A stretch of 64,000 nt of DNA, from IMG/VR virus record IMGVR_UViG_3300042344_000800, positions 1-64,000 of that record. One strand, given 5' to 3'. The translations under genes were made by a program, and so were the position numbers. Below are positions 1-64,000 of the stretch, in pieces. The notes under the pieces are model-generated. The model did no database searches. It saw nothing but the letters and a program-made list of their open reading frames with translations, and was not told the origin of the DNA. The stretch is from a virus. Numbering within the stretch: the first letter of the stretch is position 1; each line of letters starts with the position of its first letter.

Positions 1-3
1 TAA

Positions 4-151
4 GTAAAAACTATCTAACAGATAAGCTAATCTTATATAAGTAAAAACTATCTAACAGATAAGCTAATCTTATATAAGTAAAAACTATCTAACGGATAAG
101 CTAATCTTATATAAGTAAAAACTATCTAACGGTTAAGTTAATCTTATATAA
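4..151. repeat. Four tandem 37-bp direct repeats
   Basis: A 37-bp unit beginning gtaaaaactatctaac is repeated head to tail four times with a few substitutions and no spacers. A fifth copy lies at 1515-1551. Each unit contains a short imperfect dyad (ataagctaatcttat). The array sits directly upstream of a strong promoter. This arrangement fits a regulatory or replication iteron array, but the function is inferred. Confidence 0.85.
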
Positions 152-195
152 GTAACCATTATCAATCCCATAAGAAAGATTAATGATTTACCTAC

Positions 196-224
196 TTGAC
201 AGACCCTAGAAATATTGCTATAGT
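196..224 (+). promoter_or_regulatory. Sigma70-type promoter
   Basis: TTGACA and TATAGT are separated by 17 bases, 37 bases before the start at 261. Confidence 0.8.
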
Positions 225-260
225 AGATACATAAACCAAAACAAACAGGAACCAAAAACC

Positions 261-566
261 ATGAAGTACGTTAAAAGCTCTATCAAATTAATTGGGTACG
301 GTCGGTACGATAAATCCTTTTTTCAGTGTCAAGAGTTAACGATAGACAGTAGTGAGCTATTGGATATTGACGAAAAAATAGAACAGAAGGGGGATGTTAA
401 AGAAGGAATAAAGGAATGGTTAGAATATAATGCTGATTTATCTGAGTTAGTTGACTTTATGGCAGACTTGGAGTTTAAAACAGGGAATGTGATTGTGAAC
501 TGGAATGACCCTGTAAATGAACAAGTATTCCAGTTTATAGAATATGGAAGGGTAGTAGAGGCTTAG
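261..566 (+). CDS. Hypothetical protein, 101 aa
   Basis: I do not recognise this protein. It is acidic and has no clear membrane segment or signal peptide. The N-terminus (MKYVKSSIKLIGYGRY) looks like a beta strand start and the middle is helical and acidic. The ATG follows a purine-rich stretch (aggaacc) downstream of a good promoter, so it is probably expressed alone. It belongs to the run of small early-type genes at the left end. Confidence 0.7.
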   Translation: MKYVKSSIKLIGYGRYDKSFFQCQELTIDSSELLDIDEKIEQKGDVKEGIKEWLEYNADLSELVDFMADLEFKTGNVIVNWNDPVNEQVFQFIEYGRVVEA

Positions 567-575
567 ACAGTGGAC

Positions 576-601
576 AGTGGACACTTCCTAAACTGTCCAC
601 T
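576..601. promoter_or_regulatory. AGTGGACA hairpin before promoter
   Basis: AGTGGACA and TGTCCACT form an 8-bp inverted repeat with a 10-base spacer. It lies just upstream of the promoter at 612-640. The same hairpin recurs at 1806-1831 before another promoter. It could be a terminator without a strong U-tract, or an operator. Confidence 0.55.
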
Positions 602-611
602 CCAAAAAGAC

Positions 612-640
612 TTGACATACTGGATGAAAAATGCCATAAT
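612..640 (+). promoter_or_regulatory. Sigma70-type promoter
   Basis: TTGACA, 17-base spacer, CATAAT. It drives the gene at 718. Confidence 0.8.
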
Positions 641-657
641 AGTAACATAGGCAAAAA

Positions 658-685
658 GTTAACCCACTCACTTCACCGGGTTAAC
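658..685 (+). promoter_or_regulatory. GTTAACCC dyad in 5' leader
   Basis: GTTAACCC and GGGTTAAC are arms of a dyad with a 12-base loop, just downstream of the -10 box. The leader is almost identical at 1888-1915. It uses the same sequence as the GGGTTAACCC palindromes of the minus-strand promoters, so it is a probable operator for a phage repressor (inference). Confidence 0.6.
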
Positions 686-717
686 CAAGTTCAAACCAAA
701 ACAAGAGGACAAATCGA

Positions 718-1140
718 ATGTCAAATTATCAACTGGCTAATCTAATTCTAGGACAAACGGTTCATTTTAGTATCTCTGTTCTAATGTTCTTTGCATCGGT
801 ATCAGCTTGTATCCACTTCATTGACGAGGTTTTTACTAAAACCCCCCATAAATCCTTTGTAGGGGTAGAAACCCCTCCGACCATCGTTGAACCTGTCCCT
901 GATTTTACCCCTGAACCTGTCCCTGATTTTACCCCTGAACCTGTCCCTGATTTTACCCCTGAACCTGTTCCTGATTTTACCCTTGAACCTGTCCCTGCCA
1001 CCGTTGAACCTGTCCCTGATTTTACCCTTACAAACCTAAATATCCGAGAATTGAAAGCTATGGCTCGTAAGAAAAAAGTTAAAAACTATGGAAGTTTGAA
1101 AAAAGCCCAATTAGTTGAAGCTTTAACCTCTAAAGCCTAA
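718..1140 (+). CDS. Membrane-anchored protein with EPVPDFTP repeats and SAP/Rho-N-like C-terminus
   Basis: 140 aa. Residues about 10-35 form one hydrophobic segment. Residues about 58-102 hold roughly six copies of an octapeptide close to EPVPDFTP, a rigid proline-rich linker. Residues about 105-138 (LNIRELKAMARKKKVKNYGS) match the small helix-extended-helix fold of Rho-N/SAP/HeH domains, which bind nucleic acid. The layout suggests a DNA- or RNA-binding module held at the membrane by a stalk. AAGAGGA provides the ribosome site. Each domain is visible in the sequence; the role is inferred. Confidence 0.75.
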   Translation: MSNYQLANLILGQTVHFSISVLMFFASVSACIHFIDEVFTKTPHKSFVGVETPPTIVEPVPDFTPEPVPDFTPEPVPDFTPEPVPDFTLEPVPATVEPVPDFTLTNLNIRELKAMARKKKVKNYGSLKKAQLVEALTSKA

Positions 1141-1193
1141 CCCCAATAAGGATTTCTTATGGTTGAATGATAAGAAATCCTTATTGATTGGGG
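1141..1193. terminator. Long hairpin after CDS 718-1140
   Basis: An almost perfect inverted repeat with arms of about 20 bases (ccccaataaggatttcttat and its complement) starts right after the stop codon. A closely similar hairpin follows the next gene (2231-2283). There is no U-tract, because the element runs directly into a -35 box. Confidence 0.6.
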
Positions 1194-1194
1194 C

Positions 1195-1224
1195 TTGACA
1201 ACCTAGACCCAACTTTGCTATAAT
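1195..1224 (+). promoter_or_regulatory. Sigma70-type promoter
   Basis: TTGACA, 18-base spacer, TATAAT. No clear gene follows. The transcript would run through the ATTGCAGGT repeats. Confidence 0.75.
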
Positions 1225-1274
1225 GGATACATACCAATAAACCCACCCCTGCAATCTTAATCAGGGGTGGGTTT

Positions 1275-1372
1275 ATTGCAGGTAAAGGAGTTTATTGCAG
1301 GTGTGTGAGTGGGTAGGTTCATTGCAGGTGCGTGTAGGGGAGTCCATTGCAGGTGCGTGAGTGGGTAGGTTC
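1275..1372. repeat. ATTGCAGGT imperfect repeats in a 480-base stretch without a convincing gene
   Basis: ATTGCAGGT occurs at 1275, 1294, 1321 and 1346, usually followed by gcgtgagtgggtaggttc. The region 1225-1500 has no convincing ORF. The longest candidate is about 31 codons from a GTG near 1365. It could be a small RNA, an iteron cluster or a relic of duplicated leader sequence. Confidence 0.6.
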
Positions 1373-1514
1373 ACCTATGCCTATACAAGTTATGCGTGGG
1401 TAAAGATGCAAGAACGGGTACAACGGTTACTAGATAAAACCAAAAATAAATAAATCTTAAAGGCCGCCCTCAGATAAGGTAGCCTTATCAATTTCTTAAG
1501 TAAGACTTATATAA

Positions 1515-1600
1515 GTAAAAACTATCTAACGGTTAAGCTAATCTTATATAAGTTACCATTATCAATCCTATGAGAAAGATTAATGATTGACCTACTTGAC
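1515..1600. repeat. Copy of the left-end repeat unit and following promoter leader
   Basis: The 37-bp unit at 1515-1551 and the next ~50 bases nearly duplicate 115-200, including the sequence leading into a promoter. Confidence 0.8.
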
Positions 1601-1624
1601 AGACCCTAAAAAGTAAGGCATAAT
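1596..1624 (+). promoter_or_regulatory. Sigma70-type promoter
   Basis: TTGACA, 17 bases, CATAAT; upstream of the small gene at 1649. Confidence 0.8.
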
Positions 1625-1648
1625 TGATACATAGAACGGAAATGTGCA

Positions 1649-1798
1649 ATGAACAAAATTTACACACTGGCAGTATTTACTTTATTGGCTCCTTTTATTC
1701 TGTGGGGGGTGGTTAATCTCTCTCAGGAATCACCACTGGCGAATAATAAAGTCTGTACGGACTTGGAAGTGGTCAGTGGTGAATGCAAACCTTACTAA
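1649..1798 (+). CDS. Small single-pass membrane or secreted protein, 49 aa
   Basis: The ORF starts MNKIYTLAVFTLLAPF and has a charged N-terminus followed by a hydrophobic segment (about residues 4-23). A short polar tail with two cysteines (VCTDLEVVSGEC) follows. This is the pattern of a signal-anchored or exported peptide; the paired cysteines could form a disulphide outside the cytoplasm. It sits between its own promoter and a hairpin. No family is recognised. There is no strong ribosome site, so the call rests on ORF structure and context. Confidence 0.55.
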   Translation: MNKIYTLAVFTLLAPFILWGVVNLSQESPLANNKVCTDLEVVSGECKPY

Positions 1799-1805
1799 GT
1801 GAGAC

Positions 1806-1831
1806 AGTGGACAGTTTAGAAAGTGTCCACT
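1806..1831. promoter_or_regulatory. AGTGGACA hairpin, second copy
   Basis: Same 8-bp inverted repeat as 576-601, again between a stop codon and a promoter. Confidence 0.55.
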
Positions 1832-1841
1832 TTAAAAAGGG

Positions 1842-1870
1842 TTGACAGACCCTAAAAAGTAAGGCATAAT
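1842..1870 (+). promoter_or_regulatory. Sigma70-type promoter
   Basis: TTGACA, 17 bases, CATAAT. It drives the HigA-like gene. Confidence 0.8.
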
Positions 1871-1887
1871 GGAAACATAAGCAAAGG

Positions 1888-1915
1888 GTTAACCCACTCA
1901 CTTCACCGGGTTAAC
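1888..1915 (+). promoter_or_regulatory. GTTAACCC dyad in 5' leader, second copy
   Basis: Same dyad and almost the same leader as 658-685, placed after the -10 box. Probable operator. Confidence 0.6.
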
Positions 1916-1948
1916 CAGATTCAAACCAAAACAAGAGGAACTTCTAAG

Positions 1949-2230
1949 ATGACACCCATGACTAATACTATTGAGAACAGGTATGTACCGGATTTTATTT
2001 CTCCACCAGGTGAAACCCTTGCTGAAATCCTAGAGGAAAGAAATATGTCTCAATCGGAACTCGCCCAACGCATGGGCAGACCAAGAGAGACTATCAATGA
2101 GGTCATAAAAGGTAAAGCGGAGATTACTAGCGATACCGCTTTACAGATAGAGTTAGTGTTAGGAACTCCGTCCAGTTTCTGGATAGAGCGGGAAAGACTT
2201 TATCGGGAATATTTAGCCAAAAAAGACTAA
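1949..2230 (+). CDS. higA: HigA/VapI-type HTH antitoxin-like regulator
   Basis: 93 aa. Residues about 19-75 carry the HigA signature: PPGETLAEILEERNMSQSEL, then RMGRPRETINEVIKGK, a helix-turn-helix of the XRE/HigA family. HigA normally neutralises the mRNA interferase HigB and represses the operon. No HigB-sized gene lies on either side, so this is an orphan. It may be a regulator or an anti-toxin defence against a host toxin. AGAGGA is 10 bases before the first ATG. A second ATG three codons later is possible. Confidence 0.85.
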   Translation: MTPMTNTIENRYVPDFISPPGETLAEILEERNMSQSELAQRMGRPRETINEVIKGKAEITSDTALQIELVLGTPSSFWIERERLYREYLAKKD

Positions 2231-2283
2231 CCCCTATAAGGATTTCTTATCATTCAACTATAAGAAATCCTTATTAATTAGGG
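2231..2283. terminator. Long hairpin after higA-like gene
   Basis: Same element as 1141-1193: arms cccctataaggatttcttat and complement, immediately followed by a -35 box. Confidence 0.6.
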
Positions 2284-2284
2284 C

Positions 2285-2314
2285 TTGACAATACCTAATA
2301 AACCCTGATATAGT
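2285..2314 (+). promoter_or_regulatory. Sigma70-type promoter
   Basis: TTGACA, 18 bases, TATAGT; 26 bases before the start at 2341. Confidence 0.8.
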
Positions 2315-2340
2315 AGTAACATACCAACGGAGCTAAGATT

Positions 2341-2721
2341 ATGCTAATAAACGCTACCCCGCACAACATCACAATTTTAGGCAGAACTAGCATCACTCAG
2401 GATGCTAAGAAACAATTCTTGGGAACCAAAGAATCAATCGTGATTCACAAAGAAATCCCAGCATCAGGGATTCTCCCCCGTGTTAAACTGGACAACCAAC
2501 CATCGGAACCTATTGACGGTATCCCTGTAGAAGCTGTCATCTACGGGGAAATTGTGGGATTACCCGACCCTGTGGATGGGACGTTTTACATTGTATCGGG
2601 GCTAGTGGCGGCGGCCGCTAGTAAGCAAGGGCGAACGGACTGCTTGGCCCCTGGCGCAATCGTCCGAGATTCGGATAACCCCTCGAATGTTCTAGGGTGC
2701 TTGTTCCTTCAAAAGCCGTGA
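2341..2721 (+). CDS. Conserved phage-type protein of unknown function, 126 aa
   Basis: The N-terminus (INATPHNITILG) followed by a mainly beta protein with a valine-rich middle (GIPVEAVIYGEIVGLPDP) and a C-terminal YIVSGLVAAAA...CLAPGAIVRD segment is a pattern I associate with small phage and plasmid proteins of unknown function. No catalytic motif or membrane segment is visible. It ends shortly before the convergent ribonucleotide reductase gene. Confidence 0.65.
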   Translation: MLINATPHNITILGRTSITQDAKKQFLGTKESIVIHKEIPASGILPRVKLDNQPSEPIDGIPVEAVIYGEIVGLPDPVDGTFYIVSGLVAAAASKQGRTDCLAPGAIVRDSDNPSNVLGCLFLQKP

Positions 2722-2789
2722 CAATTTGAACCTCCCTATTAAATCCAAAACCCACCCTTGATTGGGTGGGTTTATTGCAAGGGTTAGGA

Positions 2790-3551
2790 CTATACGGTTC
2801 CGTAGCGGGGGATATGGCTACGGTGGGTCTCAAAGAATCCCACCATGATAGCGGCACTGGTATCTTTAAACTCTATATAATTTCCCTCATGTAGTAGTTT
2901 GTAAGACTGGTCAAGATAGCTTTTCTGTTGCCCGTAAATGCCATCTATAGAGCCATCTAAGTCACTGGTGAGCCATTCCATCGTTTCCTGTCTTAGGTCG
3001 TCTAATTCAGGCGTTATTTGTTGACCTAGCATTTTTGACATAGTACCATTGGTACGGGCATGGATAGCCTCATCTCGACTAATCTCGGAGGCCACACTAG
3101 CCAACTGTACACCGCCTAGTCTTCGGTAGATGGTTAGTACGGGAAAGAATACAGATTGTTCAGCAATCCAAGTGACTAAGATGGGGTGGTATTTTTCACC
3201 CATCTTGAACCATTTCTGGATGATTTCTTGAGATTCCTTTTCTATTTCCGCTTTAGTCTCACGGTCACATAGAGTTAAGTTACGGTAGCAATAATCTAAT
3301 TGCTCATCGTGTTTTTGCTCATCTTTAAAATTAGAGGCCAACAAACGCAAGCCATCTTCGCTTAACCAACGCTTTTCCCGTCTGGCTCCTTCTTTAATCC
3401 ATTCGCCTACGGGTAGTTCCAATAACCGTGCCTGAAGTGCTTTCTGTACGGTCTTTTCTGCTCCAGGTACACAGTTTCCAGATTGTATCGGCATTACAGA
3501 CCAGTTTCTCTTGGCCTTGAATAGTTTACCGAAAATCGCTTGCTCTGACAT
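2790..3551 (-). CDS. nrdB: Ribonucleotide reductase beta subunit-like diiron protein
   Basis: 253 aa, shorter than typical R2 proteins (about 320-375). Residues E78-Q-K-H81 and E161-A-I-H164 are the two ExxH metal-ligand motifs. The second sits in ISRDEAIHARTN, very like the R2 consensus, and E131 (WIAEQSVFF) fits the bridging glutamate. With NrdA (8183-9733) it would form class I reductase making dNTPs. Odd: seven residues after E78, where R2 proteins carry the radical tyrosine, there is Leu85. Tyr87 and Tyr89 are nearby. This points to a tyrosine-independent metal cofactor, as in class Ic or Id, or to a different diiron oxidase. Confidence 0.72.
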   Translation of the reverse strand: MSEQAIFGKLFKAKRNWSVMPIQSGNCVPGAEKTVQKALQARLLELPVGEWIKEGARREKRWLSEDGLRLLASNFKDEQKHDEQLDYCYRNLTLCDRETKAEIEKESQEIIQKWFKMGEKYHPILVTWIAEQSVFFPVLTIYRRLGGVQLASVASEISRDEAIHARTNGTMSKMLGQQITPELDDLRQETMEWLTSDLDGSIDGIYGQQKSYLDQSYKLLHEGNYIEFKDTSAAIMVGFFETHRSHIPRYGTV

Positions 3552-3599
3552 ATCTTTTATCCTAATCTAGGGTCTGTTATTATTTTGGGTGTATTGTCT

Positions 3600-3629
3600 A
3601 TCTTAGTCCATCCTTAACCATATTGTCAA
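3600..3629 (-). promoter_or_regulatory. Sigma70-type promoter for nrdB-like gene
   Basis: On the minus strand, TTGACA, 18 bases, TAAGAT, about 50 bases before the start at 3551. Confidence 0.65.
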
Positions 3630-3692
3630 TCGGTGTATCCATGTATAAGCAACGCCCATAGTTATAGATAAGTTATTCTAATATATGAGGGC

Positions 3693-3722
3693 TTGACAAT
3701 ACCTAGTAAACCCTGATATATT
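3693..3722 (+). promoter_or_regulatory. Sigma70-type promoter
   Basis: TTGACA, 18 bases, TATATT; then AAAGGAG and ATG at 3749. Confidence 0.75.
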
Positions 3723-3748
3723 AGACATATACTTAATAAAGGAGTCAA

Positions 3749-5422
3749 ATGTTCAACTTTCCTAATCTACCAGATTTAGTGGCCAGTTTTGGCACGATAA
3801 ATTTACCAACTACGGTTGACTTCGGGTCTCAGGGAAGCGCACAGGTAATTCTTACCAATAAAGGTCTCAGTTCTGTCACCAATCGAGCGGGGATTGCCAA
3901 TGGTCTCATTACTGTCAACCTGTACATTTCTACTGACGGTCAGATTGACAGTAACGATGCCTTACTCACCAGTGTCAGCACAAACTTGAACCTAAATGCT
4001 GGGCAGTCAGTTACCTTGGACTTAACGTATCAAAACAATACTTCAGTCATCGCTCCAGGGGCTTACTTTCTCATCGCTCAAGTTGATGCAAATAACCAAA
4101 TTGCCGAACAACTGGAAACCAATAATGTCACCAGTAAATTAGTATCGGGACTCAATACTAACGCCGTCATCGACTGGAATGCGGTCGCCTTAAATGCAAT
4201 TCAAGCTGAAGGAAAAGCGGGTCGGGGAGTCGCACCGACAGTAGGTTCTCGCTTAATGGCGTTGGTTTCTACTGCCGTCTATGATACGGTCAATGCCTTC
4301 AACACTTTATATCCCTCCTACGCTGTAAATGTGAACGCACCAACAAATACCTCGTTAGAGGCGGCGGTAGTTGGTGCGGCTTATCAAGTTCTTTCTACTC
4401 AATTACCTGGACAAAGTAGTTTGTTCTCACAGCAATTATCTAATTCTCTGGCAGAGATTCAGGACAGTGCCATTGCGAAAAGCCAGGGGTTTGATTTTGG
4501 TATTTCAGTGGCCAATCAGAGCATCAATTTACGGGCTAATGATGGTTCTAACGACAATACACCTTTCACTCCGCCACTGGGAGACTACGTTTGGCGACCA
4601 GAAACCTCCGGCCCTACTGCTGGGGTAGCAGTTGGTGCGAATTGGGGGGGAGTAGATACTTGGACAATTGGCGACATTGACCAGTTTGTTGCGGACAATC
4701 AACTTGATGTGACTCTTGATGGCCGTCCTGACACAAATCCTACATTGTATGCCCAAGAAATTGAAGAAGTCCGGCTCTATGGGGGATTGGAAAACACTGC
4801 TCTCACTACCACTTTACGCAATGCAGACCAGACAGAAATGGCTGTTTTCTGGGCTTATGACCGGGCTGATACCTTCCGTCCCTATGGTCACTTAAATCAA
4901 ATTGCTCAAGAAATCGCCGTGCGTGAGGGCAATACCTTACAAGAAGATGCCAGCCTATTTGCCGCTTTAAATACTGCGCTGGCAGATTCGGTAATCGTTG
5001 CTTGGAAAGAAAAATACACTGAACTCCAACCTCGCCCCGATGACGTAATTGCTGGAGGATTTGCGGCTAATGACGGGATAGCTGATACGGTGGGCGACCC
5101 CAATTGGAAACCCTTGCTGTCAGAATTAATGGGGGTTAATTCCCCACCTTTCCCAGATTATATGTCAGGACATTCTGCCATGGGGGGAGCATTTGCGGGA
5201 GTGATGACCGAGTATTTTGGTGACAACTATGTGTTTAGTGCTGTCTCCCAAGAACTTCCAGGTATCGTTCGTCATTTCGATAGCTTCTATGAAGCGGGAT
5301 TGGAAGATGCCCTCAGCCGTGTTTATGGCGGAGTTCACGTCCGGGAGGCTAGTATTGATTCTTTTAACATGGGGTTAGCTGTAGGACAGTTTGTTGCGGC
5401 AAATTTCTTTCAGCTTATCTAG
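3749..5422 (+). CDS. Vanadium-dependent haloperoxidase with N-terminal CARDB-like domain
   Basis: 557 aa. Residues about 5-135 resemble a CARDB-type beta sandwich (NLPDLVASFG...LTNKGLSS). The rest is a PAP2/vanadium haloperoxidase domain: KYTELQPRP near residue 423, SGHSAMGGAF near 472, SRVYGGVH near 522. These are the three vanadate-binding motifs, including the acid-base histidine in SGHS and the vanadate-linking histidine. Such enzymes oxidise halides with hydrogen peroxide to hypohalous acid. No signal peptide is visible. It has its own promoter and terminator. Cyanobacteria carry similar enzymes, so it was probably acquired from a host. Acid phosphatase activity is the alternative for the fold. 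Confidence 0.85.
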   Translation: MFNFPNLPDLVASFGTINLPTTVDFGSQGSAQVILTNKGLSSVTNRAGIANGLITVNLYISTDGQIDSNDALLTSVSTNLNLNAGQSVTLDLTYQNNTSVIAPGAYFLIAQVDANNQIAEQLETNNVTSKLVSGLNTNAVIDWNAVALNAIQAEGKAGRGVAPTVGSRLMALVSTAVYDTVNAFNTLYPSYAVNVNAPTNTSLEAAVVGAAYQVLSTQLPGQSSLFSQQLSNSLAEIQDSAIAKSQGFDFGISVANQSINLRANDGSNDNTPFTPPLGDYVWRPETSGPTAGVAVGANWGGVDTWTIGDIDQFVADNQLDVTLDGRPDTNPTLYAQEIEEVRLYGGLENTALTTTLRNADQTEMAVFWAYDRADTFRPYGHLNQIAQEIAVREGNTLQEDASLFAALNTALADSVIVAWKEKYTELQPRPDDVIAGGFAANDGIADTVGDPNWKPLLSELMGVNSPPFPDYMSGHSAMGGAFAGVMTEYFGDNYVFSAVSQELPGIVRHFDSFYEAGLEDALSRVYGGVHVREASIDSFNMGLAVGQFVAANFFQLI

Positions 5423-5480
5423 TATCAAAAGGAACTAACGGGGTTCAGTACCAGGAATCACCCTAAAGCACGTTCTGTAC

Positions 5481-5524
5481 AAAAAAGCTAGTGGGCAGTT
5501 TAAAAGCAGTCCACTAGCTTTTTT
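5481..5524. terminator. Rho-independent terminator
   Basis: AAAAAAGCTAGTGG and CCACTAGCTTTTTT form a 14-bp stem with a U-tract on both strands. It ends the haloperoxidase transcript. Confidence 0.85.
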
Positions 5525-5704
5525 GTATCCCTAGTACAGCCTTACCCCAGTACAACCATACTCTTACAGTCACCTTGTTGCATGGCGTATACTTAGTACA
5601 ACCATATTCTTCTCGATTAAGCATTAGCTGTTGCTTGCAAACTGGTGAGTAAAACTAGCATCCCACAATCGCTCATCCTAAATGTGTAATCTAGCTCATG
5701 TAAT

Positions 5705-5869
5705 ATGAAACCCTGTCAGATAATTATGTACCTGGCCTCTATAGGCTTTGTTTTTTTAGGTATCCTATCCATTAAAGAACCCGATAAGTACGCCCCCAAA
5801 TTAGTAGATGCCACTACTACCCTTATTGCTGGGGTTCTAGCCCTATCTATTCCTAAATCTACTCCTTAG
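5705..5869 (+). CDS. Small two-helix membrane protein, 54 aa
   Basis: The ORF starts MKPCQIIMYLASIGFVFLGI and has two hydrophobic segments (about 5-22 and 36-50) separated by a charged loop KEPDKYAPK. Size and layout resemble small phage holins, or small phage proteins predicted as holins. No good ribosome site precedes the ATG, and it lies in an otherwise gene-poor stretch, so the call is tentative. Confidence 0.4.
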   Translation: MKPCQIIMYLASIGFVFLGILSIKEPDKYAPKLVDATTTLIAGVLALSIPKSTP

Positions 5870-6271
5870 TCTGGATTGGTTAATCCCTAGTTTAACCCCC
5901 TTTAAAGCTTCTTTGCAATGGTTAACTATCTTAACCCTGTCTTACCCCTGTTCCGCTTGTTCTAGCCCCGATTAAACTCTACCGTAGACCCCCCATACCC
6001 CTCTTTTAAGTATCCCCTAAAGCGTCAGTTATTCCTCATCCAAATTTTTTTTGTTTTTTAACTTTTTGGTCTGGGCGGACACAAAGCTATACCCAGTGCG
6101 GCTTTTGGCTACACTGGGCTGTATTGTTTGGGCGTTAACAAGGTCTGAACGGGTCTAGACAGGTTTATATAGTTCAGAACGGGTCTGGACTGAAAAACTT
6201 AACTGTTCTAATTCGGAAATTCTCTGATTAAGAGATTTTAATGTTTTTATTTTCTCATCGTTAAATTGTGG
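5870..6271. other. Intergenic stretch without a recognisable gene
   Basis: Contains fragments resembling the recurrent leader sequence (agtttaacccccttt), a CGCCCAA motif in inverse orientation (TTGGGCG at 6129-6135) and a direct repeat gaacgggtct(a/g)gac near 6148 and 6178. No ORF is convincing. Confidence 0.5.
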
Positions 6272-7159
6272 TTAAGATAGGGTCAAACCTGGTAAACCCA
6301 GACTATACTTCAGAAAGTACCCTAATTCGTAACACTCAGCTTTCCACTCTGCTAAAGTGGGGAAGTAATTAGTCCTCAAGTAGATTTGGGTTTTAGGAAC
6401 TACCCCATGCAAAGCATTGAACATCTCATCTTGTTCCACATCAGTAAATAAGCCTTCATAACCAGGACGGTTAATTTTTACTAAATGGGGAATACAGTTA
6501 CCTTGCTCCATTACCTCCTGGATTAAAACTTGTTCATGCTGGTTTCTTATTGCCAACATTACTACGTCCTTGCCTTCTCGCAGTAACCGGGTTAATTCTC
6601 GTCTGACATAGGGTAGAGAAAAATGAGGGTCAATGTCTTTCATTTCTTTCCAAGCCAGGGTTTCTATTTCCCCTAAAGTTTTGGCTTGGGCAAATATACG
6701 GTCTACCATTAGTCTGGTGATTGTACCTAGTGTTTTCCCTGTTCCATTAACATAGTCTGGCGTTTCAATTCCGGTAATACCATAGTGGTCTGCTAAGAAC
6801 CAATACAGATGGATTTCTAAGTCTTTGGATAAAAACTTATTGAACTCAAACTTTGTGGCTTTTCCTTCAGGGGTGTGCATCGCCCCCTCCTGTAAACCAA
6901 ATTTTCGCTCCAGGAATTGTTTAAAGTCATTAATTGGGTGAATCCAGGAAAAATGGAGACAAGATTCTAAAATCCGTTGGAACTCCGATTTCCCAGAGCC
7001 AGACTCCCCAAAACAGATAACCAGTTTCGGTAATGGTTTTAAGTCAGCAAATTCAGGTTTTAGCATCGTTAGTACTGGGGTTTGGTTATTTAACATTTTT
7101 TCAGCTTGATTTTTGAGCATTTCCATTTGTTTTTGAGTTGGGTAGTGAAGTAGTTCCAT
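6272..7159 (-). CDS. P-loop nucleotide kinase-like protein
   Basis: 295 aa. A Walker A motif (GESGSGKSEF) lies at about residues 51-60 after a hydrophobic strand (LVICF). No Walker B or fold-specific lid is unambiguous. The presence of dNTP-synthesis genes nearby suggests a deoxynucleoside monophosphate kinase-like enzyme, but a polynucleotide kinase or other P-loop enzyme is possible. It is the last gene of a minus-strand unit with the 86-aa gene upstream, driven from 7473-7501. Confidence 0.6.
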   Translation of the reverse strand: MELLHYPTQKQMEMLKNQAEKMLNNQTPVLTMLKPEFADLKPLPKLVICFGESGSGKSEFQRILESCLHFSWIHPINDFKQFLERKFGLQEGAMHTPEGKATKFEFNKFLSKDLEIHLYWFLADHYGITGIETPDYVNGTGKTLGTITRLMVDRIFAQAKTLGEIETLAWKEMKDIDPHFSLPYVRRELTRLLREGKDVVMLAIRNQHEQVLIQEVMEQGNCIPHLVKINRPGYEGLFTDVEQDEMFNALHGVVPKTQIYLRTNYFPTLAEWKAECYELGYFLKYSLGLPGLTLS

Positions 7160-7180
7160 CTCTTTTTACCGGTTAGGGGG

Positions 7181-7441
7181 TCATTTCAGGGGATAATTTC
7201 TGTTCCGTTCTTCAAAGTATTGTCCGAGTTCAAGTATTTCTTCCTCTACGAAAGTTAGGCTGTCTTGTAGTTTCTGGGCTAGTTCCTGTGTGTCACTTAA
7301 CTGCTGACACAATGCTAGTACCAAGCCATCTCCCATTAAATCTCGCCATTTTTCACCGTGTCGTAATGCGTAAAATTGGTGTGGTTTATCTTCTTGAACA
7401 ATGATATATTTCCCACCTTCTAACTCCAGTCTAATTGCCAT
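7181..7441 (-). CDS. Hypothetical protein, 86 aa
   Basis: Unrecognised. An N-terminal beta-rich half (IRLELEGGKYIIVQ) is followed by a glutamate-rich helix (DTQELAQKLQDSLTFVEEEI). It lies 21 bases upstream of the P-loop kinase gene and is probably co-transcribed with it. Confidence 0.65.
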   Translation of the reverse strand: MAIRLELEGGKYIIVQEDKPHQFYALRHGEKWRDLMGDGLVLALCQQLSDTQELAQKLQDSLTFVEEEILELGQYFEERNRNYPLK

Positions 7442-7472
7442 TTTGAAATCTCCGCTTTGCTGATTTAATCAC

Positions 7473-7501
7473 AGTATAACACTTGGTTAGTCAGGTGTCA
7501 A
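7473..7501 (-). promoter_or_regulatory. Sigma70-type promoter
   Basis: Minus-strand TTGACA, 17 bases, TATACT; overlaps the end of the upstream gene and drives 7441 and 7159. Confidence 0.8.
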
Positions 7502-7769
7502 CAGTATTTACCTTTTTAGCATAGAAAAACTCTAATTCCTTTAACTCAGCCAATTTCTTTTCCATACTTGAGATTTCTTTTTCTTTTCGTTTTAGGAAAT
7601 CTTCTTTAGCTTCTTCGATTGACTCAAAAACGTCTCTCCCCAACTGAAGATAGTCTTTCGCACCATAACTGTATCTCAGATGGACATAGGAGGATTCCCC
7701 CTTAATATCCCCTTCTGCCTCGTATACCCCATTAGTCAGGCAGAGTTTCGTCACATAGAGTTTAGCCAT
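7491..7769 (-). CDS. Hypothetical coiled-coil protein, 92 aa
   Basis: Unrecognised. The N-terminal half is beta-rich (KLYVTKLCLTNGVYEAEGD). Residues about 52-82 form a charged heptad-like helix (EEAKEDFLKRKEKEISSMEK), a likely coiled coil. The last codons coincide with the -35 box of the next promoter. Confidence 0.65.
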   Translation of the reverse strand: MAKLYVTKLCLTNGVYEAEGDIKGESSYVHLRYSYGAKDYLQLGRDVFESIEEAKEDFLKRKEKEISSMEKKLAELKELEFFYAKKVNTVDT

Positions 7770-7785
7770 TTTTCACCTTTAGATT

Positions 7786-7851
7786 GGGTTTATAGTAGAA
7801 CACCTGTACTAGACATTGGGTTATAGAAGAACACCTGTACTAGACATTGGG
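7786..7851. repeat. Direct repeat upstream of CDS 7491-7769
   Basis: Two tandem copies of about 32 bases (core agaacacctgtactagacat) lie between two minus-strand genes. Read on the minus strand each has a TATAA box, so this may be a duplicated promoter or operator. Confidence 0.6.
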
Positions 7852-7858
7852 TTGAAAA

Positions 7859-8080
7859 TTAGGTCGTCTGGAGTTGGGTAGTGATTACTAAGTCCCCATC
7901 AGGATTTACAAGGAAGTAAAAGGTTAATTCACCTTCATACATCTTATCCCATATCTCCCCAGATATTACAGTTCTTGTACTTAACCCGCTTCCATTACCC
8001 GCTTCCGTTGCTTGTAGATGCAAACCGAACAGGAGAATACGGGATATATTTATTAATTCTTCTCTAGTGTATTCTTCCAT
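7859..8080 (-). CDS. Hypothetical protein, 73 aa
   Basis: Unrecognised small acidic protein. An N-terminal helix (EEYTREELINISRILLFGLH) is followed by a beta-rich tail. It has its own promoter at 8110-8138. Confidence 0.6.
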   Translation of the reverse strand: MEEYTREELINISRILLFGLHLQATEAGNGSGLSTRTVISGEIWDKMYEGELTFYFLVNPDGDLVITTQLQTT

Positions 8081-8109
8081 GTCTAAATCTTGCTCTTGGT
8101 GTTTTTACT

Positions 8110-8138
8110 ATTTTAACAGGGTTCAAAGGGTTTGTCAA
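8110..8138 (-). promoter_or_regulatory. Sigma70-type promoter
   Basis: Minus-strand TTGACA, 17 bases, TAAAAT, after a GTTAACC half-dyad. Confidence 0.75.
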
Positions 8139-8182
8139 GGGTTAACTTGGTTAAATTTTGGTTAACCCTTTTAGAACTAGAG

Positions 8183-9733
8183 TTAGTCTCCGCCGCAGGC
8201 CTCACAGTACCCGTCACCAATGTTGCACACGGGTTGAACAGGGGTTGGGGTCGGGTCGGTTTCTCCAAATAACTCCGCAAATAAGTCGTCTACTTCATCC
8301 ATTTCTTTCGAGGGAAGATAACCTAATTTTTCTAGTGCCTCATCTGAAATATAGCCAGATTTGTCATTTGCCTGTTGAAGGGTTGAGAGGCGATAATAGG
8401 TCGTTTTGATGTCCGCATCCATAAAGTCGTCAATGAACTGTTCATTGACAGGGCAAGTATCCCAAATGTTGGAAGAAATCGAATGACCTAATCCAGTGGA
8501 ATCCATCAACCGTTGCCATCCGTTCAGTAGTCTCCATTGAACGTCCCACCCTACTTCCGACGCAATTTCTACATCGGGATGAAAAGCGAACATCTGTGAA
8601 CCAAATGTTTCGGATGTTCTTTCAATTTCCCGACCTAGCGGTGGGCTGATTTCAGGGGTGATTGCATACCCTAACTTGTCAAAGTTTTTTGTGAAACTCG
8701 TTGCAGTTGGAGCTACAGTAAAGATTCTATCCATATTGTACTTACGTCCCACTACCGCCGCTTCCATGAAGCCTAGAGCTATTTTATGGACTAGGTATAT
8801 TGGTCTCGAACATCCACCAATGAAATAGTCATTCCCTTCGTTCTCTTTGATGATGTCCTCCCGGAACCCTGAAGTTAGGATTTCGTATTCTTCCAAAGCA
8901 TCGACAAATTCAGCGTATTTTACTTTTTGAATCGCTAAAAACGATGCTAATCCAATAACCCCTAATCCTATTTGTCGGTCTTCTTCAGGACTCAGGTATC
9001 GACCTGTCTCTCCCACACCGGTGATTGCATGGAGTTGGCACAGCCATTCTGCCCCTTCCCGATATGCTTGTGGGAAGTCTTCTGGCTCCAGTAATCCGTA
9101 ATTTTCATTAGAGATTAGACAGGTCGCACGACTTTTAAGCCCGATTTCAAGGCAAACGTTTGAGAACAGACGTTCTCCCTCCTTATCCCACCATTTCTTG
9201 GCTAACCATACAGTACCTTCGTCTACTGCTTTAGCTAGTAGTTTCTTGATTGGGTGGTTACGGATTCCTTCGTCTACATAGACTGCCAATTTTACCCACG
9301 CATTGGCAAATTCATTGCAATTGATAAATTTCTCAATGTCAGGGTGGTCGTAGTCTAGGTAAATCGTGCAAGCTCCGTTTTTGAAAATTCCCCCACGACG
9401 GAGGATTTCATTCATCTTAGAATAGAACTCCGTAAAACTTACTGGCCCAGATGCCGTTAACCCTAACTCATTCTGAGTCCCCGCAGGTCTTAGATTCGAT
9501 AGATTAATTGCTACTCCAGCCGCATTTCTTAATCCGTGACTCGTAAATAACCAAGAATCTTCGATACCGTCTTTACCTTCCATACTGTCTTGGACATCGA
9601 ACACAGTACAGCTAACTGGGAGTCGTCCTTGAGGTTGTTTACCCCAGTCCCTTACCCGTCCAGTAAGGGCTAATCCATAGGGTATTGTGTTAAATAACTC
9701 TTTCTTTTTCTCGTTTCTTTCTTGTTCAAGCAT
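8183..9733 (-). CDS. nrdA: Ribonucleotide reductase alpha subunit, class I
   Basis: 516 aa, compact because it lacks the N-terminal ATP-cone. Visible catalytic elements are the first redox cysteine in LPVSCTVFD (about residue 42), the active-site loop FSNVCLEIGL carrying the conserved N-x-C-x-E (about residue 192), the radical-path tyrosine pair in TTYYRLSTLQQ, and a C-terminal CEACGGD shuttle pair. Catalyses reduction of ribonucleotides and needs a beta subunit, presumably the 2790-3551 product. The gene starts directly after a strong hairpin terminator, so expression may depend on readthrough or attenuation. Confidence 0.93.
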   Translation of the reverse strand: MLEQERNEKKKELFNTIPYGLALTGRVRDWGKQPQGRLPVSCTVFDVQDSMEGKDGIEDSWLFTSHGLRNAAGVAINLSNLRPAGTQNELGLTASGPVSFTEFYSKMNEILRRGGIFKNGACTIYLDYDHPDIEKFINCNEFANAWVKLAVYVDEGIRNHPIKKLLAKAVDEGTVWLAKKWWDKEGERLFSNVCLEIGLKSRATCLISNENYGLLEPEDFPQAYREGAEWLCQLHAITGVGETGRYLSPEEDRQIGLGVIGLASFLAIQKVKYAEFVDALEEYEILTSGFREDIIKENEGNDYFIGGCSRPIYLVHKIALGFMEAAVVGRKYNMDRIFTVAPTATSFTKNFDKLGYAITPEISPPLGREIERTSETFGSQMFAFHPDVEIASEVGWDVQWRLLNGWQRLMDSTGLGHSISSNIWDTCPVNEQFIDDFMDADIKTTYYRLSTLQQANDKSGYISDEALEKLGYLPSKEMDEVDDLFAELFGETDPTPTPVQPVCNIGDGYCEACGGD

Positions 9734-9748
9734 ATTTTTTGACTAGGG

Positions 9749-9774
9749 AAAAACCCTAGTTTGATAGGGTTTTT
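9749..9774. terminator. Bidirectional hairpin terminator upstream of nrdA
   Basis: AAAAACCCTA and TAGGGTTTTT form a perfect 10-bp stem with a 6-base loop, 16 bases before the nrdA start. Confidence 0.75.
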
Positions 9775-9799
9775 ATTGGCTGATTATGGTTGTCAGGGG

Positions 9800-10096
9800 T
9801 CATTTTTCAATGCCCCATTTCTCCGCTAATGCTTTCTGGGTGAACAATTGTGTTGCTACCATATTACAGTACATCTCGGAGTACATTCCTTTTAGTCGGT
9901 TGACAATTTTTTGTAAGTCTTCTTTCGGGAATCTAATGTGTGTTGCTGACGGGTCTTTATCCAGCGAAAACTCTGCCTCTATTGCTCTCAGCAGTAGTGA
10001 TAGTTTTAATTGGTACTCTAGTGGCAGGTCTATTTGCGCTTCGACTAGCTTATGATAATCATTATCATCTGGTCTTTCTGGTTCTAATACAGCCAT
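9800..10096 (-). CDS. Hypothetical protein, 98 aa
   Basis: Unrecognised mainly helical protein. I place the start at the ATG of MAVLEPERPDD because the longer reading frame runs back through the promoter and operator. The C-terminal region (KEDLQKIVNRLKGMYSEMYC, then TQKALAEKWGIEK) resembles a small DNA-binding helical domain. It is upstream of nrdA but separated by a terminator. Confidence 0.6.
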   Translation of the reverse strand: MAVLEPERPDDNDYHKLVEAQIDLPLEYQLKLSLLLRAIEAEFSLDKDPSATHIRFPKEDLQKIVNRLKGMYSEMYCNMVATQLFTQKALAEKWGIEK

Positions 10097-10116
10097 TTCA
10101 GGTTCTGGTTTTTGTT

Positions 10117-10156
10117 GGGTTAACCCCAGTATAACAGAGAGTGGATTGGATGTCAA
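10117..10156 (-). promoter_or_regulatory. Sigma70 promoter with GGGTTAACCC operator
   Basis: Minus-strand TTGACA (10151-10156), 17 bases, TATACT (10128-10133), then a perfect GGGTTAACCC palindrome at 10117-10126 at the expected transcription start. An AT-rich box (AAGTCTAAAAGTTTTTTC) lies just upstream of the -35 and recurs at several promoters. Confidence 0.85.
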
Positions 10157-10202
10157 GGGGGTTTAGAAAAAACTTTTAGACTTTACCTTAGTTAAAGGTG
10201 GT

Positions 10203-10370
10203 TTAACCCTTTCTGCCTTTTTTAAAAGCTTCCTCTACAGTCCTCGAAGCGGAATCTCTCTTTTTTTGATTGTCTCCTACTGCCCCAAACGCACGCTCTA
10301 CTACGTTAGGACTCGATTTTTTTCTCTCTCTACGGTCAGGGCGACCGTCTCCACCGGTTGGCTTTACCAT
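10203..10370 (-). CDS. Small basic protein, 55 aa
   Basis: Starts MVKPTGGDGRPDRRERKKSS and is very rich in Lys, Arg and Asp, probably disordered. I chose this ATG because GGAAGAAAC precedes it; a longer frame starts 20 codons earlier. A CGCCCAA motif lies about 46 bases upstream. Function unknown; nucleic-acid binding would fit the composition. Confidence 0.5.
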   Translation of the reverse strand: MVKPTGGDGRPDRRERKKSSPNVVERAFGAVGDNQKKRDSASRTVEEAFKKGRKG

Positions 10371-10415
10371 CTTAGTTTCTTCCTGTATTCCATTATTAGA
10401 CTGTCCACATCTGGT

Positions 10416-10422
10416 TTGGGCG
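10416..10422 (-). promoter_or_regulatory. CGCCCAA motif upstream of CDS 10203-10370
   Basis: Minus-strand TTTCCGCCCAAACCAG, 46 bases before the start codon; no sigma70 boxes at the usual place. Confidence 0.5.
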
Positions 10423-10437
10423 GAAATCACACCCCCC

Positions 10438-11145
10438 CTAAAATGCCCTGACTTTTTGACTTTCTACTACTTTAGCAGTCTCTACCACATAATCTTTTAT
10501 CGAAAATTCATCTTTGAATCTTCCTCTCGCTCTGTCAGATTCCTCCACTACATGAACCCATCCCATCTTTTCACACTCCTCTTTTACCTTCCGTCCTCCC
10601 CCGTATACTGTGAAATAGATTTCTCTACTCTGGGCATGACGACAGGCCATCTCATACTCATCGTATGTTGCTTGGATTCTTTCACTATATCCATGTGTAC
10701 AGTAGGCTTTCCACCCTTTCGGTACTCCTAATAAGGCGATTTCTTCAAACTCCGTCGGTACATTCAGGTCTACTAGGATTTTTATCCCCGCTTCCCCCCA
10801 ATAACGGGATAGCCATCTTTTTTGGAATACCTTCTGGATTGCTATTGCTTTTGGACTTTGTAAGGAAATCGTATAGTTTACTTCCCCCACTAAAGTTATT
10901 TCTGTTTCAATCAGTTTTGAGGGATTTTTCCAATGTCCCGACATTCTATAGTCATCAGTGTAATGGAATATTGTTCCCTTTAATTTATTCGTTCTTGCCT
11001 TTGCTCCCCAGATGTTTATTGGTAACTCTGGCCATTTTCCTTGCATATCTAAGCTCAAGACGGGTATTCCCCATTCATTATTTGTTGGGAATATCCAATT
11101 AATCACGTTATTCCCTATTGGATTTAATATTTCTTTAATTGTCAC
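10438..11145 (-). CDS. Hypothetical protein, possibly DUF4417-like
   Basis: 235 aa, GTG start. The middle contains RWLSRYWGEAGIKILVDLNV then EEIALLGVPKGWKAYCTHGY, an alternation of beta strands and conserved glycines I associate with the phage DUF4417 family (function unknown). No catalytic motif is certain. A CGCCCAA motif sits about 30 bases before the start. Identification is tentative. Confidence 0.55.
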   Translation of the reverse strand: MTIKEILNPIGNNVINWIFPTNNEWGIPVLSLDMQGKWPELPINIWGAKARTNKLKGTIFHYTDDYRMSGHWKNPSKLIETEITLVGEVNYTISLQSPKAIAIQKVFQKRWLSRYWGEAGIKILVDLNVPTEFEEIALLGVPKGWKAYCTHGYSERIQATYDEYEMACRHAQSREIYFTVYGGGRKVKEECEKMGWVHVVEESDRARGRFKDEFSIKDYVVETAKVVESQKVRAF

Positions 11146-11380
11146 TTACTTTTCCCCCTTTTTCAACTGTTTTGGGCGTAGTCGGGGGGGGAATCTACCA
11201 CCCTATTTACCCCATTAGTATTTGAAGTCTTCGTTGTTGATAGACAATAACGCCCAAAACTATTTACAGGAGATAGGGAGTTAAATGCTCTTGATTTGAC
11301 CACCCTAGAAAAAGAAAAAAAAAAAAGTAAACCCCCCGCTCGATTCCTAAAATGGTTCACCCTGTTTTAGACTTTTTTCT
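11146..11380. promoter_or_regulatory. Divergent intergenic region with two CGCCCAA motifs
   Basis: Minus-strand TACGCCCAAAAC at 11172-11178 faces the gene at 11145. Plus-strand TAGACAATAACGCCCAAAAC at 11251-11257 faces the gene at 11381 but is about 125 bases away. A 12-base A run follows at about 11314. A short frame across this region on the minus strand looks like noise. Confidence 0.5.
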
Positions 11381-11833
11381 ATGTCTTATCCTGTTTCTGC
11401 TGAATATATTTTTCGTCCTCGTCAAAGTACCGAACTACTTTGGGGTACTTTTGTTCTTCGTGATTCGGAGGGCAAACAACTTTGTGCCGTAGTCGCTACT
11501 TCTGGTGCTACTGGGTTTCAGAATCACACCCACTATAAGACTAAAGGTAAGGGTTTGTTACCCCCTTATAGTGAATACACCATTTCTACTGAAGGTTATT
11601 TTCTTGCTACCAAAGGTATTGAAGGTATGTTTTACCCTATTTTACCCTCCCCCGTCCCCGGTTATGGTCGGTCTGAACTGGGTTTACACGATGATGCCAA
11701 TGTCCCAGGTTCAGCAGGGTGTATTGTTATCGAAAATCGTGCTACTTTCCGAAACACGGTAGTTCCACTATTGTCCGCCACACTAAAACAGGGGATTAAA
11801 GAAATCCCCCTTAAAATTACATACCAGCGTTAA
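11381..11833 (+). CDS. YkuD/DUF5675-like L,D-transpeptidase-type protein
   Basis: 150 aa. The region GLHDDANVPGSAGCIVIEN (about residues 101-119) has the H...S-x-G-C arrangement of L,D-transpeptidase and DUF5675-type domains, in which the cysteine is catalytic. A beta-rich N-terminus (ELLWGTFVLRDSEGKQ) fits the same fold. Such proteins act on peptidoglycan cross-links or are phage-encoded relatives of unknown substrate. No signal peptide. A wall-acting function late in infection is inferred. Confidence 0.6.
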   Translation: MSYPVSAEYIFRPRQSTELLWGTFVLRDSEGKQLCAVVATSGATGFQNHTHYKTKGKGLLPPYSEYTISTEGYFLATKGIEGMFYPILPSPVPGYGRSELGLHDDANVPGSAGCIVIENRATFRNTVVPLLSATLKQGIKEIPLKITYQR

Positions 11834-11836
11834 AGA

Positions 11837-12283
11837 CTATTGGGGGTGGTTTTCATTTTCCACCTTAAAGAAGAATTTTTCTGCTAACCCCGTGTCCGCA
11901 AAACAAATACCCTTTTTCAACCATTTGCTAAACTGCTCAAAGGGTATTTGGGGGTTAACTTTCTGTAATTCTTTTACTAACTCTATCTTTTTGTCAACTA
12001 TTATTTCCGCTTCTTTCTCTGATAGTAGTTTCTTGCTCGCTACTGGCTCATGGAGCAATAGGAATCCACCTTTTTCACAAAATCTTAATTCTGATTTTAT
12101 CAGTAGTGCGAATACACCGCCCGCACTTATAGCCCTTCTGACCAGTACAGGTGTACTACACATTTGGGCTAACTCTATCGCTATATCTAACTCTCCCCCC
12201 TTAGTGTCCACAATAATAGGAGTTCTACCCTCTTTTTGGGCTTTTTCAAGCTCTTTTAGGGTAGAACTTTCAATATTCCCCAT
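11837..12283 (-). CDS. ClpP-like serine protease
   Basis: 148 aa from the ATG chosen here. IIVDTKGGELDIAIELA matches the ClpP/SDH start, RRAISAGGVFALL carries the nucleophilic serine with oxyanion glycine, and GGFLLLHEP carries the histidine: the ClpP order G-G, S-A/M-G, H-x-P. It is shorter than ClpP (about 190 aa). It may process capsid proteins or act as a small serine protease. It lies just downstream of 12294-12626 in the same direction and converges on the transpeptidase-like gene. Confidence 0.72.
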   Translation of the reverse strand: MGNIESSTLKELEKAQKEGRTPIIVDTKGGELDIAIELAQMCSTPVLVRRAISAGGVFALLIKSELRFCEKGGFLLLHEPVASKKLLSEKEAEIIVDKKIELVKELQKVNPQIPFEQFSKWLKKGICFADTGLAEKFFFKVENENHPQ

Positions 12284-12293
12284 TGTATAGGGA

Positions 12294-12626
12294 TTATTCC
12301 ACAATAGCAACCGTTTTTTCCCCAGGGAATAAGTTTACCGTTTTCCCATTCACGGATAAGACCAACTTGGTATTTTCTACTGCTCGAACTACGCCTAGCA
12401 ATAACTCTGCTTTTTCTCCTGTCCAAGCAAAGTACACCACTTTGTTCTCTGGGTAAATCCTTTTCCCTTGTATTTCCCAGTATTCAGGGGTAGGGATTTC
12501 CCCAGGCACTTCTACGGAATCTTCTGCATTTAAGCTTAGTTCTTCCTCTTTACGCAATTGTGCATCCAGAAGTTTGCCCGCATGATACGAAGGGCTTAAA
12601 AGTTCCATTTCTTCCATTTTTTCCAT
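12294..12626 (-). CDS. Hypothetical protein, 110 aa
   Basis: Unrecognised. I start it at MEKMEEMELLSPSYHAG because AAGAGG lies 5 bases upstream and the longer frame overlaps the -10 box. A central loop region is followed by a beta-rich tail (NKVVYFAWTGEKAELLLGVV...VNGKTVNLFPGEKTV). Likely co-transcribed with the ClpP-like gene. Confidence 0.62.
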   Translation of the reverse strand: MEKMEEMELLSPSYHAGKLLDAQLRKEEELSLNAEDSVEVPGEIPTPEYWEIQGKRIYPENKVVYFAWTGEKAELLLGVVRAVENTKLVLSVNGKTVNLFPGEKTVAIVE

Positions 12627-12657
12627 TTTTACCTCTTGGGGTTTTCTTTGTTTTTTT

Positions 12658-12687
12658 ATCATAGACCGTGTGAACTCCTTTTGTCAA
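12658..12687 (-). promoter_or_regulatory. Sigma70-type promoter
   Basis: Minus-strand TTGACA, 18 bases, TATGAT. It fixes the start of the next gene downstream of its -10 box. Confidence 0.75.
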
Positions 12688-12766
12688 GTCATCAATTAAT
12701 ATTGAGCGTTAAGACTTTTTTAAGAGTAGCACCCACTCTACTAAGGCAGACCATGTTAGTAAACTT

Positions 12767-13354
12767 ATGTTACGAATTTTTATTTATCTATCCCTTATTT
12801 TTTGGGAACTGCTCATGATAGCTGTTTTCCTTTTTCAAGCTCAAGATAATAATCCCCCCGCCCTGAACCCCCCACCAGCGAAGTTTTGCTATCCTGGTAC
12901 TCCCTTAAATTTAACCTACAATTTGGATACAACCATTTTCTTTCTTGGAAAATATAGCCTTCAGTCTTCCCCATTAGAGCTTAGTAAGGGCTGTGTTATG
13001 AGTGCGGGGACTCTAAATGCTCTTACTCAATCTGTCTCCGTCTTTTTAAAACATCGGTTCCCTCAAGCTCTTATTGTTCGTTCTAATGAGAATGTTAGGG
13101 CTGATTTAGGTTTCACTAAGGGTTTAATTACTCCGGTTTTTTGGGAGAAAACTAAGATTTTAGTCACTATTACTCAGGTTTCTGATTCCTACCGCTTATC
13201 CGTTATTGTTTCTGCTAATAAGGCAGGTGGGAACTTACTCTCCCCTCCCCCCGATGATGATTTTAATTCTATCAGTGATAACTACGCTCAATATTTGGAT
13301 GTGTTCACTTTGAAACTTTTAACAGATTTGGGGCAATATTTGAGTGGCAAATAA
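12767..13354 (+). CDS. Membrane-anchored or secreted hypothetical protein, 195 aa
   Basis: Residues 1-25 (MLRIFIYLSLIFWELLMIAV) are strongly hydrophobic and read as a signal anchor or signal peptide; a proline-rich linker (NNPPALNPPPAKFCYPG) follows. The rest is a mixed soluble domain with two cysteines. No family is recognised. The last codons overlap the next gene by 11 bases, so the pair is probably translationally coupled. Confidence 0.6.
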   Translation: MLRIFIYLSLIFWELLMIAVFLFQAQDNNPPALNPPPAKFCYPGTPLNLTYNLDTTIFFLGKYSLQSSPLELSKGCVMSAGTLNALTQSVSVFLKHRFPQALIVRSNENVRADLGFTKGLITPVFWEKTKILVTITQVSDSYRLSVIVSANKAGGNLLSPPPDDDFNSISDNYAQYLDVFTLKLLTDLGQYLSGK

Positions 13355-13769
13355 TTTGGAAATGGCAGATGTAAAGTCCCAAATCGGTAGGGAGTTCTTT
13401 GTGGGGGTTGGCGTAATCTATTTTTCTACGACCCTGGTTCGTCTATTTGGTGGACTTAGTGATGACCAACTCCAACAGACTTATTTACTTTTATTGTCTA
13501 GTCTTGTCGATTTTAGTATACCTGTTTTAAGCTTTTTTCTCCGAAATAAACTACAAAAGTCTGAGCCTATCCCCAAAGCTAATGCTCAAACTTTAATTTG
13601 GGTATCTCGTACTTATCCTTTGGTTATTACCCTAGTAAATCTGGTTAGGGTTGCCCCTTTACCACTTTTAACCTCGTTCTCTACTTATTTTACTATGGTA
13701 TCGTCTGTTCAAGCTATCTTTGGTTTGTGGACATCTTGGATTTTACATACTTTCTACGAGAAGCACTGA
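13344..13769 (+). CDS. Polytopic membrane protein, 141 aa
   Basis: GTG start overlapping the previous gene; an ATG six codons later is possible. About four hydrophobic segments (near residues 17-36, 46-66, 84-106, 112-136). The layout is compatible with a holin or small membrane protein acting with the secreted partner upstream. No family is recognised. Confidence 0.6.
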   Translation: MANNLEMADVKSQIGREFFVGVGVIYFSTTLVRLFGGLSDDQLQQTYLLLLSSLVDFSIPVLSFFLRNKLQKSEPIPKANAQTLIWVSRTYPLVITLVNLVRVAPLPLLTSFSTYFTMVSSVQAIFGLWTSWILHTFYEKH

Positions 13770-13969
13770 GTTCTTAAGAAATATTCACCGTTAAAAGTCA
13801 TAATATAGACTTCATGACTTGTTCCGATTAACGCCACTGGACGTATTAACCCTAACTTGGCTAAATACCTTAATTCAGGGTTCTTTGTATCCCCCAAGAT
13901 AAACCCCGCTTTAAGGATTAACTTTAAAAGACGGGTATTGATTTCTGTATTTTGCTTTTTCTTACGCAT
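13754..13969 (-). CDS. Small winged-helix-like protein, 71 aa
   Basis: Basic N-terminus (MRKKKQNTEINTRLLKLIL), then RYLAKLGLIRPVALIG and a beta hairpin (EVYIMTFNGEYFLR), a pattern like a minimal winged helix. Overlaps the upstream gene by 8 bases and the convergent gene by 16. Likely a transcriptional regulator, tentatively. Confidence 0.55.
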   Translation of the reverse strand: MRKKKQNTEINTRLLKLILKAGFILGDTKNPELRYLAKLGLIRPVALIGTSHEVYIMTFNGEYFLRTQCFS

Positions 13970-14228
13970 CGCTAAAAAGGTTGTCTAATTTTTCTAAGTA
14001 AATTCTCATTTTTAATCCCATTTGGGACAGTCTGAAATATGCTTCTGGTTTGGCAAAATAAATAACTGGTTCTACCACTTCTACTGCTCCCAACTCAATA
14101 CCAAATACTAAGGCTAATTCTAAGTCATCTAATTTTAGTTCCTCTAATTCCTCCATTCTAGCCATTTTATTTGGACTTAACGCAATTAGAAGCCTAATGA
14201 CATCTGCATTTACATATTCAATCCACAT
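13962..14228 (-). CDS. Small winged-helix-like protein, 88 aa
   Basis: ADVIRLLIALSPNKMARMEE then a beta-strand pair (VVEPVIYFAKPEAYFRLSQM) suggest a winged-helix fold, like its overlapping neighbour. The two probably arose together and are co-translated. A CGCCCAA motif lies about 30 bases upstream. Confidence 0.55.
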   Translation of the reverse strand: MWIEYVNADVIRLLIALSPNKMARMEELEELKLDDLELALVFGIELGAVEVVEPVIYFAKPEAYFRLSQMGLKMRIYLEKLDNLFSDA

Positions 14229-14256
14229 TTTTTACCCCTTGCTTTTCAGAACTACT

Positions 14257-14263
14257 TTGGGCG
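14257..14263 (-). promoter_or_regulatory. CGCCCAA motif upstream of CDS 13962-14228
   Basis: Minus-strand TTTCGCCCAAAGTAG, 29 bases before the ATG, immediately after the terminator hairpin. Confidence 0.5.
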
Positions 14264-14290
14264 AAAGGGGGCATCGAAACCCCCTTTTTT
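14264..14290. terminator. Hairpin terminator after the DNA polymerase gene
   Basis: AAAGGGGG and CCCCCTTT with an 8-9 base loop, between the polymerase stop codon and the next gene. Confidence 0.65.
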
Positions 14291-14295
14291 AAGGC

Positions 14296-15147
14296 CTATT
14301 TAGTTAAAGAACCACCAGTTGCTTTCAAAATCTCAGGCATCGTTCGGAGTTTTCCTAACGGTAATCCTTGAGGTTGACTTGGTGTAATCGCTGGACTGTC
14401 TGGAGACTTACGAATTGTGAAGTCGATGTCCACCCCAGAGAACCATGCTACTGATGCGGGGAGGTCGTATATCCCCACTGAATAGCAGAACATCGCACGA
14501 GTCCAGAGGTGGGCAATCTGGAAGGCCAAGCAAAACCTCGCTGAATCTTCTTTCTTTACGATGTAACGGTACTCGTCGTGAATCGTGATACATAGGCGGG
14601 CGTTAATTTTGTACTCTCGACATAGATAGGATGTGGCGGTTAGACAGAGGTGCATAAAGTCTACACCAGAACTTTGGCAAACCCAGTTTACTTTGGAGGT
14701 CATGAAGTCCCGATTACCAGTATACCGGGGGTGCAAAGCGTCGCTTAAGGTTCTCCCTAAAGCGGGGGTTCGGGGGTCGCGGGAGGTAGCAACCCTTTCC
14801 ATTTCATTGAACATTGCAGACTCGCTACCCAATTTCCATTGTCCTTCAATTTTCTTCCCCTTGGTTTTGGTAAACATCTCTGTGGCAATCTGTTTAGCCT
14901 GAGAGGAAGTCAAAGATTTTCGGAACTGTCTCAGATAATTAGTCATCGCAGTTAACCCGGCTCCATATCTCCGGCTGTAGACCGAAATTTTTGCTTCATC
15001 TCTGGTCACACCCAGCAATTTTGCGGTCATTGAATGGACATCACTGCCATCCTCCTTGCGCCCCGCTAGGGTTTGGAAACTGGCAGGGGTTCCCCCAATA
15101 AGCCCTACCTTTGAATCACCAAATAAGTCGGATAACCATAACTCTTG
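14296..15147 (-). CDS. DNA polymerase, mitochondrial Pol gamma type, exon 2 (palm and fingers)
   Basis: 283 aa continuing exon 1 in frame after intron removal. It starts QELWLSDLFGD, completing motif A (GADVDS then QELW). Motif B is DVHSMTAKLLGVTRDEAK followed by YSRRYGAG. MTSKVNWVCQSSGVDFMHL and motif C CITIHDEYRYIV follow, then DLPASVAWFSGVDID. These blocks, and their order to the C-terminus, are those of metazoan and fungal Pol gamma rather than of bacterial Pol I or T7 polymerase. Without splicing this part has only a fortuitous ATG made by the last intron bases. Confident on family; splicing is inferred. Confidence 0.93.
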   Translation of the reverse strand, partial: QELWLSDLFGDSKVGLIGGTPASFQTLAGRKEDGSDVHSMTAKLLGVTRDEAKISVYSRRYGAGLTAMTNYLRQFRKSLTSSQAKQIATEMFTKTKGKKIEGQWKLGSESAMFNEMERVATSRDPRTPALGRTLSDALHPRYTGNRDFMTSKVNWVCQSSGVDFMHLCLTATSYLCREYKINARLCITIHDEYRYIVKKEDSARFCLAFQIAHLWTRAMFCYSVGIYDLPASVAWFSGVDIDFTIRKSPDSPAITPSQPQGLPLGKLRTMPEILKATGGSLTK

Positions 15148-16045
15148 CATTTGTATTACGAATAGCCCGCTTCCGACTATTCTCTGTAAGTTTCCCTACA
15201 GATTTGACTATATCTTCACGGTTTCCCGTGTCCCCCATTTCGAGCTTGCTTAAGCCCTACGATACTAGGCCTTTAGACTTTAAGAGTTTGTGGTACAGCT
15301 TACCTCTCTTTATACATGAGACTGTATTTTGGCTAACAGAGTATTTCTCGGCTATACCAGATTGAGTCCCATCATCCAAAAAGATTTTTATAACTTCCTT
15401 ATCCTCTAGTTTATTGAGCTTTTCTCTAGTCGATGAAGATTCCTGTACAACCTTTCCCACCGTGACACCTGAAACTCCCACTAGCTTTCCTATCCGAACG
15501 TTAGATAATCCTTGGGCTTTAAGTTCCAATACCCTATCTTTAATACGTTCTCTTGTTTCAGCAAATTGGTTTATACCTTTCATTCTTCTGACCTTTCTTC
15601 CCTCTCCCTTCAAAACAAAATCCATGCGGTTATTGTGAGAGTAGGTACACCATTCTAAGTTATCAAGACAATTATTAGTTTTGCAGTCGTCTATGTGGTG
15701 AACTACTGGGAACCCTTCAGGGTTTGGTAAAAAAGCGAAAGCAACTAATCGGTGTATGGTTTTCTTAGACCATTTACCATTGTCATCTTTGACGGTCACT
15801 CGGTAGTAACCCCACTTATCTGGTACAGGCTTCAGGTATTTTTGTGTTAGGTGGGAGTAGATACGACCCGTTTTAGAGGCACTGTAGTATCTAAAACCGG
15901 GGATTGTAGCTAGGCTTTCCTGCTGATTGTCCATAACCTTTAACTTTTTAAACGCTACCCTAATTGTATCCTAAAAGGGTCGTGGTGTAAAGGCTTAACT
16001 GGATTTTCCAGCAGTTAAAGGGATTTAACGACAGCCATTGTGTTA
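15148..16045 (-). mobile_element. Group I intron in the DNA polymerase gene, 898 bp
   Basis: The upstream coding region stops just after GADVDS and the downstream one resumes at QELW. Removing 16045-15148 joins AGT and CAA without loss of a base. The 5' exon ends in U and the intron ends in G, as group I introns require. Exon GACAGT can pair with intron GCTGTC at 16029-16034, with a terminal U-G wobble at the splice site (P1). The sequence AAGATATAGTC (complement of 15206-15216) matches the conserved S element. It contains an HNH endonuclease gene. The rest of the core was not folded. Confidence 0.88.
15257..15934 (-). CDS. Intron-encoded HNH homing endonuclease
   Basis: 225 aa. An N-terminal NUMOD4-like segment (IPGFRYYSASKTGRIYSH) precedes the HNH core: RLVAFAFLPNP, then VVHHIDDCKTNNCLDNLEWC. 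The C-terminal part holds two helix-turn-helix modules (GLSNVRIGKLVGVSGVTVGK and QSGIAEKYSVSQNTVSCIKR) that would read the target site. It should cut intronless alleles of the polymerase gene and spread the intron. It lies wholly inside the intron. Confidence 0.92.
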   Translation of the reverse strand: MDNQQESLATIPGFRYYSASKTGRIYSHLTQKYLKPVPDKWGYYRVTVKDDNGKWSKKTIHRLVAFAFLPNPEGFPVVHHIDDCKTNNCLDNLEWCTYSHNNRMDFVLKGEGRKVRRMKGINQFAETRERIKDRVLELKAQGLSNVRIGKLVGVSGVTVGKVVQESSSTREKLNKLEDKEVIKIFLDDGTQSGIAEKYSVSQNTVSCIKRGKLYHKLLKSKGLVS

Positions 16046-17920
16046 ACTGTCAACATCAGCACCGATTTGCAAATAACCTTCAGGAATCCGAATTGTGGTT
16101 TTAATCTCGCTTCCTATACGGTTCTTTTTGCTGTTAGATGCTGTCAGCCAAGTGCTTTCTACTGCCCGTCCCGTGACTGTCCCTGCTACCACCATCTGGG
16201 GAATAATATATCCCGTTTGGTTGTCTTTGTTCATCACAACAAACTGGGATTTTACCCGACTTTGTACTGATACCCAGTACGAACAGGAAATTGCCGCTTC
16301 AAGAGCTTGTTTTGCTTCAGGGAAATCAGAGTTTAGCACCCCTTTCTCCATTTCAGACAAATAATCTTTGGATAGTGGGCAACCCACATTTGAGTCATCC
16401 CCGTCTTTATGGGGTATAGGGTAGTACACCTTAGTCGCTTCAGTTTCCCCCACTTCTTCCCCGACATCATTTAGATAAATTGGGTCTAAATTGGATTCGA
16501 CTTCTTCCCCAACTGGTGTCACAAAGCCCCATTTTCTTTTGGGATGGTGGTAGAGTGGGTAGTCAAACCATTTTAAACGAAGTAAGTAAGGAGTACACTG
16601 GGTTTTCACCGTTAGATTGATTTTTTCCCCCTTAAATAATTTTCTGTACCACTCAGGCTTATCCTTCATGATTTTTGCCCGGGAAGAAGGCATAGTCCAA
16701 TCCAGATTACATAACCACGGGTCTAGTTTTGGGTCAAGACTCCCGTTTAAGAATCCCTCAACCGCTTCATCTGCCAATAGACGCAAATGTTTCTCAACAC
16801 GGGTTTTTTCTTCAACAAATTTACTTTCGGCTCTGTCTATATAACCGAACCACGATTCACGGGTAATAGGCAGGATAGCCGTACCCATTTCTAGCATCCC
16901 AAAGAAAGTCACGTTAGATGGGCATTTTTCCCGAAATCTTGCCCACAATAGCTTATAAAGTTTGAAGGTAATCTCAGTGTCTTTCACACAATAGTCAGCT
17001 AATTGTTGAAAACGATTTTTGATTTCAAGCAAGGTTCCAGTAACAAAATAATCTCGGTCGTCTTTGGACATCTCAACACCCAGGTATAACCGAGCGGCAT
17101 CTTTTAAAGAATTACCAGAGCTTACATCAAGCCATGCAGAGGCATAATCTAATCCAGCGTCCTCACCATTAGCTTTTGCTTTGGCATTTTTTAGACTTAG
17201 GGGACGTTGTTTAGAAGAAAGCCCTCCCACGCATTGGTGCATGGACATGACATCCCAAAATCGGAGTCCGCCTAACTCTAGGCTATACGGTTCAAGGGTT
17301 CTTTGTTTATCATAAGAACAATTCCACCCAGCTACCAGTTTAGGGCTATTTCCTAGCGGACAGAGGACATCACTGCCATCTGTTGCCAACTTCGGAGAAA
17401 CCCAAAAGTACCAAGCTACGGGTGAGACAGCACTAGCCATCACAGGGTAATTTGAACTTCTTACAGCAACTTCCACGTCATACACCAGTCCATCTTCTGC
17501 TGGGTACGGAACGGGGTAGGGTTCTTCACCTGGTTCATAGCACGTCCAACCTGGACGTAACAGAATTTCGTGGGGTCTCGCTGGAATAACGGCTCTGGCC
17601 ATTTGTTCTGCGATAGATAAATAAGGTTGGGCTTGGGATTCTGCTATTTTATTGAAATGTTCTTCCAGGTCTGCCCCCTGTAGTGGGGGTAACTCAAATT
17701 CAATGTCTTCTGGTACATCGACTTCCACATTATCCAGTCCAAATCGGGCTAATTCAGCTTTAGCCAATTTAACACTACCAGCGAAGGGCTTTTGACGTTC
17801 CCCTCCGAATAGTTGCTTCCGCATGGATTCAGGGATAAGTGGGATTCCTACTTCGTTTAACCTTGGCATTAGACCGTTATAAAAATGTTTACTTTGACTA
17901 ACATTGATTTCTTGCTTCAC
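16046..17920 (-). CDS. DNA polymerase, mitochondrial Pol gamma type, exon 1 (exonuclease and spacer)
   Basis: 625 codons from a GTG; an ATG 17 codons in is an alternative. VYDVEVAV (about residue 144) is the 3'-5' exonuclease Exo I motif, and ADYCVKDTEITFKLY (about residue 310) is Exo III with its Y-x3-D. The end, QIGADVDS, is the first half of polymerase motif A. Joined to exon 2 it gives about 908 aa. The long region between the exonuclease and motif A corresponds to the Pol gamma spacer. It is the replicative polymerase candidate; its promoter is at 18044-18083. Confidence 0.9.
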
Positions 17921-18043
17921 AGTGGGTAAGACGGCTTAACTCCACTCCACAAGCTAACACGAGCTAACTGCCCGTTTTACCCCAGTTAAAGGGGGTTTAA
18001 CCCTGATTAATTAAGCTTGGTTCTCACTTAACCAGTTTTTGTT

Positions 18044-18083
18044 GGGTTAACCCCAGTATAACTGAGAGTAGATTAGATGTCAA
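18044..18083 (-). promoter_or_regulatory. Sigma70 promoter with GGGTTAACCC operator for DNA polymerase
   Basis: Minus-strand TTGACA (18078-18083), 17 bases, TATACT (18055-18060), operator palindrome 18044-18053. The ~170-base leader down to the polymerase start is duplicated at 33369-33547 and partly at 47335-47455. Confidence 0.85.
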
Positions 18084-18235
18084 GGGGTTCCGGTATTAGA
18101 AATTGTTATTACTTTGGGGGGGCTTGGGGCGGTGATAAGTTTTTCTGATTGTAGAACCCATACAAGACCTACTGCCCCTACCAGTGCCAAACTTTTTAGC
18201 ACGTTGACCATGCTTGGAACTTTAGTGCTTAACAT
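18080..18235 (-). CDS. Small single-pass membrane protein, 51 aa
   Basis: The ORF MLSTKVPSMVNVLKSLALVG has one hydrophobic segment (about 12-30) and a proline-rich tail. It is preceded by ACGGAAAAA. Its TGA stop overlaps the TTGACA of the polymerase promoter, a tight arrangement that argues for a real gene ending the 22.4-18.1 kb operon. Function unknown. Confidence 0.5.
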   Translation of the reverse strand: MLSTKVPSMVNVLKSLALVGAVGLVWVLQSEKLITAPSPPKVITISNTGTP

Positions 18236-18261
18236 TTTTTCCGTAATTAAAGACTTTCACT

Positions 18262-18813
18262 TTAATCTTGGGTGGTTTCAGTTTCTTCTGGTAGTTCACC
18301 ACCATAGAGTCGTCTTAACTTCTCCCCTAAGACTTTTTTTGTGACGGGGTGAATGAACCGTGACTCCGTTAAGCTCATTGAATTTGCTGTTTCTACTTCT
18401 ATTTTCAGTTGTATGACCTCAAATATGTATTTGTCCGTTGTTTGTTTTCTGGCAAATGCCCCATATTTAGTCGGGCAGGGTCTGCTAATCACCCAATTCT
18501 GGTACTCTAAGAGTTTTTCAATTAGCGGTTTAAGTATCAGACAGTAGGGTTCTATGTCTTCTAGGACATCCGCCGCATTCTGATACCTTACAAACAGCTT
18601 AAACTGTTTACTCCTTTTTTTCTTCGTTACCGTTCCTCCGATATAACTCTGCATTAGATACAGGTAATCCGCACTCTTATGGTAAAGCTCTATACTAGGG
18701 TAGACAATATCTCTAGCTGTTTCTACAGTTAAACCTACCGATGCTTTTGCCTCAATTACCCCCGCTACATACGCTACGACCACTGGTGGATGATTCTTTA
18801 ATATTGATAACAT
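18262..18813 (-). CDS. LAGLIDADG-type homing endonuclease, free-standing
   Basis: 183 aa. YVAGVIEAKASVGL (about residues 14-27) matches the LAGLIDADG helix with the acidic residue as Glu rather than Asp; KLFVRYQNAADVLEDIEPYC and later helices fit a single-motif enzyme that works as a dimer. It overlaps the upstream nuclease-like gene by 16 bases. It is not inside an intron. The degenerate motif leaves activity uncertain. Confidence 0.65.
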   Translation of the reverse strand: MLSILKNHPPVVVAYVAGVIEAKASVGLTVETARDIVYPSIELYHKSADYLYLMQSYIGGTVTKKKRSKQFKLFVRYQNAADVLEDIEPYCLILKPLIEKLLEYQNWVISRPCPTKYGAFARKQTTDKYIFEVIQLKIEVETANSMSLTESRFIHPVTKKVLGEKLRRLYGGELPEETETTQD

Positions 18814-19304
18814 TTTGCTAACTTTGGGTTAAACCCTACATCAAATATCTTACTTAATCTTACCTTATTTTCGCCCCAGGATAGCCTTTCCCCATTTACT
18901 TCCTTACAGGGTACAAGGACTCCTTTTGACCAATACCCGTTGGCATTGTGACAGGGTTTAATAGGGTATCTGCTTTTCCAATGTTCTATTTTACTTCTTA
19001 GATAGTCAGGTGTTGTGAATAATAGATTGTCCCCGCAAACCAGAACTAACCGGTCTGCTTGGCAACTCATCACCCAACCCAACTTGTCTTGGGGTAATTC
19101 TATCTCTAAGTAAAAGTTTCGGGTCTGTTTAGCTTTGAAGTCACTCTTTATTTCTAAGGAGTATTCCCCCACAAAACAATCTATCCCCCTTCTTTGGTCA
19201 ACCATTTCCGCCAATTTGAGAGGTTTTCCTAACTCCTCAAGCATCTGGATTACCCGTTGCTCAACGGCTTGACCTTTTTTAAGCTGTTCTTGAAAAGTGT
19301 ACAT
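18798..19304 (-). CDS. PD-(D/E)XK-family nuclease-like protein
   Basis: 168 aa. Residues about 38-60, QRRGIDCFVGEYSLEIKSD, give the D...E-x-K signature of the PD-(D/E)XK fold, followed by FYLEIELP. A helical N-terminus (KKGQAVEQRVIQMLEELG) precedes it. Candidate roles are Holliday-junction or end-processing nuclease in phage recombination. It is part of the operon downstream of the helicase. Confidence 0.65.
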   Translation of the reverse strand: MYTFQEQLKKGQAVEQRVIQMLEELGKPLKLAEMVDQRRGIDCFVGEYSLEIKSDFKAKQTRNFYLEIELPQDKLGWVMSCQADRLVLVCGDNLLFTTPDYLRSKIEHWKSRYPIKPCHNANGYWSKGVLVPCKEVNGERLSWGENKVRLSKIFDVGFNPKLAKCYQY

Positions 19305-19309
19305 TATTG

Positions 19310-19876
19310 CTAACTCAGGGCTACAATGGTTGAACCGAAATTGTCAGAAATAAACGTCAGTAGGTCTGCTCTATTTTTCTGCCCTGCTATTAGGTTTTTT
19401 TCCATGTCAAACATGGCCAAGGTTCCATGGTGAAGTAGCCATTTATCCAGCAAATCCGCCTTAGAGACTTTGAACATCCTTACATACTCTTCGTAATTTC
19501 CCCCCAATATTAAACTTTGGCACAGAACGTAGGCATGGTAATTTTTTAACAGGAACGCCGATAGCTCATAATTCGAGCTAAAATTGTACCCTACATAGTA
19601 AACATTACCTTCGACTTCTAAGGGTAAAACCTCATACCACCCTCTTGTCTCCTCTAAGGGGTAACAACGGTTACGCCAGTCAAAATATCTTTCTGCAACT
19701 GCTTCATAACCTAGCCCCACTAATGTTTCTATGGTATCACTATACAGTGATATTTTTCCCACTAATGGCATTTGTGCCTTTTGTAGTGTTTTCAGGAAAG
19801 TCTCAAACTTTTCTTTTATTAGCATCTCTGTTAGAATTACGATTCTTTCTGTCTCTTTGTCAAATACTGGTTCCAT
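19310..19876 (-). CDS. Hypothetical protein, 188 aa
   Basis: Unrecognised, mainly helical, with aromatic-rich middle (RYFDWRNRCYPLEETRGWYE). It is transcribed with the kinase upstream and nuclease downstream. Its ATG abuts a perfect 15-bp hairpin, so translation may be controlled by mRNA structure. Confidence 0.62.
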   Translation of the reverse strand: MEPVFDKETERIVILTEMLIKEKFETFLKTLQKAQMPLVGKISLYSDTIETLVGLGYEAVAERYFDWRNRCYPLEETRGWYEVLPLEVEGNVYYVGYNFSSNYELSAFLLKNYHAYVLCQSLILGGNYEEYVRMFKVSKADLLDKWLLHHGTLAMFDMEKNLIAGQKNRADLLTFISDNFGSTIVALS

Positions 19877-19877
19877 A

Positions 19878-19915
19878 ATAATATAGAGTTGTTTTTCTTT
19901 ACAACTCTATATTAT
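19878..19915. promoter_or_regulatory. Perfect 15-bp hairpin at the start of CDS 19310-19876
   Basis: ATAATATAGAGTTGT and its complement are separated by 8 bases, ending two bases before the start codon on the minus strand and swallowing the ribosome-binding region. It could be a processing site, translational switch or weak terminator. Confidence 0.65.
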
Positions 19916-19950
19916 CTAATTTTTCACTTTCTGTCAATAGGTGTTTTCAC

Positions 19951-20640
19951 CTATCTTTGTATGGTTTTCACTATCCTGTCCACTATTTCCATCGGTTCTA
20001 ACTGGAGATTAACTATTTCTAGCACTTTTCCTGAATTATGGTCATAGCACATACGATAGCTTACTAGCTTTTGGTATTCTTCGTATTCCGCTATTAGTGC
20101 TTCTTTGAACATAGGGGTTAGCTCCTCGTACCCCCGACTTCTTCCCTGTATTCGGGATACCAAAAACTCAAACGGGGGGTTTAAAAATACCCTTAAAGTT
20201 TCTTTAGGGTAATCGTGCGGGTTATGCCCCTGAAGTGCGCTGGATACCACAAATATTCTTTTTTCCCCTAAGTAGTAGTCCGAGGCGTAGATGGATTTAA
20301 TGTCTTCAAAAGTGGTGTCTTGGATTACGTTGAACCCCTTTTCCCACCAGAATCGTCCTACCATTAGCTGTGTTTTAGCGTTTTGGAGTTGTAACTCGGT
20401 TAAATGTATTGCCTCTTTCGACTTTGGCTCTGGGTTAAGAGGTATATAAGGGTTATTCTCCCACAACTCTGGCACTATTTGGGTCATTCTTTGCCACATT
20501 CCTAGTGCGTTCAAGGGGGTTTTTAAGCTTTCTACCAAAGTGCTTTTTCCTGAACCCCTTAGCCCTGAGATTACGATGTACTGTTGGGCTATAGGATTTT
20601 CACTAACTCTCACGGGGGTTACAAGTTTTAGTTTTCTCAT
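19951..20640 (-). CDS. Deoxynucleoside kinase-like enzyme
   Basis: 229 aa. Walker A GLRGSGKST at about residues 27-35. FEFLVSRIQGRSRGYEEL (about 160-177) resembles the arginine-rich lid of deoxyadenosine/deoxyguanosine kinases, and the C-terminal EEYQKLV...Y fits the same fold. It would phosphorylate salvaged deoxynucleosides for phage DNA. Thymidylate kinase-like P-loop enzymes are the alternative. The ATG follows TAAGG, directly after the stop of the 51-aa gene. Confidence 0.7.
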   Translation of the reverse strand: MRKLKLVTPVRVSENPIAQQYIVISGLRGSGKSTLVESLKTPLNALGMWQRMTQIVPELWENNPYIPLNPEPKSKEAIHLTELQLQNAKTQLMVGRFWWEKGFNVIQDTTFEDIKSIYASDYYLGEKRIFVVSSALQGHNPHDYPKETLRVFLNPPFEFLVSRIQGRSRGYEELTPMFKEALIAEYEEYQKLVSYRMCYDHNSGKVLEIVNLQLEPMEIVDRIVKTIQR

Positions 20641-20642
20641 CC

Positions 20643-20798
20643 TTAATTCTCTCCTTTATTTTTTGATGAAGATTTGTTTCTTACTTTATAGGGTTCATGT
20701 CCCATTTCCCATAGAGTTTGTAGAATCTCCTCCAAGGTCGGGGGTTTGGACACTTTATCCCATGTTAAACCCTTATTTTTAGTCTTCCTTTTCTTCAT
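20643..20798 (-). CDS. Small basic protein, 51 aa
   Basis: MKKRKTKNKGLTWDKVSKPP, then TLEEILQTLWEMGHEPYKVR. A good AAGGAG lies 8 bases before the ATG and overlaps the helicase stop, and the gene ends 2 bases before the next start. The tight spacing strongly supports translation. Function unknown; basic ends suggest nucleic-acid contact, perhaps with the helicase. Confidence 0.65.
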   Translation of the reverse strand: MKKRKTKNKGLTWDKVSKPPTLEEILQTLWEMGHEPYKVRNKSSSKNKGEN

Positions 20799-20805
20799 TT
20801 TTTTC

Positions 20806-22404
20806 TTACTCCTTAATGAACACTTGTTTTTTAGCTCGTGTCACTGCCACATAAAGCAGTTTCTTCCAGTTTGGGGCTGAATAAATGTCCTCTCCATCTA
20901 CGAACACTGTGTCCCATCCAGAGCCTTGCGATTTATACACGGTAATCGCATTGTTATAACTCCAGTGGTAGGTCAGGAAACATAGGTTTTGCCATTCTTT
21001 ATAAGCACCGTATAGTGCTTTACAATTTTTTTGCAAAACATTTCCAATTGCAATTACTTCCTCTTTGTACTGTGTCCCTGTCCCTATGTATTTCAGAATT
21101 TCTGAAGCTGATTTCTCTGTGTCCATATTTCGGTCATATCCTGATTTTCCAGTAATCATTTCTTGTACCCGGTAAAGCACGTTCGTTACAAACTGTATGT
21201 CTTCCTGAATACTTTTTGAACGATTTAAAGTGTCCACCATTTGTTCATGTTTTGATGGGTCAACAAAAATCAATCTCCATGCCGCAGGTCTGTCTAATGA
21301 CCGCACTTCGGTATCCCAGACTTCAACAGGATAGTTTTTCCATTGCTGGAAGTTTAAAGTGAAATCCACCACTTCTTTTGCATCGAATATGTCCAAGCCT
21401 TTTTCAGGTAGGGGGTCGCAAAAGCGTTTTACAGTTTTTTGACTGAATACGACTTCCACTTCTTCCCCATTGGTAAAGGATATTCTTCTCACTTGACCGT
21501 TTTCAAACTTTTGGTAGAGATTTCTTTTTAGTGATAATAACTGCTCCCCACTTGAAAATGGTTTGTCATCGATTCCCCGTAAAGCTCGGATTAGGTTATT
21601 ATAGCTACAGACTTTTTCGTTTCTGTGTGCTAGAACCTTATATTCCTTTTGAGCTAACGCATATTCTCTGATTTTTCCGAACCAATCTCCTTCCGATAGA
21701 AGAAAGACATTGTGATACTTTTCTTCAAGTTCCCCCTGTCCACGCAGAATCTGCTCCAATGGTGGTTTTTCAGGGGTTTGGACTTTGATTAACTTTCTAA
21801 GGTAGTCGGCTACCTTTAAAGCCCCAGCATCAAATCTCACCACCTGTTCTAGGATTGAGGAACTTTTAATCCTGAACACTGAGCTTGGTTTTTTACCTGG
21901 CGGGGGAAGTTGACACTCATCTCCCACCCATAGGATTTTCGATTTTATTTCTGTTGCCTTTTGTCGGATTTTTGTTTCGACTTCCAAATCTATAACAGAC
22001 ACTTCGTCTACAATTATTAAGTCGTAGGTGTTATCCATTTTTGTAGACCCAGTATCCAGTATTTGGCTTTCCGAGTCTCTGATGACTCTGGAACCTTTTA
22101 CCTTGTAGTTTCCCCCAGTTTCTTGAACTACCAGCCCTAGAATGGCATGGATAGTTGACACATCCGCCTGAAAGGTTAATTTTTCTTTCAATACTTTGGC
22201 CGCTTTGTTTGTAGGGGCGAGCATCACCACCTTGATTTCAGGGTGTAATGAAATCCAGTGCGCTATAAGCGTGGATTTTCCAGTACCCGCCGCACCGATT
22301 AGCAGATGCTCTCGTAACCCCATTCTCCACCAGGTTTCTAGTTCATTTGTGGCCATAACTTGGTCATCGGTTAATGTTAGGACTGATGGGGTTAATTGAG
22401 TCAT
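20806..22404 (-). CDS. SF1B helicase of the RecD/Dda type
   Basis: 532 aa. Walker A GAAGTGKST (about 37-45), motif Ia LAPTNKAAKVLK, VSTIHAILGL, Walker B LIIVDEVS (about 128), motif III WVGDECQLPP, and C-terminal motifs ITVYKSQGSGWDTVFVDG and LLYVAVTRAKKQVF. The size and motif spacing match phage Dda-like and RecD2 5'-3' helicases used at replication forks and in recombination. It is the first gene of the operon driven from 22431-22460. Confidence 0.92.
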   Translation of the reverse strand: MTQLTPSVLTLTDDQVMATNELETWWRMGLREHLLIGAAGTGKSTLIAHWISLHPEIKVVMLAPTNKAAKVLKEKLTFQADVSTIHAILGLVVQETGGNYKVKGSRVIRDSESQILDTGSTKMDNTYDLIIVDEVSVIDLEVETKIRQKATEIKSKILWVGDECQLPPPGKKPSSVFRIKSSSILEQVVRFDAGALKVADYLRKLIKVQTPEKPPLEQILRGQGELEEKYHNVFLLSEGDWFGKIREYALAQKEYKVLAHRNEKVCSYNNLIRALRGIDDKPFSSGEQLLSLKRNLYQKFENGQVRRISFTNGEEVEVVFSQKTVKRFCDPLPEKGLDIFDAKEVVDFTLNFQQWKNYPVEVWDTEVRSLDRPAAWRLIFVDPSKHEQMVDTLNRSKSIQEDIQFVTNVLYRVQEMITGKSGYDRNMDTEKSASEILKYIGTGTQYKEEVIAIGNVLQKNCKALYGAYKEWQNLCFLTYHWSYNNAITVYKSQGSGWDTVFVDGEDIYSAPNWKKLLYVAVTRAKKQVFIKE

Positions 22405-22430
22405 AGGTTTTGTTTGAAATGGTTGAATCC

Positions 22431-22460
22431 AGTATATCAGGGTTATCCAGGGTCTGTCAA
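22431..22460 (-). promoter_or_regulatory. Sigma70-type promoter for helicase operon
   Basis: Minus-strand TTGACA, 18 bases, TATACT, preceded by the AAGTCTAAAAGTTTTTTC box. No perfect GGGTTAACCC follows. Confidence 0.8.
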
Positions 22461-22631
22461 GGGGTTTTAGAAAAAACTTTTAGACTTTAACCTTAGTAGA
22501 AAACTATTGTAAATGTTAATGAGTATCAACAAGGGTGGGTCTAAAACAGAACCCTGTTTTGACAATGTGAAAATTAATTAGTCTTTCTGTTTTAGTAGGA
22601 ACTGGTTAGATATTGCCTTAAAGGAGGTAAA

Positions 22632-23036
22632 CTACATATTTTTCCATATTCCAGGCGAAATTAGACATTTCTGAACACCCCATAAAGCGCATTGTTCTTC
22701 TTCGTCATCGTCAATCATATCTTTGGCTATATCCCATCCCGTATGCTGATAGAAAAAGAACATAAACTTAGGTTGAGTCGAAATATTAAATTTTTTTAAA
22801 ATTGCCGTCGTATAATCATTTACTATTTCAGTTTTTAGTAAAAGTTTTTTAGCAATTTCTTTGTTATCGAACCCACAAAGGAAATAAAAACAGACCTTTT
22901 TCTCTAGAAGAGATAATTGATACCAGCAAAGCCAAAAATGACGATGGCTTGGTGACATACATTCTTCAATTTCTTCCCCCATTGTTTCTTCATCTTCTTC
23001 CATTGTTTCTTCGATTGTCTCCATATATTCTCCCAT
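22632..23036 (-). CDS. LuxR/GerE-type helix-turn-helix protein
   Basis: 134 aa from the ATG after GAGGAG. The N-terminus is very acidic (EEDEETMGEEIEE). Residues about 43-100 (LSLLEKKVCFYFLCGFDNKE, IAKKLLLKTEIVNDYTTAIL) match the LuxR/GerE HTH. The C-terminal DDDEEEQC tail is again acidic. Cyanobacteria have many LuxR-type regulators; here it may redirect transcription. Whether an acidic-flanked HTH binds DNA directly or mimics a partner is open. Confidence 0.68.
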   Translation of the reverse strand: MGEYMETIEETMEEDEETMGEEIEECMSPSHRHFWLCWYQLSLLEKKVCFYFLCGFDNKEIAKKLLLKTEIVNDYTTAILKKFNISTQPKFMFFFYQHTGWDIAKDMIDDDEEEQCALWGVQKCLISPGIWKNM

Positions 23037-23040
23037 TGTT

Positions 23041-23142
23041 TTACTCCTCATTGATTACAAAAAAATCGTGAACAAAATAATTGACAACCTTGACCGCTTC
23101 CTTGACTCTTGGAATAAAGTCAATATCTAAGCTAATAAACAT
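23041..23142 (-). CDS. Possible small peptide, 33 aa
   Basis: MFISLDIDFIPRVKEAVKVV, then NYFVHDFFVINEE. Its start overlaps the end of the 23132-23590 gene and its stop overlaps the GAGGAG site of the HTH gene, so it may only couple translation of the two. Low certainty. Confidence 0.35.
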   Translation of the reverse strand: MFISLDIDFIPRVKEAVKVVNYFVHDFFVINEE

Positions 23143-23590
23143 AAAAGGGTCTTCTGTTTTTTTTTGTGTTTTCCAGCTTATGGTAGCAGGATATGTCCAG
23201 TAGTAAAATATCTCCCGCTTTTAAGACTAATTTTTGAGTATCTTTTCTTTGGACTAATAAAGAGTTTATTTTATTATCCATACTTCTAGGGGGAGTACAA
23301 TTTTTCAAGAGTTTTTCTAAAGTATTATTGCCTACTGTAGAAGAGTAGAGTTTATAGTTGTCACTTTGAACAACTAGGATAATTGAATGTTTTCTACCCT
23401 TATAAATGTCGTCAATGTGCCAATTTACTCCTATCGTTCCCCATGAAGCATAAGAGTCTTCGCTCGTATCATAAAGAGGGTGTATAAAGTTATGTGTTGC
23501 GAAACACTTAATGGTATAACAATAATCAGTTGCTATTTTGTTTAGCTTGTCTAAATTGTGATACTTGCCTAATTTATACAGAGGTTTCAT
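23132..23590 (-). CDS. Fe(II)/2-oxoglutarate oxygenase-like protein
   Basis: 152 aa. W-H-I-D-D (about residues 57-61) could be the H-x-D metal motif, GDILLLDISCYHKLEN (about 126-141) carries the distal His, and the following RRP could hold the 2-oxoglutarate arginine. The order and spacing fit small 2OG oxygenases. Substrate unknown; DNA-base or amino-acid hydroxylation are both possible. It lies just upstream of the LuxR-type gene and next to two DNA methylases. Confidence 0.5.
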   Translation of the reverse strand: MKPLYKLGKYHNLDKLNKIATDYCYTIKCFATHNFIHPLYDTSEDSYASWGTIGVNWHIDDIYKGRKHSIILVVQSDNYKLYSSTVGNNTLEKLLKNCTPPRSMDNKINSLLVQRKDTQKLVLKAGDILLLDISCYHKLENTKKNRRPFYVY

Positions 23591-23709
23591 TTTTTGTTTG
23601 GTTGATGGTTATTGACTGATAACTGATAATGGGTTTCTCGAACTTGTACTGGGTCTAATAGAGCATAAATGGGTTTTTGGGTTCCCATTGAAACAGGGTA
23701 GAAATCGGG

Positions 23710-24546
23710 TCAACTTTTATAACTACGGATTATTAACTCTTTTCCCGTTTTCCCATTGGTCATCCCATACCCTAACTCCCATGCTATTTTCTCGTACTTT
23801 TCTTCTGGGTATAGGTTTCTGACCGCTTCACTATCATCATAGGTTATCATTACTGGGTTTGTCAAGCCATGCACCACTTCTTTTAATCTCGCATGGGGAA
23901 AACCAGTGTGGAGGCTCCCGTTGACCCCATACAGCTTAGATTTCTCAGCCGATAGGTACGGGGGGTCTAGAAAGACAAACTTCCCCTGTTTTGCTTTGGT
24001 GGATAGGCAACCTTCAAAATCTATATTGGTAATTACCGTCCCCTCCAATAACCCTTTCAGCTTCGCCAATCGTTCGATAGAACTGATTGTGAAACGCTTA
24101 TGGAAAGCGTCTTTGGAGAATCCCCCGCTTTCTAACGTTCCGCTAAAAGTTACACGATTCAAAACATACCACCGTGCCGCTCTGTTCGTGAACCCTAAAG
24201 TTTCAGGGCATATATTTTTTAGGAACTCAAAGAACTTTTTCTCTTTTGTTAAAAAGTTCTTTTTAACACTATGCCATGCTTCTACCCCTTTGATGAGATT
24301 GTCCAAATCATCCCTTACAGATTTCCAGAAAATGTAGACTTCTGGGTTTAGGTCGTTAATCCATAGTTCAGCTTTGGGGTAATGTTGCCGAACATATAGC
24401 ATTACCGAGCCTCCCCCTACCATAGGTTCCACAAAAGCATCAATTTCTTGGGGGAAAAATAGACTAAGAAAGTCTACTGCCTTTTGTTTACCACCGGGGT
24501 AGCGTAGGGGGGATTTGATAAATTGGTTAGACTTAATTTTGGACAT
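23710..24546 (-). CDS. dam: DNA N6-adenine methyltransferase, Dam/D12 class
   Basis: 278 aa. SPLRYPGGK (about residues 12-20) is motif X, FVEPMVGGGSVM is motif I (AdoMet), and FVFLDPPYLS carries the catalytic DPPY. I chose the ATG after AGAGGTTGG; a longer frame exists. D12 enzymes usually methylate GATC, but I see no GATC in this window, so the target may differ or act on host or incoming DNA. It overlaps the upstream gene by 14 bases. Confidence 0.92.
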   Translation of the reverse strand: MSKIKSNQFIKSPLRYPGGKQKAVDFLSLFFPQEIDAFVEPMVGGGSVMLYVRQHYPKAELWINDLNPEVYIFWKSVRDDLDNLIKGVEAWHSVKKNFLTKEKKFFEFLKNICPETLGFTNRAARWYVLNRVTFSGTLESGGFSKDAFHKRFTISSIERLAKLKGLLEGTVITNIDFEGCLSTKAKQGKFVFLDPPYLSAEKSKLYGVNGSLHTGFPHARLKEVVHGLTNPVMITYDDSEAVRNLYPEEKYEKIAWELGYGMTNGKTGKELIIRSYKS

Positions 24547-25090
24547 ACCAACCTCTAATAATTTTGGTTCCTTCAAGGACAAAAACAAACACCGCATCAC
24601 AGTCAAACCCCGCATCACAGTAGACGTACTCGTTTAGGGCGGATACACAAATTTCTAAACTAGAACAGGCACAATTGCAGTATTCTGTACCATCTTCCAT
24701 TACCATCACTGGCGAGTAAGGAAAACGACTGTCCATATAACCATAGAACGAGGTTAATTTAAAGCTTTCAAGGCTTTTTAGGGGGATTAGTTCTTTTTGT
24801 AATCTTTTATGTTGGCTCATTAAAACAACCTCTATTACTAAGTATTTGCAAACACCCGTACTGTCTTGACCTTTCCTAATTTTTACCTCTTGTCCTACTT
24901 CAGGAGTTAAGGCTCTTTCAAACTCTCTCAGTATCATTTCGTTTAGGTAAAATTCTTCTGCTTGGTTGGTAAATATGCTACAGCTTTTTTTCCCTCTTTT
25001 TAAACTATCAGTTATCGCATTTCTCAAATCACATAATAGAGTGATAAGAACATCATTGTCAAGTATTTCCAACGGTATTGTTTCAAACAT
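24533..25090 (-). CDS. Hypothetical protein, 185 aa
   Basis: Unrecognised. Helical N-terminus, beta-rich middle, and a cysteine cluster (EYCNCACSSLEIC) that could bind metal. The stop overlaps the start of the adenine methylase, so the two are coupled. Confidence 0.6.
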   Translation of the reverse strand: MFETIPLEILDNDVLITLLCDLRNAITDSLKRGKKSCSIFTNQAEEFYLNEMILREFERALTPEVGQEVKIRKGQDSTGVCKYLVIEVVLMSQHKRLQKELIPLKSLESFKLTSFYGYMDSRFPYSPVMVMEDGTEYCNCACSSLEICVSALNEYVYCDAGFDCDAVFVFVLEGTKIIRGWYVQN

Positions 25091-25149
25091 TATTACTCCT
25101 ATTTTTTTGGGGGTCTAAGCTAGTTTTAAACTGTAAACCCCGTTTAATT

Positions 25150-25416
25150 TTACGCAAACCAGTCTAGTAGGATTTTAAATCCTACCACACAAAGTAGGGG
25201 GATTTCCATTCCAGCATATTCGGGAACTTTTACCAGTTGGGCAGTGTCTCCAAACATTAGATGGTTTTGGTTTTTTACTTCTATTTGACCCAAGCCCCGG
25301 ATTACCCAACCATCCTCATAGGATGGCATTTTATAGCATAGACACTGGGTTTTTTCAACACTGAAAAATGTGTCTAAAGCGGGGGTCGTTTTTAAGGGGG
25401 TTAAACTGTTAATCAT
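25150..25416 (-). CDS. Hypothetical protein, 88 aa
   Basis: Unrecognised small protein with a hydrophobic C-terminal stretch (IPLLCVVGFKILLDWF). It starts 3 bases after the cytosine methylase stop, so it is part of that operon. Confidence 0.6.
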   Translation of the reverse strand: MINSLTPLKTTPALDTFFSVEKTQCLCYKMPSYEDGWVIRGLGQIEVKNQNHLMFGDTAQLVKVPEYAGMEIPLLCVVGFKILLDWFA

Positions 25417-25419
25417 GGT

Positions 25420-26448
25420 TTAAATTCCTGAGTGTAATTGTATCCAGTCTGTCGGATTCAAAAAGCTTAGTTCTGGTTCAGCTTCTTGGAGTCCCAACAA
25501 AACGTTTCGTGCTACCATTCTCACTACTGGGATGGCTACTGAATTGCCAAATTGTTTATAGGCTTGAGTGTCGGACACTACAATCTTAAAACTTTCTGGA
25601 AAACCTTGTAGTCTTGCCCATTCCCGTGGTGTCATGACTCTAATATACTCTGTATTAGATTTACTGTCAAGCCCTTCTCTCTTTTTTATTGACGGGTCAT
25701 AAATTAAGTTTCGTTCCCGCCCTTGTCCCCCAACCATTATTGTGTTAGAAACACCGTAGGGGTCTAGAATCTGATACCCGAATCCATTGTCTTTCCCTTC
25801 GTGTCTGGACTTATGCGCCTTTAACCCTTCCCAATACCTCTGGGAAATGTAGTATTTAGGGGATACTTCTTGTTCTAGAATCTTTTGGACATAGTTATTG
25901 TGCGGTACGGGGTAGGGGTAGCTGAATAAGCCAATATTTAAGTCCCCCCGAAATCCCACAATAAAGACTCTCCGTCGGTTTTGGGCTAATCCAAAATCTT
26001 TGGCATTCAATATTCTCGGTTTAGGTACAAGGTAGCCTAAGTCCTCTCTCAAGGCTTTCAGTATGGTCGTTAATGTTCTCCCTTTGTCATGTGTAATTAG
26101 ACCTTTCACATTCTCCAAGATAAATGCTTTCGGTCTTTTGGCTTTTAGGATTCTCACTATGTCCAGAAAGAGTACCCCTCGGTCATCTTCAAATCCTAAC
26201 TGCTTGCCAGCCTGTGAGAAGGCTTGACATGGGAATCCCCCACACAATATGTCGTGGTCTGGCACTAGGTTCTCATCCTGCTCCCGAATGTCGGAGTTTT
26301 CAGGTTTATGGGCGTAATTGACCTCATAGGTTTGTCGACAGAATTTGTCTATTTCAGAGGCAAATACACACTCCCCCCCTAAACTTTCCAGGGCTATCCG
26401 AAATCCGCCAATGCCCGCAAATAAGTCGATAAACTTGAAATTACTCAT
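25420..26448 (-). CDS. dcm: DNA cytosine-5 methyltransferase
   Basis: 342 aa. Motif I FIDLFAGIGGFRIALES (about 6-22), motif IV GGFPCQAFSQAG with the catalytic cysteine (about 70-81), motif VI FILENVKGL, motif VIII QNRRRVFIVGF, and C-terminal FGNSVAIPVV (motif X). The target-recognition region lies between about 200 and 270; specificity cannot be read. No cognate restriction enzyme is adjacent, so it is a solitary phage methylase that probably protects phage DNA. Confidence 0.95.
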   Translation of the reverse strand: MSNFKFIDLFAGIGGFRIALESLGGECVFASEIDKFCRQTYEVNYAHKPENSDIREQDENLVPDHDILCGGFPCQAFSQAGKQLGFEDDRGVLFLDIVRILKAKRPKAFILENVKGLITHDKGRTLTTILKALREDLGYLVPKPRILNAKDFGLAQNRRRVFIVGFRGDLNIGLFSYPYPVPHNNYVQKILEQEVSPKYYISQRYWEGLKAHKSRHEGKDNGFGYQILDPYGVSNTIMVGGQGRERNLIYDPSIKKREGLDSKSNTEYIRVMTPREWARLQGFPESFKIVVSDTQAYKQFGNSVAIPVVRMVARNVLLGLQEAEPELSFLNPTDWIQLHSGI

Positions 26449-26878
26449 TTCCTCTTATTTCTTCCACAATTTGAGCCACTTCTGCCATTTTAGCATACAA
26501 TACATGGTTTTTTTCTGTATAGGAATCTAAATTCTTAGACCATTCACAAACCATGAAAGCTTGTCGCTTGAATTTTTTCAGTTTTCGATACTCAGTTAAT
26601 TGGTTCTCAATTTCTTCATCAAAGAAAACCCCGTCTCCCCCTGTATAATCACCCTGAAACCGGTAGCAGTATTTCTCACTAAACGAATTGAAATAAGGCT
26701 TTCTGGCGACGAGAAATTCTCTGTCTCTAAATGCTTTGTCATTCAAACATTTTACTTTGGCTTTCTTTGGTGTTGTTCTTACTACCTCAAATACCCGAAA
26801 GTAGTCTGAAAAGTAGTCTGAAAAGGCAGAACTGTAACCGATTGACGCTATTTTGTCCCCTACTTGAAGTTCTTTCAT
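26441..26878 (-). CDS. Hypothetical protein with N-terminal SH3-like strand pattern, 145 aa
   Basis: Starts MKELQVGDKIASIGYSSAFS and continues FRVFEVVRTTPKKAKVKCLN, a pattern shared with the neighbour at 27251-27700 (MQNELKVGDRLGV... VFEVKRVTRTLAYVEV). The two are probably distant paralogues. Overlaps the cytosine methylase start by 8 bases, so it is co-translated. Function unknown. Confidence 0.6.
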   Translation of the reverse strand: MKELQVGDKIASIGYSSAFSDYFSDYFRVFEVVRTTPKKAKVKCLNDKAFRDREFLVARKPYFNSFSEKYCYRFQGDYTGGDGVFFDEEIENQLTEYRKLKKFKRQAFMVCEWSKNLDSYTEKNHVLYAKMAEVAQIVEEIRGNE

Positions 26879-26880
26879 CC

Positions 26881-26970
26881 TTATTTTTCTCCTGCTAGTC
26901 TTTGTTTAACTGGTTTTACATCTAGGTTTATTTCTTCCATTAAACCGATAAGTTTAAGAACTGCATTTTC
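26881..26970 (-). pseudogene. Duplicated C-terminal fragment of the 27251-27700 gene
   Basis: Translates as ENAVLKLIGLMEEINLDVKP, then VKQRLAGEK, almost the same as the last 30 residues of the gene at 27251-27700. It has no start of its own and follows the stop of the 65-aa antitoxin-like gene. It marks a tandem duplication with loss of most of one copy. Confidence 0.75.
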
Positions 26971-27168
26971 CTAATCATCATCAAAAGGAAGAGCATCGGT
27001 ATCTGACAAAGCATTAGCCTCGATTTCTGCATCACTCATCGATTTAACTCGCTCCCAATCGGTTAAATCGCTTAAATCTTGCTTTTCCTCTTTTGTGTTA
27101 AGAATACCCATCTTGGGGGCTACTCTCTTGATACTTTCTTCGCTCACGTTCGTTTGCTCTCCTAGCAC
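26971..27168 (-). CDS. BrnA-like antitoxin domain protein, 65 aa
   Basis: The end, DWERVKSMSDAEIEANALSD followed by TDALPFDDD, resembles the BrnA/CopG-type antitoxins common in cyanobacteria (T-D-W-E-R, D-x-E-I, D-x-D-A-P). No BrnT toxin is beside it. GTG start; an internal ATG would give a shorter form. Probably an orphan antitoxin picked up from a host. Confidence 0.5.
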   Translation of the reverse strand: MLGEQTNVSEESIKRVAPKMGILNTKEEKQDLSDLTDWERVKSMSDAEIEANALSDTDALPFDDD

Positions 27169-27250
27169 TAATCAATCGGCAAGTTTCCCCTCTTATACTA
27201 TAAGACAACATAACAGATTATCCCGTTTAATTGTCCCAGTAAACACATCC

Positions 27251-27700
27251 TTATTTCTCTCCTGCGAGTCTTTGTTTAACTGGTTCTACATCTAGGTTTA
27301 ATTCTTCCATTAGACTAATAAGTTTTAGAACCGCATTTTCTCGGTCTACTCCGTCTGAGGCAGGTAGATTTCTAATTGTTTTTTCTAGTTTCTCCACCCC
27401 ATATTTCAGTGCGATGGTTGTTCTTCGTCCTTTTTCTAAATTCCCGCACTCCTCATCATAGAGATATAACATAGAACTTGTACCCACAGCACAGGGTATA
27501 ATCCCGTACCAGTTTGCGTATTTTCTCCCGTTATTCTGTTTTATCTCTCTTTTTACCTTCCACTCACCACTTGGCCAGGTTGAGTTTACTACCTCGACAT
27601 AGGCTAAGGTTCTAGTGACCCTTTTTACCTCAAATACTAGGAAAGAGCCATTTCTTGTCTTAACTCCTAATCGGTCTCCTACTTTAAGTTCATTTTGCAT
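27251..27700 (-). CDS. Hypothetical protein, 149 aa
   Basis: Start chosen at MQNELKVGDRLGVKTRNG, after the promoter at 27726-27754; the longer frame runs through the promoter. N-terminal small beta barrel, then a helical C-terminus duplicated at 26881-26970. Function unknown. Confidence 0.65.
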   Translation of the reverse strand: MQNELKVGDRLGVKTRNGSFLVFEVKRVTRTLAYVEVVNSTWPSGEWKVKREIKQNNGRKYANWYGIIPCAVGTSSMLYLYDEECGNLEKGRRTTIALKYGVEKLEKTIRNLPASDGVDRENAVLKLISLMEELNLDVEPVKQRLAGEK

Positions 27701-27725
27701 TTCTTTACTCTTGTAACTTTCCCTA

Positions 27726-27754
27726 AGTATAGCTCCTGACCTACCCCTTGTCAA
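27726..27754 (-). promoter_or_regulatory. Sigma70-type promoter
   Basis: Minus-strand TTGACA, 17 bases, TATACT. Confidence 0.8.
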
Positions 27755-27816
27755 CCCTTAGCCGCATAGGGTTTTCTCTATGCTCTTTTGGGTTTGTATT
27801 TATTTTTCCCTATACT

Positions 27817-27823
27817 CGCCCAT
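27817..27823 (+). promoter_or_regulatory. CGCCCAA-like motif upstream of CDS 27853
   Basis: TATACTCGCCCATTCTAAAG, one base off the core, 30 bases before the GTG. Confidence 0.4.
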
Positions 27824-27852
27824 TCTAAAGCTGTCCCCTCCTTTTTAATAAA

Positions 27853-28092
27853 GTGCGTTGGCTTTATTTCCCTACTTCGTCAATCCCTAGTAATGGCACT
27901 TTTATCTATTGTCAATTAGCCGATAGTGCCATTAGTGGTATGCGACCCACACCTCAACCTGCTGATGGAACTTTACTTTATTGCCAACTTCAAACTTCTT
28001 TATTAACAGACTGGCGACCGCCCACACAGCCAGCAAATGGTACTTTACTTTATTGCTCTCAAGATATTAACCAATTTAATAGAACGCCATGA
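27853..28092 (+). CDS. Repeat protein with NGTxxYCQL motifs, 79 aa
   Basis: GTG start. Three repeats of about 23 residues end in PSNGTFIYCQL, PADGTLLYCQL and PANGTLLYCS. Such short cysteine-containing repeats resemble small virion or fibre parts. It overlaps the next gene by 4 bases. A late role is inferred from the motif upstream. Confidence 0.55.
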   Translation: MRWLYFPTSSIPSNGTFIYCQLADSAISGMRPTPQPADGTLLYCQLQTSLLTDWRPPTQPANGTLLYCSQDINQFNRTP

Positions 28093-28961
28093 GTCAACCA
28101 AATCTGATTACCTCTGATAACGTCGGAAACTACTATATGGGTTTTCGTTCCGATTTATTTGCTTATGATACTCGCATTTCTGGTGGTAATAACGCACCCA
28201 ACTTAAGAGACTTAATTAATCAGTTAGGGTCTGGATTAGCCGTTTCTAACAGCACAATAAGTATTAGTTTTAAATTGCCACAGGCTTTTGATACTTCTAA
28301 CAATCCTACTACTACTCTAAATGGAAGATTCAGGGAAAATTTGCTCTATACTAGCAATACCTCAAGCCTGAGTAGTGCTTTGTTTTATCAGGTTCCGGGC
28401 GGGGGTAGTGAATTTAATTTAAGTAATGCTGGTGCTTGGTATTTTGTTGTTAATAGCTTTTCGGTCTCAATGTTCAGATGTAATGTCAGTGGCAACGCAT
28501 TAGATAACTCTAATTACTTTTTTAGACAGGTAGGATGGGCTAAAAATCCCCTATACACCGGGACAAACTACCCACTAAATGCTTATTATTATTTTTTAAA
28601 TTCTTCCTCTAACTCAAGGGGGGGTGGTCGTCCTACCCTGCCCAATATCGATACTAGAACGGCTCTAAGAGTACCTACAGGAACAAGTGCCGACTCCATT
28701 GCCAATTACTCAATAACTTGTCAAACTTCTACACCGGGGGCAAATACTACCGACTTAGTGCTTAGGGACGATGCCAGTCCCAATAGAGCTATTGGTGTAG
28801 CATCCAATCTCCTAAAAACATCCCTAGCCATCCCCGTTGGTCAAATTTATCGTAATACGGGGGTAGACCCTGATGGTAGTGATAACCCTTTTTGGATATG
28901 TGTTGGGGTTATGGGTAGTGAGAGGATTCTAATGAGAGTAAGGACTCTAAACCTAACCTAA
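28089..28961 (+). CDS. Putative structural (tail fibre or decoration) protein, 290 aa
   Basis: Rich in Asn, Ser, Thr and Gly with many short beta strands (STISISFKLPQAFD, YFVVNSFSVSMFRC), the composition of phage fibre or baseplate proteins. No signal peptide. Overlaps the upstream repeat protein, with which it probably assembles. I do not recognise a family. Confidence 0.55.
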   Translation: MSQPNLITSDNVGNYYMGFRSDLFAYDTRISGGNNAPNLRDLINQLGSGLAVSNSTISISFKLPQAFDTSNNPTTTLNGRFRENLLYTSNTSSLSSALFYQVPGGGSEFNLSNAGAWYFVVNSFSVSMFRCNVSGNALDNSNYFFRQVGWAKNPLYTGTNYPLNAYYYFLNSSSNSRGGGRPTLPNIDTRTALRVPTGTSADSIANYSITCQTSTPGANTTDLVLRDDASPNRAIGVASNLLKTSLAIPVGQIYRNTGVDPDGSDNPFWICVGVMGSERILMRVRTLNLT

Positions 28962-28973
28962 TTTTTGGGTACT

Positions 28974-29279
28974 ATGACTAAAACTATTCGACAAACCTTT
29001 TCTAATTGGAGGAAATCTTCTAATGGACAATCGGCTATCCAGATTCTCAAACGTAGTCAAAGATTCCTTTGCCCAAGCTGTTTACAACATCTTCCCCAAG
29101 ACTACCACGTTCACCACTTATTCCCAATTTCTAAAATGGATTCTTCCAACTCTAATTTAGCTATTGATATTAACAATTTAGTTCTCCTTTGTCCTAAATG
29201 CAATTTATCTCAGGGTGCAAAAATAGATACCCGTTTTTCTGATTTAGAACCAGAGGATAGGGTATCTATTGATGGTTAA
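28974..29279 (+). CDS. HNH endonuclease
   Basis: 101 aa. C-P-S-C (about residue 33), HVHHLFPISKMDSSNSN (about 45-61, the HNH core) and C-P-K-C (about 74) form a zinc-bound HNH domain. Small HNH proteins occur as homing enzymes or as packaging nucleases next to terminase; here the neighbours suggest a free-standing homing gene. ATG chosen over a TTG three codons earlier. Confidence 0.85.
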   Translation: MTKTIRQTFSNWRKSSNGQSAIQILKRSQRFLCPSCLQHLPQDYHVHHLFPISKMDSSNSNLAIDINNLVLLCPKCNLSQGAKIDTRFSDLEPEDRVSIDG

Positions 29280-29291
29280 CCTAGCTAATTA

Positions 29292-29600
29292 TTAGTCTGG
29301 TATAGAGTTATAGTCTAAGTAGGAACCAGCTTGAATGGGGTCTAGAATTTCTCTTTCCTCGATGAAACTACCAAGACAGGTTAAACTTTCGAGGGTGAGA
29401 GACTCTCCGGGGTGGGCATCAATAAGTTTTATAAACTGGTCATCCTGCTCATGCTCGAATTGCTCAGTGAAATTACACACGGCTTCCACTAAACTACTTC
29501 CAAAACCACCTACTACGGGGAAAGTTAGCAACACTACTCCACCTCCCACGAATCTAAGTTTCCAACAATAGGAACCGACTTGTCTGTACTCTTTAGTCAT
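29292..29600 (-). CDS. Hypothetical protein, 102 aa
   Basis: Unrecognised. Beta-rich N-terminus (CWKLRFVGGGVVLLTFPV) and acidic C-terminus. A run of 18 A lies directly before its ATG on the minus strand and could cause slippage or serve as an A-rich leader. Confidence 0.55.
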   Translation of the reverse strand: MTKEYRQVGSYCWKLRFVGGGVVLLTFPVVGGFGSSLVEAVCNFTEQFEHEQDDQFIKLIDAHPGESLTLESLTCLGSFIEEREILDPIQAGSYLDYNSIPD

Positions 29601-29647
29601 TTTTTTTTTTTTTTTTTTACCTCTGTCTTAGCTTTAATTGTTTTGCT

Positions 29648-31681
29648 TTACTCAAATTGGTCAAGCAAAAGACTCATTTCGTTAACCACATTCTCACTTG
29701 CTTTTAACGCTTCTTTTCTAATTGCTTGAATTTCGGTCATACTTTTTGCTATTCTCTGCTGTTCAGATTTGGGTGGAATAGGCACTAAAACTTTTGACAA
29801 ATCATCTACTAAAATAGTAGGAATCGCATGACCTGTCATGTACCTTTTAATCTGACGCAAAAAAAAGTCTGTTCGCATATATACTAATAAAAACAAAGGC
29901 TCGACTCCCTGAATATTTCTTAATACTGAAAATCCATTTGAGCAAATTGCTCCGTCTTCATCTTCCGTGATTAGGGCTGTTGCTTGGCGTGGACTTCCCG
30001 TATTTGCTCCTGAAATTGCTGTAATAATATTACCTTTGTACAATCTATAAGTTGCACGAGATGGAGCTTCATGTGCTTTGATTATTTGTTGAGAAACAAC
30101 TTGCATTGTACGATAATCAACATCGGAGATAGCGATATATCTAATTTCACTATCTTTGGCTAAACGAAAATCAGATGAATCTCTCAAAATATCGGCAATT
30201 TCACCTAAAGGTTTCGCCCCAATAGATTTTAGATATTCTAATAATTTTTGGTCATTGGGTAAATAATGTTCGGCATCCAGTCTCGAATTGAGCAGGGTAT
30301 TCTTAACTGTATAAATACAATCGCTATTTTGTGCAAATTCGCCGTTGATAAATGACGTAAAAGATTGAGAAATATCATCTATATCATCGTCAACTATTGG
30401 CAAACCTAATTTTGTTTGGGCTATAACTCCAGACTCGTTGCGCTTATATATTGTTTGTCCTTTAACGTCATAGCCTATTTTTTTGATTTGTGCCATAAAA
30501 CAAGAATCATTGTTTGCTGGTAATTTTTGAACCACCAAAAGTGATGTCTTGATTCCTGTGCCATAAGGTTCAAAAGCTTCTGTGGGGATGGAAACAACAC
30601 CTAATATTTTTGCTTGGGAGCGCAACCAATAGCGAATATGTCCATTAGAAATATTTTGTAATAGACCATCGGGCAAAACAATTGCCATGCGCCCACCTGC
30701 CCGCAATAATTTTATAGATTTCTCAATAAATAAAATATCGGGCGACTGACCCGCTAAAACGGTTGGGGAAACTTGCCAACTATTGGACGCTGATTTATGC
30801 CATTTCCTGGCGAGAAGATATGATTGAAGAATTTTCTGGTCTTCTACTTTGCCTTTATTTCCGAAAGGAGGATTGGTCAAGATAACATCAAAGGAATTAT
30901 TTAATTTTTCATCTTCAATAAGCGCATTAGTGCAGATAATTTCTGAACCTGTGCCACCTTCAAAAACTAAACGAATCATTCCCGAAAGGGCGACATCAGG
31001 ATTAAATTCAATTCCTGTAATACTTTCTTGCACAAAACTTGCTATATCGAACTCTGGATTATTTTGTCGAACATGGTTGATTGCTTGAATTAAAAACCCA
31101 CCACTTCCGCAAGCAGGGTCGATAATTTTTTCGTTTGGTTTGGGGTCTATCATTTCAACTGCAAGGCGTACAATTGGGTGAGGGGTAAAAAATTCTCCCC
31201 TATCTCCTCGCTGGTGTTTATTTACAAAAGTCTGAAAAGCTTTACCTTTTATATCGCCAGATGTTTTAGTTAAATTGATGTACTGCAACTTTCCTACAAT
31301 ATAAGCAAGAGTCAAAGGTTTTAACTTGAATGTGTCATCGGTGAAAAATCCCCGATAATGATTCTTGATGGAGGTAAATAATTGACTGAGACGCAACATA
31401 AATTCATCGGACTTATTGGCTCCGATGGCTTTATATTCACTTGCCGTAACCCCAAAATTTACAGATTGCTTGGCGGATTTTTCGTCATGAAGTTTGATGA
31501 TGATTAGTTTAACCATCTCGTGAAAAATCTTGTCTTTGAGCATTCCTTCGTTGGCGTAAATATAATTATGGCACTCTTCAAAAACTGCGGAAAGATTGTT
31601 AGAAGGTCGTAATTCCTGAATTTGCGGGAGTTTTTCAGGTAACAGGCTGTCTTCGGAAAATGACAATCTTTGCTTTTTCAT
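29648..31681 (-). CDS. Type I-like N6-adenine methyltransferase fused to specificity domain (HsdM-HsdS)
   Basis: 677 aa. HsdM part: DPACGSGGFLI (about 187-197, AdoMet motif I) and ILTNPPFGNKG (about 268-278, catalytic NPPF). Residues about 465-660 form one target-recognition domain of HsdS type, ending in helices (IPPKSEQQRIAKSMTEIQA). No HsdR gene is adjacent. It could methylate phage DNA to evade a host type I or BREX-like system. Its promoter (31715-31743) has a weak -10. The content looks host-derived. Confidence 0.88.
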   Translation of the reverse strand: MKKQRLSFSEDSLLPEKLPQIQELRPSNNLSAVFEECHNYIYANEGMLKDKIFHEMVKLIIIKLHDEKSAKQSVNFGVTASEYKAIGANKSDEFMLRLSQLFTSIKNHYRGFFTDDTFKLKPLTLAYIVGKLQYINLTKTSGDIKGKAFQTFVNKHQRGDRGEFFTPHPIVRLAVEMIDPKPNEKIIDPACGSGGFLIQAINHVRQNNPEFDIASFVQESITGIEFNPDVALSGMIRLVFEGGTGSEIICTNALIEDEKLNNSFDVILTNPPFGNKGKVEDQKILQSYLLARKWHKSASNSWQVSPTVLAGQSPDILFIEKSIKLLRAGGRMAIVLPDGLLQNISNGHIRYWLRSQAKILGVVSIPTEAFEPYGTGIKTSLLVVQKLPANNDSCFMAQIKKIGYDVKGQTIYKRNESGVIAQTKLGLPIVDDDIDDISQSFTSFINGEFAQNSDCIYTVKNTLLNSRLDAEHYLPNDQKLLEYLKSIGAKPLGEIADILRDSSDFRLAKDSEIRYIAISDVDYRTMQVVSQQIIKAHEAPSRATYRLYKGNIITAISGANTGSPRQATALITEDEDGAICSNGFSVLRNIQGVEPLFLLVYMRTDFFLRQIKRYMTGHAIPTILVDDLSKVLVPIPPKSEQQRIAKSMTEIQAIRKEALKASENVVNEMSLLLDQFE

Positions 31682-31714
31682 TTGCTTTTCAGGGGTGATT
31701 TGGTTTACTTATTT

Positions 31715-31743
31715 AATGTGACATAGGGTTCAGAATATGTCAA
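31715..31743 (-). promoter_or_regulatory. Putative promoter for the methyltransferase gene
   Basis: Minus-strand TTGACA, 17 bases, CACATT (weak -10). Confidence 0.5.
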
Positions 31744-31755
31744 GGGGTTTATCGA

Positions 31756-31944
31756 TTATTTATTCTTAGTCTTCTGGAGGCAATCTGGGTGTCTCTGAAC
31801 CCACCCAGATTCATCAGGGTAAACTACATCAAATATATGACAGCTACATTGGTTTCTTAAATCTGACTTGAAAAATTGGCAAAAATTCCCCTTGCTACTG
31901 GCACAAGTTTTTCCACCGCAATCAATATCTAAAATCAGTTCCAT
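31756..31944 (-). CDS. Cysteine-rich small protein, 62 aa
   Basis: Six cysteines (DCGGKTCASSKGNFC, then QCSCHIFD and DCLQK) with His residues suggest a zinc-binding knot. Unrecognised. It lies between the deoxyribosyltransferase and the methylase promoter, same strand. Confidence 0.55.
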   Translation of the reverse strand: MELILDIDCGGKTCASSKGNFCQFFKSDLRNQCSCHIFDVVYPDESGWVQRHPDCLQKTKNK

Positions 31945-31977
31945 TGGTCTGCCTTAAATCAGTTTGACTATCCGATT

Positions 31978-32517
31978 CTAACTTCTGGAGTTTAACCCAG
32001 TTTTTTCGGTTTCACGCTCCCCAAAAACTATTTTTGCTAAAAACTCTTTAGCCTCCTGAATTTGGTCTAGCGTGAAGAAATTTATTCCTGCCTCTTCAGA
32101 CCAGAAAGGATGTCCCACCATATCTGGAGTTCCAACCACGATAATAGTCTTAAAGGGGAAAAAATGACTCAAGGAGGGGATACTAGAGACGATTTTATTC
32201 AAACCCTGGGCATAACCAATTTCAAAGGAAGTACCATGCCCGCTTCCCCAAGGTAGGTAGGCATAAATGATATTTGCTTTTTCTACCGCAGAAATGTCAT
32301 CGTTGTAGATTTGCCCAGGATTATACCCGTTTAATTCAGTTTCAGAGTTGTTAATGGGGCGGTCTAGGGCTTCGAGGGTTTTGGATTTATCCATAGGGTC
32401 TAAGACTTCTACTGGCCAACCCTTAACATAGCTTTTAAGTTCATTACGCCAACCAGTGGCTTGTTGGTACGTTAACCCGTGGATACGTCCAGCCAGATAG
32501 ATTTTTACTTGGGTCAT
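31978..32517 (-). CDS. Nucleoside 2-deoxyribosyltransferase-like protein
   Basis: 179 aa. IYLAGRI (residues 6-12) is the nucleotide-binding start, D-D-I near 91 and GHGTSFEIGYAQG (about 111-123) with the catalytic glutamate fit the family. The enzyme would exchange bases on deoxynucleosides, or hydrolyse dNMPs, feeding phage DNA synthesis. Strong promoter at 32539-32567 and ribosome site CGGAGAAA. Confidence 0.83.
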   Translation of the reverse strand: MTQVKIYLAGRIHGLTYQQATGWRNELKSYVKGWPVEVLDPMDKSKTLEALDRPINNSETELNGYNPGQIYNDDISAVEKANIIYAYLPWGSGHGTSFEIGYAQGLNKIVSSIPSLSHFFPFKTIIVVGTPDMVGHPFWSEEAGINFFTLDQIQEAKEFLAKIVFGERETEKTGLNSRS

Positions 32518-32538
32518 TAAAATTTCTCCGTTTTTTCC

Positions 32539-32567
32539 ATTATATACTTTATGTTTCTGGTTGTCAA
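32539..32567 (-). promoter_or_regulatory. Consensus sigma70 promoter
   Basis: Minus-strand TTGACA, 17 bases, TATAAT: a perfect match. Confidence 0.88.
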
Positions 32568-32590
32568 GTGGGGATTAAAACCAATTAAAG

Positions 32591-32786
32591 TGCTATTGAC
32601 GGGAATTGAACCCGCAAAATAGTCCTAAATCTTCTGGCGAAACGCCCTTCCCTCACCCATAGCTTTTACAGATTTGGTGGATTCGCAAATTCCAGTTGAA
32701 CCACTAACTAAAGGTTAGTTAATGTGGGTATTCCTTTTCGGTTGGAGGTTTCCGTTTCAAACCTCTGGCTACCAAGCCACAATAGC
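32591..32786 (-). ncRNA. tRNA-like RNA of about 196 nt
   Basis: On the minus strand GCTATTG at the 5' end pairs exactly with CAATAGC at the 3' end. Before the latter is a T-arm (GCGGG, TTCAATT, CCCGT). After the 5' acceptor strand comes a D-arm-like TGGCTTGGTAGCCA and a stem GAGGTTT/AAACCTC. About 120 extra bases separate this from the T-arm. A consensus promoter lies just upstream. It may be a tRNA with a large insertion or intron, a decayed tRNA, or a tRNA mimic. I could not assign an anticodon. Confidence 0.45.
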
Positions 32787-32792
32787 ATTCTT

Positions 32793-32822
32793 ATTATATC
32801 TTGGGCTAATAGGTTTTGTCAA
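32793..32822 (-). promoter_or_regulatory. Consensus sigma70 promoter of tRNA-like RNA
   Basis: Minus-strand TTGACA, 18 bases, TATAAT, 6 bases before the acceptor strand. Confidence 0.8.
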
Positions 32823-33357
32823 GTGGGTAGGGGGTAGGTCGGTTTTTTCTTGGTTGACCCTTGCTTTCCCCCGCACTGCCCCAGTCGAGATAGGGTGTAA
32901 TACAAATGTACTAGACATAAAGTTTCACCAGCAATTAGGGGGGTAGGTAGGGGGGGGTTCTTGGTTTTTTCTTGGGCTACCCCCTCACTTCCCCCATTAA
33001 ACCAAGTTCAAACAGGGTATGAGTATTTATACTTATTTCTAAAGGCATAGCTCTAAGAAAACCTATCAACTGGGGGGGTTATCCCAGTTTTTCTATGTCT
33101 GACCCTGTCCCTCCGGTTTGACCCTGCCGTAGATGGTTTCCATTATGGGAATCCCCGCAACGCCCGTGCTGGAATGGTTTGGCGATGTTGATGTCCTTTA
33201 AACCAATTTAAACCAATTAACCCAAAATGTACCAAATTATACATTTATTATTTCTTGGCAGGTCAAATGTTTGTTCTAGAGTTTAATTTGACCTCAGAAC
33301 TCTTGCACCAAACTTGACTGGGGATTTTCTCCCGTTATAAAAAATGTTAACTTTCAT
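32823..33357. other. Intergenic, G-run-rich, no gene seen
   Basis: Two related copies of a GGTAGG(n)...GGTTTTTTCTTGG segment (near 32826 and 32943) and several G or C runs. A hairpin AACTGGG/CCCAGTT followed by T5 at 33068-33092 is a possible plus-strand terminator. No convincing ORF. Confidence 0.5.
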
Positions 33358-33368
33358 TAACATTAATT

Positions 33369-33547
33369 TCCTGTTTCACAGGGGGGTAAGACGGCTTAAC
33401 CCCACTCCACAAGCTAACACGAGCTAACTGCCCGTTTTACCCTAGTTAAAGGGGGTTTAACCTTGATTGATTAAGCTTGGTTCTCACTTAACCAGTTTTT
33501 GTTGGGTTAACCCCAGTATAACAGAGAGTAGATTAAATGTCAAGGGG
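33369..33547. repeat. Duplicate of the DNA polymerase leader and promoter
   Basis: About 175 bases match 17909-18087 with few differences, including the operator and promoter and the beginning of the polymerase coding region (ttcacag). A shorter copy is at 47335-47455. Here no gene follows. Confidence 0.85.
33504..33543 (-). promoter_or_regulatory. Sigma70 promoter with GGGTTAACCC operator, no gene downstream
   Basis: TTGACA (33538-33543), 17 bases, TATACT (33515-33520), palindrome 33504-33513. It could express a leader RNA only. Confidence 0.75.
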
Positions 33548-33654
33548 TTCGAGAAAAAACTTTTAGACTTCGGGAAAACTTTATTCTAAAAGTCTAAGCA
33601 CTGAGTTTCAGGTAAGGGGCTAAACATTCGCTAACAGGGGGAGGGAGGCAAACC

Positions 33655-33775
33655 AGTCAAGAATCGGGCGATAAGTCCAGAACCCCAAAAACTTGTTTAA
33701 GGCTAGGGTTCCGACCTTGCCCGATTAAGACTGTCTGCCCATGTAGAATGGGCGAACTTGGTGTATGTGTTTACT
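33655..33775 (-). ncRNA. Structured small RNA candidate
   Basis: Downstream of the promoter at 33781-33809 come two hairpins: GCCCAT/ATGGGC (33737-33753), then AATCGGGC/GCCCGATT (33662-33726) enclosing a second stem GAACCC/GGGTTC. No ORF. The set looks like an RNA gene rather than a leader, as no gene follows for about 100 bases. Confidence 0.45.
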
Positions 33776-33780
33776 ATTTG

Positions 33781-33809
33781 ATTCTAGCAAAATTGAAAAA
33801 AGATGTCAA
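33781..33809 (-). promoter_or_regulatory. Sigma70-type promoter for RNA candidate
   Basis: Minus-strand TTGACA, 17 bases, TAGAAT. Confidence 0.7.
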
Positions 33810-34050
33810 GGGGCTAACAGATGAGTTTGGTCAAATAAGTTTAAATTGGCTACGGGGTGAAATTAGGGGGTGTCCCGTGAAAAAAAGAATGAACCCCCCC
33901 ACCCCCCTAGTTGGCAGGATAAGACGTGGGAAACCCTAGTCAGACTAAGGTTAAAAAGAGGTTTAGGGGACAACTAGGGGGGTTATCCCATTCTTGAAAA
34001 ATCTCAGAACCCCCCCCCAGTTGTGTCCCAACCCCGTCAAATAACGGACA
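33810..34050. other. Homopolymer-rich intergenic stretch
   Basis: Several runs of 7-9 C or 6 G (33893-33906, 33976, 34011-34019) and near-duplicate segments (ttgaaaaa then gaaccccccccc, again at 34142). On one strand the G runs could form quadruplexes. No gene is convincing. Confidence 0.45.
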
Positions 34051-34074
34051 ATAAAAAACCCCTTTGGAAGGGGC
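34051..34074 (-). terminator. Rho-independent terminator
   Basis: Minus-strand AGCCCCTTCCAAAGGGGTTTTTT. It ends the transcript of 34172-34624. Confidence 0.85.
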
Positions 34075-34171
34075 TGGTCAAATTAGTTATTGGTTATGTC
34101 CATTGCTGGGGCTAAAAAGTATTGGTAGTAGTCTAGGTATTTTGAAAAAAGCCTTGAACCCCCCCCACTTG

Positions 34172-34624
34172 TTACCCCAGCCTTATCGAATGAAGCATGG
34201 TAGTAAGTTTGCAACCTGCTTTAGCAAATTTAGCTTGTAGAATCAAAGCATTGGTTCTGATTCGACGAGAGTAAGTCCAGAGCTTTATAGCTTCCAGAGT
34301 GAAAAATAGTCCATGCTCTGGGATTAGGAAAATCTTTTGTAAACCCCCATTTGATAAGGATTTTACTTCTTTCACGCAATTTTCAAACGACCAAAACTCG
34401 TTGTCAGGTAAATGGCATCCAGGGGGGATTTCACTTAACTCCTGATACAGACTGCCCTTCTCGTATTCCAGCAATTTAGCCAAACCAGATACAGAGATAC
34501 CTTTTAAACCAGATACTGGCTGAAAGTATAAATCTACTCCATAAAGAGAAAGAGACTGAAAAGGGATTCCTTCAATGGGCTGAATGGAGTTAAAATCAAA
34601 CACTTGCGTTAGACGGTTATCCAT
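34172..34624 (-). CDS. Antirepressor-like protein, 150 aa
   Basis: The N-terminal part, VDLYFQPVSGLKGISVSGLA followed by KLLEYEKGSLYQELS, resembles the start of the larger protein at 53174-54013 (MELQFFVSADGK...QSALARLCGVQRGSM). C-terminal helices (EAIKLWTYSRRIRTNALIL) resemble phage antirepressor families. No DNA-binding motif is certain. Start at the second ATG. Confidence 0.5.
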   Translation of the reverse strand: MDNRLTQVFDFNSIQPIEGIPFQSLSLYGVDLYFQPVSGLKGISVSGLAKLLEYEKGSLYQELSEIPPGCHLPDNEFWSFENCVKEVKSLSNGGLQKIFLIPEHGLFFTLEAIKLWTYSRRIRTNALILQAKFAKAGCKLTTMLHSIRLG

Positions 34625-34649
34625 GACAATCACACTAAAACTCTAATTG

Positions 34650-34674
34650 CTGATAACTGATAACTGATAACTAA
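34650..34674. repeat. TGATAAC heptamer repeats
   Basis: Tandem ctgataa copies, a short tandem repeat type typical of filamentous cyanobacteria. Further copies at 35331-35364, 35493-35503 and 36529-36541, and near 23610. Confidence 0.8.
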
Positions 34675-35301
34675 CTAATCGTCGCACGCAACCCGAAAAC
34701 CAAAGTCGTCGTAGTGGATGACGGGGTTGTTCTGGAGGCGGTTAGCAGAACGACAGTAATAAGGGAAGATGTGCCAAGAACCGCCCCGCAGACAAATATC
34801 CTCACACCACTCCCAAACATTACCACTCATGTCATAAAGCCCCCAACCATTGGGCTTTTTCTGTCCTACAGGATGAGTTTTGTTATTAGAATTTTCGTCA
34901 TACCAAGCGTACTCCCCTAACTGATTAGCATCATCACCAAAATAATAGTGAGTAGTTGTACCTGCTCGACAGGCATATTCCCATTCAGCTTCTGTGGGAA
35001 GACGATAGGTTTTGCCTGTGATTTCACTTAATTTTAGGCAAAAGGCTTGAGCATCGTCCCAACTAACTTGTTCTACTGGATTTTGGGGACTATTTTCAAA
35101 GTAAGAGGGATTGGTTCCCATTACTGCTTGATACTGTGCCTGAGTAATGGGATATTTGCCAATGGCAAAACTGTTTACTTTAACTTGGTGTTTAGGCTTT
35201 TTAGAATCACTTTCAGAAGAACCCATGAGAAATTGACCTGCTGGTAAGCTTACCATTTCTAATGTTACTCCGTTGGGTAGTTTTTCGGTAAATTGGTTCA
35301 T
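34675..35301 (-). CDS. FGE-sulfatase (C-type lectin fold) protein with variable C-terminus, shortened copy
   Basis: 208 aa. MVSLPAGQFLMGSSESDSKK, then RLPTEAEWEYACRAGTTT and GLYDMSGNVWEWCED are the SUMF1/FGE-fold markers. The two catalytic cysteines of true FGE are not evident, so it is probably a ligand-binding relative. Compared with 35542-36501 it has lost about 20 residues after WEWCED. The C-terminal codons between CTGCGGGGCGGTTCTTGG and GGTTTTCGGGT are mostly NNC type and differ sharply from the paralogue, as in variable regions of diversity-generating retroelements. Confidence 0.85.
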   Translation of the reverse strand: MNQFTEKLPNGVTLEMVSLPAGQFLMGSSESDSKKPKHQVKVNSFAIGKYPITQAQYQAVMGTNPSYFENSPQNPVEQVSWDDAQAFCLKLSEITGKTYRLPTEAEWEYACRAGTTTHYYFGDDANQLGEYAWYDENSNNKTHPVGQKKPNGWGLYDMSGNVWEWCEDICLRGGSWHIFPYYCRSANRLQNNPVIHYDDFGFRVACDD

Positions 35302-35429
35302 TTTTTTTTTTTTTGTTAGTCCCAAATAGTTGATAACTGATAACTGATAACTGATAACTGATTATAGCGTTCGACTGGTTGTTTATCGTTACCCGTAATC
35401 TTGTTTTCCGTGTTTGTTTGCCTGATGCT

Positions 35430-35458
35430 ATCTTATGCGATTCTCCCAGAAATGTCAA
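35430..35458 (-). promoter_or_regulatory. Promoter of the shorter FGE-fold gene
   Basis: Minus-strand TTGACA, 17 bases, TAAGAT. A decayed version of the 11-bp operator palindrome seen at 36647-36679 flanks the -35. Confidence 0.7.
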
Positions 35459-35541
35459 GTGTATGAGAGAATCTTTTTTTGAACAAGTGTACTACTGATA
35501 ACTGATTAATTGTCGCAGACTAGCAACCAATAATTAATGAA

Positions 35542-36501
35542 TTAAGCTTTGCAATCTTGGAGAAAAGCCCATAAATAATCTTTATGTTCGGTAAAATTAT
35601 TTAGCATTTGATACACTTTTTGAGTATCAAAAACACCTGGATAAACACCGGAATAGGGTTGGTGGAAATATATTTTACAGTAGAGACCATCTTCGCTTAT
35701 TGCTAAACGATGTCCTAACTTTACTAGCATTTTTTCGAGCTTTACAGCAAATTCTTTTACACTAGAGGTAAGAAGGGGGAAATTAAAGGCGTTGTAAAAG
35801 AACATTTGATTGTCGCAGACTACCCGAAAACCGTCGGTGTCGTCGTAGTTGTGGCGGCTGTCGTAGTAACGGTAAGCGGAACGGCAGTCACCCAAAAGGT
35901 CGCTCCAAGAACCGCCCCGCAGTAACTGATAATCATTATCATTTGTTACCCAGGCACTGCCATTCTTTGGTGCATTTTCGTAGCTATCGTGCCAATAGTC
36001 CTCGCACCACTCCCAAACATTACCACTCATGTCATATAGTCCCCAAGCATTGGGCTTTTTCTGACCCACAGGATGAGTTGTATTTTGAGAATTTCCTTCA
36101 TACCAAGCGTAATTTCCTAACTGATTGGCAACATCACCAAAATAATAGCGAGTAGTTGTATCCGCACGACAAGCATATTCCCATTCCGCTTCTGTGGGTA
36201 GGCGATAGGTTTTGCCGGTTATTTGACTCAATTTCTGACAAAAGGCTTGAGCGTCATTCCAACTAATCCTTTCTACCGGATTTTGGGGATTATTATAAAA
36301 ATAAGAGGGATTGGTTCCCATTACCGCTTGATATTGTGCTTGAGTAATGGGATATTTCCCAATAGCAAAACTGTTGACTTTAACTTGGTGTGGAGGCTTT
36401 TCATCCTCGCTTTCAGCAGAACCCATGAGAAACTCACCTGCTGGTAAGCTTACCATCTCTAGTGTGACTTGATTGGGTAGTTTTTCGGTAAATTGGTTCA
36501 T
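35542..36501 (-). CDS. FGE-sulfatase (C-type lectin fold) protein with variable region and C-terminal extension
   Basis: 319 aa. The first ~225 residues are a close paralogue of 34675-35301, with the same markers (LPTEAEWEYACRA, GLYDMSGNVWEWCEDYW). The region CRSAYRYYDSRHNYDD is encoded by TAC, GAC, AGC, CGC, CAC and AAC codons, the pattern made from AAC codons by adenine mutagenesis. It then continues about 85 residues (after VVCDN) with no match to the fold, as if a stop was lost and a downstream ORF starting MFFYNAFNFPLL was joined. DGR targets usually end near the variable region. Confidence 0.85.
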   Translation of the reverse strand: MNQFTEKLPNQVTLEMVSLPAGEFLMGSAESEDEKPPHQVKVNSFAIGKYPITQAQYQAVMGTNPSYFYNNPQNPVERISWNDAQAFCQKLSQITGKTYRLPTEAEWEYACRADTTTRYYFGDVANQLGNYAWYEGNSQNTTHPVGQKKPNAWGLYDMSGNVWEWCEDYWHDSYENAPKNGSAWVTNDNDYQLLRGGSWSDLLGDCRSAYRYYDSRHNYDDTDGFRVVCDNQMFFYNAFNFPLLTSSVKEFAVKLEKMLVKLGHRLAISEDGLYCKIYFHQPYSGVYPGVFDTQKVYQMLNNFTEHKDYLWAFLQDCKA

Positions 36502-36636
36502 TTTTTTTTTTTGTTAGTCCCAAATAGTTGATAACTGATAACTAATTATAGCGTCGGATACAGGAATTTGTGTTGTTTCGATTGGTTGTTTAGCGTTACC
36601 CGTCATCCTGTTTTCCGTGTTTGTTTGCTTGATTCT

Positions 36637-36679
36637 ATCCTATGATATTCTCCCAGAAATGTCAACTGTCTGGGAGAAT
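36637..36679 (-). promoter_or_regulatory. Promoter of FGE-fold gene with 11-bp palindromic operator
   Basis: TTGACA (36660-36665), 17 bases, TAGGAT (36637-36642). ATTCTCCCAGA (36647-36657) and TCTGGGAGAAT (36669-36679) form a perfect inverted repeat around the -35 box, a likely repressor site unrelated to GGGTTAACCC. Confidence 0.7.
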
Positions 36680-36801
36680 CTTTTTTTGAACAAGTGTACT
36701 ACTGGTAACTAAGCGAAGTGCGGGGACAAGTGGTGAAGTTAGGGGTAGCCGTTATAAAAACCCATGTACCTACCTCCCCCCCTACCAACATGAGTTAGGA
36801 C

Positions 36802-36865
36802 AAAAAAAAATTCGCCCACGGAACAGTGTAGACGACCTAGAAAAAATAACTAACAAGGAAACCTT
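36802..36865 (-). ncRNA. Short RNA candidate ending in a terminator
   Basis: From the promoter at 36872-36900 the transcript would reach an 8-bp hairpin (TCGTCTAC/GTGGGCGA, with G-U pairs) followed by nine U at 36802-36810. Length about 60-65 nt, with no ORF. Confidence 0.45.
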
Positions 36866-36871
36866 TTCTCT

Positions 36872-36900
36872 AATATAACAAACCTTAAAAGATTTGTCAA
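36872..36900 (-). promoter_or_regulatory. Sigma70-type promoter
   Basis: Minus-strand TTGACA, 17 bases, TATATT. Confidence 0.7.
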
Positions 36901-36903
36901 GTC

Positions 36904-37230
36904 CTAAGTCAAAACTCCTTCAGGCATTTTGCTGGCTTTAATTTCAGTGAGTTCATCTACGGAAAAGCCGTCAAGACCTTGTAAAGCGACGTATAAATCC
37001 ATATTAGTGGAGTCAAAGGTATCATTCTCTTTGTCGTAAAACACGCCGATATGACCATAAAGACCAGTAGCCCGGTCTAGTTCACGAACAAAGATGGATT
37101 TTAGGACAGGGATAGCCTCTGGGACAGTGGAATCCACCTTATATTCAGCAACAACTGGTTTGTCAGGGTGTGTGTCCACGTTGGTAGAAATACTCACTGT
37201 ACCTAAAAAATGGGATAGGGTAGCTTTCAA
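36904..37230 (-). CDS. Hypothetical protein, 108 aa
   Basis: Unrecognised; beta-rich with conserved-looking GLYGHIGVFYDKENDTFDS. It follows the giant zincin gene on the same strand, 41 bases after its stop, so it may be a small partner in the virion. Confidence 0.55.
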   Translation of the reverse strand: MKATLSHFLGTVSISTNVDTHPDKPVVAEYKVDSTVPEAIPVLKSIFVRELDRATGLYGHIGVFYDKENDTFDSTNMDLYVALQGLDGFSVDELTEIKASKMPEGVLT

Positions 37231-37271
37231 GAAATTAATCCTCCGAATTAAAATTTGGTCGTTCGAGACTA

Positions 37272-40200
37272 CTAATATATTGTAGCAGGTTTTGGTTTTA
37301 GATGTTCAGGGACTTTAAGGGATTCTATAATCCCCAAAGTTAGAGCAAAATGTTCCTTATCTTTAAAATAAAATTCCGCCATATCTCTAGGACTAGCAAA
37401 TCGTTCTATACCCATTGAAATTACTTCTGTGGAGGGGGCATTTTCATAATTTTTACCCACATAGGGGTGAACCCAGTTTCCAGGGTAAGCCACTTCGCCA
37501 GCAGGATAACCCTTTATTTGCTTAAGTTCATCTGAAGTTCTATTTTTAGCTAAAAATTCCTTAGCTAAGTTGGCAAATTTAGGGTCAGACCCTTCCAACA
37601 GGTGTGCCGCTTCATGAAAAACTGAGGGTTTAACATCATTGGAACGGGTTACAGATATAGAAAGATAATTATTTTTTTGGGGTTCTTTTGCATCGAATCC
37701 AGCCCAACTTCTTTTTTTTTCGCTGAGTCCTATACGGGGGACTAAGTTGTTCAGAATCCCCCCTGTAAGTTTATGAAATTCAGCCAAAGCCTTACTAATT
37801 ACAGGAGTGTGAGTTTTATAGATAGGGTCTTCAGTATTGGCTGGTTTAAGATTTTTAGTGTATTCACCTATTTGAAAATTAGTTTGTCCCACTAGGAGGT
37901 CAGAGTTTACAGAATTATTATTATCAAGCAGTTCTTGATACAATAAGTTCATCTGTTTCTCAAGGTAAGTATCAAGAGACTGCTTCAGTTTACGTTTTCT
38001 AGCAAAAAGTTTTTGGGCTTTTTCAACGTCTTCAGGGTTTTTAGGGTCTAAAGATTTTAGCTCCGCATTGATTTGGGCATCTTGAGTTTCAAAAACTTTG
38101 ACAAGTCTATCCAGTTTATACTGGGAGATTTTAGATTTTGCAGAATTAATAGTATCAGTGTACTCTTTGGAAACCTGTTTAGGAGTAGTTGGTTTTGGCT
38201 CTGCGGGTTCTGGTTTAGGGTCTAAGTTTTTTTGAGTTAAGCTACTCATTAATTTTGTTTTAGGCGGCTCAGTCTGGTTAATACTATCTAGAACCCCAAG
38301 AATAAAATTAAAGTGATGGTTTGATTCTGTGTAGAGAGTAAATGCGTCTGTAGGGTTACGAAGTCTTTCAAAACCTGTAGATATAACCTCTGTGGCTGAT
38401 ACCCCTTTGTTGTATGTTCTACCCACATAATTATTTATAAAATCACCTTTATACCCTCTGTAGGTCATACCCCTGTGTTCGATGTCTTCCTCTTGCCCCG
38501 AATAACTATGTTTTTTCAGGAACTCCATAGATGCTTTTAGGAGTCCAGGTATGTGGGATTCCAGAATGTGAGCCATTTGATGGAAGGTCTGAAGTTTAAA
38601 TACTTCATCACCGAGTCCAATAGCCCCGATTCTAATATGTGTCAATTTTTCTGGCTTATCTGGATGGTAGCGGACGTAACTAGAACCATTTCTGTCTACG
38701 TCAATCATAGGAACCAATTCTCCCAGAAACCCCTTAGTAAGAGAGTGGAAATCTTTAACACTTTCTTTCACTAAATCCACGTTCCTATCTGATTTATCTA
38801 GTTCTTGCCCATACAATGTGAATTTAGAATTTTCCAAAAGTTTCTCTAAGTCTAAATCTTTACTAGCTTCTTTGTAGGATTCTAGAAGATTTTGAACATT
38901 TTTCTCGAATTTTGCCCTAAATTTCTTTTCAAGATTTTTGTGTTTTTTGAAAACCTCGTCAAATTGACGTATAACTTCTTCTCTGTCGGAGTCGGTTAAA
39001 GTAGGGTCGTCATACATACCCATTATTTTAGTGTTAAATTCTCTTAGTATACCACTTAGTTCTTGGAGTTTTCCTAGTGTTTTAGTATCGTTCAACCCAT
39101 ATTTAGAGCTAATTTCTTGTCCTCTTTGAGTGTAGTTATCTAGGGTCAAATTCTTTGCCTCAGCAGATTTATTTGGTATTTCCTCAGCAGATTTATTTGG
39201 TATTTCCTCAGCAGATTTATTTGGTATTTTCCTAACAGATTTATTTGGTAGCCGGTAAGATTCAGAATTTCTAGTAGAGTTAACACGGTCAAGCGCACCA
39301 AGAATATAATTAAAGTGATGATTAGAATTTACAAAAAGTTTAAATGCGCTATCTGGATTACTTAAACGTTCAAATCCCGTAGATAAAACCTCTGTGGCTG
39401 AATTTTGGACGTAAAATCTACCCACATATTCATCTATAAAGTCCCCCTTATATCCTGAGATAGGTACACCCAGGTAATCAAAATTCTCTAGAGTTCCAGT
39501 GTAACTATGTTTTTTCAGGAACTCTAGAGACGCTTCTTTGAGACCAGGAACATGAAGCTCAACTAGGTGCGCCAATTCATGGAAGGTCGCCTGCCTCAGA
39601 GGAACTTCCCCCTGTCCAGATGTCCCAATGCTGACTATTGAACTTTGTGCGGGTTTATTAGGGTAAACGGCATAGCTATTACCTTCATTGTTAACATCCA
39701 ACAAATTGGGAAAGCCTATAATATTGCCGTTAGTGAGATAGTGAAAATCTTTATAGGCTTCCCTCACCATATCAACGTCCTCATTTAAATCTCTTGGAAA
39801 ACCATTTCTTACAAATCTAGTCTTTAAAATTACTTTATCCATGTCTAAATCTGAAGCATTTTCTCTATAGTCGTCTAAAAGTTGTTCAACTTTTTTCTCA
39901 AAGTCTTCATAGGCCTTCTTTTGTGTCTCCAATATATCGTCATTAATTTTTTTTAGTTCCTCCATGTCAGAAGGCGTTAATGACGGTTTTTCTTGGAAAC
40001 TGAGTAATTTGTCTATTAACTTCGCCAGTCTGCCTAAGAACTTATTATCACTCAACCCATATTTAGAGCTAATTTCTTGTCCTCTTTGAGTATAGTCATC
40101 CAGGGTAAAATTCTTTTTCTCAATAGGTTTAGCATTAACTGGCACAGTTGACACAGAATCAGGTTTAGACGGTGTGGATTTAGACTTATCTGATTTATTT

Positions 40201-40535
40201 TTTGCGTAATTAATTAATTGTTGTTTTAAAGCATCACGAACCCTTTGTCTAAATTTGGCGAAGGGGGAGGATGGTTTAGTTTTTTTAGCCTCGGAAGAAG
40301 TGGGTTTAGTGGCTTTTTTCTTATCTTTTTGGGGCTTAACCACATCAGGTTTAGTAGCCCATTTACCAGTCAAGGGGTCTCGTTTGTGCTTAGACGGGTC
40401 AAAGGAAAAAGCTTCCCCTTTAACATTAGTACCTTTAACAACCCCCATACCATCTTTAATATTACCGCCACGGGATTTCCTGGGGTCTTGGGGGGAATTA
40501 GGGGAGTATAATTTTCTACCTTTGCGTCTGGCCAT
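37272..40535 (-). CDS. Giant protein with three tandem zincin-like domains
   Basis: 1087 aa from the ATG after CCCCCAATTTATA. The N-terminal ~110 residues are basic and Lys/Ser/Thr-rich. Three homologous units of about 330 residues follow, each with a helical start (two begin LDxYTQRGQEISSKYGL) and an H-x-x-x-H helix: FHELAHLVE (about 317), FHQMAHILE (about 653) and FHEAAHLLE (about 974). Units 1 and 3 keep the HExxH zinc-protease glutamate; unit 2 has Gln instead. Four 8-residue repeats (EIPNKSAE) link units 1 and 2. It could be an injected effector or head protein. A CGCCCAA motif 36 bases upstream suggests late expression. Confidence 0.78.
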   Translation of the reverse strand: MARRKGRKLYSPNSPQDPRKSRGGNIKDGMGVVKGTNVKGEAFSFDPSKHKRDPLTGKWATKPDVVKPQKDKKKATKPTSSEAKKTKPSSPFAKFRQRVRDALKQQLINYAKNKSDKSKSTPSKPDSVSTVPVNAKPIEKKNFTLDDYTQRGQEISSKYGLSDNKFLGRLAKLIDKLLSFQEKPSLTPSDMEELKKINDDILETQKKAYEDFEKKVEQLLDDYRENASDLDMDKVILKTRFVRNGFPRDLNEDVDMVREAYKDFHYLTNGNIIGFPNLLDVNNEGNSYAVYPNKPAQSSIVSIGTSGQGEVPLRQATFHELAHLVELHVPGLKEASLEFLKKHSYTGTLENFDYLGVPISGYKGDFIDEYVGRFYVQNSATEVLSTGFERLSNPDSAFKLFVNSNHHFNYILGALDRVNSTRNSESYRLPNKSVRKIPNKSAEEIPNKSAEEIPNKSAEAKNLTLDNYTQRGQEISSKYGLNDTKTLGKLQELSGILREFNTKIMGMYDDPTLTDSDREEVIRQFDEVFKKHKNLEKKFRAKFEKNVQNLLESYKEASKDLDLEKLLENSKFTLYGQELDKSDRNVDLVKESVKDFHSLTKGFLGELVPMIDVDRNGSSYVRYHPDKPEKLTHIRIGAIGLGDEVFKLQTFHQMAHILESHIPGLLKASMEFLKKHSYSGQEEDIEHRGMTYRGYKGDFINNYVGRTYNKGVSATEVISTGFERLRNPTDAFTLYTESNHHFNFILGVLDSINQTEPPKTKLMSSLTQKNLDPKPEPAEPKPTTPKQVSKEYTDTINSAKSKISQYKLDRLVKVFETQDAQINAELKSLDPKNPEDVEKAQKLFARKRKLKQSLDTYLEKQMNLLYQELLDNNNSVNSDLLVGQTNFQIGEYTKNLKPANTEDPIYKTHTPVISKALAEFHKLTGGILNNLVPRIGLSEKKRSWAGFDAKEPQKNNYLSISVTRSNDVKPSVFHEAAHLLEGSDPKFANLAKEFLAKNRTSDELKQIKGYPAGEVAYPGNWVHPYVGKNYENAPSTEVISMGIERFASPRDMAEFYFKDKEHFALTLGIIESLKVPEHLKPKPATIY
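39161..39250. repeat. 24-bp in-frame tandem repeat inside the zincin gene
   Basis: cagcagatttatttggtatt plus tcct recurs at 39161, 39185, 39209 and, degenerate, near 39234, coding for repeated EIPNKSAE. Confidence 0.85.
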
Positions 40536-40570
40536 TATAAATTGGGGGAATGATGCTTCTGTACAGGACA

Positions 40571-40577
40571 TTGGGCG
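40571..40577 (-). promoter_or_regulatory. CGCCCAA motif of the zincin gene
   Basis: Minus-strand CTATACGCCCAATGTCC, 36 bases before the ATG. Confidence 0.55.
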
Positions 40578-40627
40578 TATAGATTTTTCTCAATACCCAC
40601 CCTGTTTAAGATTGATAAAATCCTATG

Positions 40628-40634
40628 CGCCCAA
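40628..40634 (+). promoter_or_regulatory. CGCCCAA motif of CDS 40666
   Basis: TATGCGCCCAAAGATT, 32 bases before the ATG; it faces away from the zincin motif, forming a divergent pair 50 bases apart. Confidence 0.55.
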
Positions 40635-40665
40635 AGATTAAGGTAGGGATTGCGGGAAAACCAGT

Positions 40666-41064
40666 ATGGAACCAATAAAAGTTAACATATTAATAAGACA
40701 AGGAGCCAGCTATAGGGGTAAATCTTTACTATTAGCGGGTAACTATAGTGACTGGGAGTTCGCTTGGCAAATTAAGAGAAAACATAAGGGAACTCTATTG
40801 GCAGAAGGAGACTTTGAAATAGTTAATGATGATTTCGTAATAGGGGATATTACCTATGAGAACCACACATTAATAACTCCAATTATGGTTTATCAGACCA
40901 CAACCTTATTACCGGCGGCAATGGGGAATATAGTTGGGAGGGATGCTTGGGTATATGACTGTGAAATGAAGTCCCCCGATGGGCTAATTGTACACAGATT
41001 TTTTGAAGGATTGGCTAATGTAAGCCCGGAAGTGACTACGGAGGTAATTCCCGATGGCAATTGA
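40666..41064 (+). CDS. Putative phage structural protein, 132 aa
   Basis: Unrecognised beta-rich protein (VNILIRQGASYRGKSLLLAG, WEFAWQIKRKHKG) with a regular strand pattern like small baseplate or tail proteins. It overlaps the next gene by 11 bases and has a late-type motif. Confidence 0.6.
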   Translation: MEPIKVNILIRQGASYRGKSLLLAGNYSDWEFAWQIKRKHKGTLLAEGDFEIVNDDFVIGDITYENHTLITPIMVYQTTTLLPAAMGNIVGRDAWVYDCEMKSPDGLIVHRFFEGLANVSPEVTTEVIPDGN

Positions 41065-41206
41065 ACTGAATGGAGAAATATTATTTTCTAATGAGACTAA
41101 CGGGGTGTATGTAGTTACCACCCCTGAGACTTTAGTTCAAACAATAACATCCACAAATAATGTCTTCTATGTGACAACAGTTTTTGTCGGGTTAAACCCA
41201 GTATAA
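41054..41206 (+). CDS. Small beta-rich protein, 50 aa
   Basis: MAIELNGEILFSNETNGVYV, then VTTPETLVQTITS. GGAGG lies 10 bases before the ATG, inside the upstream gene. The last codons overlap the degenerate opposite-strand promoter at 41200-41228, so the original C-terminus may have been cut off by rearrangement. Confidence 0.6.
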   Translation: MAIELNGEILFSNETNGVYVVTTPETLVQTITSTNNVFYVTTVFVGLNPV

Positions 41207-41228
41207 CAGAGAGTAGATTAGATGTCAC
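41200..41228 (-). promoter_or_regulatory. Degenerate early promoter, antisense to late genes
   Basis: Minus-strand GTGACA, 17 bases, TATACT, then GGGTTTAACCC (one-base insertion in the palindrome). Transcription would run antisense into 40666-41206. Confidence 0.5.
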
Positions 41229-42532
41229 GTTGACATGGTGAAGTTTGGTTCTAGTCCTGAGTCTTCTGTTTCTAGGACGGAGAAATTTACCACTTGACCA
41301 CCGCAGAATTTAGCGAACCCTTCTTTGACTGAGGAAGTGAGATTAGAGAAGTCAGCAGAAACACGGACGTAAGTGGCTTTTACTTTTTGCTCCATCTTGT
41401 TTAGGACTTGTCTCTGGATATTATAAAGATTCTGCCAAGCGGCTTTAAAAATATCCTTATCAGATTTGGGGGGTTTTCTAAGCTTTAAAGAGTAAGGAGC
41501 GTAGTTTAATGGGTCGTCAGAATAAACGAATTGGGAAACCCACTCGTAAAAAAGAACCTCACATTTGCCTTTGTTCCAAGCATTTATTTGCCTTCTACTG
41601 TAGGATTTTCCTACTTGCCATGGGAACATCTTTTCTAAAAGCATAGTAATGGAAAGGGGATTGTTATCAAGGTCTCTCCCCAATTGATTGCCCCAACAAC
41701 CCTCGTGTTCAATTGGTATGCCCATACTAGAGTAGGTTTTAACGGCTCCTACGTTATCATAGAAATTAACCCAAGCTCTAAAGATACCCTTCTTATCAAG
41801 TTCAGCCTTAAACGTATGGAGAGCCTCGGCAAGTTCACCACAGGGGCGGTTAAATTTATTTTCGCTGAACTCTAGAATGGAGAACATATAGTCAAGATAG
41901 GTGTTGGTGTGTTCACGCCAGTGAGCCATAGTCTGGTCAATATAGGCCTTTCTCCCATCTACATCTTCAGGGGGGATGCAAGAGTAAGCAAAAAAATCCT
42001 CATTACGGATTAAATCATCCGCACTACGAACCTCTTTAGGTCTAAGTCTAGGCTCTCCTTTCTCAACACTTCTAACTAAATCATGAAAAATTTCGTGGGT
42101 AAAATCCATTGCAATTTGTAATTGTAATAGGACAGCACTACCCGCCGCAACAGTCTGAGAGCCAGTTAGTTTTACGGCTTCTGTTTTCTTTTTGAAGGGA
42201 GTGTTAACCATAGTGGTTAATACGGAACCCATAGCGGCGTTGTAAGCGGCTTGTAGACCCTTATTGGAAGTAGCCTTAGTTTTCGGGGGGTTATAAACGG
42301 GTAAAAGTTTTTTTAGGAGTTTATAGATGTCCACGAAATGACGGCTGGTATAGCCAGTGGGTGTGACAACTTTCTCTACAAAAAGTTTAAATTCTTCGTG
42401 AACGGCGATAAAAGTGTCGGTATCCACAATTTCCGCCTCTAAAGCTTCGATAGAGACGTTATTAAAGTCTCTGAAGTCCATTTCGACTTCTACTGTGGAA
42501 GTTTTTAATATTTTGTTGGCTGTTCCTAACAT
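41225..42532 (-). CDS. Hypothetical protein, 435 aa
   Basis: Unrecognised, mostly helical. FTHEIFHDLVRSVE (about residue 144) has an H-E-x-x-H pattern, but the context lacks other zincin features. It has an early promoter and lies downstream of the SF3-like helicase, so a replication or host-takeover role is likely. I see no Walker or nuclease motif. Confidence 0.6.
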   Translation of the reverse strand: MLGTANKILKTSTVEVEMDFRDFNNVSIEALEAEIVDTDTFIAVHEEFKLFVEKVVTPTGYTSRHFVDIYKLLKKLLPVYNPPKTKATSNKGLQAAYNAAMGSVLTTMVNTPFKKKTEAVKLTGSQTVAAGSAVLLQLQIAMDFTHEIFHDLVRSVEKGEPRLRPKEVRSADDLIRNEDFFAYSCIPPEDVDGRKAYIDQTMAHWREHTNTYLDYMFSILEFSENKFNRPCGELAEALHTFKAELDKKGIFRAWVNFYDNVGAVKTYSSMGIPIEHEGCWGNQLGRDLDNNPLSITMLLEKMFPWQVGKSYSRRQINAWNKGKCEVLFYEWVSQFVYSDDPLNYAPYSLKLRKPPKSDKDIFKAAWQNLYNIQRQVLNKMEQKVKATYVRVSADFSNLTSSVKEGFAKFCGGQVVNFSVLETEDSGLEPNFTMST

Positions 42533-42559
42533 AGGTGTCTTTGGGGTAGCAATAACTAA

Positions 42560-42588
42560 AGTATAACAGAGGGTATGGCAGGTGTCAA
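42560..42588 (-). promoter_or_regulatory. Sigma70-type promoter
   Basis: Minus-strand TTGACA, 17 bases, TATACT, with the AT-rich upstream box. Confidence 0.8.
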
Positions 42589-42638
42589 GGGGGTTGAGAA
42601 AAATTTTTTAGGTTTTAGCCACCCCCGTAGGTCTAAAA

Positions 42639-44621
42639 CTAATCCACCATCAGTTTTAAAAACCCCTTAGCAAGGTTAGTTAGGACTTTGTGAAACCCTA
42701 GATATACGTCCTCATCGTCTAAGTCTTGGACATCTGAGATAATTTGGTTATATAGGGGGTCATAGCTTTTACTGCCTTCGTAGTAGCTCACGATTACGGA
42801 TAAGTCCCTACGAAGTTCGTAACCTCCAGTAGTGGTTAACCCCTTAAGCATATTTTCTATGATGTTAGCGGGGCTATTGTGTTGGGAAGCTAACTCCAAG
42901 CCTTTTAGTATTGCATTATTTAATCCTGTAGCGGACACGGATTCTACTATGGCGTAGGGATGACCTTTAGGTTTCCCCCTTTTCTCAAAATCAGACTTTA
43001 AATAGCGACATAAATCAATACCTTTATTTCCCATAAAGGCTCTTTGAGCTTCGAGAAAGAACACTGCGAGTTGGTCATCAAAGTTAGCACTAGACTCGTA
43101 GTATTCACCAATCCCACTCTTGGAGTCAATTCCCGAAAAAACCATACAGAATCTCCAGAAGTGAACCATATCCTTTGTAGCATTTTGAACTGTACGGATT
43201 CTCAGTTCTTTATGGAGGGCTACAATGGTTTCTTCCAGACGGTTAGGATTGGTTTGAGCCATAGTAGCCCCAGTCATCCTCAGCATCTGATTATAAGTTT
43301 CATCTGATAGCGAAGGAAATTTTTTGGGGTCACGGGGCAATACGGACTCAGTGTAACCTGCCACTTTGAGGAACTCTTCGGAGGACAAGTGGAGTAGCCA
43401 AAACCCCAAAACATCGGTAGTGGTATTAAGTTTTTTAGCCAGATAATTCCAATGATGCCAAGTTCGGAAATCAGGGCTACCAGAGGATAACCCAGTACCC
43501 ACCATTTTCTTTAATTCTGTCTCCTGGTAAATAGAGAGCATATTTACCCTGTCCTTAATACCGTCATCAGCATTATACAAGTCACGAGCATTCCACTCGT
43601 TAGAACAAGCAATTATGACAGTTCGAGACTTAACGTTTATTGCGTCAACTCCTTTATTTTCGGTGCGTAGTACACCGTTACTAACCAATTGCTTAGTCAG
43701 CCCGGAGTGTAACATTTTTTGTTGGGTGGATTTGGTGAGGTCATCCAGATAAGCCAGATGGGAGACAGCAATTTCCCCCCAACCAAATCTGCCAAAGTTA
43801 TCAGCCATGGTTTGGATGTCATAGCCGCAATTTTTCAGAGCGTCCATTACAAAGGTCATTAGAGCCGATTTACCCAAGCCTGGTTCACCCAAGACAATGC
43901 CCATAGAGCGAAACTTATGGTTAATGTCGATTCCCTCAACAGTTGTGGAATCACCACTTCCAACCACAATTCTCCCGACTAATAAGAGGAACATTTGACG
44001 TTCTGCTTCGGGAAAGATGGACAACAAATCTTGGGCTGTAACCTCCTGAATGCGGGGGTCAAACCAAGATTTCTGGGGAACTATATATTTCCCACCAGTA
44101 CCACCCCTTAAACTAATGCCAGAATTGTATCGTTTGGTTTGCTCACCAGCCAACATTAAAAGAGCAGTATTAAAAACTGGTCTACGATTGTCCCCATTGT
44201 GAAACACTAAAGGTTTCCAGTATTCCCAAACTTGCTTGCTACAATGGGACTTAATCATGTTTACTGCGTCCTCCAGGGTGTCCTGGTGTTCCATTGGCAC
44301 AATTTTCTTTTTCCAATGGAAATCCGAAGGTGGTTTGTAGCCATCCCCAGTGGGAGCTACCGTGTAGGGACAGTCAATATAAATTTTGTGTCCAGCTAAA
44401 TCACCCTTTGGATGGGGGATAAGCTCTAGCCCATGTTGAGCCAGAACTCGCATTCCCTCCCGATAACGGGTGAAATCCCCCATAAACTGACCCTCATCAT
44501 CAGAATCTCTAGGGGTTTTTTGTTCTTGCTGGTTCTCAAATCGGTTTTCATGGGGGTCACAACCCTCATGGTTGAATTTGTCCACGCTATTTTTTTCTCT
44601 TGGAGTTAACTTTCTCGTCAT
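42639..44621 (-). CDS. SF3/D5-like AAA+ helicase (probable replicative helicase-primase)
   Basis: 660 aa from the ATG after a TTG-started extension. Walker A GEPGLGKSAL (about 242-251), Walker B HLAYLDDL, sensor VIIACSNEWNAR and arginine finger region DRVNMLSIY follow the SF3 order. The N-terminal 230 residues may hold a degenerate primase; no catalytic primase motif is certain. It sits beside the endolysin and the 435-aa gene. It probably unwinds DNA for the Pol gamma-type polymerase. Confidence 0.75.
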   Translation of the reverse strand: MTRKLTPREKNSVDKFNHEGCDPHENRFENQQEQKTPRDSDDEGQFMGDFTRYREGMRVLAQHGLELIPHPKGDLAGHKIYIDCPYTVAPTGDGYKPPSDFHWKKKIVPMEHQDTLEDAVNMIKSHCSKQVWEYWKPLVFHNGDNRRPVFNTALLMLAGEQTKRYNSGISLRGGTGGKYIVPQKSWFDPRIQEVTAQDLLSIFPEAERQMFLLLVGRIVVGSGDSTTVEGIDINHKFRSMGIVLGEPGLGKSALMTFVMDALKNCGYDIQTMADNFGRFGWGEIAVSHLAYLDDLTKSTQQKMLHSGLTKQLVSNGVLRTENKGVDAINVKSRTVIIACSNEWNARDLYNADDGIKDRVNMLSIYQETELKKMVGTGLSSGSPDFRTWHHWNYLAKKLNTTTDVLGFWLLHLSSEEFLKVAGYTESVLPRDPKKFPSLSDETYNQMLRMTGATMAQTNPNRLEETIVALHKELRIRTVQNATKDMVHFWRFCMVFSGIDSKSGIGEYYESSANFDDQLAVFFLEAQRAFMGNKGIDLCRYLKSDFEKRGKPKGHPYAIVESVSATGLNNAILKGLELASQHNSPANIIENMLKGLTTTGGYELRRDLSVIVSYYEGSKSYDPLYNQIISDVQDLDDEDVYLGFHKVLTNLAKGFLKLMVD

Positions 44622-44716
44622 CACTGGCCGCAAATAATTTGTCCTTGTTGAACCCAGTTTGACAGACCTCCCCCAGAATTGTCAAGGGCTGATTTAAAGT
44701 GGTTTTACTTTAGTTT

Positions 44717-45559
44717 TCAAATGTTTTTCAAATGTTTTTCGTATGCAGTAAGGATACGCTCATCATAAGGTGGGCGATGTTGGTTGTAAGCCGGGCCATT
44801 ATAAGAACGAGCAAACCCTTTAAAATCTTTTCGTCTCAGGGAAACCACCAAAGCATTACGAACTAAAAACTGCCCTAAAGCTTTTAACTGGTCTTTAGGG
44901 CTGTGCATGGCTTGGAAAAATTCTTCAACTGTAGGGTAGCCAACCACTTCATAGTTGAATCCCATAATCTGGAAAGCCCCAAAGGATGCTGATTGTAATG
45001 CCGCTTCCCGGTCTAAAAGCATAGCCGCCTCTAAGCGTAGGTATTCCCCCTCAGAACTACGGGAGTTCAATAAGGGAGAGTATTTGCGAGTAGAGAGTTT
45101 AGGATGGGAAGAATCAAATTTACGGTTAGTCATACTAGAGAAAACGTGGGATTCAAATCTAACGACGGGTCTGCCATCATCCTGAAGTCCCCGACCAGAA
45201 GATTCAACTTCGGCAACTGCTTTCAATAAGGCGACCTCTAGATTAAGACTTTTAGCCAAGGCTTGGAAATCTGCCTCCGCCACTGGACTCAAATCATATT
45301 TAAGGGTATCCGCCGGTTTAGCAGTATCTGCCAACAGTTTTGTGATGAAACTCTTACCGATAACTTGTTTTTCAAAATTATTAAGTTTATATTTCTCAGA
45401 GGCTTGTTTAAGGGCTAGTTCTGTCCCTTCCCCCCAAATACCGTCAATTTCTAATTTATAAAAGCCTATTCTGGCTAGTTCTATCTGTAAGTCTTTTAAA
45501 GTCTCTGAATCAGCTTTTAGCTGGTCAAAGGTAACGGTTTTAGCAGGATTCAAGGTCAT
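44717..45559 (-). CDS. Endolysin: N-acetylmuramidase with peptidoglycan-binding domain
   Basis: 280 aa. Residues about 15-75 form a peptidoglycan-binding type 1 domain (LQIELARIGFYKLEIDGIWG). Residues about 95-280 match the DUF3380 N-acetylmuramidase: AVAEVESSGRGLQDDGRPVV with the catalytic glutamate, RFESHVF, ASFGAFQIMGFNYE, and FARSYNGPAYNQ. It cuts the glycan backbone for lysis. Its leader holds a CGCCCAA motif then a hairpin with U-run just before the ATG. Confidence 0.92.
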   Translation of the reverse strand: MTLNPAKTVTFDQLKADSETLKDLQIELARIGFYKLEIDGIWGEGTELALKQASEKYKLNNFEKQVIGKSFITKLLADTAKPADTLKYDLSPVAEADFQALAKSLNLEVALLKAVAEVESSGRGLQDDGRPVVRFESHVFSSMTNRKFDSSHPKLSTRKYSPLLNSRSSEGEYLRLEAAMLLDREAALQSASFGAFQIMGFNYEVVGYPTVEEFFQAMHSPKDQLKALGQFLVRNALVVSLRRKDFKGFARSYNGPAYNQHRPPYDERILTAYEKHLKNI

Positions 45560-45567
45560 AAAAAATC

Positions 45568-45602
45568 AAGTCCAGATTAAACAAGGGTCTAAATCTGGAC
45601 TT
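45568..45602 (-). promoter_or_regulatory. Hairpin and U-run in endolysin leader
   Basis: AAGTCCAGATT/AATCTGGACTT, then GATTTTTT directly before the ATG on the minus strand: terminator-like, a possible attenuator. Confidence 0.6.
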
Positions 45603-45607
45603 GGGCG
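45601..45607 (-). promoter_or_regulatory. CGCCCAA motif of endolysin
   Basis: Minus-strand CTTAACGCCCAAGTCCA, 42 bases before the ATG. Confidence 0.55.
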
Positions 45608-45623
45608 TTAAGTGGTTAGAGTT

Positions 45624-45899
45624 CTAGCCTAAAGTTTGGAAAACTACATAAAGTTGACGTAACAATTCAGAATATACATCAACCTCCTCAGAATCTAGCT
45701 TATGATTACGGAGTACGGTGGTTAATGAGTCAATAGTGTTTTGAACATTATCACAAAGCAGACCTGTATTTAGGTCAAACTCGGTAGGAAACTTACACTC
45801 GAAGTCAGATTCTTCGTCATCCTTAAAATCACATCCCAAATCATCGCACTCACAGTCACCGCAATCGGTGGGAAGGAGTTCATTCATTTCTGATACCAT
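45624..45899 (-). CDS. Acidic cysteine-rich protein, 91 aa
   Basis: MVSEMNELLPTDCGDCECDD with further cysteines (LGCDF, FECKF) gives six Cys among Asp/Glu in the first 35 residues, a possible metal site. The helical C-terminus could dimerise. The acidic character suggests a DNA mimic or inhibitor, but this is speculative. ATG chosen over an upstream TTG. It carries both an early promoter (45963-45991) and a CGCCCAA motif. Confidence 0.55.
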   Translation of the reverse strand: MVSEMNELLPTDCGDCECDDLGCDFKDDEESDFECKFPTEFDLNTGLLCDNVQNTIDSLTTVLRNHKLDSEEVDVYSELLRQLYVVFQTLG

Positions 45900-45946
45900 A
45901 ATGTTCCCCAAGGGTAAAGTGTTTGTTTTAACGGGTCAACTTTGTG

Positions 45947-45953
45947 TTGGGCG
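45947..45953 (-). promoter_or_regulatory. CGCCCAA motif upstream of CDS 45624-45899
   Basis: Minus-strand GTAACCGCCCAACACAA, 48 bases before the ATG and just after the early promoter. Confidence 0.45.
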
Positions 45954-45962
45954 GTTACTCCC

Positions 45963-45991
45963 TGTATGACAGAGAGTAGATTAGATGTCAA
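45963..45991 (-). promoter_or_regulatory. Sigma70-type promoter
   Basis: Minus-strand TTGACA, 17 bases, CATACA. Confidence 0.65.
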
Positions 45992-46254
45992 GGGGTTACT
46001 TTAGCCAAAGCCAAGTAAGGGGCTAATGCTTTCAAAGGTAGAGTGACTCTTAAAGCTACCAAAGCATGAAATCGTAAGTCCTCTTTTTTGATACCCTCAG
46101 CAAGTTCTATGGCTTCGGGTATTAGTTCTGGGGGTAAATTAGGGGCTAACGCCACTAACCCTTGGGAACGTTCGGCTTCCGTGTCGAAACTCTTTACAAT
46201 TTCTAAAGCTTTCCGCATCAAATTCTCAGACATTTTAGACTCCAGTATTTCCAT
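45988..46254 (-). CDS. HEAT-like repeat fragment protein, 88 aa
   Basis: Two and a half repeats of about 30 residues with the pattern ALEIVKSFDTEAERSQGLVA, LAPNLPPELIPEAIELAEGI. These repeats are typical of large cyanobacterial proteins, such as NACHT-linked ones. Probably a fragment acquired from a host; it could act as a decoy for such a protein. ATG at codon 1 or 8. Confidence 0.55.
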   Translation of the reverse strand: MEILESKMSENLMRKALEIVKSFDTEAERSQGLVALAPNLPPELIPEAIELAEGIKKEDLRFHALVALRVTLPLKALAPYLALAKVTP

Positions 46255-46266
46255 TAAAGAGATGGT

Positions 46267-46290
46267 GAAGGGGGCTTTGTACCCCCCCTT
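46267..46290. terminator. Hairpin after CDS 46309-47223
   Basis: GAAGGGGG/CCCCCTTC stem, no clear U-tract. Confidence 0.5.
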
Positions 46291-46308
46291 CGGATTAGGT
46301 AAAAATGC

Positions 46309-47223
46309 CTACCAATCTAGGTCGATGTCTCCACGGCTGGGGAAATTCTCAGAGGGTACGACTAGAGACGCATTAACCTTAGTATTTCCATTTGCCATTT
46401 TTGTTTTGTTTACTACTCGGAGTAAGCAGGTTTTAGTAGGGGTGATTACCGGGCCAGCCTCAAGAGTACGGACAATGGCTTTGTTGGACATAATCTTCAT
46501 ACCATCTTCAGTGGTGAGGATGAAAAATCCACCATTGTCACTTTCTTTAAATTCATACCCTACGATAGTGTATTCTGTACCGTCTTCCAAATCACGGAGG
46601 GGTGTAGCAGAACTACCACCAGTCGGGGGTTCAGCCAAATAAGTAAAGAAAGTACCTTTTGTGAATGCCCGACGCATTTTTATGGAATCGTTTTTACGTT
46701 TTTCCATGTCCGCTTCAGCAAAACGTGCGGCCAAGTCGAAGGTCAAACCATCGGGGAACTCATCGCTTTCGGGAAGGACAATGGTGATGCCACTGTCGGA
46801 AGGCATGGATGCGATGCCTTCGATATTGGCGAAAGCCATGTAGGGTACGAACAAGGTTTGACTGAAACGAACTCCTAGGTTGTAACCAGTTTCACCGTTT
46901 TCAGCAGGTTCGTCTTCAAACAAGCTGGGGTTTGCTTTTGCGTATGCCGAACTCTGTAATAATGTGTTAGAAACTTTATAAAGGGTGGGGCTATAGAGTG
47001 CTTTGAACACCCCATTTTCCGCTTTTACTGTCAGAATGGAGCCATCTGGGTCGAACTTTTCACCAACTTGGTTTAAAATGTAACTGAGTTGGGTGGTTAA
47101 GGTACGTCCAATCTTAGAGTTTGGAACATTGGTATAAACCTTGTCCCAAAACTTACCAGAGTATAAGGAAATTACTTCATTAAAGGAAACTACGGAGGGT
47201 ACTTGTGCAGTTGAGGTTGTCAT
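46309..47223 (-). CDS. Possible single-stranded DNA-binding protein, 304 aa
   Basis: Not recognised by sequence, but it has a mixed fold with an acidic C-terminal tail ending in aromatic (RGDIDLDW), like the protein-interaction tails of SSBs. It lies among replication genes and has a double early promoter, which suggests an abundant early protein. The beta-rich middle (DGTEYTIVGYEFKESDNGGF) could be an OB-like fold. Function is inference. Confidence 0.55.
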   Translation of the reverse strand: MTTSTAQVPSVVSFNEVISLYSGKFWDKVYTNVPNSKIGRTLTTQLSYILNQVGEKFDPDGSILTVKAENGVFKALYSPTLYKVSNTLLQSSAYAKANPSLFEDEPAENGETGYNLGVRFSQTLFVPYMAFANIEGIASMPSDSGITIVLPESDEFPDGLTFDLAARFAEADMEKRKNDSIKMRRAFTKGTFFTYLAEPPTGGSSATPLRDLEDGTEYTIVGYEFKESDNGGFFILTTEDGMKIMSNKAIVRTLEAGPVITPTKTCLLRVVNKTKMANGNTKVNASLVVPSENFPSRGDIDLDW

Positions 47224-47259
47224 AAATTTGTTGGGTTTTGTTTAGATTTGGTTTTTGTC

Positions 47260-47299
47260 GGGTTAACCCCAGTATAACAGAAGGTATATTAGGTGTCAA
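47260..47299 (-). promoter_or_regulatory. Sigma70 promoter with GGGTTAACCC operator
   Basis: TTGACA (47294-47299), 17 bases, TATACT (47271-47276), palindrome 47260-47269; drives 46309-47223. Confidence 0.85.
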
Positions 47300-47334
47300 G
47301 GGGTTTGAGAAAATTCTTTTTGGGCTTTTCTCTG

Positions 47335-47455
47335 CCGCTTTACCCTAGTTAAAGGGGGTTTTAACCCTGATTGATTAAGCTTGGTTATCACTTAACCAGT
47401 TTTTGCTGGGTTAATAACCCCAGTATAACAGAGAGTAGATTAGATGTCAAGGGGT
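47335..47455 (-). repeat. Third copy of the polymerase leader, with a second promoter
   Basis: Matches 17970-18087 and 33430-33547. The promoter is TTGACA (47445-47450), 17 bases, TATACT (47422-47427); its operator has a TA insertion (GGGTTAATAACCC). Confidence 0.8.
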
Positions 47456-47654
47456 TTAGGTTATTTCTTTTTTCCTGTTTTTTCTGTTCAATCCAATCCT
47501 GGAGTACCGTCCTCCAATCTAGATGGACTACTTCATCAGAGCCATCGAAGATTACCTTGAGTATGGTGTACTCACCACTTTCCAGACCTTGTTGCTCAAC
47601 CTCTGTCAAAACTGGGGTTTGATATGTTTCGCACGGTGTAATTATAATGTACAT
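47388..47654 (-). CDS. Hypothetical protein, 88 aa
   Basis: MYIIITPCETYQTPVLTEVE, then a hydrophobic/charged middle. The last ~25 codons read through the promoter copy (NPLTSNLLSVILG), so the native C-terminus was probably replaced by the inserted leader. Function unknown. Confidence 0.55.
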   Translation of the reverse strand: MYIIITPCETYQTPVLTEVEQQGLESGEYTILKVIFDGSDEVVHLDWRTVLQDWIEQKKQEKRNNLNPLTSNLLSVILGLLTQQKLVK

Positions 47655-47668
47655 GGTTGAATCCTGAA

Positions 47669-47707
47669 GGTTAACCCCAGTATAACAGTTTGAGCGAAGT
47701 TTGTCAA
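47669..47707 (-). promoter_or_regulatory. Sigma70 promoter with GGTTAACC dyad
   Basis: TTGACA (47702-47707), 17 bases, TATACT (47679-47684), then GGGGTTAACC. The -35 box overlaps the stop of the exonuclease gene. Confidence 0.8.
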
Positions 47708-48609
47708 GTCAACTCAGGACTTAGGAAGTCATAGTACCCATGTACTGTTACTCTTTGACCAGATTCAACAAACCAGTCGTGGGCTTTCTTCAGGTGCTTA
47801 AAACTAGAATTGGGTTCACCAGAGTTAACCACTTGACGTACCTGTAGTGCGTAGTTAGCTCTTTGTAAAATATCAAATTCAGGGGGAGGGTTGAGTAGAT
47901 TAATCACTTCGATAGGACTACCTTTGATGAGATTATCACTCTTATCGCCTTTTTCAACTTTTATATCCCAAATTTGGGGGGGAGAGTCAATTTTACGTTT
48001 TTCCCGTTTTAAGGTGTGAGCAAATACACCCGCCTCATCACGGAACCGAGGAGTCCATTGCGCCATACTGACCCAGAGAGAGGTGGGTTCCACAAAGGGT
48101 TCCAATAGGGCTTGGTCTAAGGTCATACTGTTGAGGACACCATTGTTAACCAAACCCATCCAGTCAGAGTCTATCGTGTGGAGAAAAACCAGTCTATTAC
48201 TTTTGCTTCTTACAATGGCAGAGGCTATATCATCTGCCTCAAATTGGGGGAATCTTAAATAGTGAATAGGGCTGTTAGGGGCAGTTACATAATCTAACCC
48301 AGCTTGGTTGACCTCATACCATTCATCGGTTTTAGAGGGTCTACCACCTTTATACTCTGGGAATCCTCTCTCTCTAAGGTAGGCTTCTCTCCAGTAAGGG
48401 CTACTATCATCTACTACCACCACTGTATGGGGGAAATAAGGAAGACCAGTAAACCCCCGATTCAATGTAATAGCCCATGTAGCCTTTAACCAAGTTGAGG
48501 CAGTAGCGGCAGGAAGATTGGCTTTAATAAACTGGTACTGATGGTAAATCTGGTACACTGCTACCCTAAAGTCGTTAACAATAATAGGGGCGTTGGTAAA
48601 TTCAGACAT
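47704..48609 (-). CDS. 5'-3' exonuclease of the FEN/T5 D15 type
   Basis: 301 aa. Acidic clusters of the PIN/FEN fold are visible: ND-F-R at the start, VVVVDDSSPYWR (about 63-74), FEADDIASAI (about 122-131), TIDSDW (about 146), and the helix-3-turn-helix with KGDKSDNLIKG (about 221-231). It would remove RNA primers and flaps in replication with the Pol gamma-type enzyme, which lacks a 5'-3' nuclease. Confidence 0.87.
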   Translation of the reverse strand: MSEFTNAPIIVNDFRVAVYQIYHQYQFIKANLPAATASTWLKATWAITLNRGFTGLPYFPHTVVVVDDSSPYWREAYLRERGFPEYKGGRPSKTDEWYEVNQAGLDYVTAPNSPIHYLRFPQFEADDIASAIVRSKSNRLVFLHTIDSDWMGLVNNGVLNSMTLDQALLEPFVEPTSLWVSMAQWTPRFRDEAGVFAHTLKREKRKIDSPPQIWDIKVEKGDKSDNLIKGSPIEVINLLNPPPEFDILQRANYALQVRQVVNSGEPNSSFKHLKKAHDWFVESGQRVTVHGYYDFLSPELT

Positions 48610-48716
48610 AGTTTTTAGTCCTTATAGGTCTCACATATAATATGCCTGCAATCCCGACTTTAGGTACAAATAAAAAATCAACCACTGGGTTTTACGATTA
48701 AATTCTCGTTAACTTC

Positions 48717-49280
48717 ATGAAACTTAATCTTCATAATCTCGCAGTCTATCCAGACAAATACGCCCAATTTGAGAGTGTAGTCACACAAATAAAAAAGTTT
48801 ATGACCCTTATTGACGAAAAGATTATCCCCCAGTTCTTAGATGACACTGAGCCTTTGGGTGAAGTAACTGTAAATGGTAAGACCTATCAGGTAACTAGCC
48901 CAGAGAATCTTTTAGAAGAACAGTATATTGCCTATTTTGCTGGACGGAGCGAGGCTATGGATGCCTACATTAATATTTTTGGACAAGAAGATGAAAATGG
49001 TACTGTGGTGCTAGTACAGACCAAAGATGCCAAAGATGCTGTACGGAAAGCTAAATTGGAAGCCCAGATGTTAGCCCCCGCTCGAAAAATGATTGAGGCA
49101 CTGCTTGGCCAACCAGTAGGAACCTTTAAAAGATTACGCTCTAAAACCATCATGGGTATTTATAACCATTTACAAACACTACTGGATGAAATTGGGCAAA
49201 CACCAGAACAGGATGGTGTTACCCCCGTTCAACAGGAGGAATTAGATGTCCCTTTGGATTCCAAAATCGAGCAAGAGTAA
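48717..49280 (+). CDS. Hypothetical protein, 187 aa
   Basis: Unrecognised helical protein (QFESVVTQIKKFMTLIDEKI) with an acidic Pro-rich C-terminus. It opens a plus-strand operon that runs to PhoH. There is no clear promoter or ribosome site near the ATG. A CGCCCAA sequence lies inside the coding region at 48757. By position it may be a scaffold or terminase partner. Confidence 0.6.
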   Translation: MKLNLHNLAVYPDKYAQFESVVTQIKKFMTLIDEKIIPQFLDDTEPLGEVTVNGKTYQVTSPENLLEEQYIAYFAGRSEAMDAYINIFGQEDENGTVVLVQTKDAKDAVRKAKLEAQMLAPARKMIEALLGQPVGTFKRLRSKTIMGIYNHLQTLLDEIGQTPEQDGVTPVQQEELDVPLDSKIEQE

Positions 49281-49288
49281 ATCTCTAT

Positions 49289-49591
49289 GTGGAAACTCTA
49301 ATCGATGTTTTACCCGTATTTTACAAAATGGGAATTAGCCGTAAACAATTACTATCTATGCCACATTGGGAAGTCATGAATGCTTTAGCTGGTCATTATA
49401 AACATCGGGCTAGGGACATTCTTGACATGACCGATGCTGTTGCGTTAGGTTCTGGATTTGGTGAACCAGAGGAAAAAGAAAATCTCCGCAATATGATTGC
49501 TGGTAGAGCAGGTTTCCCCCGGATTAAAACCAAAGTCCCCAAGAAATTTACGGGTAAATCTTGGACTTCTGATTTAATGGGGGCTATTTAA
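49289..49591 (+). CDS. Hypothetical protein, 100 aa
   Basis: GTG start. Helical N-terminus (YKMGISRKQLLSMPHWEVMN) then a glycine-rich end; the pattern resembles small tail-assembly or packaging proteins but no family is certain. Its stop overlaps the next ATG. Confidence 0.58.
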   Translation: METLIDVLPVFYKMGISRKQLLSMPHWEVMNALAGHYKHRARDILDMTDAVALGSGFGEPEEKENLRNMIAGRAGFPRIKTKVPKKFTGKSWTSDLMGAI

Positions 49592-50163
49592 TGTCCAGGT
49601 CTAAAAAAGATATTGTGGTAAATACGGAGGGAAGTCTACCAGATTTAGTAAAGGAGGCTATTTGTTTCTATAAGGGTTGCTACCCTGAATACTCATTCTC
49701 GGAAATCTGTCGAAGGGTAAATCGGAAGATAACTCCTTTGGATATTAATGAGGATTTAGTAGTCAGAGTTATTGAGGCTGAACCTAATTTGGTTGCTAAA
49801 TACCGGAAGGGCGGGGCTGAAGCCGTCAAAATGGGCATGGAATTAAAGGAGTTAAAGTATGCTACTTTATATTCCCGGGTTCAGTTCTTGGCCGAGGTAA
49901 TGGATATGGGTAAGTCTGGCTACAGTGACCAAAAAGTTACTGGTCGGGGTGATGTTATCGAATTAGTTTCTAAAAATCTTTCTGCCTCTTTGGAAGCACA
50001 TAAACAACTTACTGCCATCATGTTTATGGTAGAGGGTGCTACTGAAGTAGTCAGTGAAGAAGACTATGTTGATGTCGCTGTTTACCCTCAATTCCTAGAA
50101 CCCGCCCCAAATCAGATTGAGGCTAGTGCTGAATTAGCCCCCGATTCCGTTGAAAACATTTAG
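49591..50163 (+). CDS. Possible terminase small subunit, 190 aa
   Basis: YPEYSFSEICRRVNRKITPLDI (about 37-58) could be a helix-turn-helix, followed by helices (GAEAVKMGMELKELKYATLY) suited to oligomerisation, and an acidic tail. Size and plan fit a small terminase, but the large subunit is 5 kb away. It starts in the stop of the previous gene (TAATG). Confidence 0.45.
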   Translation: MSRSKKDIVVNTEGSLPDLVKEAICFYKGCYPEYSFSEICRRVNRKITPLDINEDLVVRVIEAEPNLVAKYRKGGAEAVKMGMELKELKYATLYSRVQFLAEVMDMGKSGYSDQKVTGRGDVIELVSKNLSASLEAHKQLTAIMFMVEGATEVVSEEDYVDVAVYPQFLEPAPNQIEASAELAPDSVENI

Positions 50164-50186
50164 TCACTAACAACCATAAAAACAAC

Positions 50187-50822
50187 ATGGTCAATATTGC
50201 CCACGGATTGAAACCCAAGAACCGCTATCAAGAACAGTTTCTACGGTCTTTACGGACAAATACCATTTCTATTGGTGTTGGTGAGGCTGGTACTGGTAAG
50301 ACTCTGATTGCGATGTATTCCGCCCTTTTAGCTCTTAATAATCCAGATGACCCCATTAATAGTGTTTTATATGTAAGACCGTTTGTAAGAGACAGGGATG
50401 AGGTTGATATTGGGGCTATGCCAGGTGATTATGGGGAAAAAGTAGATTCATTGGGAACTCCCCTATGGACTAATCTTTCTGAAATTGCCCACCCTAAAGA
50501 TTTCCAGAAGCTCCGTTCTACTATAGAAATTAGCCACATCGGTAATATTAAAGGAGCTAGTTTGTCTAATACCTTTATTATTTTTGATGAGGCTGAGGAC
50601 GCTACTGAACGTCTGTTTAAAGCCGTGGTAACTAGAATTGCACACGGTTCAAAGCTCTGTATTATCGGAGACCCCACCCAATGTAGTTTGAAAACTGAAG
50701 CCTATTTACCAATTGCCGCAAACCGGTTGAATGATGTGGAAGGTGTTGGGGTAACTTTCTTTCCGAAGGGTACGTCGGTTCGCCATCCAATTCTGGCCAA
50801 AATTTTAGAAGCACTAGGTTAA
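50187..50822 (+). CDS. phoH: PhoH-like ATPase
   Basis: 211 aa. Walker A GEAGTGKTLIA (about 32-42), Walker B FIIFDEAEDA (about 130-139), and CIIGDPTQC sensor motif are all present. PhoH-like proteins are common in cyanophages; their function is unclear, possibly RNA handling. It ends the operon, followed by a terminator. Confidence 0.92.
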   Translation: MVNIAHGLKPKNRYQEQFLRSLRTNTISIGVGEAGTGKTLIAMYSALLALNNPDDPINSVLYVRPFVRDRDEVDIGAMPGDYGEKVDSLGTPLWTNLSEIAHPKDFQKLRSTIEISHIGNIKGASLSNTFIIFDEAEDATERLFKAVVTRIAHGSKLCIIGDPTQCSLKTEAYLPIAANRLNDVEGVGVTFFPKGTSVRHPILAKILEALG

Positions 50823-50850
50823 TCTAAAGTTACTTCTGAATTAAATATTA

Positions 50851-50886
50851 AACCACCTTGACGGGTGGTTTTTTTGTTGCTATAAT
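50851..50886 (+). promoter_or_regulatory. Nested terminator-promoter module
   Basis: AACCACC (50851-50857) and GGTGGTT (50864-50870) form a hairpin with a T run, a Rho-independent terminator for phoH. Its loop TTGACG is also a -35 box, the T-tract is the 17-base spacer, and TATAAT (50881-50886) is the -10 of the next gene. The module recurs at 51667-51702. Confidence 0.85.
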
Positions 50887-50915
50887 AAACGGGATACCTA
50901 TTTCTGGACTAAACT

Positions 50916-51647
50916 ATGTCTAATTTATCTGTTTTTGATTTCAACTCCAACAACATTCGCTTTGAAAATCGTGAAGGTCGGGTCTGGGTTTGTCTAACCG
51001 ATATGGCTAAGGCTAGTGGGAAACGGATTAATGATTGGAATCGACTAAATGCTACAACCGAGTTCCTGACTGAGTTTGAGGGCATTGCGGGGATTCCCGT
51101 AATGGTGTCTAACGTTGGGGGCTTACCTGCAACTACTGGAACATGGGCAATTGAAGAAGTCGCTTTAGAGTTTGCTGGTTGGTGTTCGGTGAAGTTCAAA
51201 ATCTGGATGCTACAGCAAATCAAAACGCTAGTCACAACTGGCACAGTTAGTCTGCACCATGTAGAACAGCCTAAATTAACATCTCGTCAGGTTGCTGTTG
51301 AAACAGCTAAGGCAGTTGTGGAAATTGAGGGATTGATTTCTCGAAATAACCCCCGATTAGCCCAATTTCTAATTGACCATGCTATTTCCGATTTAATGCC
51401 AAGTCAGGCTACTTTAACTGGGGATTCCTTGCAAGGAGTTGTTGAGATTGCACTAGAAATGGGATTTAACCCTTCCCATGATAATCGGTCTCAACTTGGA
51501 AAATACGTTAAAAAGAGTTGTCGTCAACTAAGTCAACAAGAGAAACGGTTAGTCAACGGGGCAATGCGAGAGATAGCAGTTTATCCGGCAAATCACCCAG
51601 AAGTGAGAGAGGCAATAGAAGGATTTTTCAGCACTATAAACGGTTAA
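50916..51647 (+). CDS. KilA-N/Bro-N domain regulator
   Basis: 243 aa. VWVCLTDMAKASGKRINDWN followed by RLNATTEFLTEF is the KilA-N DNA-binding domain (about 24-60). The C-terminal half is helical (QVAVETAKAVVEIEGLIS) and probably mediates partner binding. Such proteins act as phage antirepressors or regulators. It is monocistronic between two terminator-promoter modules. Confidence 0.87.
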   Translation: MSNLSVFDFNSNNIRFENREGRVWVCLTDMAKASGKRINDWNRLNATTEFLTEFEGIAGIPVMVSNVGGLPATTGTWAIEEVALEFAGWCSVKFKIWMLQQIKTLVTTGTVSLHHVEQPKLTSRQVAVETAKAVVEIEGLISRNNPRLAQFLIDHAISDLMPSQATLTGDSLQGVVEIALEMGFNPSHDNRSQLGKYVKKSCRQLSQQEKRLVNGAMREIAVYPANHPEVREAIEGFFSTING

Positions 51648-51666
51648 CGATACAAAATAAAACATT

Positions 51667-51702
51667 AACCACCTTGACGGGTGGTTTTTTTGTTGCTATA
51701 AT
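51667..51702 (+). promoter_or_regulatory. Nested terminator-promoter module, second copy
   Basis: AACCACC/GGTGGTT hairpin with TTGACG loop, T run, 17-base spacer, TATAAT at 51697-51702. Same logic as 50851-50886. Confidence 0.85.
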
Positions 51703-51729
51703 AAGAAAGTACATTTAACCCATGTAGCC

Positions 51730-52056
51730 ATGAATATCAAACCCCCACAGTTTAAAAGTAAGCAGGATTGTTGCGACTTTTTGGCACTAGAGTATATAAC
51801 TCCCCCAAGAACTATCAAACTTCCAGAGGGTGTTATTGACTTTTTAACAGATGAGGAATTGGTAATAGTCTCAGAAGATTACAATGCCGAAAAAGCCATT
51901 AGACTAATCAGTATTTTGCACATATACTTCCCACTGACACATAAAGTCATTTATTTGTTTGGAGAAAGTCATCCATTATCTGATAGTTTGCAGTTCACTT
52001 GCGACGCTCTAGGGATTCAAATACGTTACCCTGGATTGCCGCTTGATGTGTGGTAA
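51730..52056 (+). CDS. Hypothetical protein, 108 aa
   Basis: Unrecognised small alpha/beta protein (TIKLPEGVIDFLTDEELVIV, ISILHIYFPLTHKVIYLFGE). Expressed from its own promoter; followed by a terminator. Confidence 0.6.
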   Translation: MNIKPPQFKSKQDCCDFLALEYITPPRTIKLPEGVIDFLTDEELVIVSEDYNAEKAIRLISILHIYFPLTHKVIYLFGESHPLSDSLQFTCDALGIQIRYPGLPLDVW

Positions 52057-52079
52057 TGATTTTGGATGTCGGTAAATTT

Positions 52080-52105
52080 AACCACCTTAACCGGTGGTTT
52101 TTTTG
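52080..52105 (+). terminator. Rho-independent terminator
   Basis: AACCACC/GGTGGTT with T7. It resembles the two nested modules but the loop TTAACC is not a -35 box. Confidence 0.8.
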
Positions 52106-52119
52106 TGCCTAAAAGTATG

Positions 52120-52126
52120 CGCCCAA
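52120..52126 (+). promoter_or_regulatory. CGCCCAA motif of CDS 52161
   Basis: TATGCGCCCAAAATAT, 35 bases before the ATG. Confidence 0.55.
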
Positions 52127-52160
52127 AATATTCTTGAATCCCCCTGCCCACTGAGAAAAT

Positions 52161-53003
52161 ATGTACTCTCCCGTTGAAGCTTTTACCACTTGTGTTGGTT
52201 ATTCGGATTTTTTGTCTTGGTCTTTACTTTTCAATCGTCCGCAGTTCGACAATCTGGTAGTCCTCACTACACCCCAAGACCTGAAGACCCAAGAGGTATG
52301 TTCCTTTCACCATGTTCAGTGTTATGCTACTGAAGCTTTTTTTGCTGAGGGTCAAACTTTCGGTAAATCCCAGGCAATCGATGAATTTTTGAAGTCTAAT
52401 ATTTTATCTAAAAGCGGTTGGCTAGTCCACTTTGACTCTGATATTGTTCTACCCCCTCGCTCAATGAATCATATCCGAAAAGAGCTTATAGAAACCGATT
52501 GTATTTACGGTATTGACCGAGTTAGTGCAGTAGGTTTTGATAAATGGACAGATTATGTTAGCGACCCTAACGTATTTTATGAACAGGAAGTCTGGCTCAG
52601 ATTAGACCGTTTCCCGATTATGCCCCGTGTCTTTAAGGATGGGTATTATGTCCCCATTGGATTCTTTCAAGCTTGGTATGCTCCCAATAGTGAAAATTCC
52701 TACCCTACAGTCCATCAAAATGCCGCTAGAGCCGATATGCTATTTGCTATGCGATGGGGAGGACAGAAGCGCAAATTAATCGCTAATGCTGTAGGAATCC
52801 ATTTAGAGTCAGAACATGGAAATCTAGGGGTTAACTGGAACGGACGGAAAACCCCCCCCTTTAAGTCTAGAGTAATTCCAGAACAAGGAGGAGAGTCTGT
52901 CTTAGAACTGTGGGAACAAGGGGGAGAGTCGGTCTTAGGAGTGTGGGAACAATTAGAAAAGGCTTTAGAAGAATTTAAGGATATATGGTTCAGTAACTAT
53001 TAA
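52161..53003 (+). CDS. GT-A fold glycosyltransferase-like protein
   Basis: 280 aa. WLVHFDSDIVLP (about residue 93) has the D-x-D metal motif of GT-A enzymes after a Rossmann-like N-terminus (FDNLVVLTTPQD). The C-terminus has two copies of EQGGESVL-x-x-WEQ, an unusual repeat. It may glycosylate capsid, tail or DNA, or alter host surface. A CGCCCAA motif indicates late expression. Confidence 0.7.
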   Translation: MYSPVEAFTTCVGYSDFLSWSLLFNRPQFDNLVVLTTPQDLKTQEVCSFHHVQCYATEAFFAEGQTFGKSQAIDEFLKSNILSKSGWLVHFDSDIVLPPRSMNHIRKELIETDCIYGIDRVSAVGFDKWTDYVSDPNVFYEQEVWLRLDRFPIMPRVFKDGYYVPIGFFQAWYAPNSENSYPTVHQNAARADMLFAMRWGGQKRKLIANAVGIHLESEHGNLGVNWNGRKTPPFKSRVIPEQGGESVLELWEQGGESVLGVWEQLEKALEEFKDIWFSNY

Positions 53004-53013
53004 CAGGCAAGAA

Positions 53014-53036
53014 AAAACCCCCTATACTCTAGGGGG
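53014..53036. terminator. Bidirectional hairpin terminator
   Basis: AACCCCCTA/TAGGGGGTT stem between the glycosyltransferase and the tRNA; A run on one side gives U-tract for the minus strand. Confidence 0.75.
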
Positions 53037-53061
53037 TTAAATAAACCAAACAAGGAACAAA

Positions 53062-53133
53062 TCTGGGTTGTGGGAGTCGAACCCACCTATGCCGTCTTAT
53101 GAGGACGGTGCTTATCCGATAAGCTAAACCCAG
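53062..53133 (-). tRNA. tRNA with CAU anticodon (Met elongator or Ile2)
   Basis: 72 nt. Acceptor CTGGGTT/AACCCAG with discriminator A, D-arm GCTT/AAGC, anticodon stem CCGTC/GACGG with loop CTCATAA, T-arm GTGGG/CCCAC with TTCGACT. The anticodon stem lacks the three G-C pairs of initiator tRNA. A CAU tRNA is Met elongator, or Ile after lysidine modification. No CCA is encoded. The promoter is 53159-53188. Confidence 0.93.
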
Positions 53134-53158
53134 AAGGTCTTTTGCTCCAGACCTCTTT

Positions 53159-53188
53159 ATTATAACTTAGCCGTTATGGGTTTGTCAA
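53159..53188 (-). promoter_or_regulatory. Consensus promoter of the tRNA gene
   Basis: Minus-strand TTGACA, 18 bases, TATAAT; overlaps the end of the antirepressor-like gene. Confidence 0.82.
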
Positions 53189-54013
53189 GTCTAAACCCAA
53201 AAGAATTTCCTCAATCATCGGGATGTCTTCCCGTCGGTAGAAATACTCAGTGCTGATTCGTTTTTTCTTGCCGTTTTTTAACCCGTAGACATGGCGTTTT
53301 GGGGGTTTTTCACCCATTAAGGTTTCCCATGCTTGAGCAACTTGAAGGCGGATTTTGCGGAACTCTGTGTTAGTGAAGTCTAAAGCCTTTGCTTCTAGGT
53401 AATCTTTTAGGGAGAAATCTTCCGGCAGATAAAAGGGCAAACCTTTTAGTCCATTTTTCCACCCATCGATTTTAGGATAGACCGTGACTACTTTTTTGAA
53501 GTCACGGATTTCTTCTCGCATTTCCCGTACTTCACCAACTAAACCCGTCATGACCATTTCAATGTTAGCCAGACGGTCTGAGTCAGAGACATAACCAGTG
53601 ACAGATTTAATCCATGTGTCGATTCCGATTGAAGCAAAAGCTAAAAGACTTTTTCGAGCCACTGGATTAGCGGCTTTTGATTCAAAACCGTAATAGGAAA
53701 TGATAGCGGCGGCGGCTTTACTGTTGACAATGTTCGCAAGATTAACACTGTCGCAATCCCCTTTCAGCGTCTGGGAGAAAACCTTACCTTGGAAGGGTTT
53801 CAAGCATTCTGGGACTGTTTTTGATTCGGGGGTTTCTTGAGAAAGATTTGCGATAACCCGACCCTCTGAGAACATACTCCCACGTTGAACTCCACATAAT
53901 CGGGCTAACGCAGACTGACTCATGCCACAGGTTTTCCCGTCTGCACTGACAAAAAATTGCAATTCCATATCTAATTCGGGGACTTTAACAGTTGTGGGTT
54001 TTACGATTTCCAT
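53174..54013 (-). CDS. Antirepressor-like protein, 279 aa
   Basis: N-terminal MELQFFVSADGKTCGMSQSA and LARLCGVQRGSMFSEG look like a small HTH-containing domain also seen in the 34172-34624 protein. A middle helix set and a C-terminal basic region (KNGKKKRISTEYFYRREDIP) follow; cyanobacterial proteins of this plan are often annotated as antirepressors. Its own promoter is 54048-54077. Confidence 0.58.
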   Translation of the reverse strand: MEIVKPTTVKVPELDMELQFFVSADGKTCGMSQSALARLCGVQRGSMFSEGRVIANLSQETPESKTVPECLKPFQGKVFSQTLKGDCDSVNLANIVNSKAAAAIISYYGFESKAANPVARKSLLAFASIGIDTWIKSVTGYVSDSDRLANIEMVMTGLVGEVREMREEIRDFKKVVTVYPKIDGWKNGLKGLPFYLPEDFSLKDYLEAKALDFTNTEFRKIRLQVAQAWETLMGEKPPKRHVYGLKNGKKKRISTEYFYRREDIPMIEEILLGLDLTNP

Positions 54014-54047
54014 ATTTACCTCTTTAGTGTTTTCTGATTACTTTAAC

Positions 54048-54077
54048 AGTATAACTTAGCCTTTATGGGTTTGTCAA
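54048..54077 (-). promoter_or_regulatory. Sigma70-type promoter
   Basis: Minus-strand TTGACA, 18 bases, TATACT. Confidence 0.8.
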
Positions 54078-54085
54078 CCCCCAAC

Positions 54086-54114
54086 AAAAAAAAAATCCCT
54101 AGCTAGGCTAGGGT
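54086..54114 (-). terminator. Rho-independent terminator after mazG
   Basis: Minus-strand AACCCTAGCCTAGCTAGGG followed by ATTTTTTTTT. Confidence 0.85.
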
Positions 54115-54136
54115 TATTAAAGTTGAGTCAGTTTAA

Positions 54137-54718
54137 TTAGCGATAATCTCCATCCCCTTTAATAGTACCTGCCAATTTTCGGGCAGATAGCTTTGCCATG
54201 TTCATGTTCATTACACTGAGAAGGTTGTTAAACCCGAACAGGCAGGATAACTCATCAAGAATGACGAACAGGGGCATTACCCGCATCTTAGACTGTAAGA
54301 TAGCTGGGGATTGGTATGCTTCATCACCCCGTAGTTGTTTTTTGTGAATACTAGCGAGGGAGCCAGCAAAAATTACCGCTCTTTCAAACACTTTACTCAA
54401 TCTCAATGAAGAAACCGAATCTGGTTTGCCCAAAGAGTATTGTGAAAATAAGGTGGACAGTGGGGGGAGTCCCAGGTGCTTAACTATTCGACACAAGTAG
54501 TAAACTACGTCCCCCAGTTCTAGGGCGATTGCCTTAAGGTTAGTGTCATCTTGAGCTATTTGGTCATTATAGCACTCGATGGTTTCAGCTAACTCATTAA
54601 CCAAACCCAGAATGGAATAAGTCAGGGCTACTTCATCGGGGTAAACTGCTGTAGAGTCCGTAAACTCCATATATGAGTCTAGGTAAGCCAAATTTTCTGG
54701 TGTTAATTCAAATCGCAT
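54137..54718 (-). CDS. mazG: MazG-like nucleotide pyrophosphohydrolase
   Basis: 193 aa. ILGLVNELAETIECYNDQ (about 37-54) and ALELGDVVYYLCRIVKHLGL (about 65-84) give the E-x-x-E...E-x-x-D metal motifs, and the C-terminus NMAKLSARKLAGTIKGDGDYR matches the cyanophage MazG ending. These enzymes hydrolyse NTPs or dNTPs to monophosphates. About 85 residues are inserted between the motifs and the end, longer than usual. Confidence 0.82.
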   Translation of the reverse strand: MRFELTPENLAYLDSYMEFTDSTAVYPDEVALTYSILGLVNELAETIECYNDQIAQDDTNLKAIALELGDVVYYLCRIVKHLGLPPLSTLFSQYSLGKPDSVSSLRLSKVFERAVIFAGSLASIHKKQLRGDEAYQSPAILQSKMRVMPLFVILDELSCLFGFNNLLSVMNMNMAKLSARKLAGTIKGDGDYR

Positions 54719-54751
54719 AGGTTTTTAGGTCTTTAAGGTCTGTATGTTCCC

Positions 54752-54781
54752 AACATAACATACCGCTTATTGGTTTGTCAA
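54752..54781 (-). promoter_or_regulatory. Sigma70-type promoter for mazG
   Basis: Minus-strand TTGACA, 18 bases, TATGTT. Confidence 0.7.
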
Positions 54782-54851
54782 CATATTTTATCCGTAAGAA
54801 AAAGCTATCAATGAAGTATAAGTAAATCTTATCGCTAGGGTAAGCCCCCAT

Positions 54852-54858
54852 CGCCCAA
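54852..54858 (+). promoter_or_regulatory. CGCCCAA motif of terminase
   Basis: CCCATCGCCCAATCTAA, 32 bases before the ATG. Confidence 0.55.
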
Positions 54859-54889
54859 TCTAAGACAGAAGCGATTGAGCGTAGAGATA

Positions 54890-56650
54890 ATGGCAAAACC
54901 TGGAAAATTAAAATTATATTTACACCCGGGACAACAAGAAGTATTCGGAGACCCTGCCAGATTCAAGGTTTTGGTTTCATCGAGGAGATTTGGGAAAAAT
55001 TTAGAAGAAAACACCCCTATTTTGACCAAAAATGGTTATAAACCGATTAAGAAAATTTTCACTGGGGACACTGTATATAATGAACAGGGTTTACCTGTAA
55101 AAGTTTTAGCGGCTACCGAGGTATTTGAAGATGATTGCTACGATATTGTCTTTGAAAATGGACAGGTTATCAGAGCAGGGAAAAACCATGAGTGGGTTTT
55201 GGAGCTAAACCGTAAGTTAGAGTCTAACACATGGACTACTGAGGAAATATTCTATTACCATCAAAACATTCAAAAGGGAAGTAAAAAACTTAATTTATCT
55301 GTTCCTCGTAAAATTTTGCATCCGTGGGAAAGCTTTTTTATAGCCGATGTAATCCCTGTTGGAAGACATCGAACTAAGTGTATTCAAGTAGAAGGAGGGA
55401 TTTTCCTATGTAGTAAAAGTAACATCCCTACCCATAATTCCAGGCTACTATTAACTACTTTAATCGAAAGGGCTATTAATTACAACGGCAACTATGATAA
55501 AGCTTCACCCCCCGTCGTTTTGCTCGTTATGCCTAGCTTAAAACAGGCTAAACAAATCCACTGGGAACCACTTGTAAATATTCTAGATGGACACCCAGCA
55601 GTTAAAAGAATTTTTAAGTCTGAATGCAGAATCGTTTTTAAAGGAAATAAACCAGACATCATCCTCAGAGGAGCCAATGAAGATAACGGCGACAATATGC
55701 GGGGGTTGAAGATATATTTTGCTGGATTAGATGAGATGCAAGATATAAAACCTATTGTATGGACGGAAGTGATTCGCCCTGCTTTAGTTGATACTAAAAA
55801 TAGTACATCTCTAATTATTGGTACGCCCAAGGGGGCAGGTACATTTTTCCATAGTCTTTACCTACAAGGTGGTGAAGTTCCTAATTGGGCTAGTTTTTTA
55901 AAAACAGTTTATGATAATCCCTTTATTCCCCTTGATGAAATCCAAAGAACCAAAGAGTCATTACCCGAAAAAATCTTTAGACAAGAATTTTTAGCATCTT
56001 GGGAATCTTTTGATGGTCAGATATTCTCAGATTTAGATAAGAGACACTTACTGGATGATGACGATTTACCGACAAAATTTGACCAAGTATATATCGGAGT
56101 GGACTGGGGAGATGTGAATCCTGCCCTAGTAGTGGTGGGAAGACGGGGAGCCGCTTATTTTGTGATTGATTGTTGGGAAAATCCCAACCCTAAAGCGGCC
56201 ATTGAACAACGAGTCCACAATGAGAAAGCCATTGAGTTAGCCAGAACGCATGGTGTCAACCGTGGATATGCTGACCCGTCACAACCGGGAAGAATTTTAA
56301 CCATGAGAAAAGCGGGTGTTCCCAAGTTAATGGAGGGCTATAATAGGGTATCAGAAGGTAATGGGGTGGTTAACACTTTATTACACCAAGATAAACTTTT
56401 TATTGCCAAATCCTGTAAAAGGGTTTTTGAGGACATGACTGCATATCACCGAGAGTCTAAAGAAGGGAATGTTACCGAGAAAGTGGCTGAAGGGCAAAGA
56501 GACCATTTTTGCGATGCTTTACGTTACGTTTTGGCTACTTTGGAGCATCGGAATATTGAGAATATCATCGATAGTATGGGTGCAAATACCCTAATACCCA
56601 GTGTCCCCCAAGATGATAGTCTCTACGGAAATTATAATTCTGGCTATTAA
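54890..56650 (+). CDS. terL: Terminase large subunit interrupted by an intein
   Basis: 586 codons from ATG (a TTG lies five codons upstream). Exteins: LVSSRRFGK then SRLLLTTLI joins to a Walker A GKS; LKIYFAGLDEMQ is Walker B; IGVDWGDVNPAL (near nucleotide 56093) starts the RuvC-like nuclease, with DHFCDALRYVL supplying the last acidic residue. It cuts and packages DNA into the head. The 147-residue intein (37-183) splits Walker A, so the ATPase works only after splicing. Confidence 0.93.
   Translation: MAKPGKLKLYLHPGQQEVFGDPARFKVLVSSRRFGKNLEENTPILTKNGYKPIKKIFTGDTVYNEQGLPVKVLAATEVFEDDCYDIVFENGQVIRAGKNHEWVLELNRKLESNTWTTEEIFYYHQNIQKGSKKLNLSVPRKILHPWESFFIADVIPVGRHRTKCIQVEGGIFLCSKSNIPTHNSRLLLTTLIERAINYNGNYDKASPPVVLLVMPSLKQAKQIHWEPLVNILDGHPAVKRIFKSECRIVFKGNKPDIILRGANEDNGDNMRGLKIYFAGLDEMQDIKPIVWTEVIRPALVDTKNSTSLIIGTPKGAGTFFHSLYLQGGEVPNWASFLKTVYDNPFIPLDEIQRTKESLPEKIFRQEFLASWESFDGQIFSDLDKRHLLDDDDLPTKFDQVYIGVDWGDVNPALVVVGRRGAAYFVIDCWENPNPKAAIEQRVHNEKAIELARTHGVNRGYADPSQPGRILTMRKAGVPKLMEGYNRVSEGNGVVNTLLHQDKLFIAKSCKRVFEDMTAYHRESKEGNVTEKVAEGQRDHFCDALRYVLATLEHRNIENIIDSMGANTLIPSVPQDDSLYGNYNSGY
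54998..55438 (+). other. Class 3 mini-intein in terminase, 147 aa
   Basis: Block A NLEENTPILTKNG begins with Asn, not Cys/Ser. Block B is GQVIRAGKNHEW with Trp two after His (B:12); block F has TKCIQVEGG with Cys (F:4); the end is PTHN then Ser, with Thr before His (G:5). Trp-Cys-Thr is the mark of class 3 inteins, which start splicing from the F-block Cys. The intein lies between Lys and Ser of Walker A (GK-S). There is no endonuclease domain, only about 50 linker residues. Confidence 0.85.
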
Positions 56651-56706
56651 GGGGCGAGGGTAGGGACGCTCATGACCTAAGTAGAAGACCTAACCCCGCC
56701 CACCCT

Positions 56707-58587
56707 ATGCGATACCCTGAGAAAGTCCCGTTTAATCAGTTAGAAACTTATCACCCCGATGTACTGGCTAAAAAATACATCTATGAGACTGCTGACGATT
56801 TGTTAGCGGGGGGTAATCAGATTAGGGAAAATCTGGAGAAATACCTCTGCAAAAAGCCAGATGAGGATGCAGAAGTCTATAAGTACCGCAAAAAGATTTT
56901 TACCTACACACCTATTTTAGGGCAATGTTTAGCCCAATTAATGAATCGGATGACTGCTTCAAATCATGTTATTAATGGTTTGGGAACTCAGGGAGACGAG
57001 GGGAAGTTCTGGGCTAAATTTAGGGAATCCGTAAATGGAAATAACCAAAAAGAAAAGAACTTTATTAAAGAAGTATTTTACAGACTTTTGAAGTATGAAC
57101 GAGTTTATGCAGTAATTGATATTGAATATACTGAGAACCTACCTAAAAACCGTAAGGAACAAGATGAACAAGGTTTAATGCCTTATATTGCCCTATATGA
57201 CCCCTGTAAAGTAGTCCACTATGACGAAAAGGATGGACGGTTACAATGGATAAAAATTAGAGAGTTAATGACTGAATATGACCCAGTGGGTATTCCTAGA
57301 GTATACCTAAACTGGACTTTTATTGATGATAAAGAAATAAATATTTATTCGTGTCCAGTAGAATTAGCAAAAGATGGTACACCTAGTCCTGTCATGGGTT
57401 TAGACTTAGAAACTAAAGAATACATGGTCAGTAAGAAATCAACTATTGAACATGGTAGAGATAGTATTCCGGTAGTTAAGATTCAAGCCCCAGAGAATCT
57501 ATGGGTAGTCAAAGAAGCCATTTATTTGGTTCTAGAACACATCCGAGTTCACAATAATCTTTCCTATACTGCTAATTTGGCTGGACAGATTCAAAGACTA
57601 TTTACTCCGATGGCGGAAACTGTTGATAAAATGGTGGACATTGAAGAAGCCAAACAACAAACTGGTAATCATAGAGTTTTGATTGGGTCAGGATTTAGCT
57701 TTAATGAGACTACTGGTTCAGCGATTTCCACTATTACAGGCTATTTACAAGGTATTGAATCTAGAATCAAAGATTTAGTATTTAGTAACGGTATTTCTGC
57801 TGGTACTGATAGACCAATGCAAGAGTCGGGTGTGGCCAAAAGTATGGACTTTATCAGCCAAGAACAAGCTTTGACCGCCTATGGTGAGGAATTGTTAAGA
57901 TTCCTAGAGAACTGTTATAAGTTGGTAGCCTTAGCCCACGGTTTACCCCCTGATAAAGCCGAAATGATTTCAGTTTCAGGGTTGAATGAGTTCGTTCTAG
58001 ATTCTGTTGATGCTAAGGTAGACCGCCTTGCCCGATTGGAGAAACTAGAAACACCAATCGCTGACACTGCGATGAGATTGGTAACTGAAGATTTACAACG
58101 AGCTTTAACTCCTAATGCTTCTATTGATGAACAAAATACTATTCAAAATGAAACTAAGGAATCTTTCAAACCAGAAGAACATTTTGAACTATCTATGGAG
58201 GAATTAAGTTCTTTAGTCCTGAATCAGATTGTATCAGTTAAGACAGCACAAGAATTGTTAGGATTTGACCCTGAAGCAGAATGGGAAAACATATCTGAAC
58301 AAATGCGAAATATGCAAGAGATTCAGGCAGAAGCAGAACCAGAAGCTGAAGCTGAAGGTGAAACAGGAGCCACGGTAGCAGTTGACCTTGATATGCAAAT
58401 CCAGGAAGTGGCAAGTGCTTTAGCTATGGCTACTGATGCTACTGTAGTTGAGGTTCTAAACGGTGTAGGGTATGTTGAGGGAGGAGATAACCTACAAGGG
58501 ATTTTAGATACCTTAATGGCTGAATTATCGCAGAAGTTGGAAATCCCCCTAGAGGAAGTTAAATCTATGGTTTCGGGGATGGAATAA
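56707..58587 (+). CDS. Portal protein, DUF4055 type
   Basis: 626 aa. N-terminal YHPDVLAKKYIYETADDLLA, then YKYRKKIFTYTPILGQCLAQ and the long middle (RVHNNLSYTANLAGQIQRLF, QESGVAKSMDFISQEQALTA) match DUF4055 portal proteins. It forms the dodecameric ring for DNA entry. An acidic Glu/Ala-rich linker precedes a helical C-terminus. It follows terminase by 56 bases. Confidence 0.88.
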   Translation: MRYPEKVPFNQLETYHPDVLAKKYIYETADDLLAGGNQIRENLEKYLCKKPDEDAEVYKYRKKIFTYTPILGQCLAQLMNRMTASNHVINGLGTQGDEGKFWAKFRESVNGNNQKEKNFIKEVFYRLLKYERVYAVIDIEYTENLPKNRKEQDEQGLMPYIALYDPCKVVHYDEKDGRLQWIKIRELMTEYDPVGIPRVYLNWTFIDDKEINIYSCPVELAKDGTPSPVMGLDLETKEYMVSKKSTIEHGRDSIPVVKIQAPENLWVVKEAIYLVLEHIRVHNNLSYTANLAGQIQRLFTPMAETVDKMVDIEEAKQQTGNHRVLIGSGFSFNETTGSAISTITGYLQGIESRIKDLVFSNGISAGTDRPMQESGVAKSMDFISQEQALTAYGEELLRFLENCYKLVALAHGLPPDKAEMISVSGLNEFVLDSVDAKVDRLARLEKLETPIADTAMRLVTEDLQRALTPNASIDEQNTIQNETKESFKPEEHFELSMEELSSLVLNQIVSVKTAQELLGFDPEAEWENISEQMRNMQEIQAEAEPEAEAEGETGATVAVDLDMQIQEVASALAMATDATVVEVLNGVGYVEGGDNLQGILDTLMAELSQKLEIPLEEVKSMVSGME

Positions 58588-58681
58588 AGTTTTGCAAAAC
58601 CCTTGACAAACTCTGATAAACCGTATACCCTATAAACAGGGGCAATAACCCCTAAACAATTTAGACTTTGAGGTTATCTAT

Positions 58682-58846
58682 ATGTTGGCTTTAGGTTTCA
58701 TCGCACTAACCCTTGTAGTATCTTGGCTGGTTTGGGAAAACTTGAATGTGATTTCCAGACTAATTTTGCTTAATTATATAGTCTATGGGGTTTTGGCATT
58801 AATTTGTGTAGCTTCTATTATATGGCTATTTCAGATATTATTCTAG
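58682..58846 (+). CDS. Small two-helix membrane protein, 54 aa (holin candidate)
   Basis: MLALGFIALTLVVSWLVWEN, then LLNYIVYGVLALICVASIIW: two strong transmembrane segments and a short loop. TTTGAGGT lies about 9 bases before the ATG. A TTGACA box lies at 58602 but no good -10 is seen. Class II holin size, but no lysis gene is adjacent. Confidence 0.55.
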   Translation: MLALGFIALTLVVSWLVWENLNVISRLILLNYIVYGVLALICVASIIWLFQILF

Positions 58847-58918
58847 TATCTGGGGTCTAGCCCATTAACACGGTTACTAAAACATTAACATTCGTTAATA
58901 TGTAAGGGTAGTAACTCC

Positions 58919-60349
58919 CTATTGGGGTAGCTCAGTTAAGAATTTTATTAGGATTCCTCTGGCTCCATTTAAATCTCTGTCTAAACTTTCGTTACTCTGA
59001 GATTTGATTACTTTCCTCCCACCTAGATTAGCTATTATTTCCCCTGTCCATGATACGGTTTTGGAGGTATAAGCCTCAGAAACTATTATTAGTTTTTTAC
59101 CAAATTTATTGGCTTTGAACTTTAATAATTCCTTAAACTCATAATGTCCAAAATTTAACATTGAACGGGTAGTAGATTTATTGATTTTTCTGTCCTTCTT
59201 TTTAACCATTTCACCGGTGTTAAAGCAGGGTAGCAGGATTACATCAAAGTTATCTACTAGAAATCTACTAATTTTGTGGTGGAGTTCTTTCCTCAGATTT
59301 CTTATCTTTAATGTGGTTCGTTGTTGCCACATTCTTAGATAATTAATCCGACTTTGGTTTTTGGTTTTAGCTATTTTAGATTGGATTTTGTCTGCTTTAT
59401 GGCATAGTTTAGCCAATCTTTTAATGGCTTCTTGACCAAATTTACCGAAAACCCCATTAGACGAGAAAATAGTTTGGAAAGTTCTAACACCAGGGTCTAA
59501 TGCTACAATCTTTAGGTCTTGGTTTTCGACTTCTGGATTATTAGCAATATCTTCAGTATAAATTAGGTAGAACAATCCCCCAGTAGTTGTGAGGGTTAGA
59601 CCATCAAAACTACCCCTTGTGTCTGATTTTAGGGGGGTTTCTAGTTTTAGGTTTCGGGGGGCTAACACTCCCTTAGCTGAGAGTATTTCCTTTTTTAGGT
59701 TGATAGTTTGTCGGGGCTTTTTTCTAGATTTGAATTTTAACTCAAACCTTTCAACTAACCCCGCTTTTAATTGGGCAAACCCTACTTGTTGGGCATTGAT
59801 AGCTTCGGTGATAGCCTCCTTTACTGTATTTATGTTTATGCAATTGGTTAACCAAGTGTGTTTCTCCAACCAAAATTGAAAGAATGTGTCACGGATGTCA
59901 TAGCTTGACAAACCTTTTCTTTCTTTCTTAGTCTTTAAATCACAATTAGCCCCAATTTTACCGTTTATCAGCAAATCTACAGTTTTATTGTAAACAAACC
60001 GATATTGAGAGATTAGCTCATTCAGTAGATTTTGTTGAGTTTTGTCGGGGTAAAGTCTTATCTTCCTCGATATTTTTGTTGTTTTTTCTAAGTCCGTAGA
60101 CTCTGCAACTGAAAATATGGAGGATTGATAGTAAGTAGGGGGTAAGTTCTTGTTCGGGACTTGTTTGAGTATTGTTGAGAACCACGATTGTTCCACCGTT
60201 CTTGAGGAAAAGGTATTGGAACAATTCAAATCCGAATCGGCAGAGTCTATCTCGGTGGGAGATAGCAAGAGTGAACTAATCTCCTGAGAGTAATCTGTCC
60301 AATAGGGTTTGAATACCTTTTCTTTTGAAGTTAAGTCCAGAACCGACAT
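58919..60349 (-). CDS. tnpB: TnpB, IS607-type RNA-guided nuclease
   Basis: 476 aa. The N-terminal KPYWTDYSQEISSLLLSPTE and SWFS region is the extension typical of IS607-type TnpB. KIRLYPDKTQQNLLNELISQ is the OrfB N-terminal helix; ALDPGVRTFQ is RuvC I; DRDLNGARGI is RuvC III. The zinc-finger cysteines are replaced (TSKTVSWTGEI), which occurs in a cyanobacterial subgroup. The first ~110 residues overlap tnpA in another frame. Confidence 0.9.
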   Translation of the reverse strand: MSVLDLTSKEKVFKPYWTDYSQEISSLLLSPTEIDSADSDLNCSNTFSSRTVEQSWFSTILKQVPNKNLPPTYYQSSIFSVAESTDLEKTTKISRKIRLYPDKTQQNLLNELISQYRFVYNKTVDLLINGKIGANCDLKTKKERKGLSSYDIRDTFFQFWLEKHTWLTNCININTVKEAITEAINAQQVGFAQLKAGLVERFELKFKSRKKPRQTINLKKEILSAKGVLAPRNLKLETPLKSDTRGSFDGLTLTTTGGLFYLIYTEDIANNPEVENQDLKIVALDPGVRTFQTIFSSNGVFGKFGQEAIKRLAKLCHKADKIQSKIAKTKNQSRINYLRMWQQRTTLKIRNLRKELHHKISRFLVDNFDVILLPCFNTGEMVKKKDRKINKSTTRSMLNFGHYEFKELLKFKANKFGKKLIIVSEAYTSKTVSWTGEIIANLGGRKVIKSQSNESLDRDLNGARGILIKFLTELPQ

Positions 60350-60641
60350 CTGTAATAATCTCCGAATCGGGGTAAACTGATTTCAAGAAATCGACCTGTC
60401 TAGCCAAATCAGCAGACTGTTTTCTTGAACTAACCCTAGCATAACAGATAACTGAGGGTTTGTCAAGAGGGTCGGCTAAATAGGATTCAACATCGTAATA
60501 TCGTTGACCTGCGGGGTTTTTAATCCCCTTAATCAAACCGTCATCAAAATATTTTCTAAGGGTATGGGGGTGAAGCCCTAATTTGGAGGAGGCTATTCTA
60601 GAAGGAACGAGCATAAACCAGTTATCAGTGTTCATAAACAA
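60018..60641 (-). pseudogene. tnpA: TnpA serine recombinase of IS607, with in-frame TAG
   Basis: About 207 codons. MerR-like HTH start (ASSKLGLHPHTLRKYFDDGL), catalytic ICYARVSSRKQSADLARQV with the serine, then LLSGD and a TAG at 60276-60278. The same frame continues: AISHRDRLCRFGFELFQYL and NNTQTSPEQELT to 60018. So a single nonsense codon splits an otherwise intact gene. It is inactive unless the amber codon is suppressed. Confidence 0.88.
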
Positions 60642-60680
60642 ATATGAGCGTTTTTAAACAAATATGTACTTAGACAATAA

Positions 60681-60687
60681 CGCCCAA
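60681..60687 (+). promoter_or_regulatory. CGCCCAA motif of CDS 60719
   Basis: CAATAACGCCCAAGCCCA, 32 bases before the ATG; a small hairpin (CCCAA/TTGGG) follows. Confidence 0.55.
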
Positions 60688-60718
60688 GCCCAAATTAGAG
60701 CTTGGGTTAAAACTTTTA

Positions 60719-60982
60719 ATGAAGAAACGAAATAATAAAAGAAAGGGGTCAGCAGTTCAAGACAAAGTAAAAACTGTAGGGGGGGCGTATAAACAAAAAG
60801 CCTTTGGGAAATTTAGTGTTTGGAGGACGTTTAAAGAATGGTTAGTCCTTCGTAACGAGGACGGGACTTTTAGAGACAAAGGAGCCTCAAAAGCCTATAC
60901 CCCCAAGTATAGTGAAAACACCAGTAAACCCCAGTCAAAAGGGAAAGCAATTAAATTTGGCAGATTGGGAGACCAAGCCTAG
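60719..60982 (+). CDS. Small basic protein, 87 aa
   Basis: MKKRNNKRKGSAVQDKVKTV, then an aromatic stretch (FGKFSVWRTFKEWLVLRNED). Very basic, likely to bind nucleic acid or be a minor virion protein. Late-type motif upstream and terminator downstream. Confidence 0.6.
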   Translation: MKKRNNKRKGSAVQDKVKTVGGAYKQKAFGKFSVWRTFKEWLVLRNEDGTFRDKGASKAYTPKYSENTSKPQSKGKAIKFGRLGDQA

Positions 60983-60990
60983 ATACTGCA

Positions 60991-61015
60991 AAACCCCAGT
61001 TAATGGGGTTTTTTT
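60991..61015 (+). terminator. Rho-independent terminator
   Basis: AACCCCA/TGGGGTT with T7. Confidence 0.85.
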
Positions 61016-61022
61016 GGGGAGA

Positions 61023-61094
61023 CTAAGCCTTTTTAGGTTTTAGGGGTTTGGGCTTAGGCATTTTGGGTTTCTTACAGCCAGAACTTTTTTTCAT
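61023..61094 (-). CDS. Possible Lys/Pro-rich peptide, 23 aa
   Basis: MKKSSGCKKPKMPKPKPLKP ends in KKA. There is no ribosome site; composition is not that of random sequence, but it is very short. Confidence 0.25.
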   Translation of the reverse strand: MKKSSGCKKPKMPKPKPLKPKKA

Positions 61095-61138
61095 GCCAAG
61101 TTAAAATATAAAAGTGTCCTATTTTAGATTGAGCGTTA

Positions 61139-61167
61139 TTGACAAAAGACGGGTAAGGGTTTATGAT
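61139..61167 (+). promoter_or_regulatory. Sigma70-type promoter
   Basis: TTGACA, 17 bases, TATGAT, then AAAGGAG and ATG at 61194. Confidence 0.8.
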
Positions 61168-61193
61168 GTAGAAATAGAGTTAAAGGAGCTTTT

Positions 61194-62342
61194 ATGCCTA
61201 AGAGAGATTTACTGGGACAAAGATTTGGAAAACTGACGGTAGTGGGAGAAAACCCAGTTAGAAAAAATAGTCAAATTCAATGGGACTGTGTTTGTGACTG
61301 TGGCGGAACCAAAACTACAGTAAGTAGCTGTTTGACAGGTGGACACACTAATTCCTGCGGGTGCAAACTACAAGAAGTAATTAGCAAAAAGGATTTGTTA
61401 GGGCAGAAATTTGGTAGATTAACAGTCACGGGCGAGAACCCGGAAAGAGATAACTTCAGACAGGTTATGTGGGATTGCGTTTGTGATTGTGGAAATAAAA
61501 CTACAGTTAGAGGTAGTAACTTGAGAAAGGGTCAAACTACTTCCTGCGGTTGCTACAACTTAGAAAGAGTTATAGAAACTAAAACCAAGCATGGGCATAG
61601 TCCTAAAATTGGGGAGTCCCCGACATATATTAAATGGCGTTCAATGAAAGCCAGATGCACTAATTCTAATCAAGACCCTAATGGGGGTTATGTGAAAAGA
61701 GGGATTAAAGTGTGTGACCGTTGGTTAAATTCTTTTGAAAACTTCCTAGAAGATATGGGTGAATGTCCTGAAGGATACTCTATTGAAAGAATTGATGTTA
61801 ACGGTGATTATTGTCCTGAAAATTGCAAATGGATTCCGCTAGAAGAACAAGCCGCTAACAAAAGAAACAATCGTCTACTAACTTTCAGGGGGGAGATTTT
61901 GCCGCTAAGACATTGGGCAGAACGAATGGGACTCGATGAAGGTTGTGTTCGTTCACGCATAATAGACTTGGGTTGGAGCGTGGATAAAGCATTAACTACC
62001 CCGTCTGGTGATTATATCCCCCAGATTGAATATCAGGGTAGAAGTCAAAGTTTAGGGGAATGGGCTAAAGAATTAGGTTTGCAATCATCAACCCTCAGTG
62101 TTAGATTAAACAAGTACGGTTGGTCAGTAGAGAAAGCCTTTGAAACCCCCGTAAATGACCACCTAAACATGGTAGAATTTAATGGGAAGATTCAGACTGT
62201 TTCTTGCTGGGCGAGAGAGTTAGGTATGAAACCGCACACATTAAGACACAGGCTTAAAAAAGGCTGGAGTGTGGAAGATGCTTTGACTATTCCAGTGGGG
62301 GAACAGCCAAAACAAAAACCCCCCGCAGAGCAGGGGGTTTAG
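61194..62342 (+). CDS. HNH-like homing endonuclease with duplicated zinc modules and triple C-terminal repeats
   Basis: 382 aa. Two N-terminal modules (DLLGQRFGKLTVVGE...WDCVCDCG...NSCGC, and a copy) carry four Cys each and look like zinc fingers. The middle, GYSIERIDVNGDYCPENCKW, is the HNH-like core found in AP2-linked phage endonucleases. The C-terminus has three ~45-residue repeats, each with a helix-turn-helix (HWAERMGLDEGCVRSRI, EWAKELGLQSSTLSVRL, CWARELGMKPHTLRHRL), for DNA recognition. Free-standing gene with its own promoter and terminator. Confidence 0.8.
   Translation: MPKRDLLGQRFGKLTVVGENPVRKNSQIQWDCVCDCGGTKTTVSSCLTGGHTNSCGCKLQEVISKKDLLGQKFGRLTVTGENPERDNFRQVMWDCVCDCGNKTTVRGSNLRKGQTTSCGCYNLERVIETKTKHGHSPKIGESPTYIKWRSMKARCTNSNQDPNGGYVKRGIKVCDRWLNSFENFLEDMGECPEGYSIERIDVNGDYCPENCKWIPLEEQAANKRNNRLLTFRGEILPLRHWAERMGLDEGCVRSRIIDLGWSVDKALTTPSGDYIPQIEYQGRSQSLGEWAKELGLQSSTLSVRLNKYGWSVEKAFETPVNDHLNMVEFNGKIQTVSCWARELGMKPHTLRHRLKKGWSVEDALTIPVGEQPKQKPPAEQGV
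62316..62341 (+). terminator. Hairpin terminator overlapping the end of the HNH gene
   Basis: AAACCCCC/GGGGGTTT, partly coding. Confidence 0.65.
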
Positions 62343-62373
62343 TGGTTGCAATTAGCTCTAAGCGGCTAAGTAT

Positions 62374-63015
62374 TTATACGATACTTGCGTCACCGTAAAT
62401 CATTCTCACCCCTGTTAATGGGTCAGGGAGTCCGGTGATTGTAATTTTTAATTCTTGTTGCGTCTGTAAACCCATCGATAAACGAGACCCATTAATAGAT
62501 GTGAGCGCACCGTTGGGGAAAGTAATTACTGTATTTTCCCATGCTTTAAAAAGAGCAACATCAGCATCAAAAGCGTCTTCAGCTAACTGAATCGTCGCAT
62601 AAGTTTTACCGTTATAGGTAGTGGTAGTAGGAGCAGTAGTGCCAGGGTCAGCTACAATAGGGTAGGGTTTGATAACTACTTTTTGACCGGTGATAAGCTG
62701 ACCAGCTTGGTCAGTAACTTCCGTTTTGGTCATAGTGTAGTTAACAGAGTTAACCGTGTCAGTAGCAGTAACAAGGGGAGTGCCGAATAGTAAAGCGATT
62801 TGAGCGGCATCAATCTCCGCAATCGAGATTTCTAGCTTTGTTTCGATACCCACCTTAATGTATCCAACTGGTTTGGAGGAAATTTGAGATTTAAGTTGGA
62901 ACTCATCCCGTTCAATCATGATAACCGCATCATTAAGCTGGTCATCATTAGTCAAAGTAATCTTGGAAGCACCTTCACCGATTTCGATTAGCGCAGGGCC
63001 GGCACGTTTTGCCAT
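62374..63015 (-). CDS. Tail-tube-like structural protein, 213 aa
   Basis: Beta-rich with the strand plan of phage tail tube proteins (ALIEIGEGASKITLTNDDQL, GYIKVGIETKLEISIAEIDA, RLSMGLQTQQELKITITGLP). The C-terminal TGVRMIYGDASIV fits too. Followed upstream (on the minus strand) by tail terminator- and head completion-sized genes. A CGCCCAA motif lies 38 bases before the ATG. Confidence 0.65.
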   Translation of the reverse strand: MAKRAGPALIEIGEGASKITLTNDDQLNDAVIMIERDEFQLKSQISSKPVGYIKVGIETKLEISIAEIDAAQIALLFGTPLVTATDTVNSVNYTMTKTEVTDQAGQLITGQKVVIKPYPIVADPGTTAPTTTTYNGKTYATIQLAEDAFDADVALFKAWENTVITFPNGALTSINGSRLSMGLQTQQELKITITGLPDPLTGVRMIYGDASIV

Positions 63016-63052
63016 TAAAGTAGCCTCAAATATAGAGATTTCAAGTATGAAA

Positions 63053-63059
63053 TTGGGCG
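63053..63059 (-). promoter_or_regulatory. CGCCCAA motif of tail-tube-like gene
   Basis: Minus-strand CCTAACGCCCAATTTCA, 38 bases before the ATG. Confidence 0.55.
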
Positions 63060-63068
63060 TTAGGGAAT

Positions 63069-63548
63069 TTATTGAACGATTGGCAAGCTTAAATTAATGC
63101 TCAACGGTTGGAAATTACGGTTCAGGGGTGGGGAGTCTCTAAGCAAAATCCGATAATCTACAGCCCCAGAGTAAATTTCTAAGGAAGGAGTAAACGTGGG
63201 GGGTAAACGTCTCTCACAAAACCAGTGAAAAGCCTGTTGATTGGGCATTATAAGTTCAAAAGGACTACTAGAGTCTAAAGTAGAAATAAGTAGTTCTTGG
63301 ACTTGTCTATTTCGGAAATAATCGATACTAAAGATGGCTAAAGAAACTAAAGGATGAAGTAATTCTCTGGTAATAATCTTACCTTCCACAGAATCGGAAA
63401 TAGAACTAATACAGACAATTGTTTTATTTTGTGTGAGTTCTTTTTGGCTTCGAGGATAATTACTAGAAAAAGTAATCCCTGAAGAAGGAGGAAATTTGGA
63501 GGTTAATAGGGTGAAAATAGCCGATTCTAGCTTAACAATACTTAACAT
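63069..63548 (-). CDS. Tail terminator-like protein, 159 aa
   Basis: Size, position just upstream of the tube gene and the alpha/beta pattern (LESAIFTLLTSKFPPSSGIT, HPLVSLAIFSIDYFRNRQVQ) fit tail terminator proteins. No diagnostic motif. Its start overlaps the next gene's stop. Confidence 0.55.
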   Translation of the reverse strand: MLSIVKLESAIFTLLTSKFPPSSGITFSSNYPRSQKELTQNKTIVCISSISDSVEGKIITRELLHPLVSLAIFSIDYFRNRQVQELLISTLDSSSPFELIMPNQQAFHWFCERRLPPTFTPSLEIYSGAVDYRILLRDSPPLNRNFQPLSINLSLPIVQ

Positions 63549-63772
63549 TAAAAGCCTCCAATTTCCTTCTTAAGTTCATCTGAAAGGGGGCGCATTTTTG
63601 GGTCTAGAATTTCTTCCGGAATAGAAGTCTCGCTAGAAAGAAAGATAGTATCATTTGATACAGAAACAGTAACGCCCTCAGTTCTTTGGGCAACCATTTC
63701 GGCTTTTTCCAAGAGATTAACACGCACATCTTGTTTAAACCTATTAAGTTCTGAATTATTTCTTCTAATCAT
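63548..63772 (-). CDS. Small virion-assembly protein, 74 aa
   Basis: Charged, helical N-terminus (RFKQDVRVNLLEKAEMVAQR) and acidic end. Overlaps both neighbours by a few bases, so it is part of the head-tail connector operon. Family not recognised. Confidence 0.5.
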   Translation of the reverse strand: MIRRNNSELNRFKQDVRVNLLEKAEMVAQRTEGVTVSVSNDTIFLSSETSIPEEILDPKMRPLSDELKKEIGGF

Positions 63773-63959
63773 CGGCTAATAACTCCTGAACCTGTGTCCA
63801 AGTATAAGGAACACCCTCATTAGAATTAACCGTAACTGGAGATAATGCAGATAAATTGTAATTAACTTCTTTTACAACAGCAGGAATAATACGGACACCT
63901 TCAGACCAATTAATAAATGCGTAATCCCCAACTAAGACCTCTGCATTAGGAATAGCCAT
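63765..63959 (-). CDS. Small head-completion-like protein, 64 aa
   Basis: Beta-rich (AEVLVGDYAFINWSEGVRII) with alternating strands; position in the connector operon suggests a head-tail joining role. Overlaps the next gene by 8 bases. Confidence 0.5.
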   Translation of the reverse strand: MAIPNAEVLVGDYAFINWSEGVRIIPAVVKEVNYNLSALSPVTVNSNEGVPYTWTQVQELLADD

Positions 63960-64000
63960 TTTAAACCTGAAAATACCAGAAGCATTGGAGCTAAATTGAA

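Follow-up and report, generated by a model that had tools for sequence, protein, structure and literature searches.

A genuine group I intron, an RNA intron of the self-splicing type, was confirmed at positions 15148-16045 of the window, the 64,000-nt stretch of DNA analysed here, which is part of a 90,646-bp virus record. The window phage is related to the freshwater cyanophage Mic1, and the intron splits its DNA polymerase gene within motif A. The assignment lies far beyond chance because of the Rfam E-value (6.7e-7), the covariation of the RNA core (0/500 shuffles), introns at the same base in Mic1 and at the loci L022, L023 and L024, and an empty site in a close relative (L001); on these grounds the group I intron proposed in an earlier, sequence-only reading was upheld. 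The DNA itself shows that the insertion is exact, that an allele without it exists, that the RNA core covaries, that the ORF is intact and that different phage backbones have a flank block in common. The best explanation of the data as a whole, and one that we consider very probable, is a group I intron spliced from the polymerase RNA, with HNH homing that copies the intron together with its flanks. The features are listed in Table 1.

Table 1. Positions in the window of the split polymerase gene, the intron and its elements, and the block shared with L002.
Feature	Position	Strand	Basis
Exon 1, exonuclease domain through GADVDS of motif A	16046..17920	-	Pfam DNApol_Exo 6.6e-80; PHROG 22619 DNA polymerase
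Group I intron, probably of IA2 type, 898 nt, ending in G	15148..16045	-	Rfam match, P1/S element, covarying core, empty site in L001
P1: exon GACAGU 16051-16046 with intron guide GCUGUC 16035-16030, U.G at splice site	16030..16051	-	Invariant in four introns
P3 5' strand UCCCUU, partner GGGGGA 15236-15231	16018..16023	-	Three pairs with two-sided changes
P4 hairpin GCUGG/CCAGU; P5 absent in ORF-bearing introns	15998..16012	-	Four-intron comparison
P6/P6a 5' strand AAGCCUUUACACC, proposed partner GGUUGUACAGGAAUCUU at 15452-15436 inside ORF	15984..15996	-	By eye from sequence, same in L023; unscored
HNH homing endonuclease ORF, 225 aa, I-HmuI-like, NUMOD4, helix-turn-helix-like C-terminal part	15257..15934	-	Pfam, PHROG, PDB similarity
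P7 5' strand (R element UCGACUA) within HNH ORF, partner 15210-15205	15427..15433	-	Outer pair U-A, A-U or C-G; conservation island
P7.2 GGGCUU/AAGCUC after GUA; overlapped by HNH stop codon	15242..15257	-	Four-intron comparison
P8 CACGG-GAAA-CCGUG	15217..15230	-	Two pairs with two-sided changes
S element AAGAUAUAGUC and P7 3' strand	15205..15216	-	Rfam, covarying core
P9 and P9.1 hairpins	15160..15201	-	Four pairs with two-sided changes
Exon 2, QELW of motif A and motifs B and C	14296..15147	-	Pfam DNA_pol_A 2.9e-11; joined product matches pol gamma chains
Block (exon flanks and intron) where L002 agrees with window against L001	14746..16340, right edge ~14746-14686	-	Informative sites

On the minus strand exon 1 ends with GAT GTT GAC AGT and exon 2 begins with CAA GAG TTA TGG. 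Both exons join without loss of a base into an unbroken frame of 908 aa, and the boundaries given in the sequence-only reading proved exact. The joined product was compared with solved DNA polymerase gamma chains (E = 1e-96), and the alignment spans GADVDSQELW as well as motifs B and C. All 14 distinct sequences among its PDB matches are pol gamma, the best one with the E-value just given. By these matches, the split gene is a pol gamma-like family A phage DNA polymerase. The intron is inserted between the Ser and Gln codons (GADVDS/QELW), three codons past the catalytic Asp of motif A (D890 in human POLG). The earlier placement inside motif A was therefore right, but not that at the catalytic Asp codon itself. 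After transcription, the RNA core would excise the intron and restore motif A, and full-length polymerase would come from spliced RNA only.

The covariance-model search suggested in the sequence-only reading did return a group I match (RF00028, 35 bits, E = 6.7e-7 over 1.4 kb), although under the gathering score of 50 bits, which is a curated score threshold and no structural criterion. The low score is attributed to the ORF, which interrupts the core; the ORF-less Mic1 intron obtains 45.5 bits, likewise below the gathering score. A core alignment of four distinct introns (window, L023, L022 and Mic1) was laid out by hand and then evaluated with a pair counter. In this layout, which was made with the structure in mind and leans towards it, with rows ungapped and segments contiguous in the sequences, 99.5% of cells are paired and 11 pairs are changed on both sides; none of 500 shuffles matched these values. 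Slid versions of the alignment brought the paired cells down to 35-44%. Two-sided changes are present in each of P3, P4, P7, P8, P9 and P9.1, and P3, P7 and P8 form with the P3/P7 pseudoknot in 4/4 introns. The sequence also has the expected P1 pairing (GACAGU/GCUGUC), a U at the exon end, a G as the last intron base and the S element AAGATATAGTC. GUA and P7.2 occur in 4/4 introns and a clear P7.1 only in Mic1 and L022; the succession of GUA and P7.2 is that seen in IA2 introns, the one of Pf-WMP3 among them (PMC3428280). The ORF-bearing introns have a minimal P4 hairpin and lack P5. It is very improbable that the intron is degenerate, with splicing lost and the polymerase made in two pieces, as the missing P5, the P7.1 that is clear only in Mic1 and L022 and the low Rfam score might suggest: all core pairs are retained with compensatory changes, a break here would leave the catalytic Asp on one piece and the remainder of motif A on the other, and the second piece, by eye, has no start codon with a clear ribosome site.

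In its 5' half, which lies within the HNH gene, the Rfam match is probably mis-threaded. Rfam places the P7 5' strand at the end of this gene, where GUCUA/UAGUC would contain a U-U mismatch; this placement was rejected, as UCGACUA inside the ORF pairs and covaries. From these pairings, the 5' strand of P7, the guanosine-binding helix, is assigned to the HNH frame in both ORF-bearing introns. The 30-nt bin holding it is 80% identical between the window and L023, compared with 33-60% in neighbouring bins, and the outer P7 pair differs between the introns (U-A, A-U or C-G). The HNH frame ends in a stop codon that shares bases with the invariant GUAGGG preceding P7.2. A P7 strand inside an ORF is nothing new in kind, because the Pf-WMP3 ORF also spans P7 (PMC3428280).

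The HNH gene already noted in the intron from the sequence alone (ORF 15934-15257) has an intact frame with HNH_3 (2.5e-7) and NUMOD4 (2.2e-6) domains in Pfam. Its product is similar to I-HmuI (9e-10), the only solved relative found, and a close search of viral contigs with this protein gave matches in the window's group only. An HNH enzyme of the I-HmuI type would nick or cut intron-less alleles near the insertion site, the presumed intact target being GACAGTCAAGAGTTATGG, and repair would copy the intron plus a few hundred bases of flanking exon. The location of the HNH gene within the polymerase gene could also be ascribed to a free-standing homing gene or an intein in place of an intron, but the ORF is embedded in a group I core, and introns lacking it exist at the same base, which makes this reading extremely improbable. 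An intein was rejected outright, because a stop codon follows immediately in the exon 1 frame (AGT TAA). A sigma-70-like sequence (TTTACA-17 nt-TACAAT; window 15963-15991, minus strand; L023 4336-4364, plus strand) lies a short way upstream of the HNH gene and overlaps P6. It is kept in both ORF-bearing introns and may allow endonuclease expression apart from the polymerase message; since chance alone should produce matches of this sort at such lengths, we treat it only as a lead.

Close relatives of the window phage were found with and without the intron. L001 and L004 represent one phage, being one base apart over 19 kb. Over 31 kb, L001 has 97.2% identity to the window but no intron; its uninterrupted site reads GATGTCGATTCA/CAGGAATTGGCT, where the slash marks the insertion point. 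It had been argued from the sequence alone that host cells cannot lose the intron by imprecise deletion. This inference is contradicted: the carrier is a phage, and because the empty L001 allele exists (in a genome 97% identical elsewhere), the intron can be absent, or be lost by allele replacement without deletion. The L001 allele has GAUUCA where P1 needs exon GACAGU. Judged by pairing, the guide GCUGUC would find no P1 partner in GAUUCA, and to splice there the intron would therefore have to bring its own flank along.

L003 shows no difference from the window in the part that was compared. L002, a third phage, has the intron although its upstream exon 1 is almost indistinguishable from that of L001. 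Between -294 and about +402/+462 relative to the insertion, L002 sides with the window at nearly all informative sites, so that it carries about 290 bp of the window's flanking exon on the exon 1 side and 400-460 bp on the exon 2 side. The sample covers three distinct phages from the group of the window, and the distinct introns compared number four. Differences between the window and L002 amount to 1/898 in the intron and 6/700 in the block, compared with 90/2600 upstream (Fisher p = 7e-11 for the intron alone); by these counts, intron and flanks were recently common to two phage backbones. Homing with co-conversion would account for this pattern, as would ordinary recombination exchanging the alleles, and the pattern suggests that the intron moves between phages with surrounding gene sequence. 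The shared block is no proof of homing, because these phages have mosaic genomes and recombine elsewhere too. When the direction of the allele exchange was examined with Mic1, L022 and L023 as outgroups, p was 0.07-0.16 for the whole block and 0.03-0.08 for its exon 2 part. It is conceivable, if rather unlikely, that a genuine group I intron was spread here by ordinary homologous recombination of related phages, the HNH gene being uninvolved in the exchange seen. Both the mosaicism and an outgroup test that did not identify the imported allele are in line with this; against it, the block extends almost equally far to both sides of the insertion, divergence is lowest in the intron, and the HNH gene has kept its full frame. 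Homing with co-conversion is the reading we prefer.

Introns at the same base measure 298 nt in Mic1, 294 nt in L022, and 894 nt each in L023 and L024, the last three being loci from IMG/VR contigs. A search seeded just downstream of motif A, and hence a biased sample, gave 73 more distant pol gamma-like viral loci; 72 have no interruption at this site, and the remaining one is cut off by the contig end. The core pattern was found in only five IMG/VR contigs, all of the same group, and no uninterrupted site coding for DVDSQELW was found in IMG/VR contigs. Among bacterial and archaeal genomes, related cores were found on one contig only, in a different gene and with a different endonuclease. 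Kinship among the four introns conflicts between ends and ORF: the last 113 nt of the window intron are 90% identical to the ORF-less L022 intron, whereas its 5' part and ORF group with L023. The polymerase exons of L022 and L023 are mostly 45-80% identical to the window in 75-nt bins. These comparisons suggest that modules were exchanged between intron lineages, although shared structural constraint may be behind part of the conflict. A broader picture, speculative and on balance doubtful, is that the motif A site serves as a homing arena, either empty or holding ORF-less or HNH-bearing introns, where the central HNH-P6 module and core ends are swapped between phage lineages; the sole empty allele sampled in the close group, with a QELA motif A and a different flank, might then be endonuclease-resistant.

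Group I elements were also observed in other genes. L109, a phage-like contig binned in a Firmicutes MAG, contains two group I introns (1279-1589 and 2146-2266, minus strand; 72.9 and 25.1 bits), the second adjoining an ORF of endonuclease-like look, near structural-type genes. In Lactobacillus phage LBR48 (L008), the unannotated stretch 2001-2119 shows 71% identity to the 3' part of the window intron and sits between pieces annotated as terminase large subunit and putative endonuclease; it is probably a group I intron of the terminase gene that the annotation misses. Elsewhere in the window, a tRNA gene (53062-53133, minus strand; 54.8 bits) is the only Rfam match above the gathering score. 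Two neighbouring paralogues (34675-35325 and 35542-36501, minus strand) bear the signature of a formylglycine-generating-enzyme-like fold (GNVWEWCED ... LRGGSW...GFRVxCD). Their C-terminal ends vary at sites scattered along them, which resembles the targets of diversity-generating retroelements, and 86-90% repeats are spaced 1.2 kb apart; a reverse transcriptase was looked for in the 90.6-kb record and not found.

The nearest known case is Mic1, for which 'an intron of 298 bp' in the DNA polymerase gamma gene is reported (MN013189; PMC7156551); the searched passages of that paper assign it no group I class. The Mic1 intron shares gene, insertion base and the P1, P3, P7, P7.2, P8 and P9 architecture with that of the window, but is 298 nt long, has no ORF, and has a long P5 region and a short P6. 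It can now be classed as group I. In the deposited Mic1 annotation (L007 2177-5153) there are two polymerase genes, Mic1_86 ending at the intron TAA and Mic1_85 starting inside exon 2; the intron explains why these pol gamma genes are annotated as two. The closely matched phages with and without the intron also form a test set for homing, co-conversion and loss by allele replacement.

HNH-bearing group I introns in phage DNA polymerases (SPO1, Bastille, Pf-WMP3) are already well known, polymerase genes being split in nearly half of Bastillevirinae (PMC11878797), and general knowledge of group I introns is unchanged by the window intron. The I-PfoP3I intron of the Phormidium phage Pf-WMP3 was shown to self-splice, and its enzyme to nick (PMC3428280). 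Like the window intron, it resides in a family A polymerase of a cyanophage and has an HNH ORF spanning P7; it is an IA2 intron with P7.1-GUA-P7.2 and an ORF starting from P6a (PMC3428280). A common insertion site was ruled out after joining the Pf-WMP3 exons: Pf-WMP3 is interrupted at SSSKP/NIQQIP, about 30 codons upstream of motif A, in a T7-type polymerase, and its HNH motif lies near the C-terminus. The introns of SPO1, SP82 and Bastille (I-HmuI, I-HmuII, I-BasI) encode the same type of HNH enzyme in a polymerase gene, but occupy the Pf-WMP3 position (PMC3428280), hence another site, and have Bacillus hosts. Among the phages compared here, the motif A position thus differs from that of Pf-WMP3, SPO1, SP82 and Bastille, and it adds a second polymerase position used by such introns in cyanophages.
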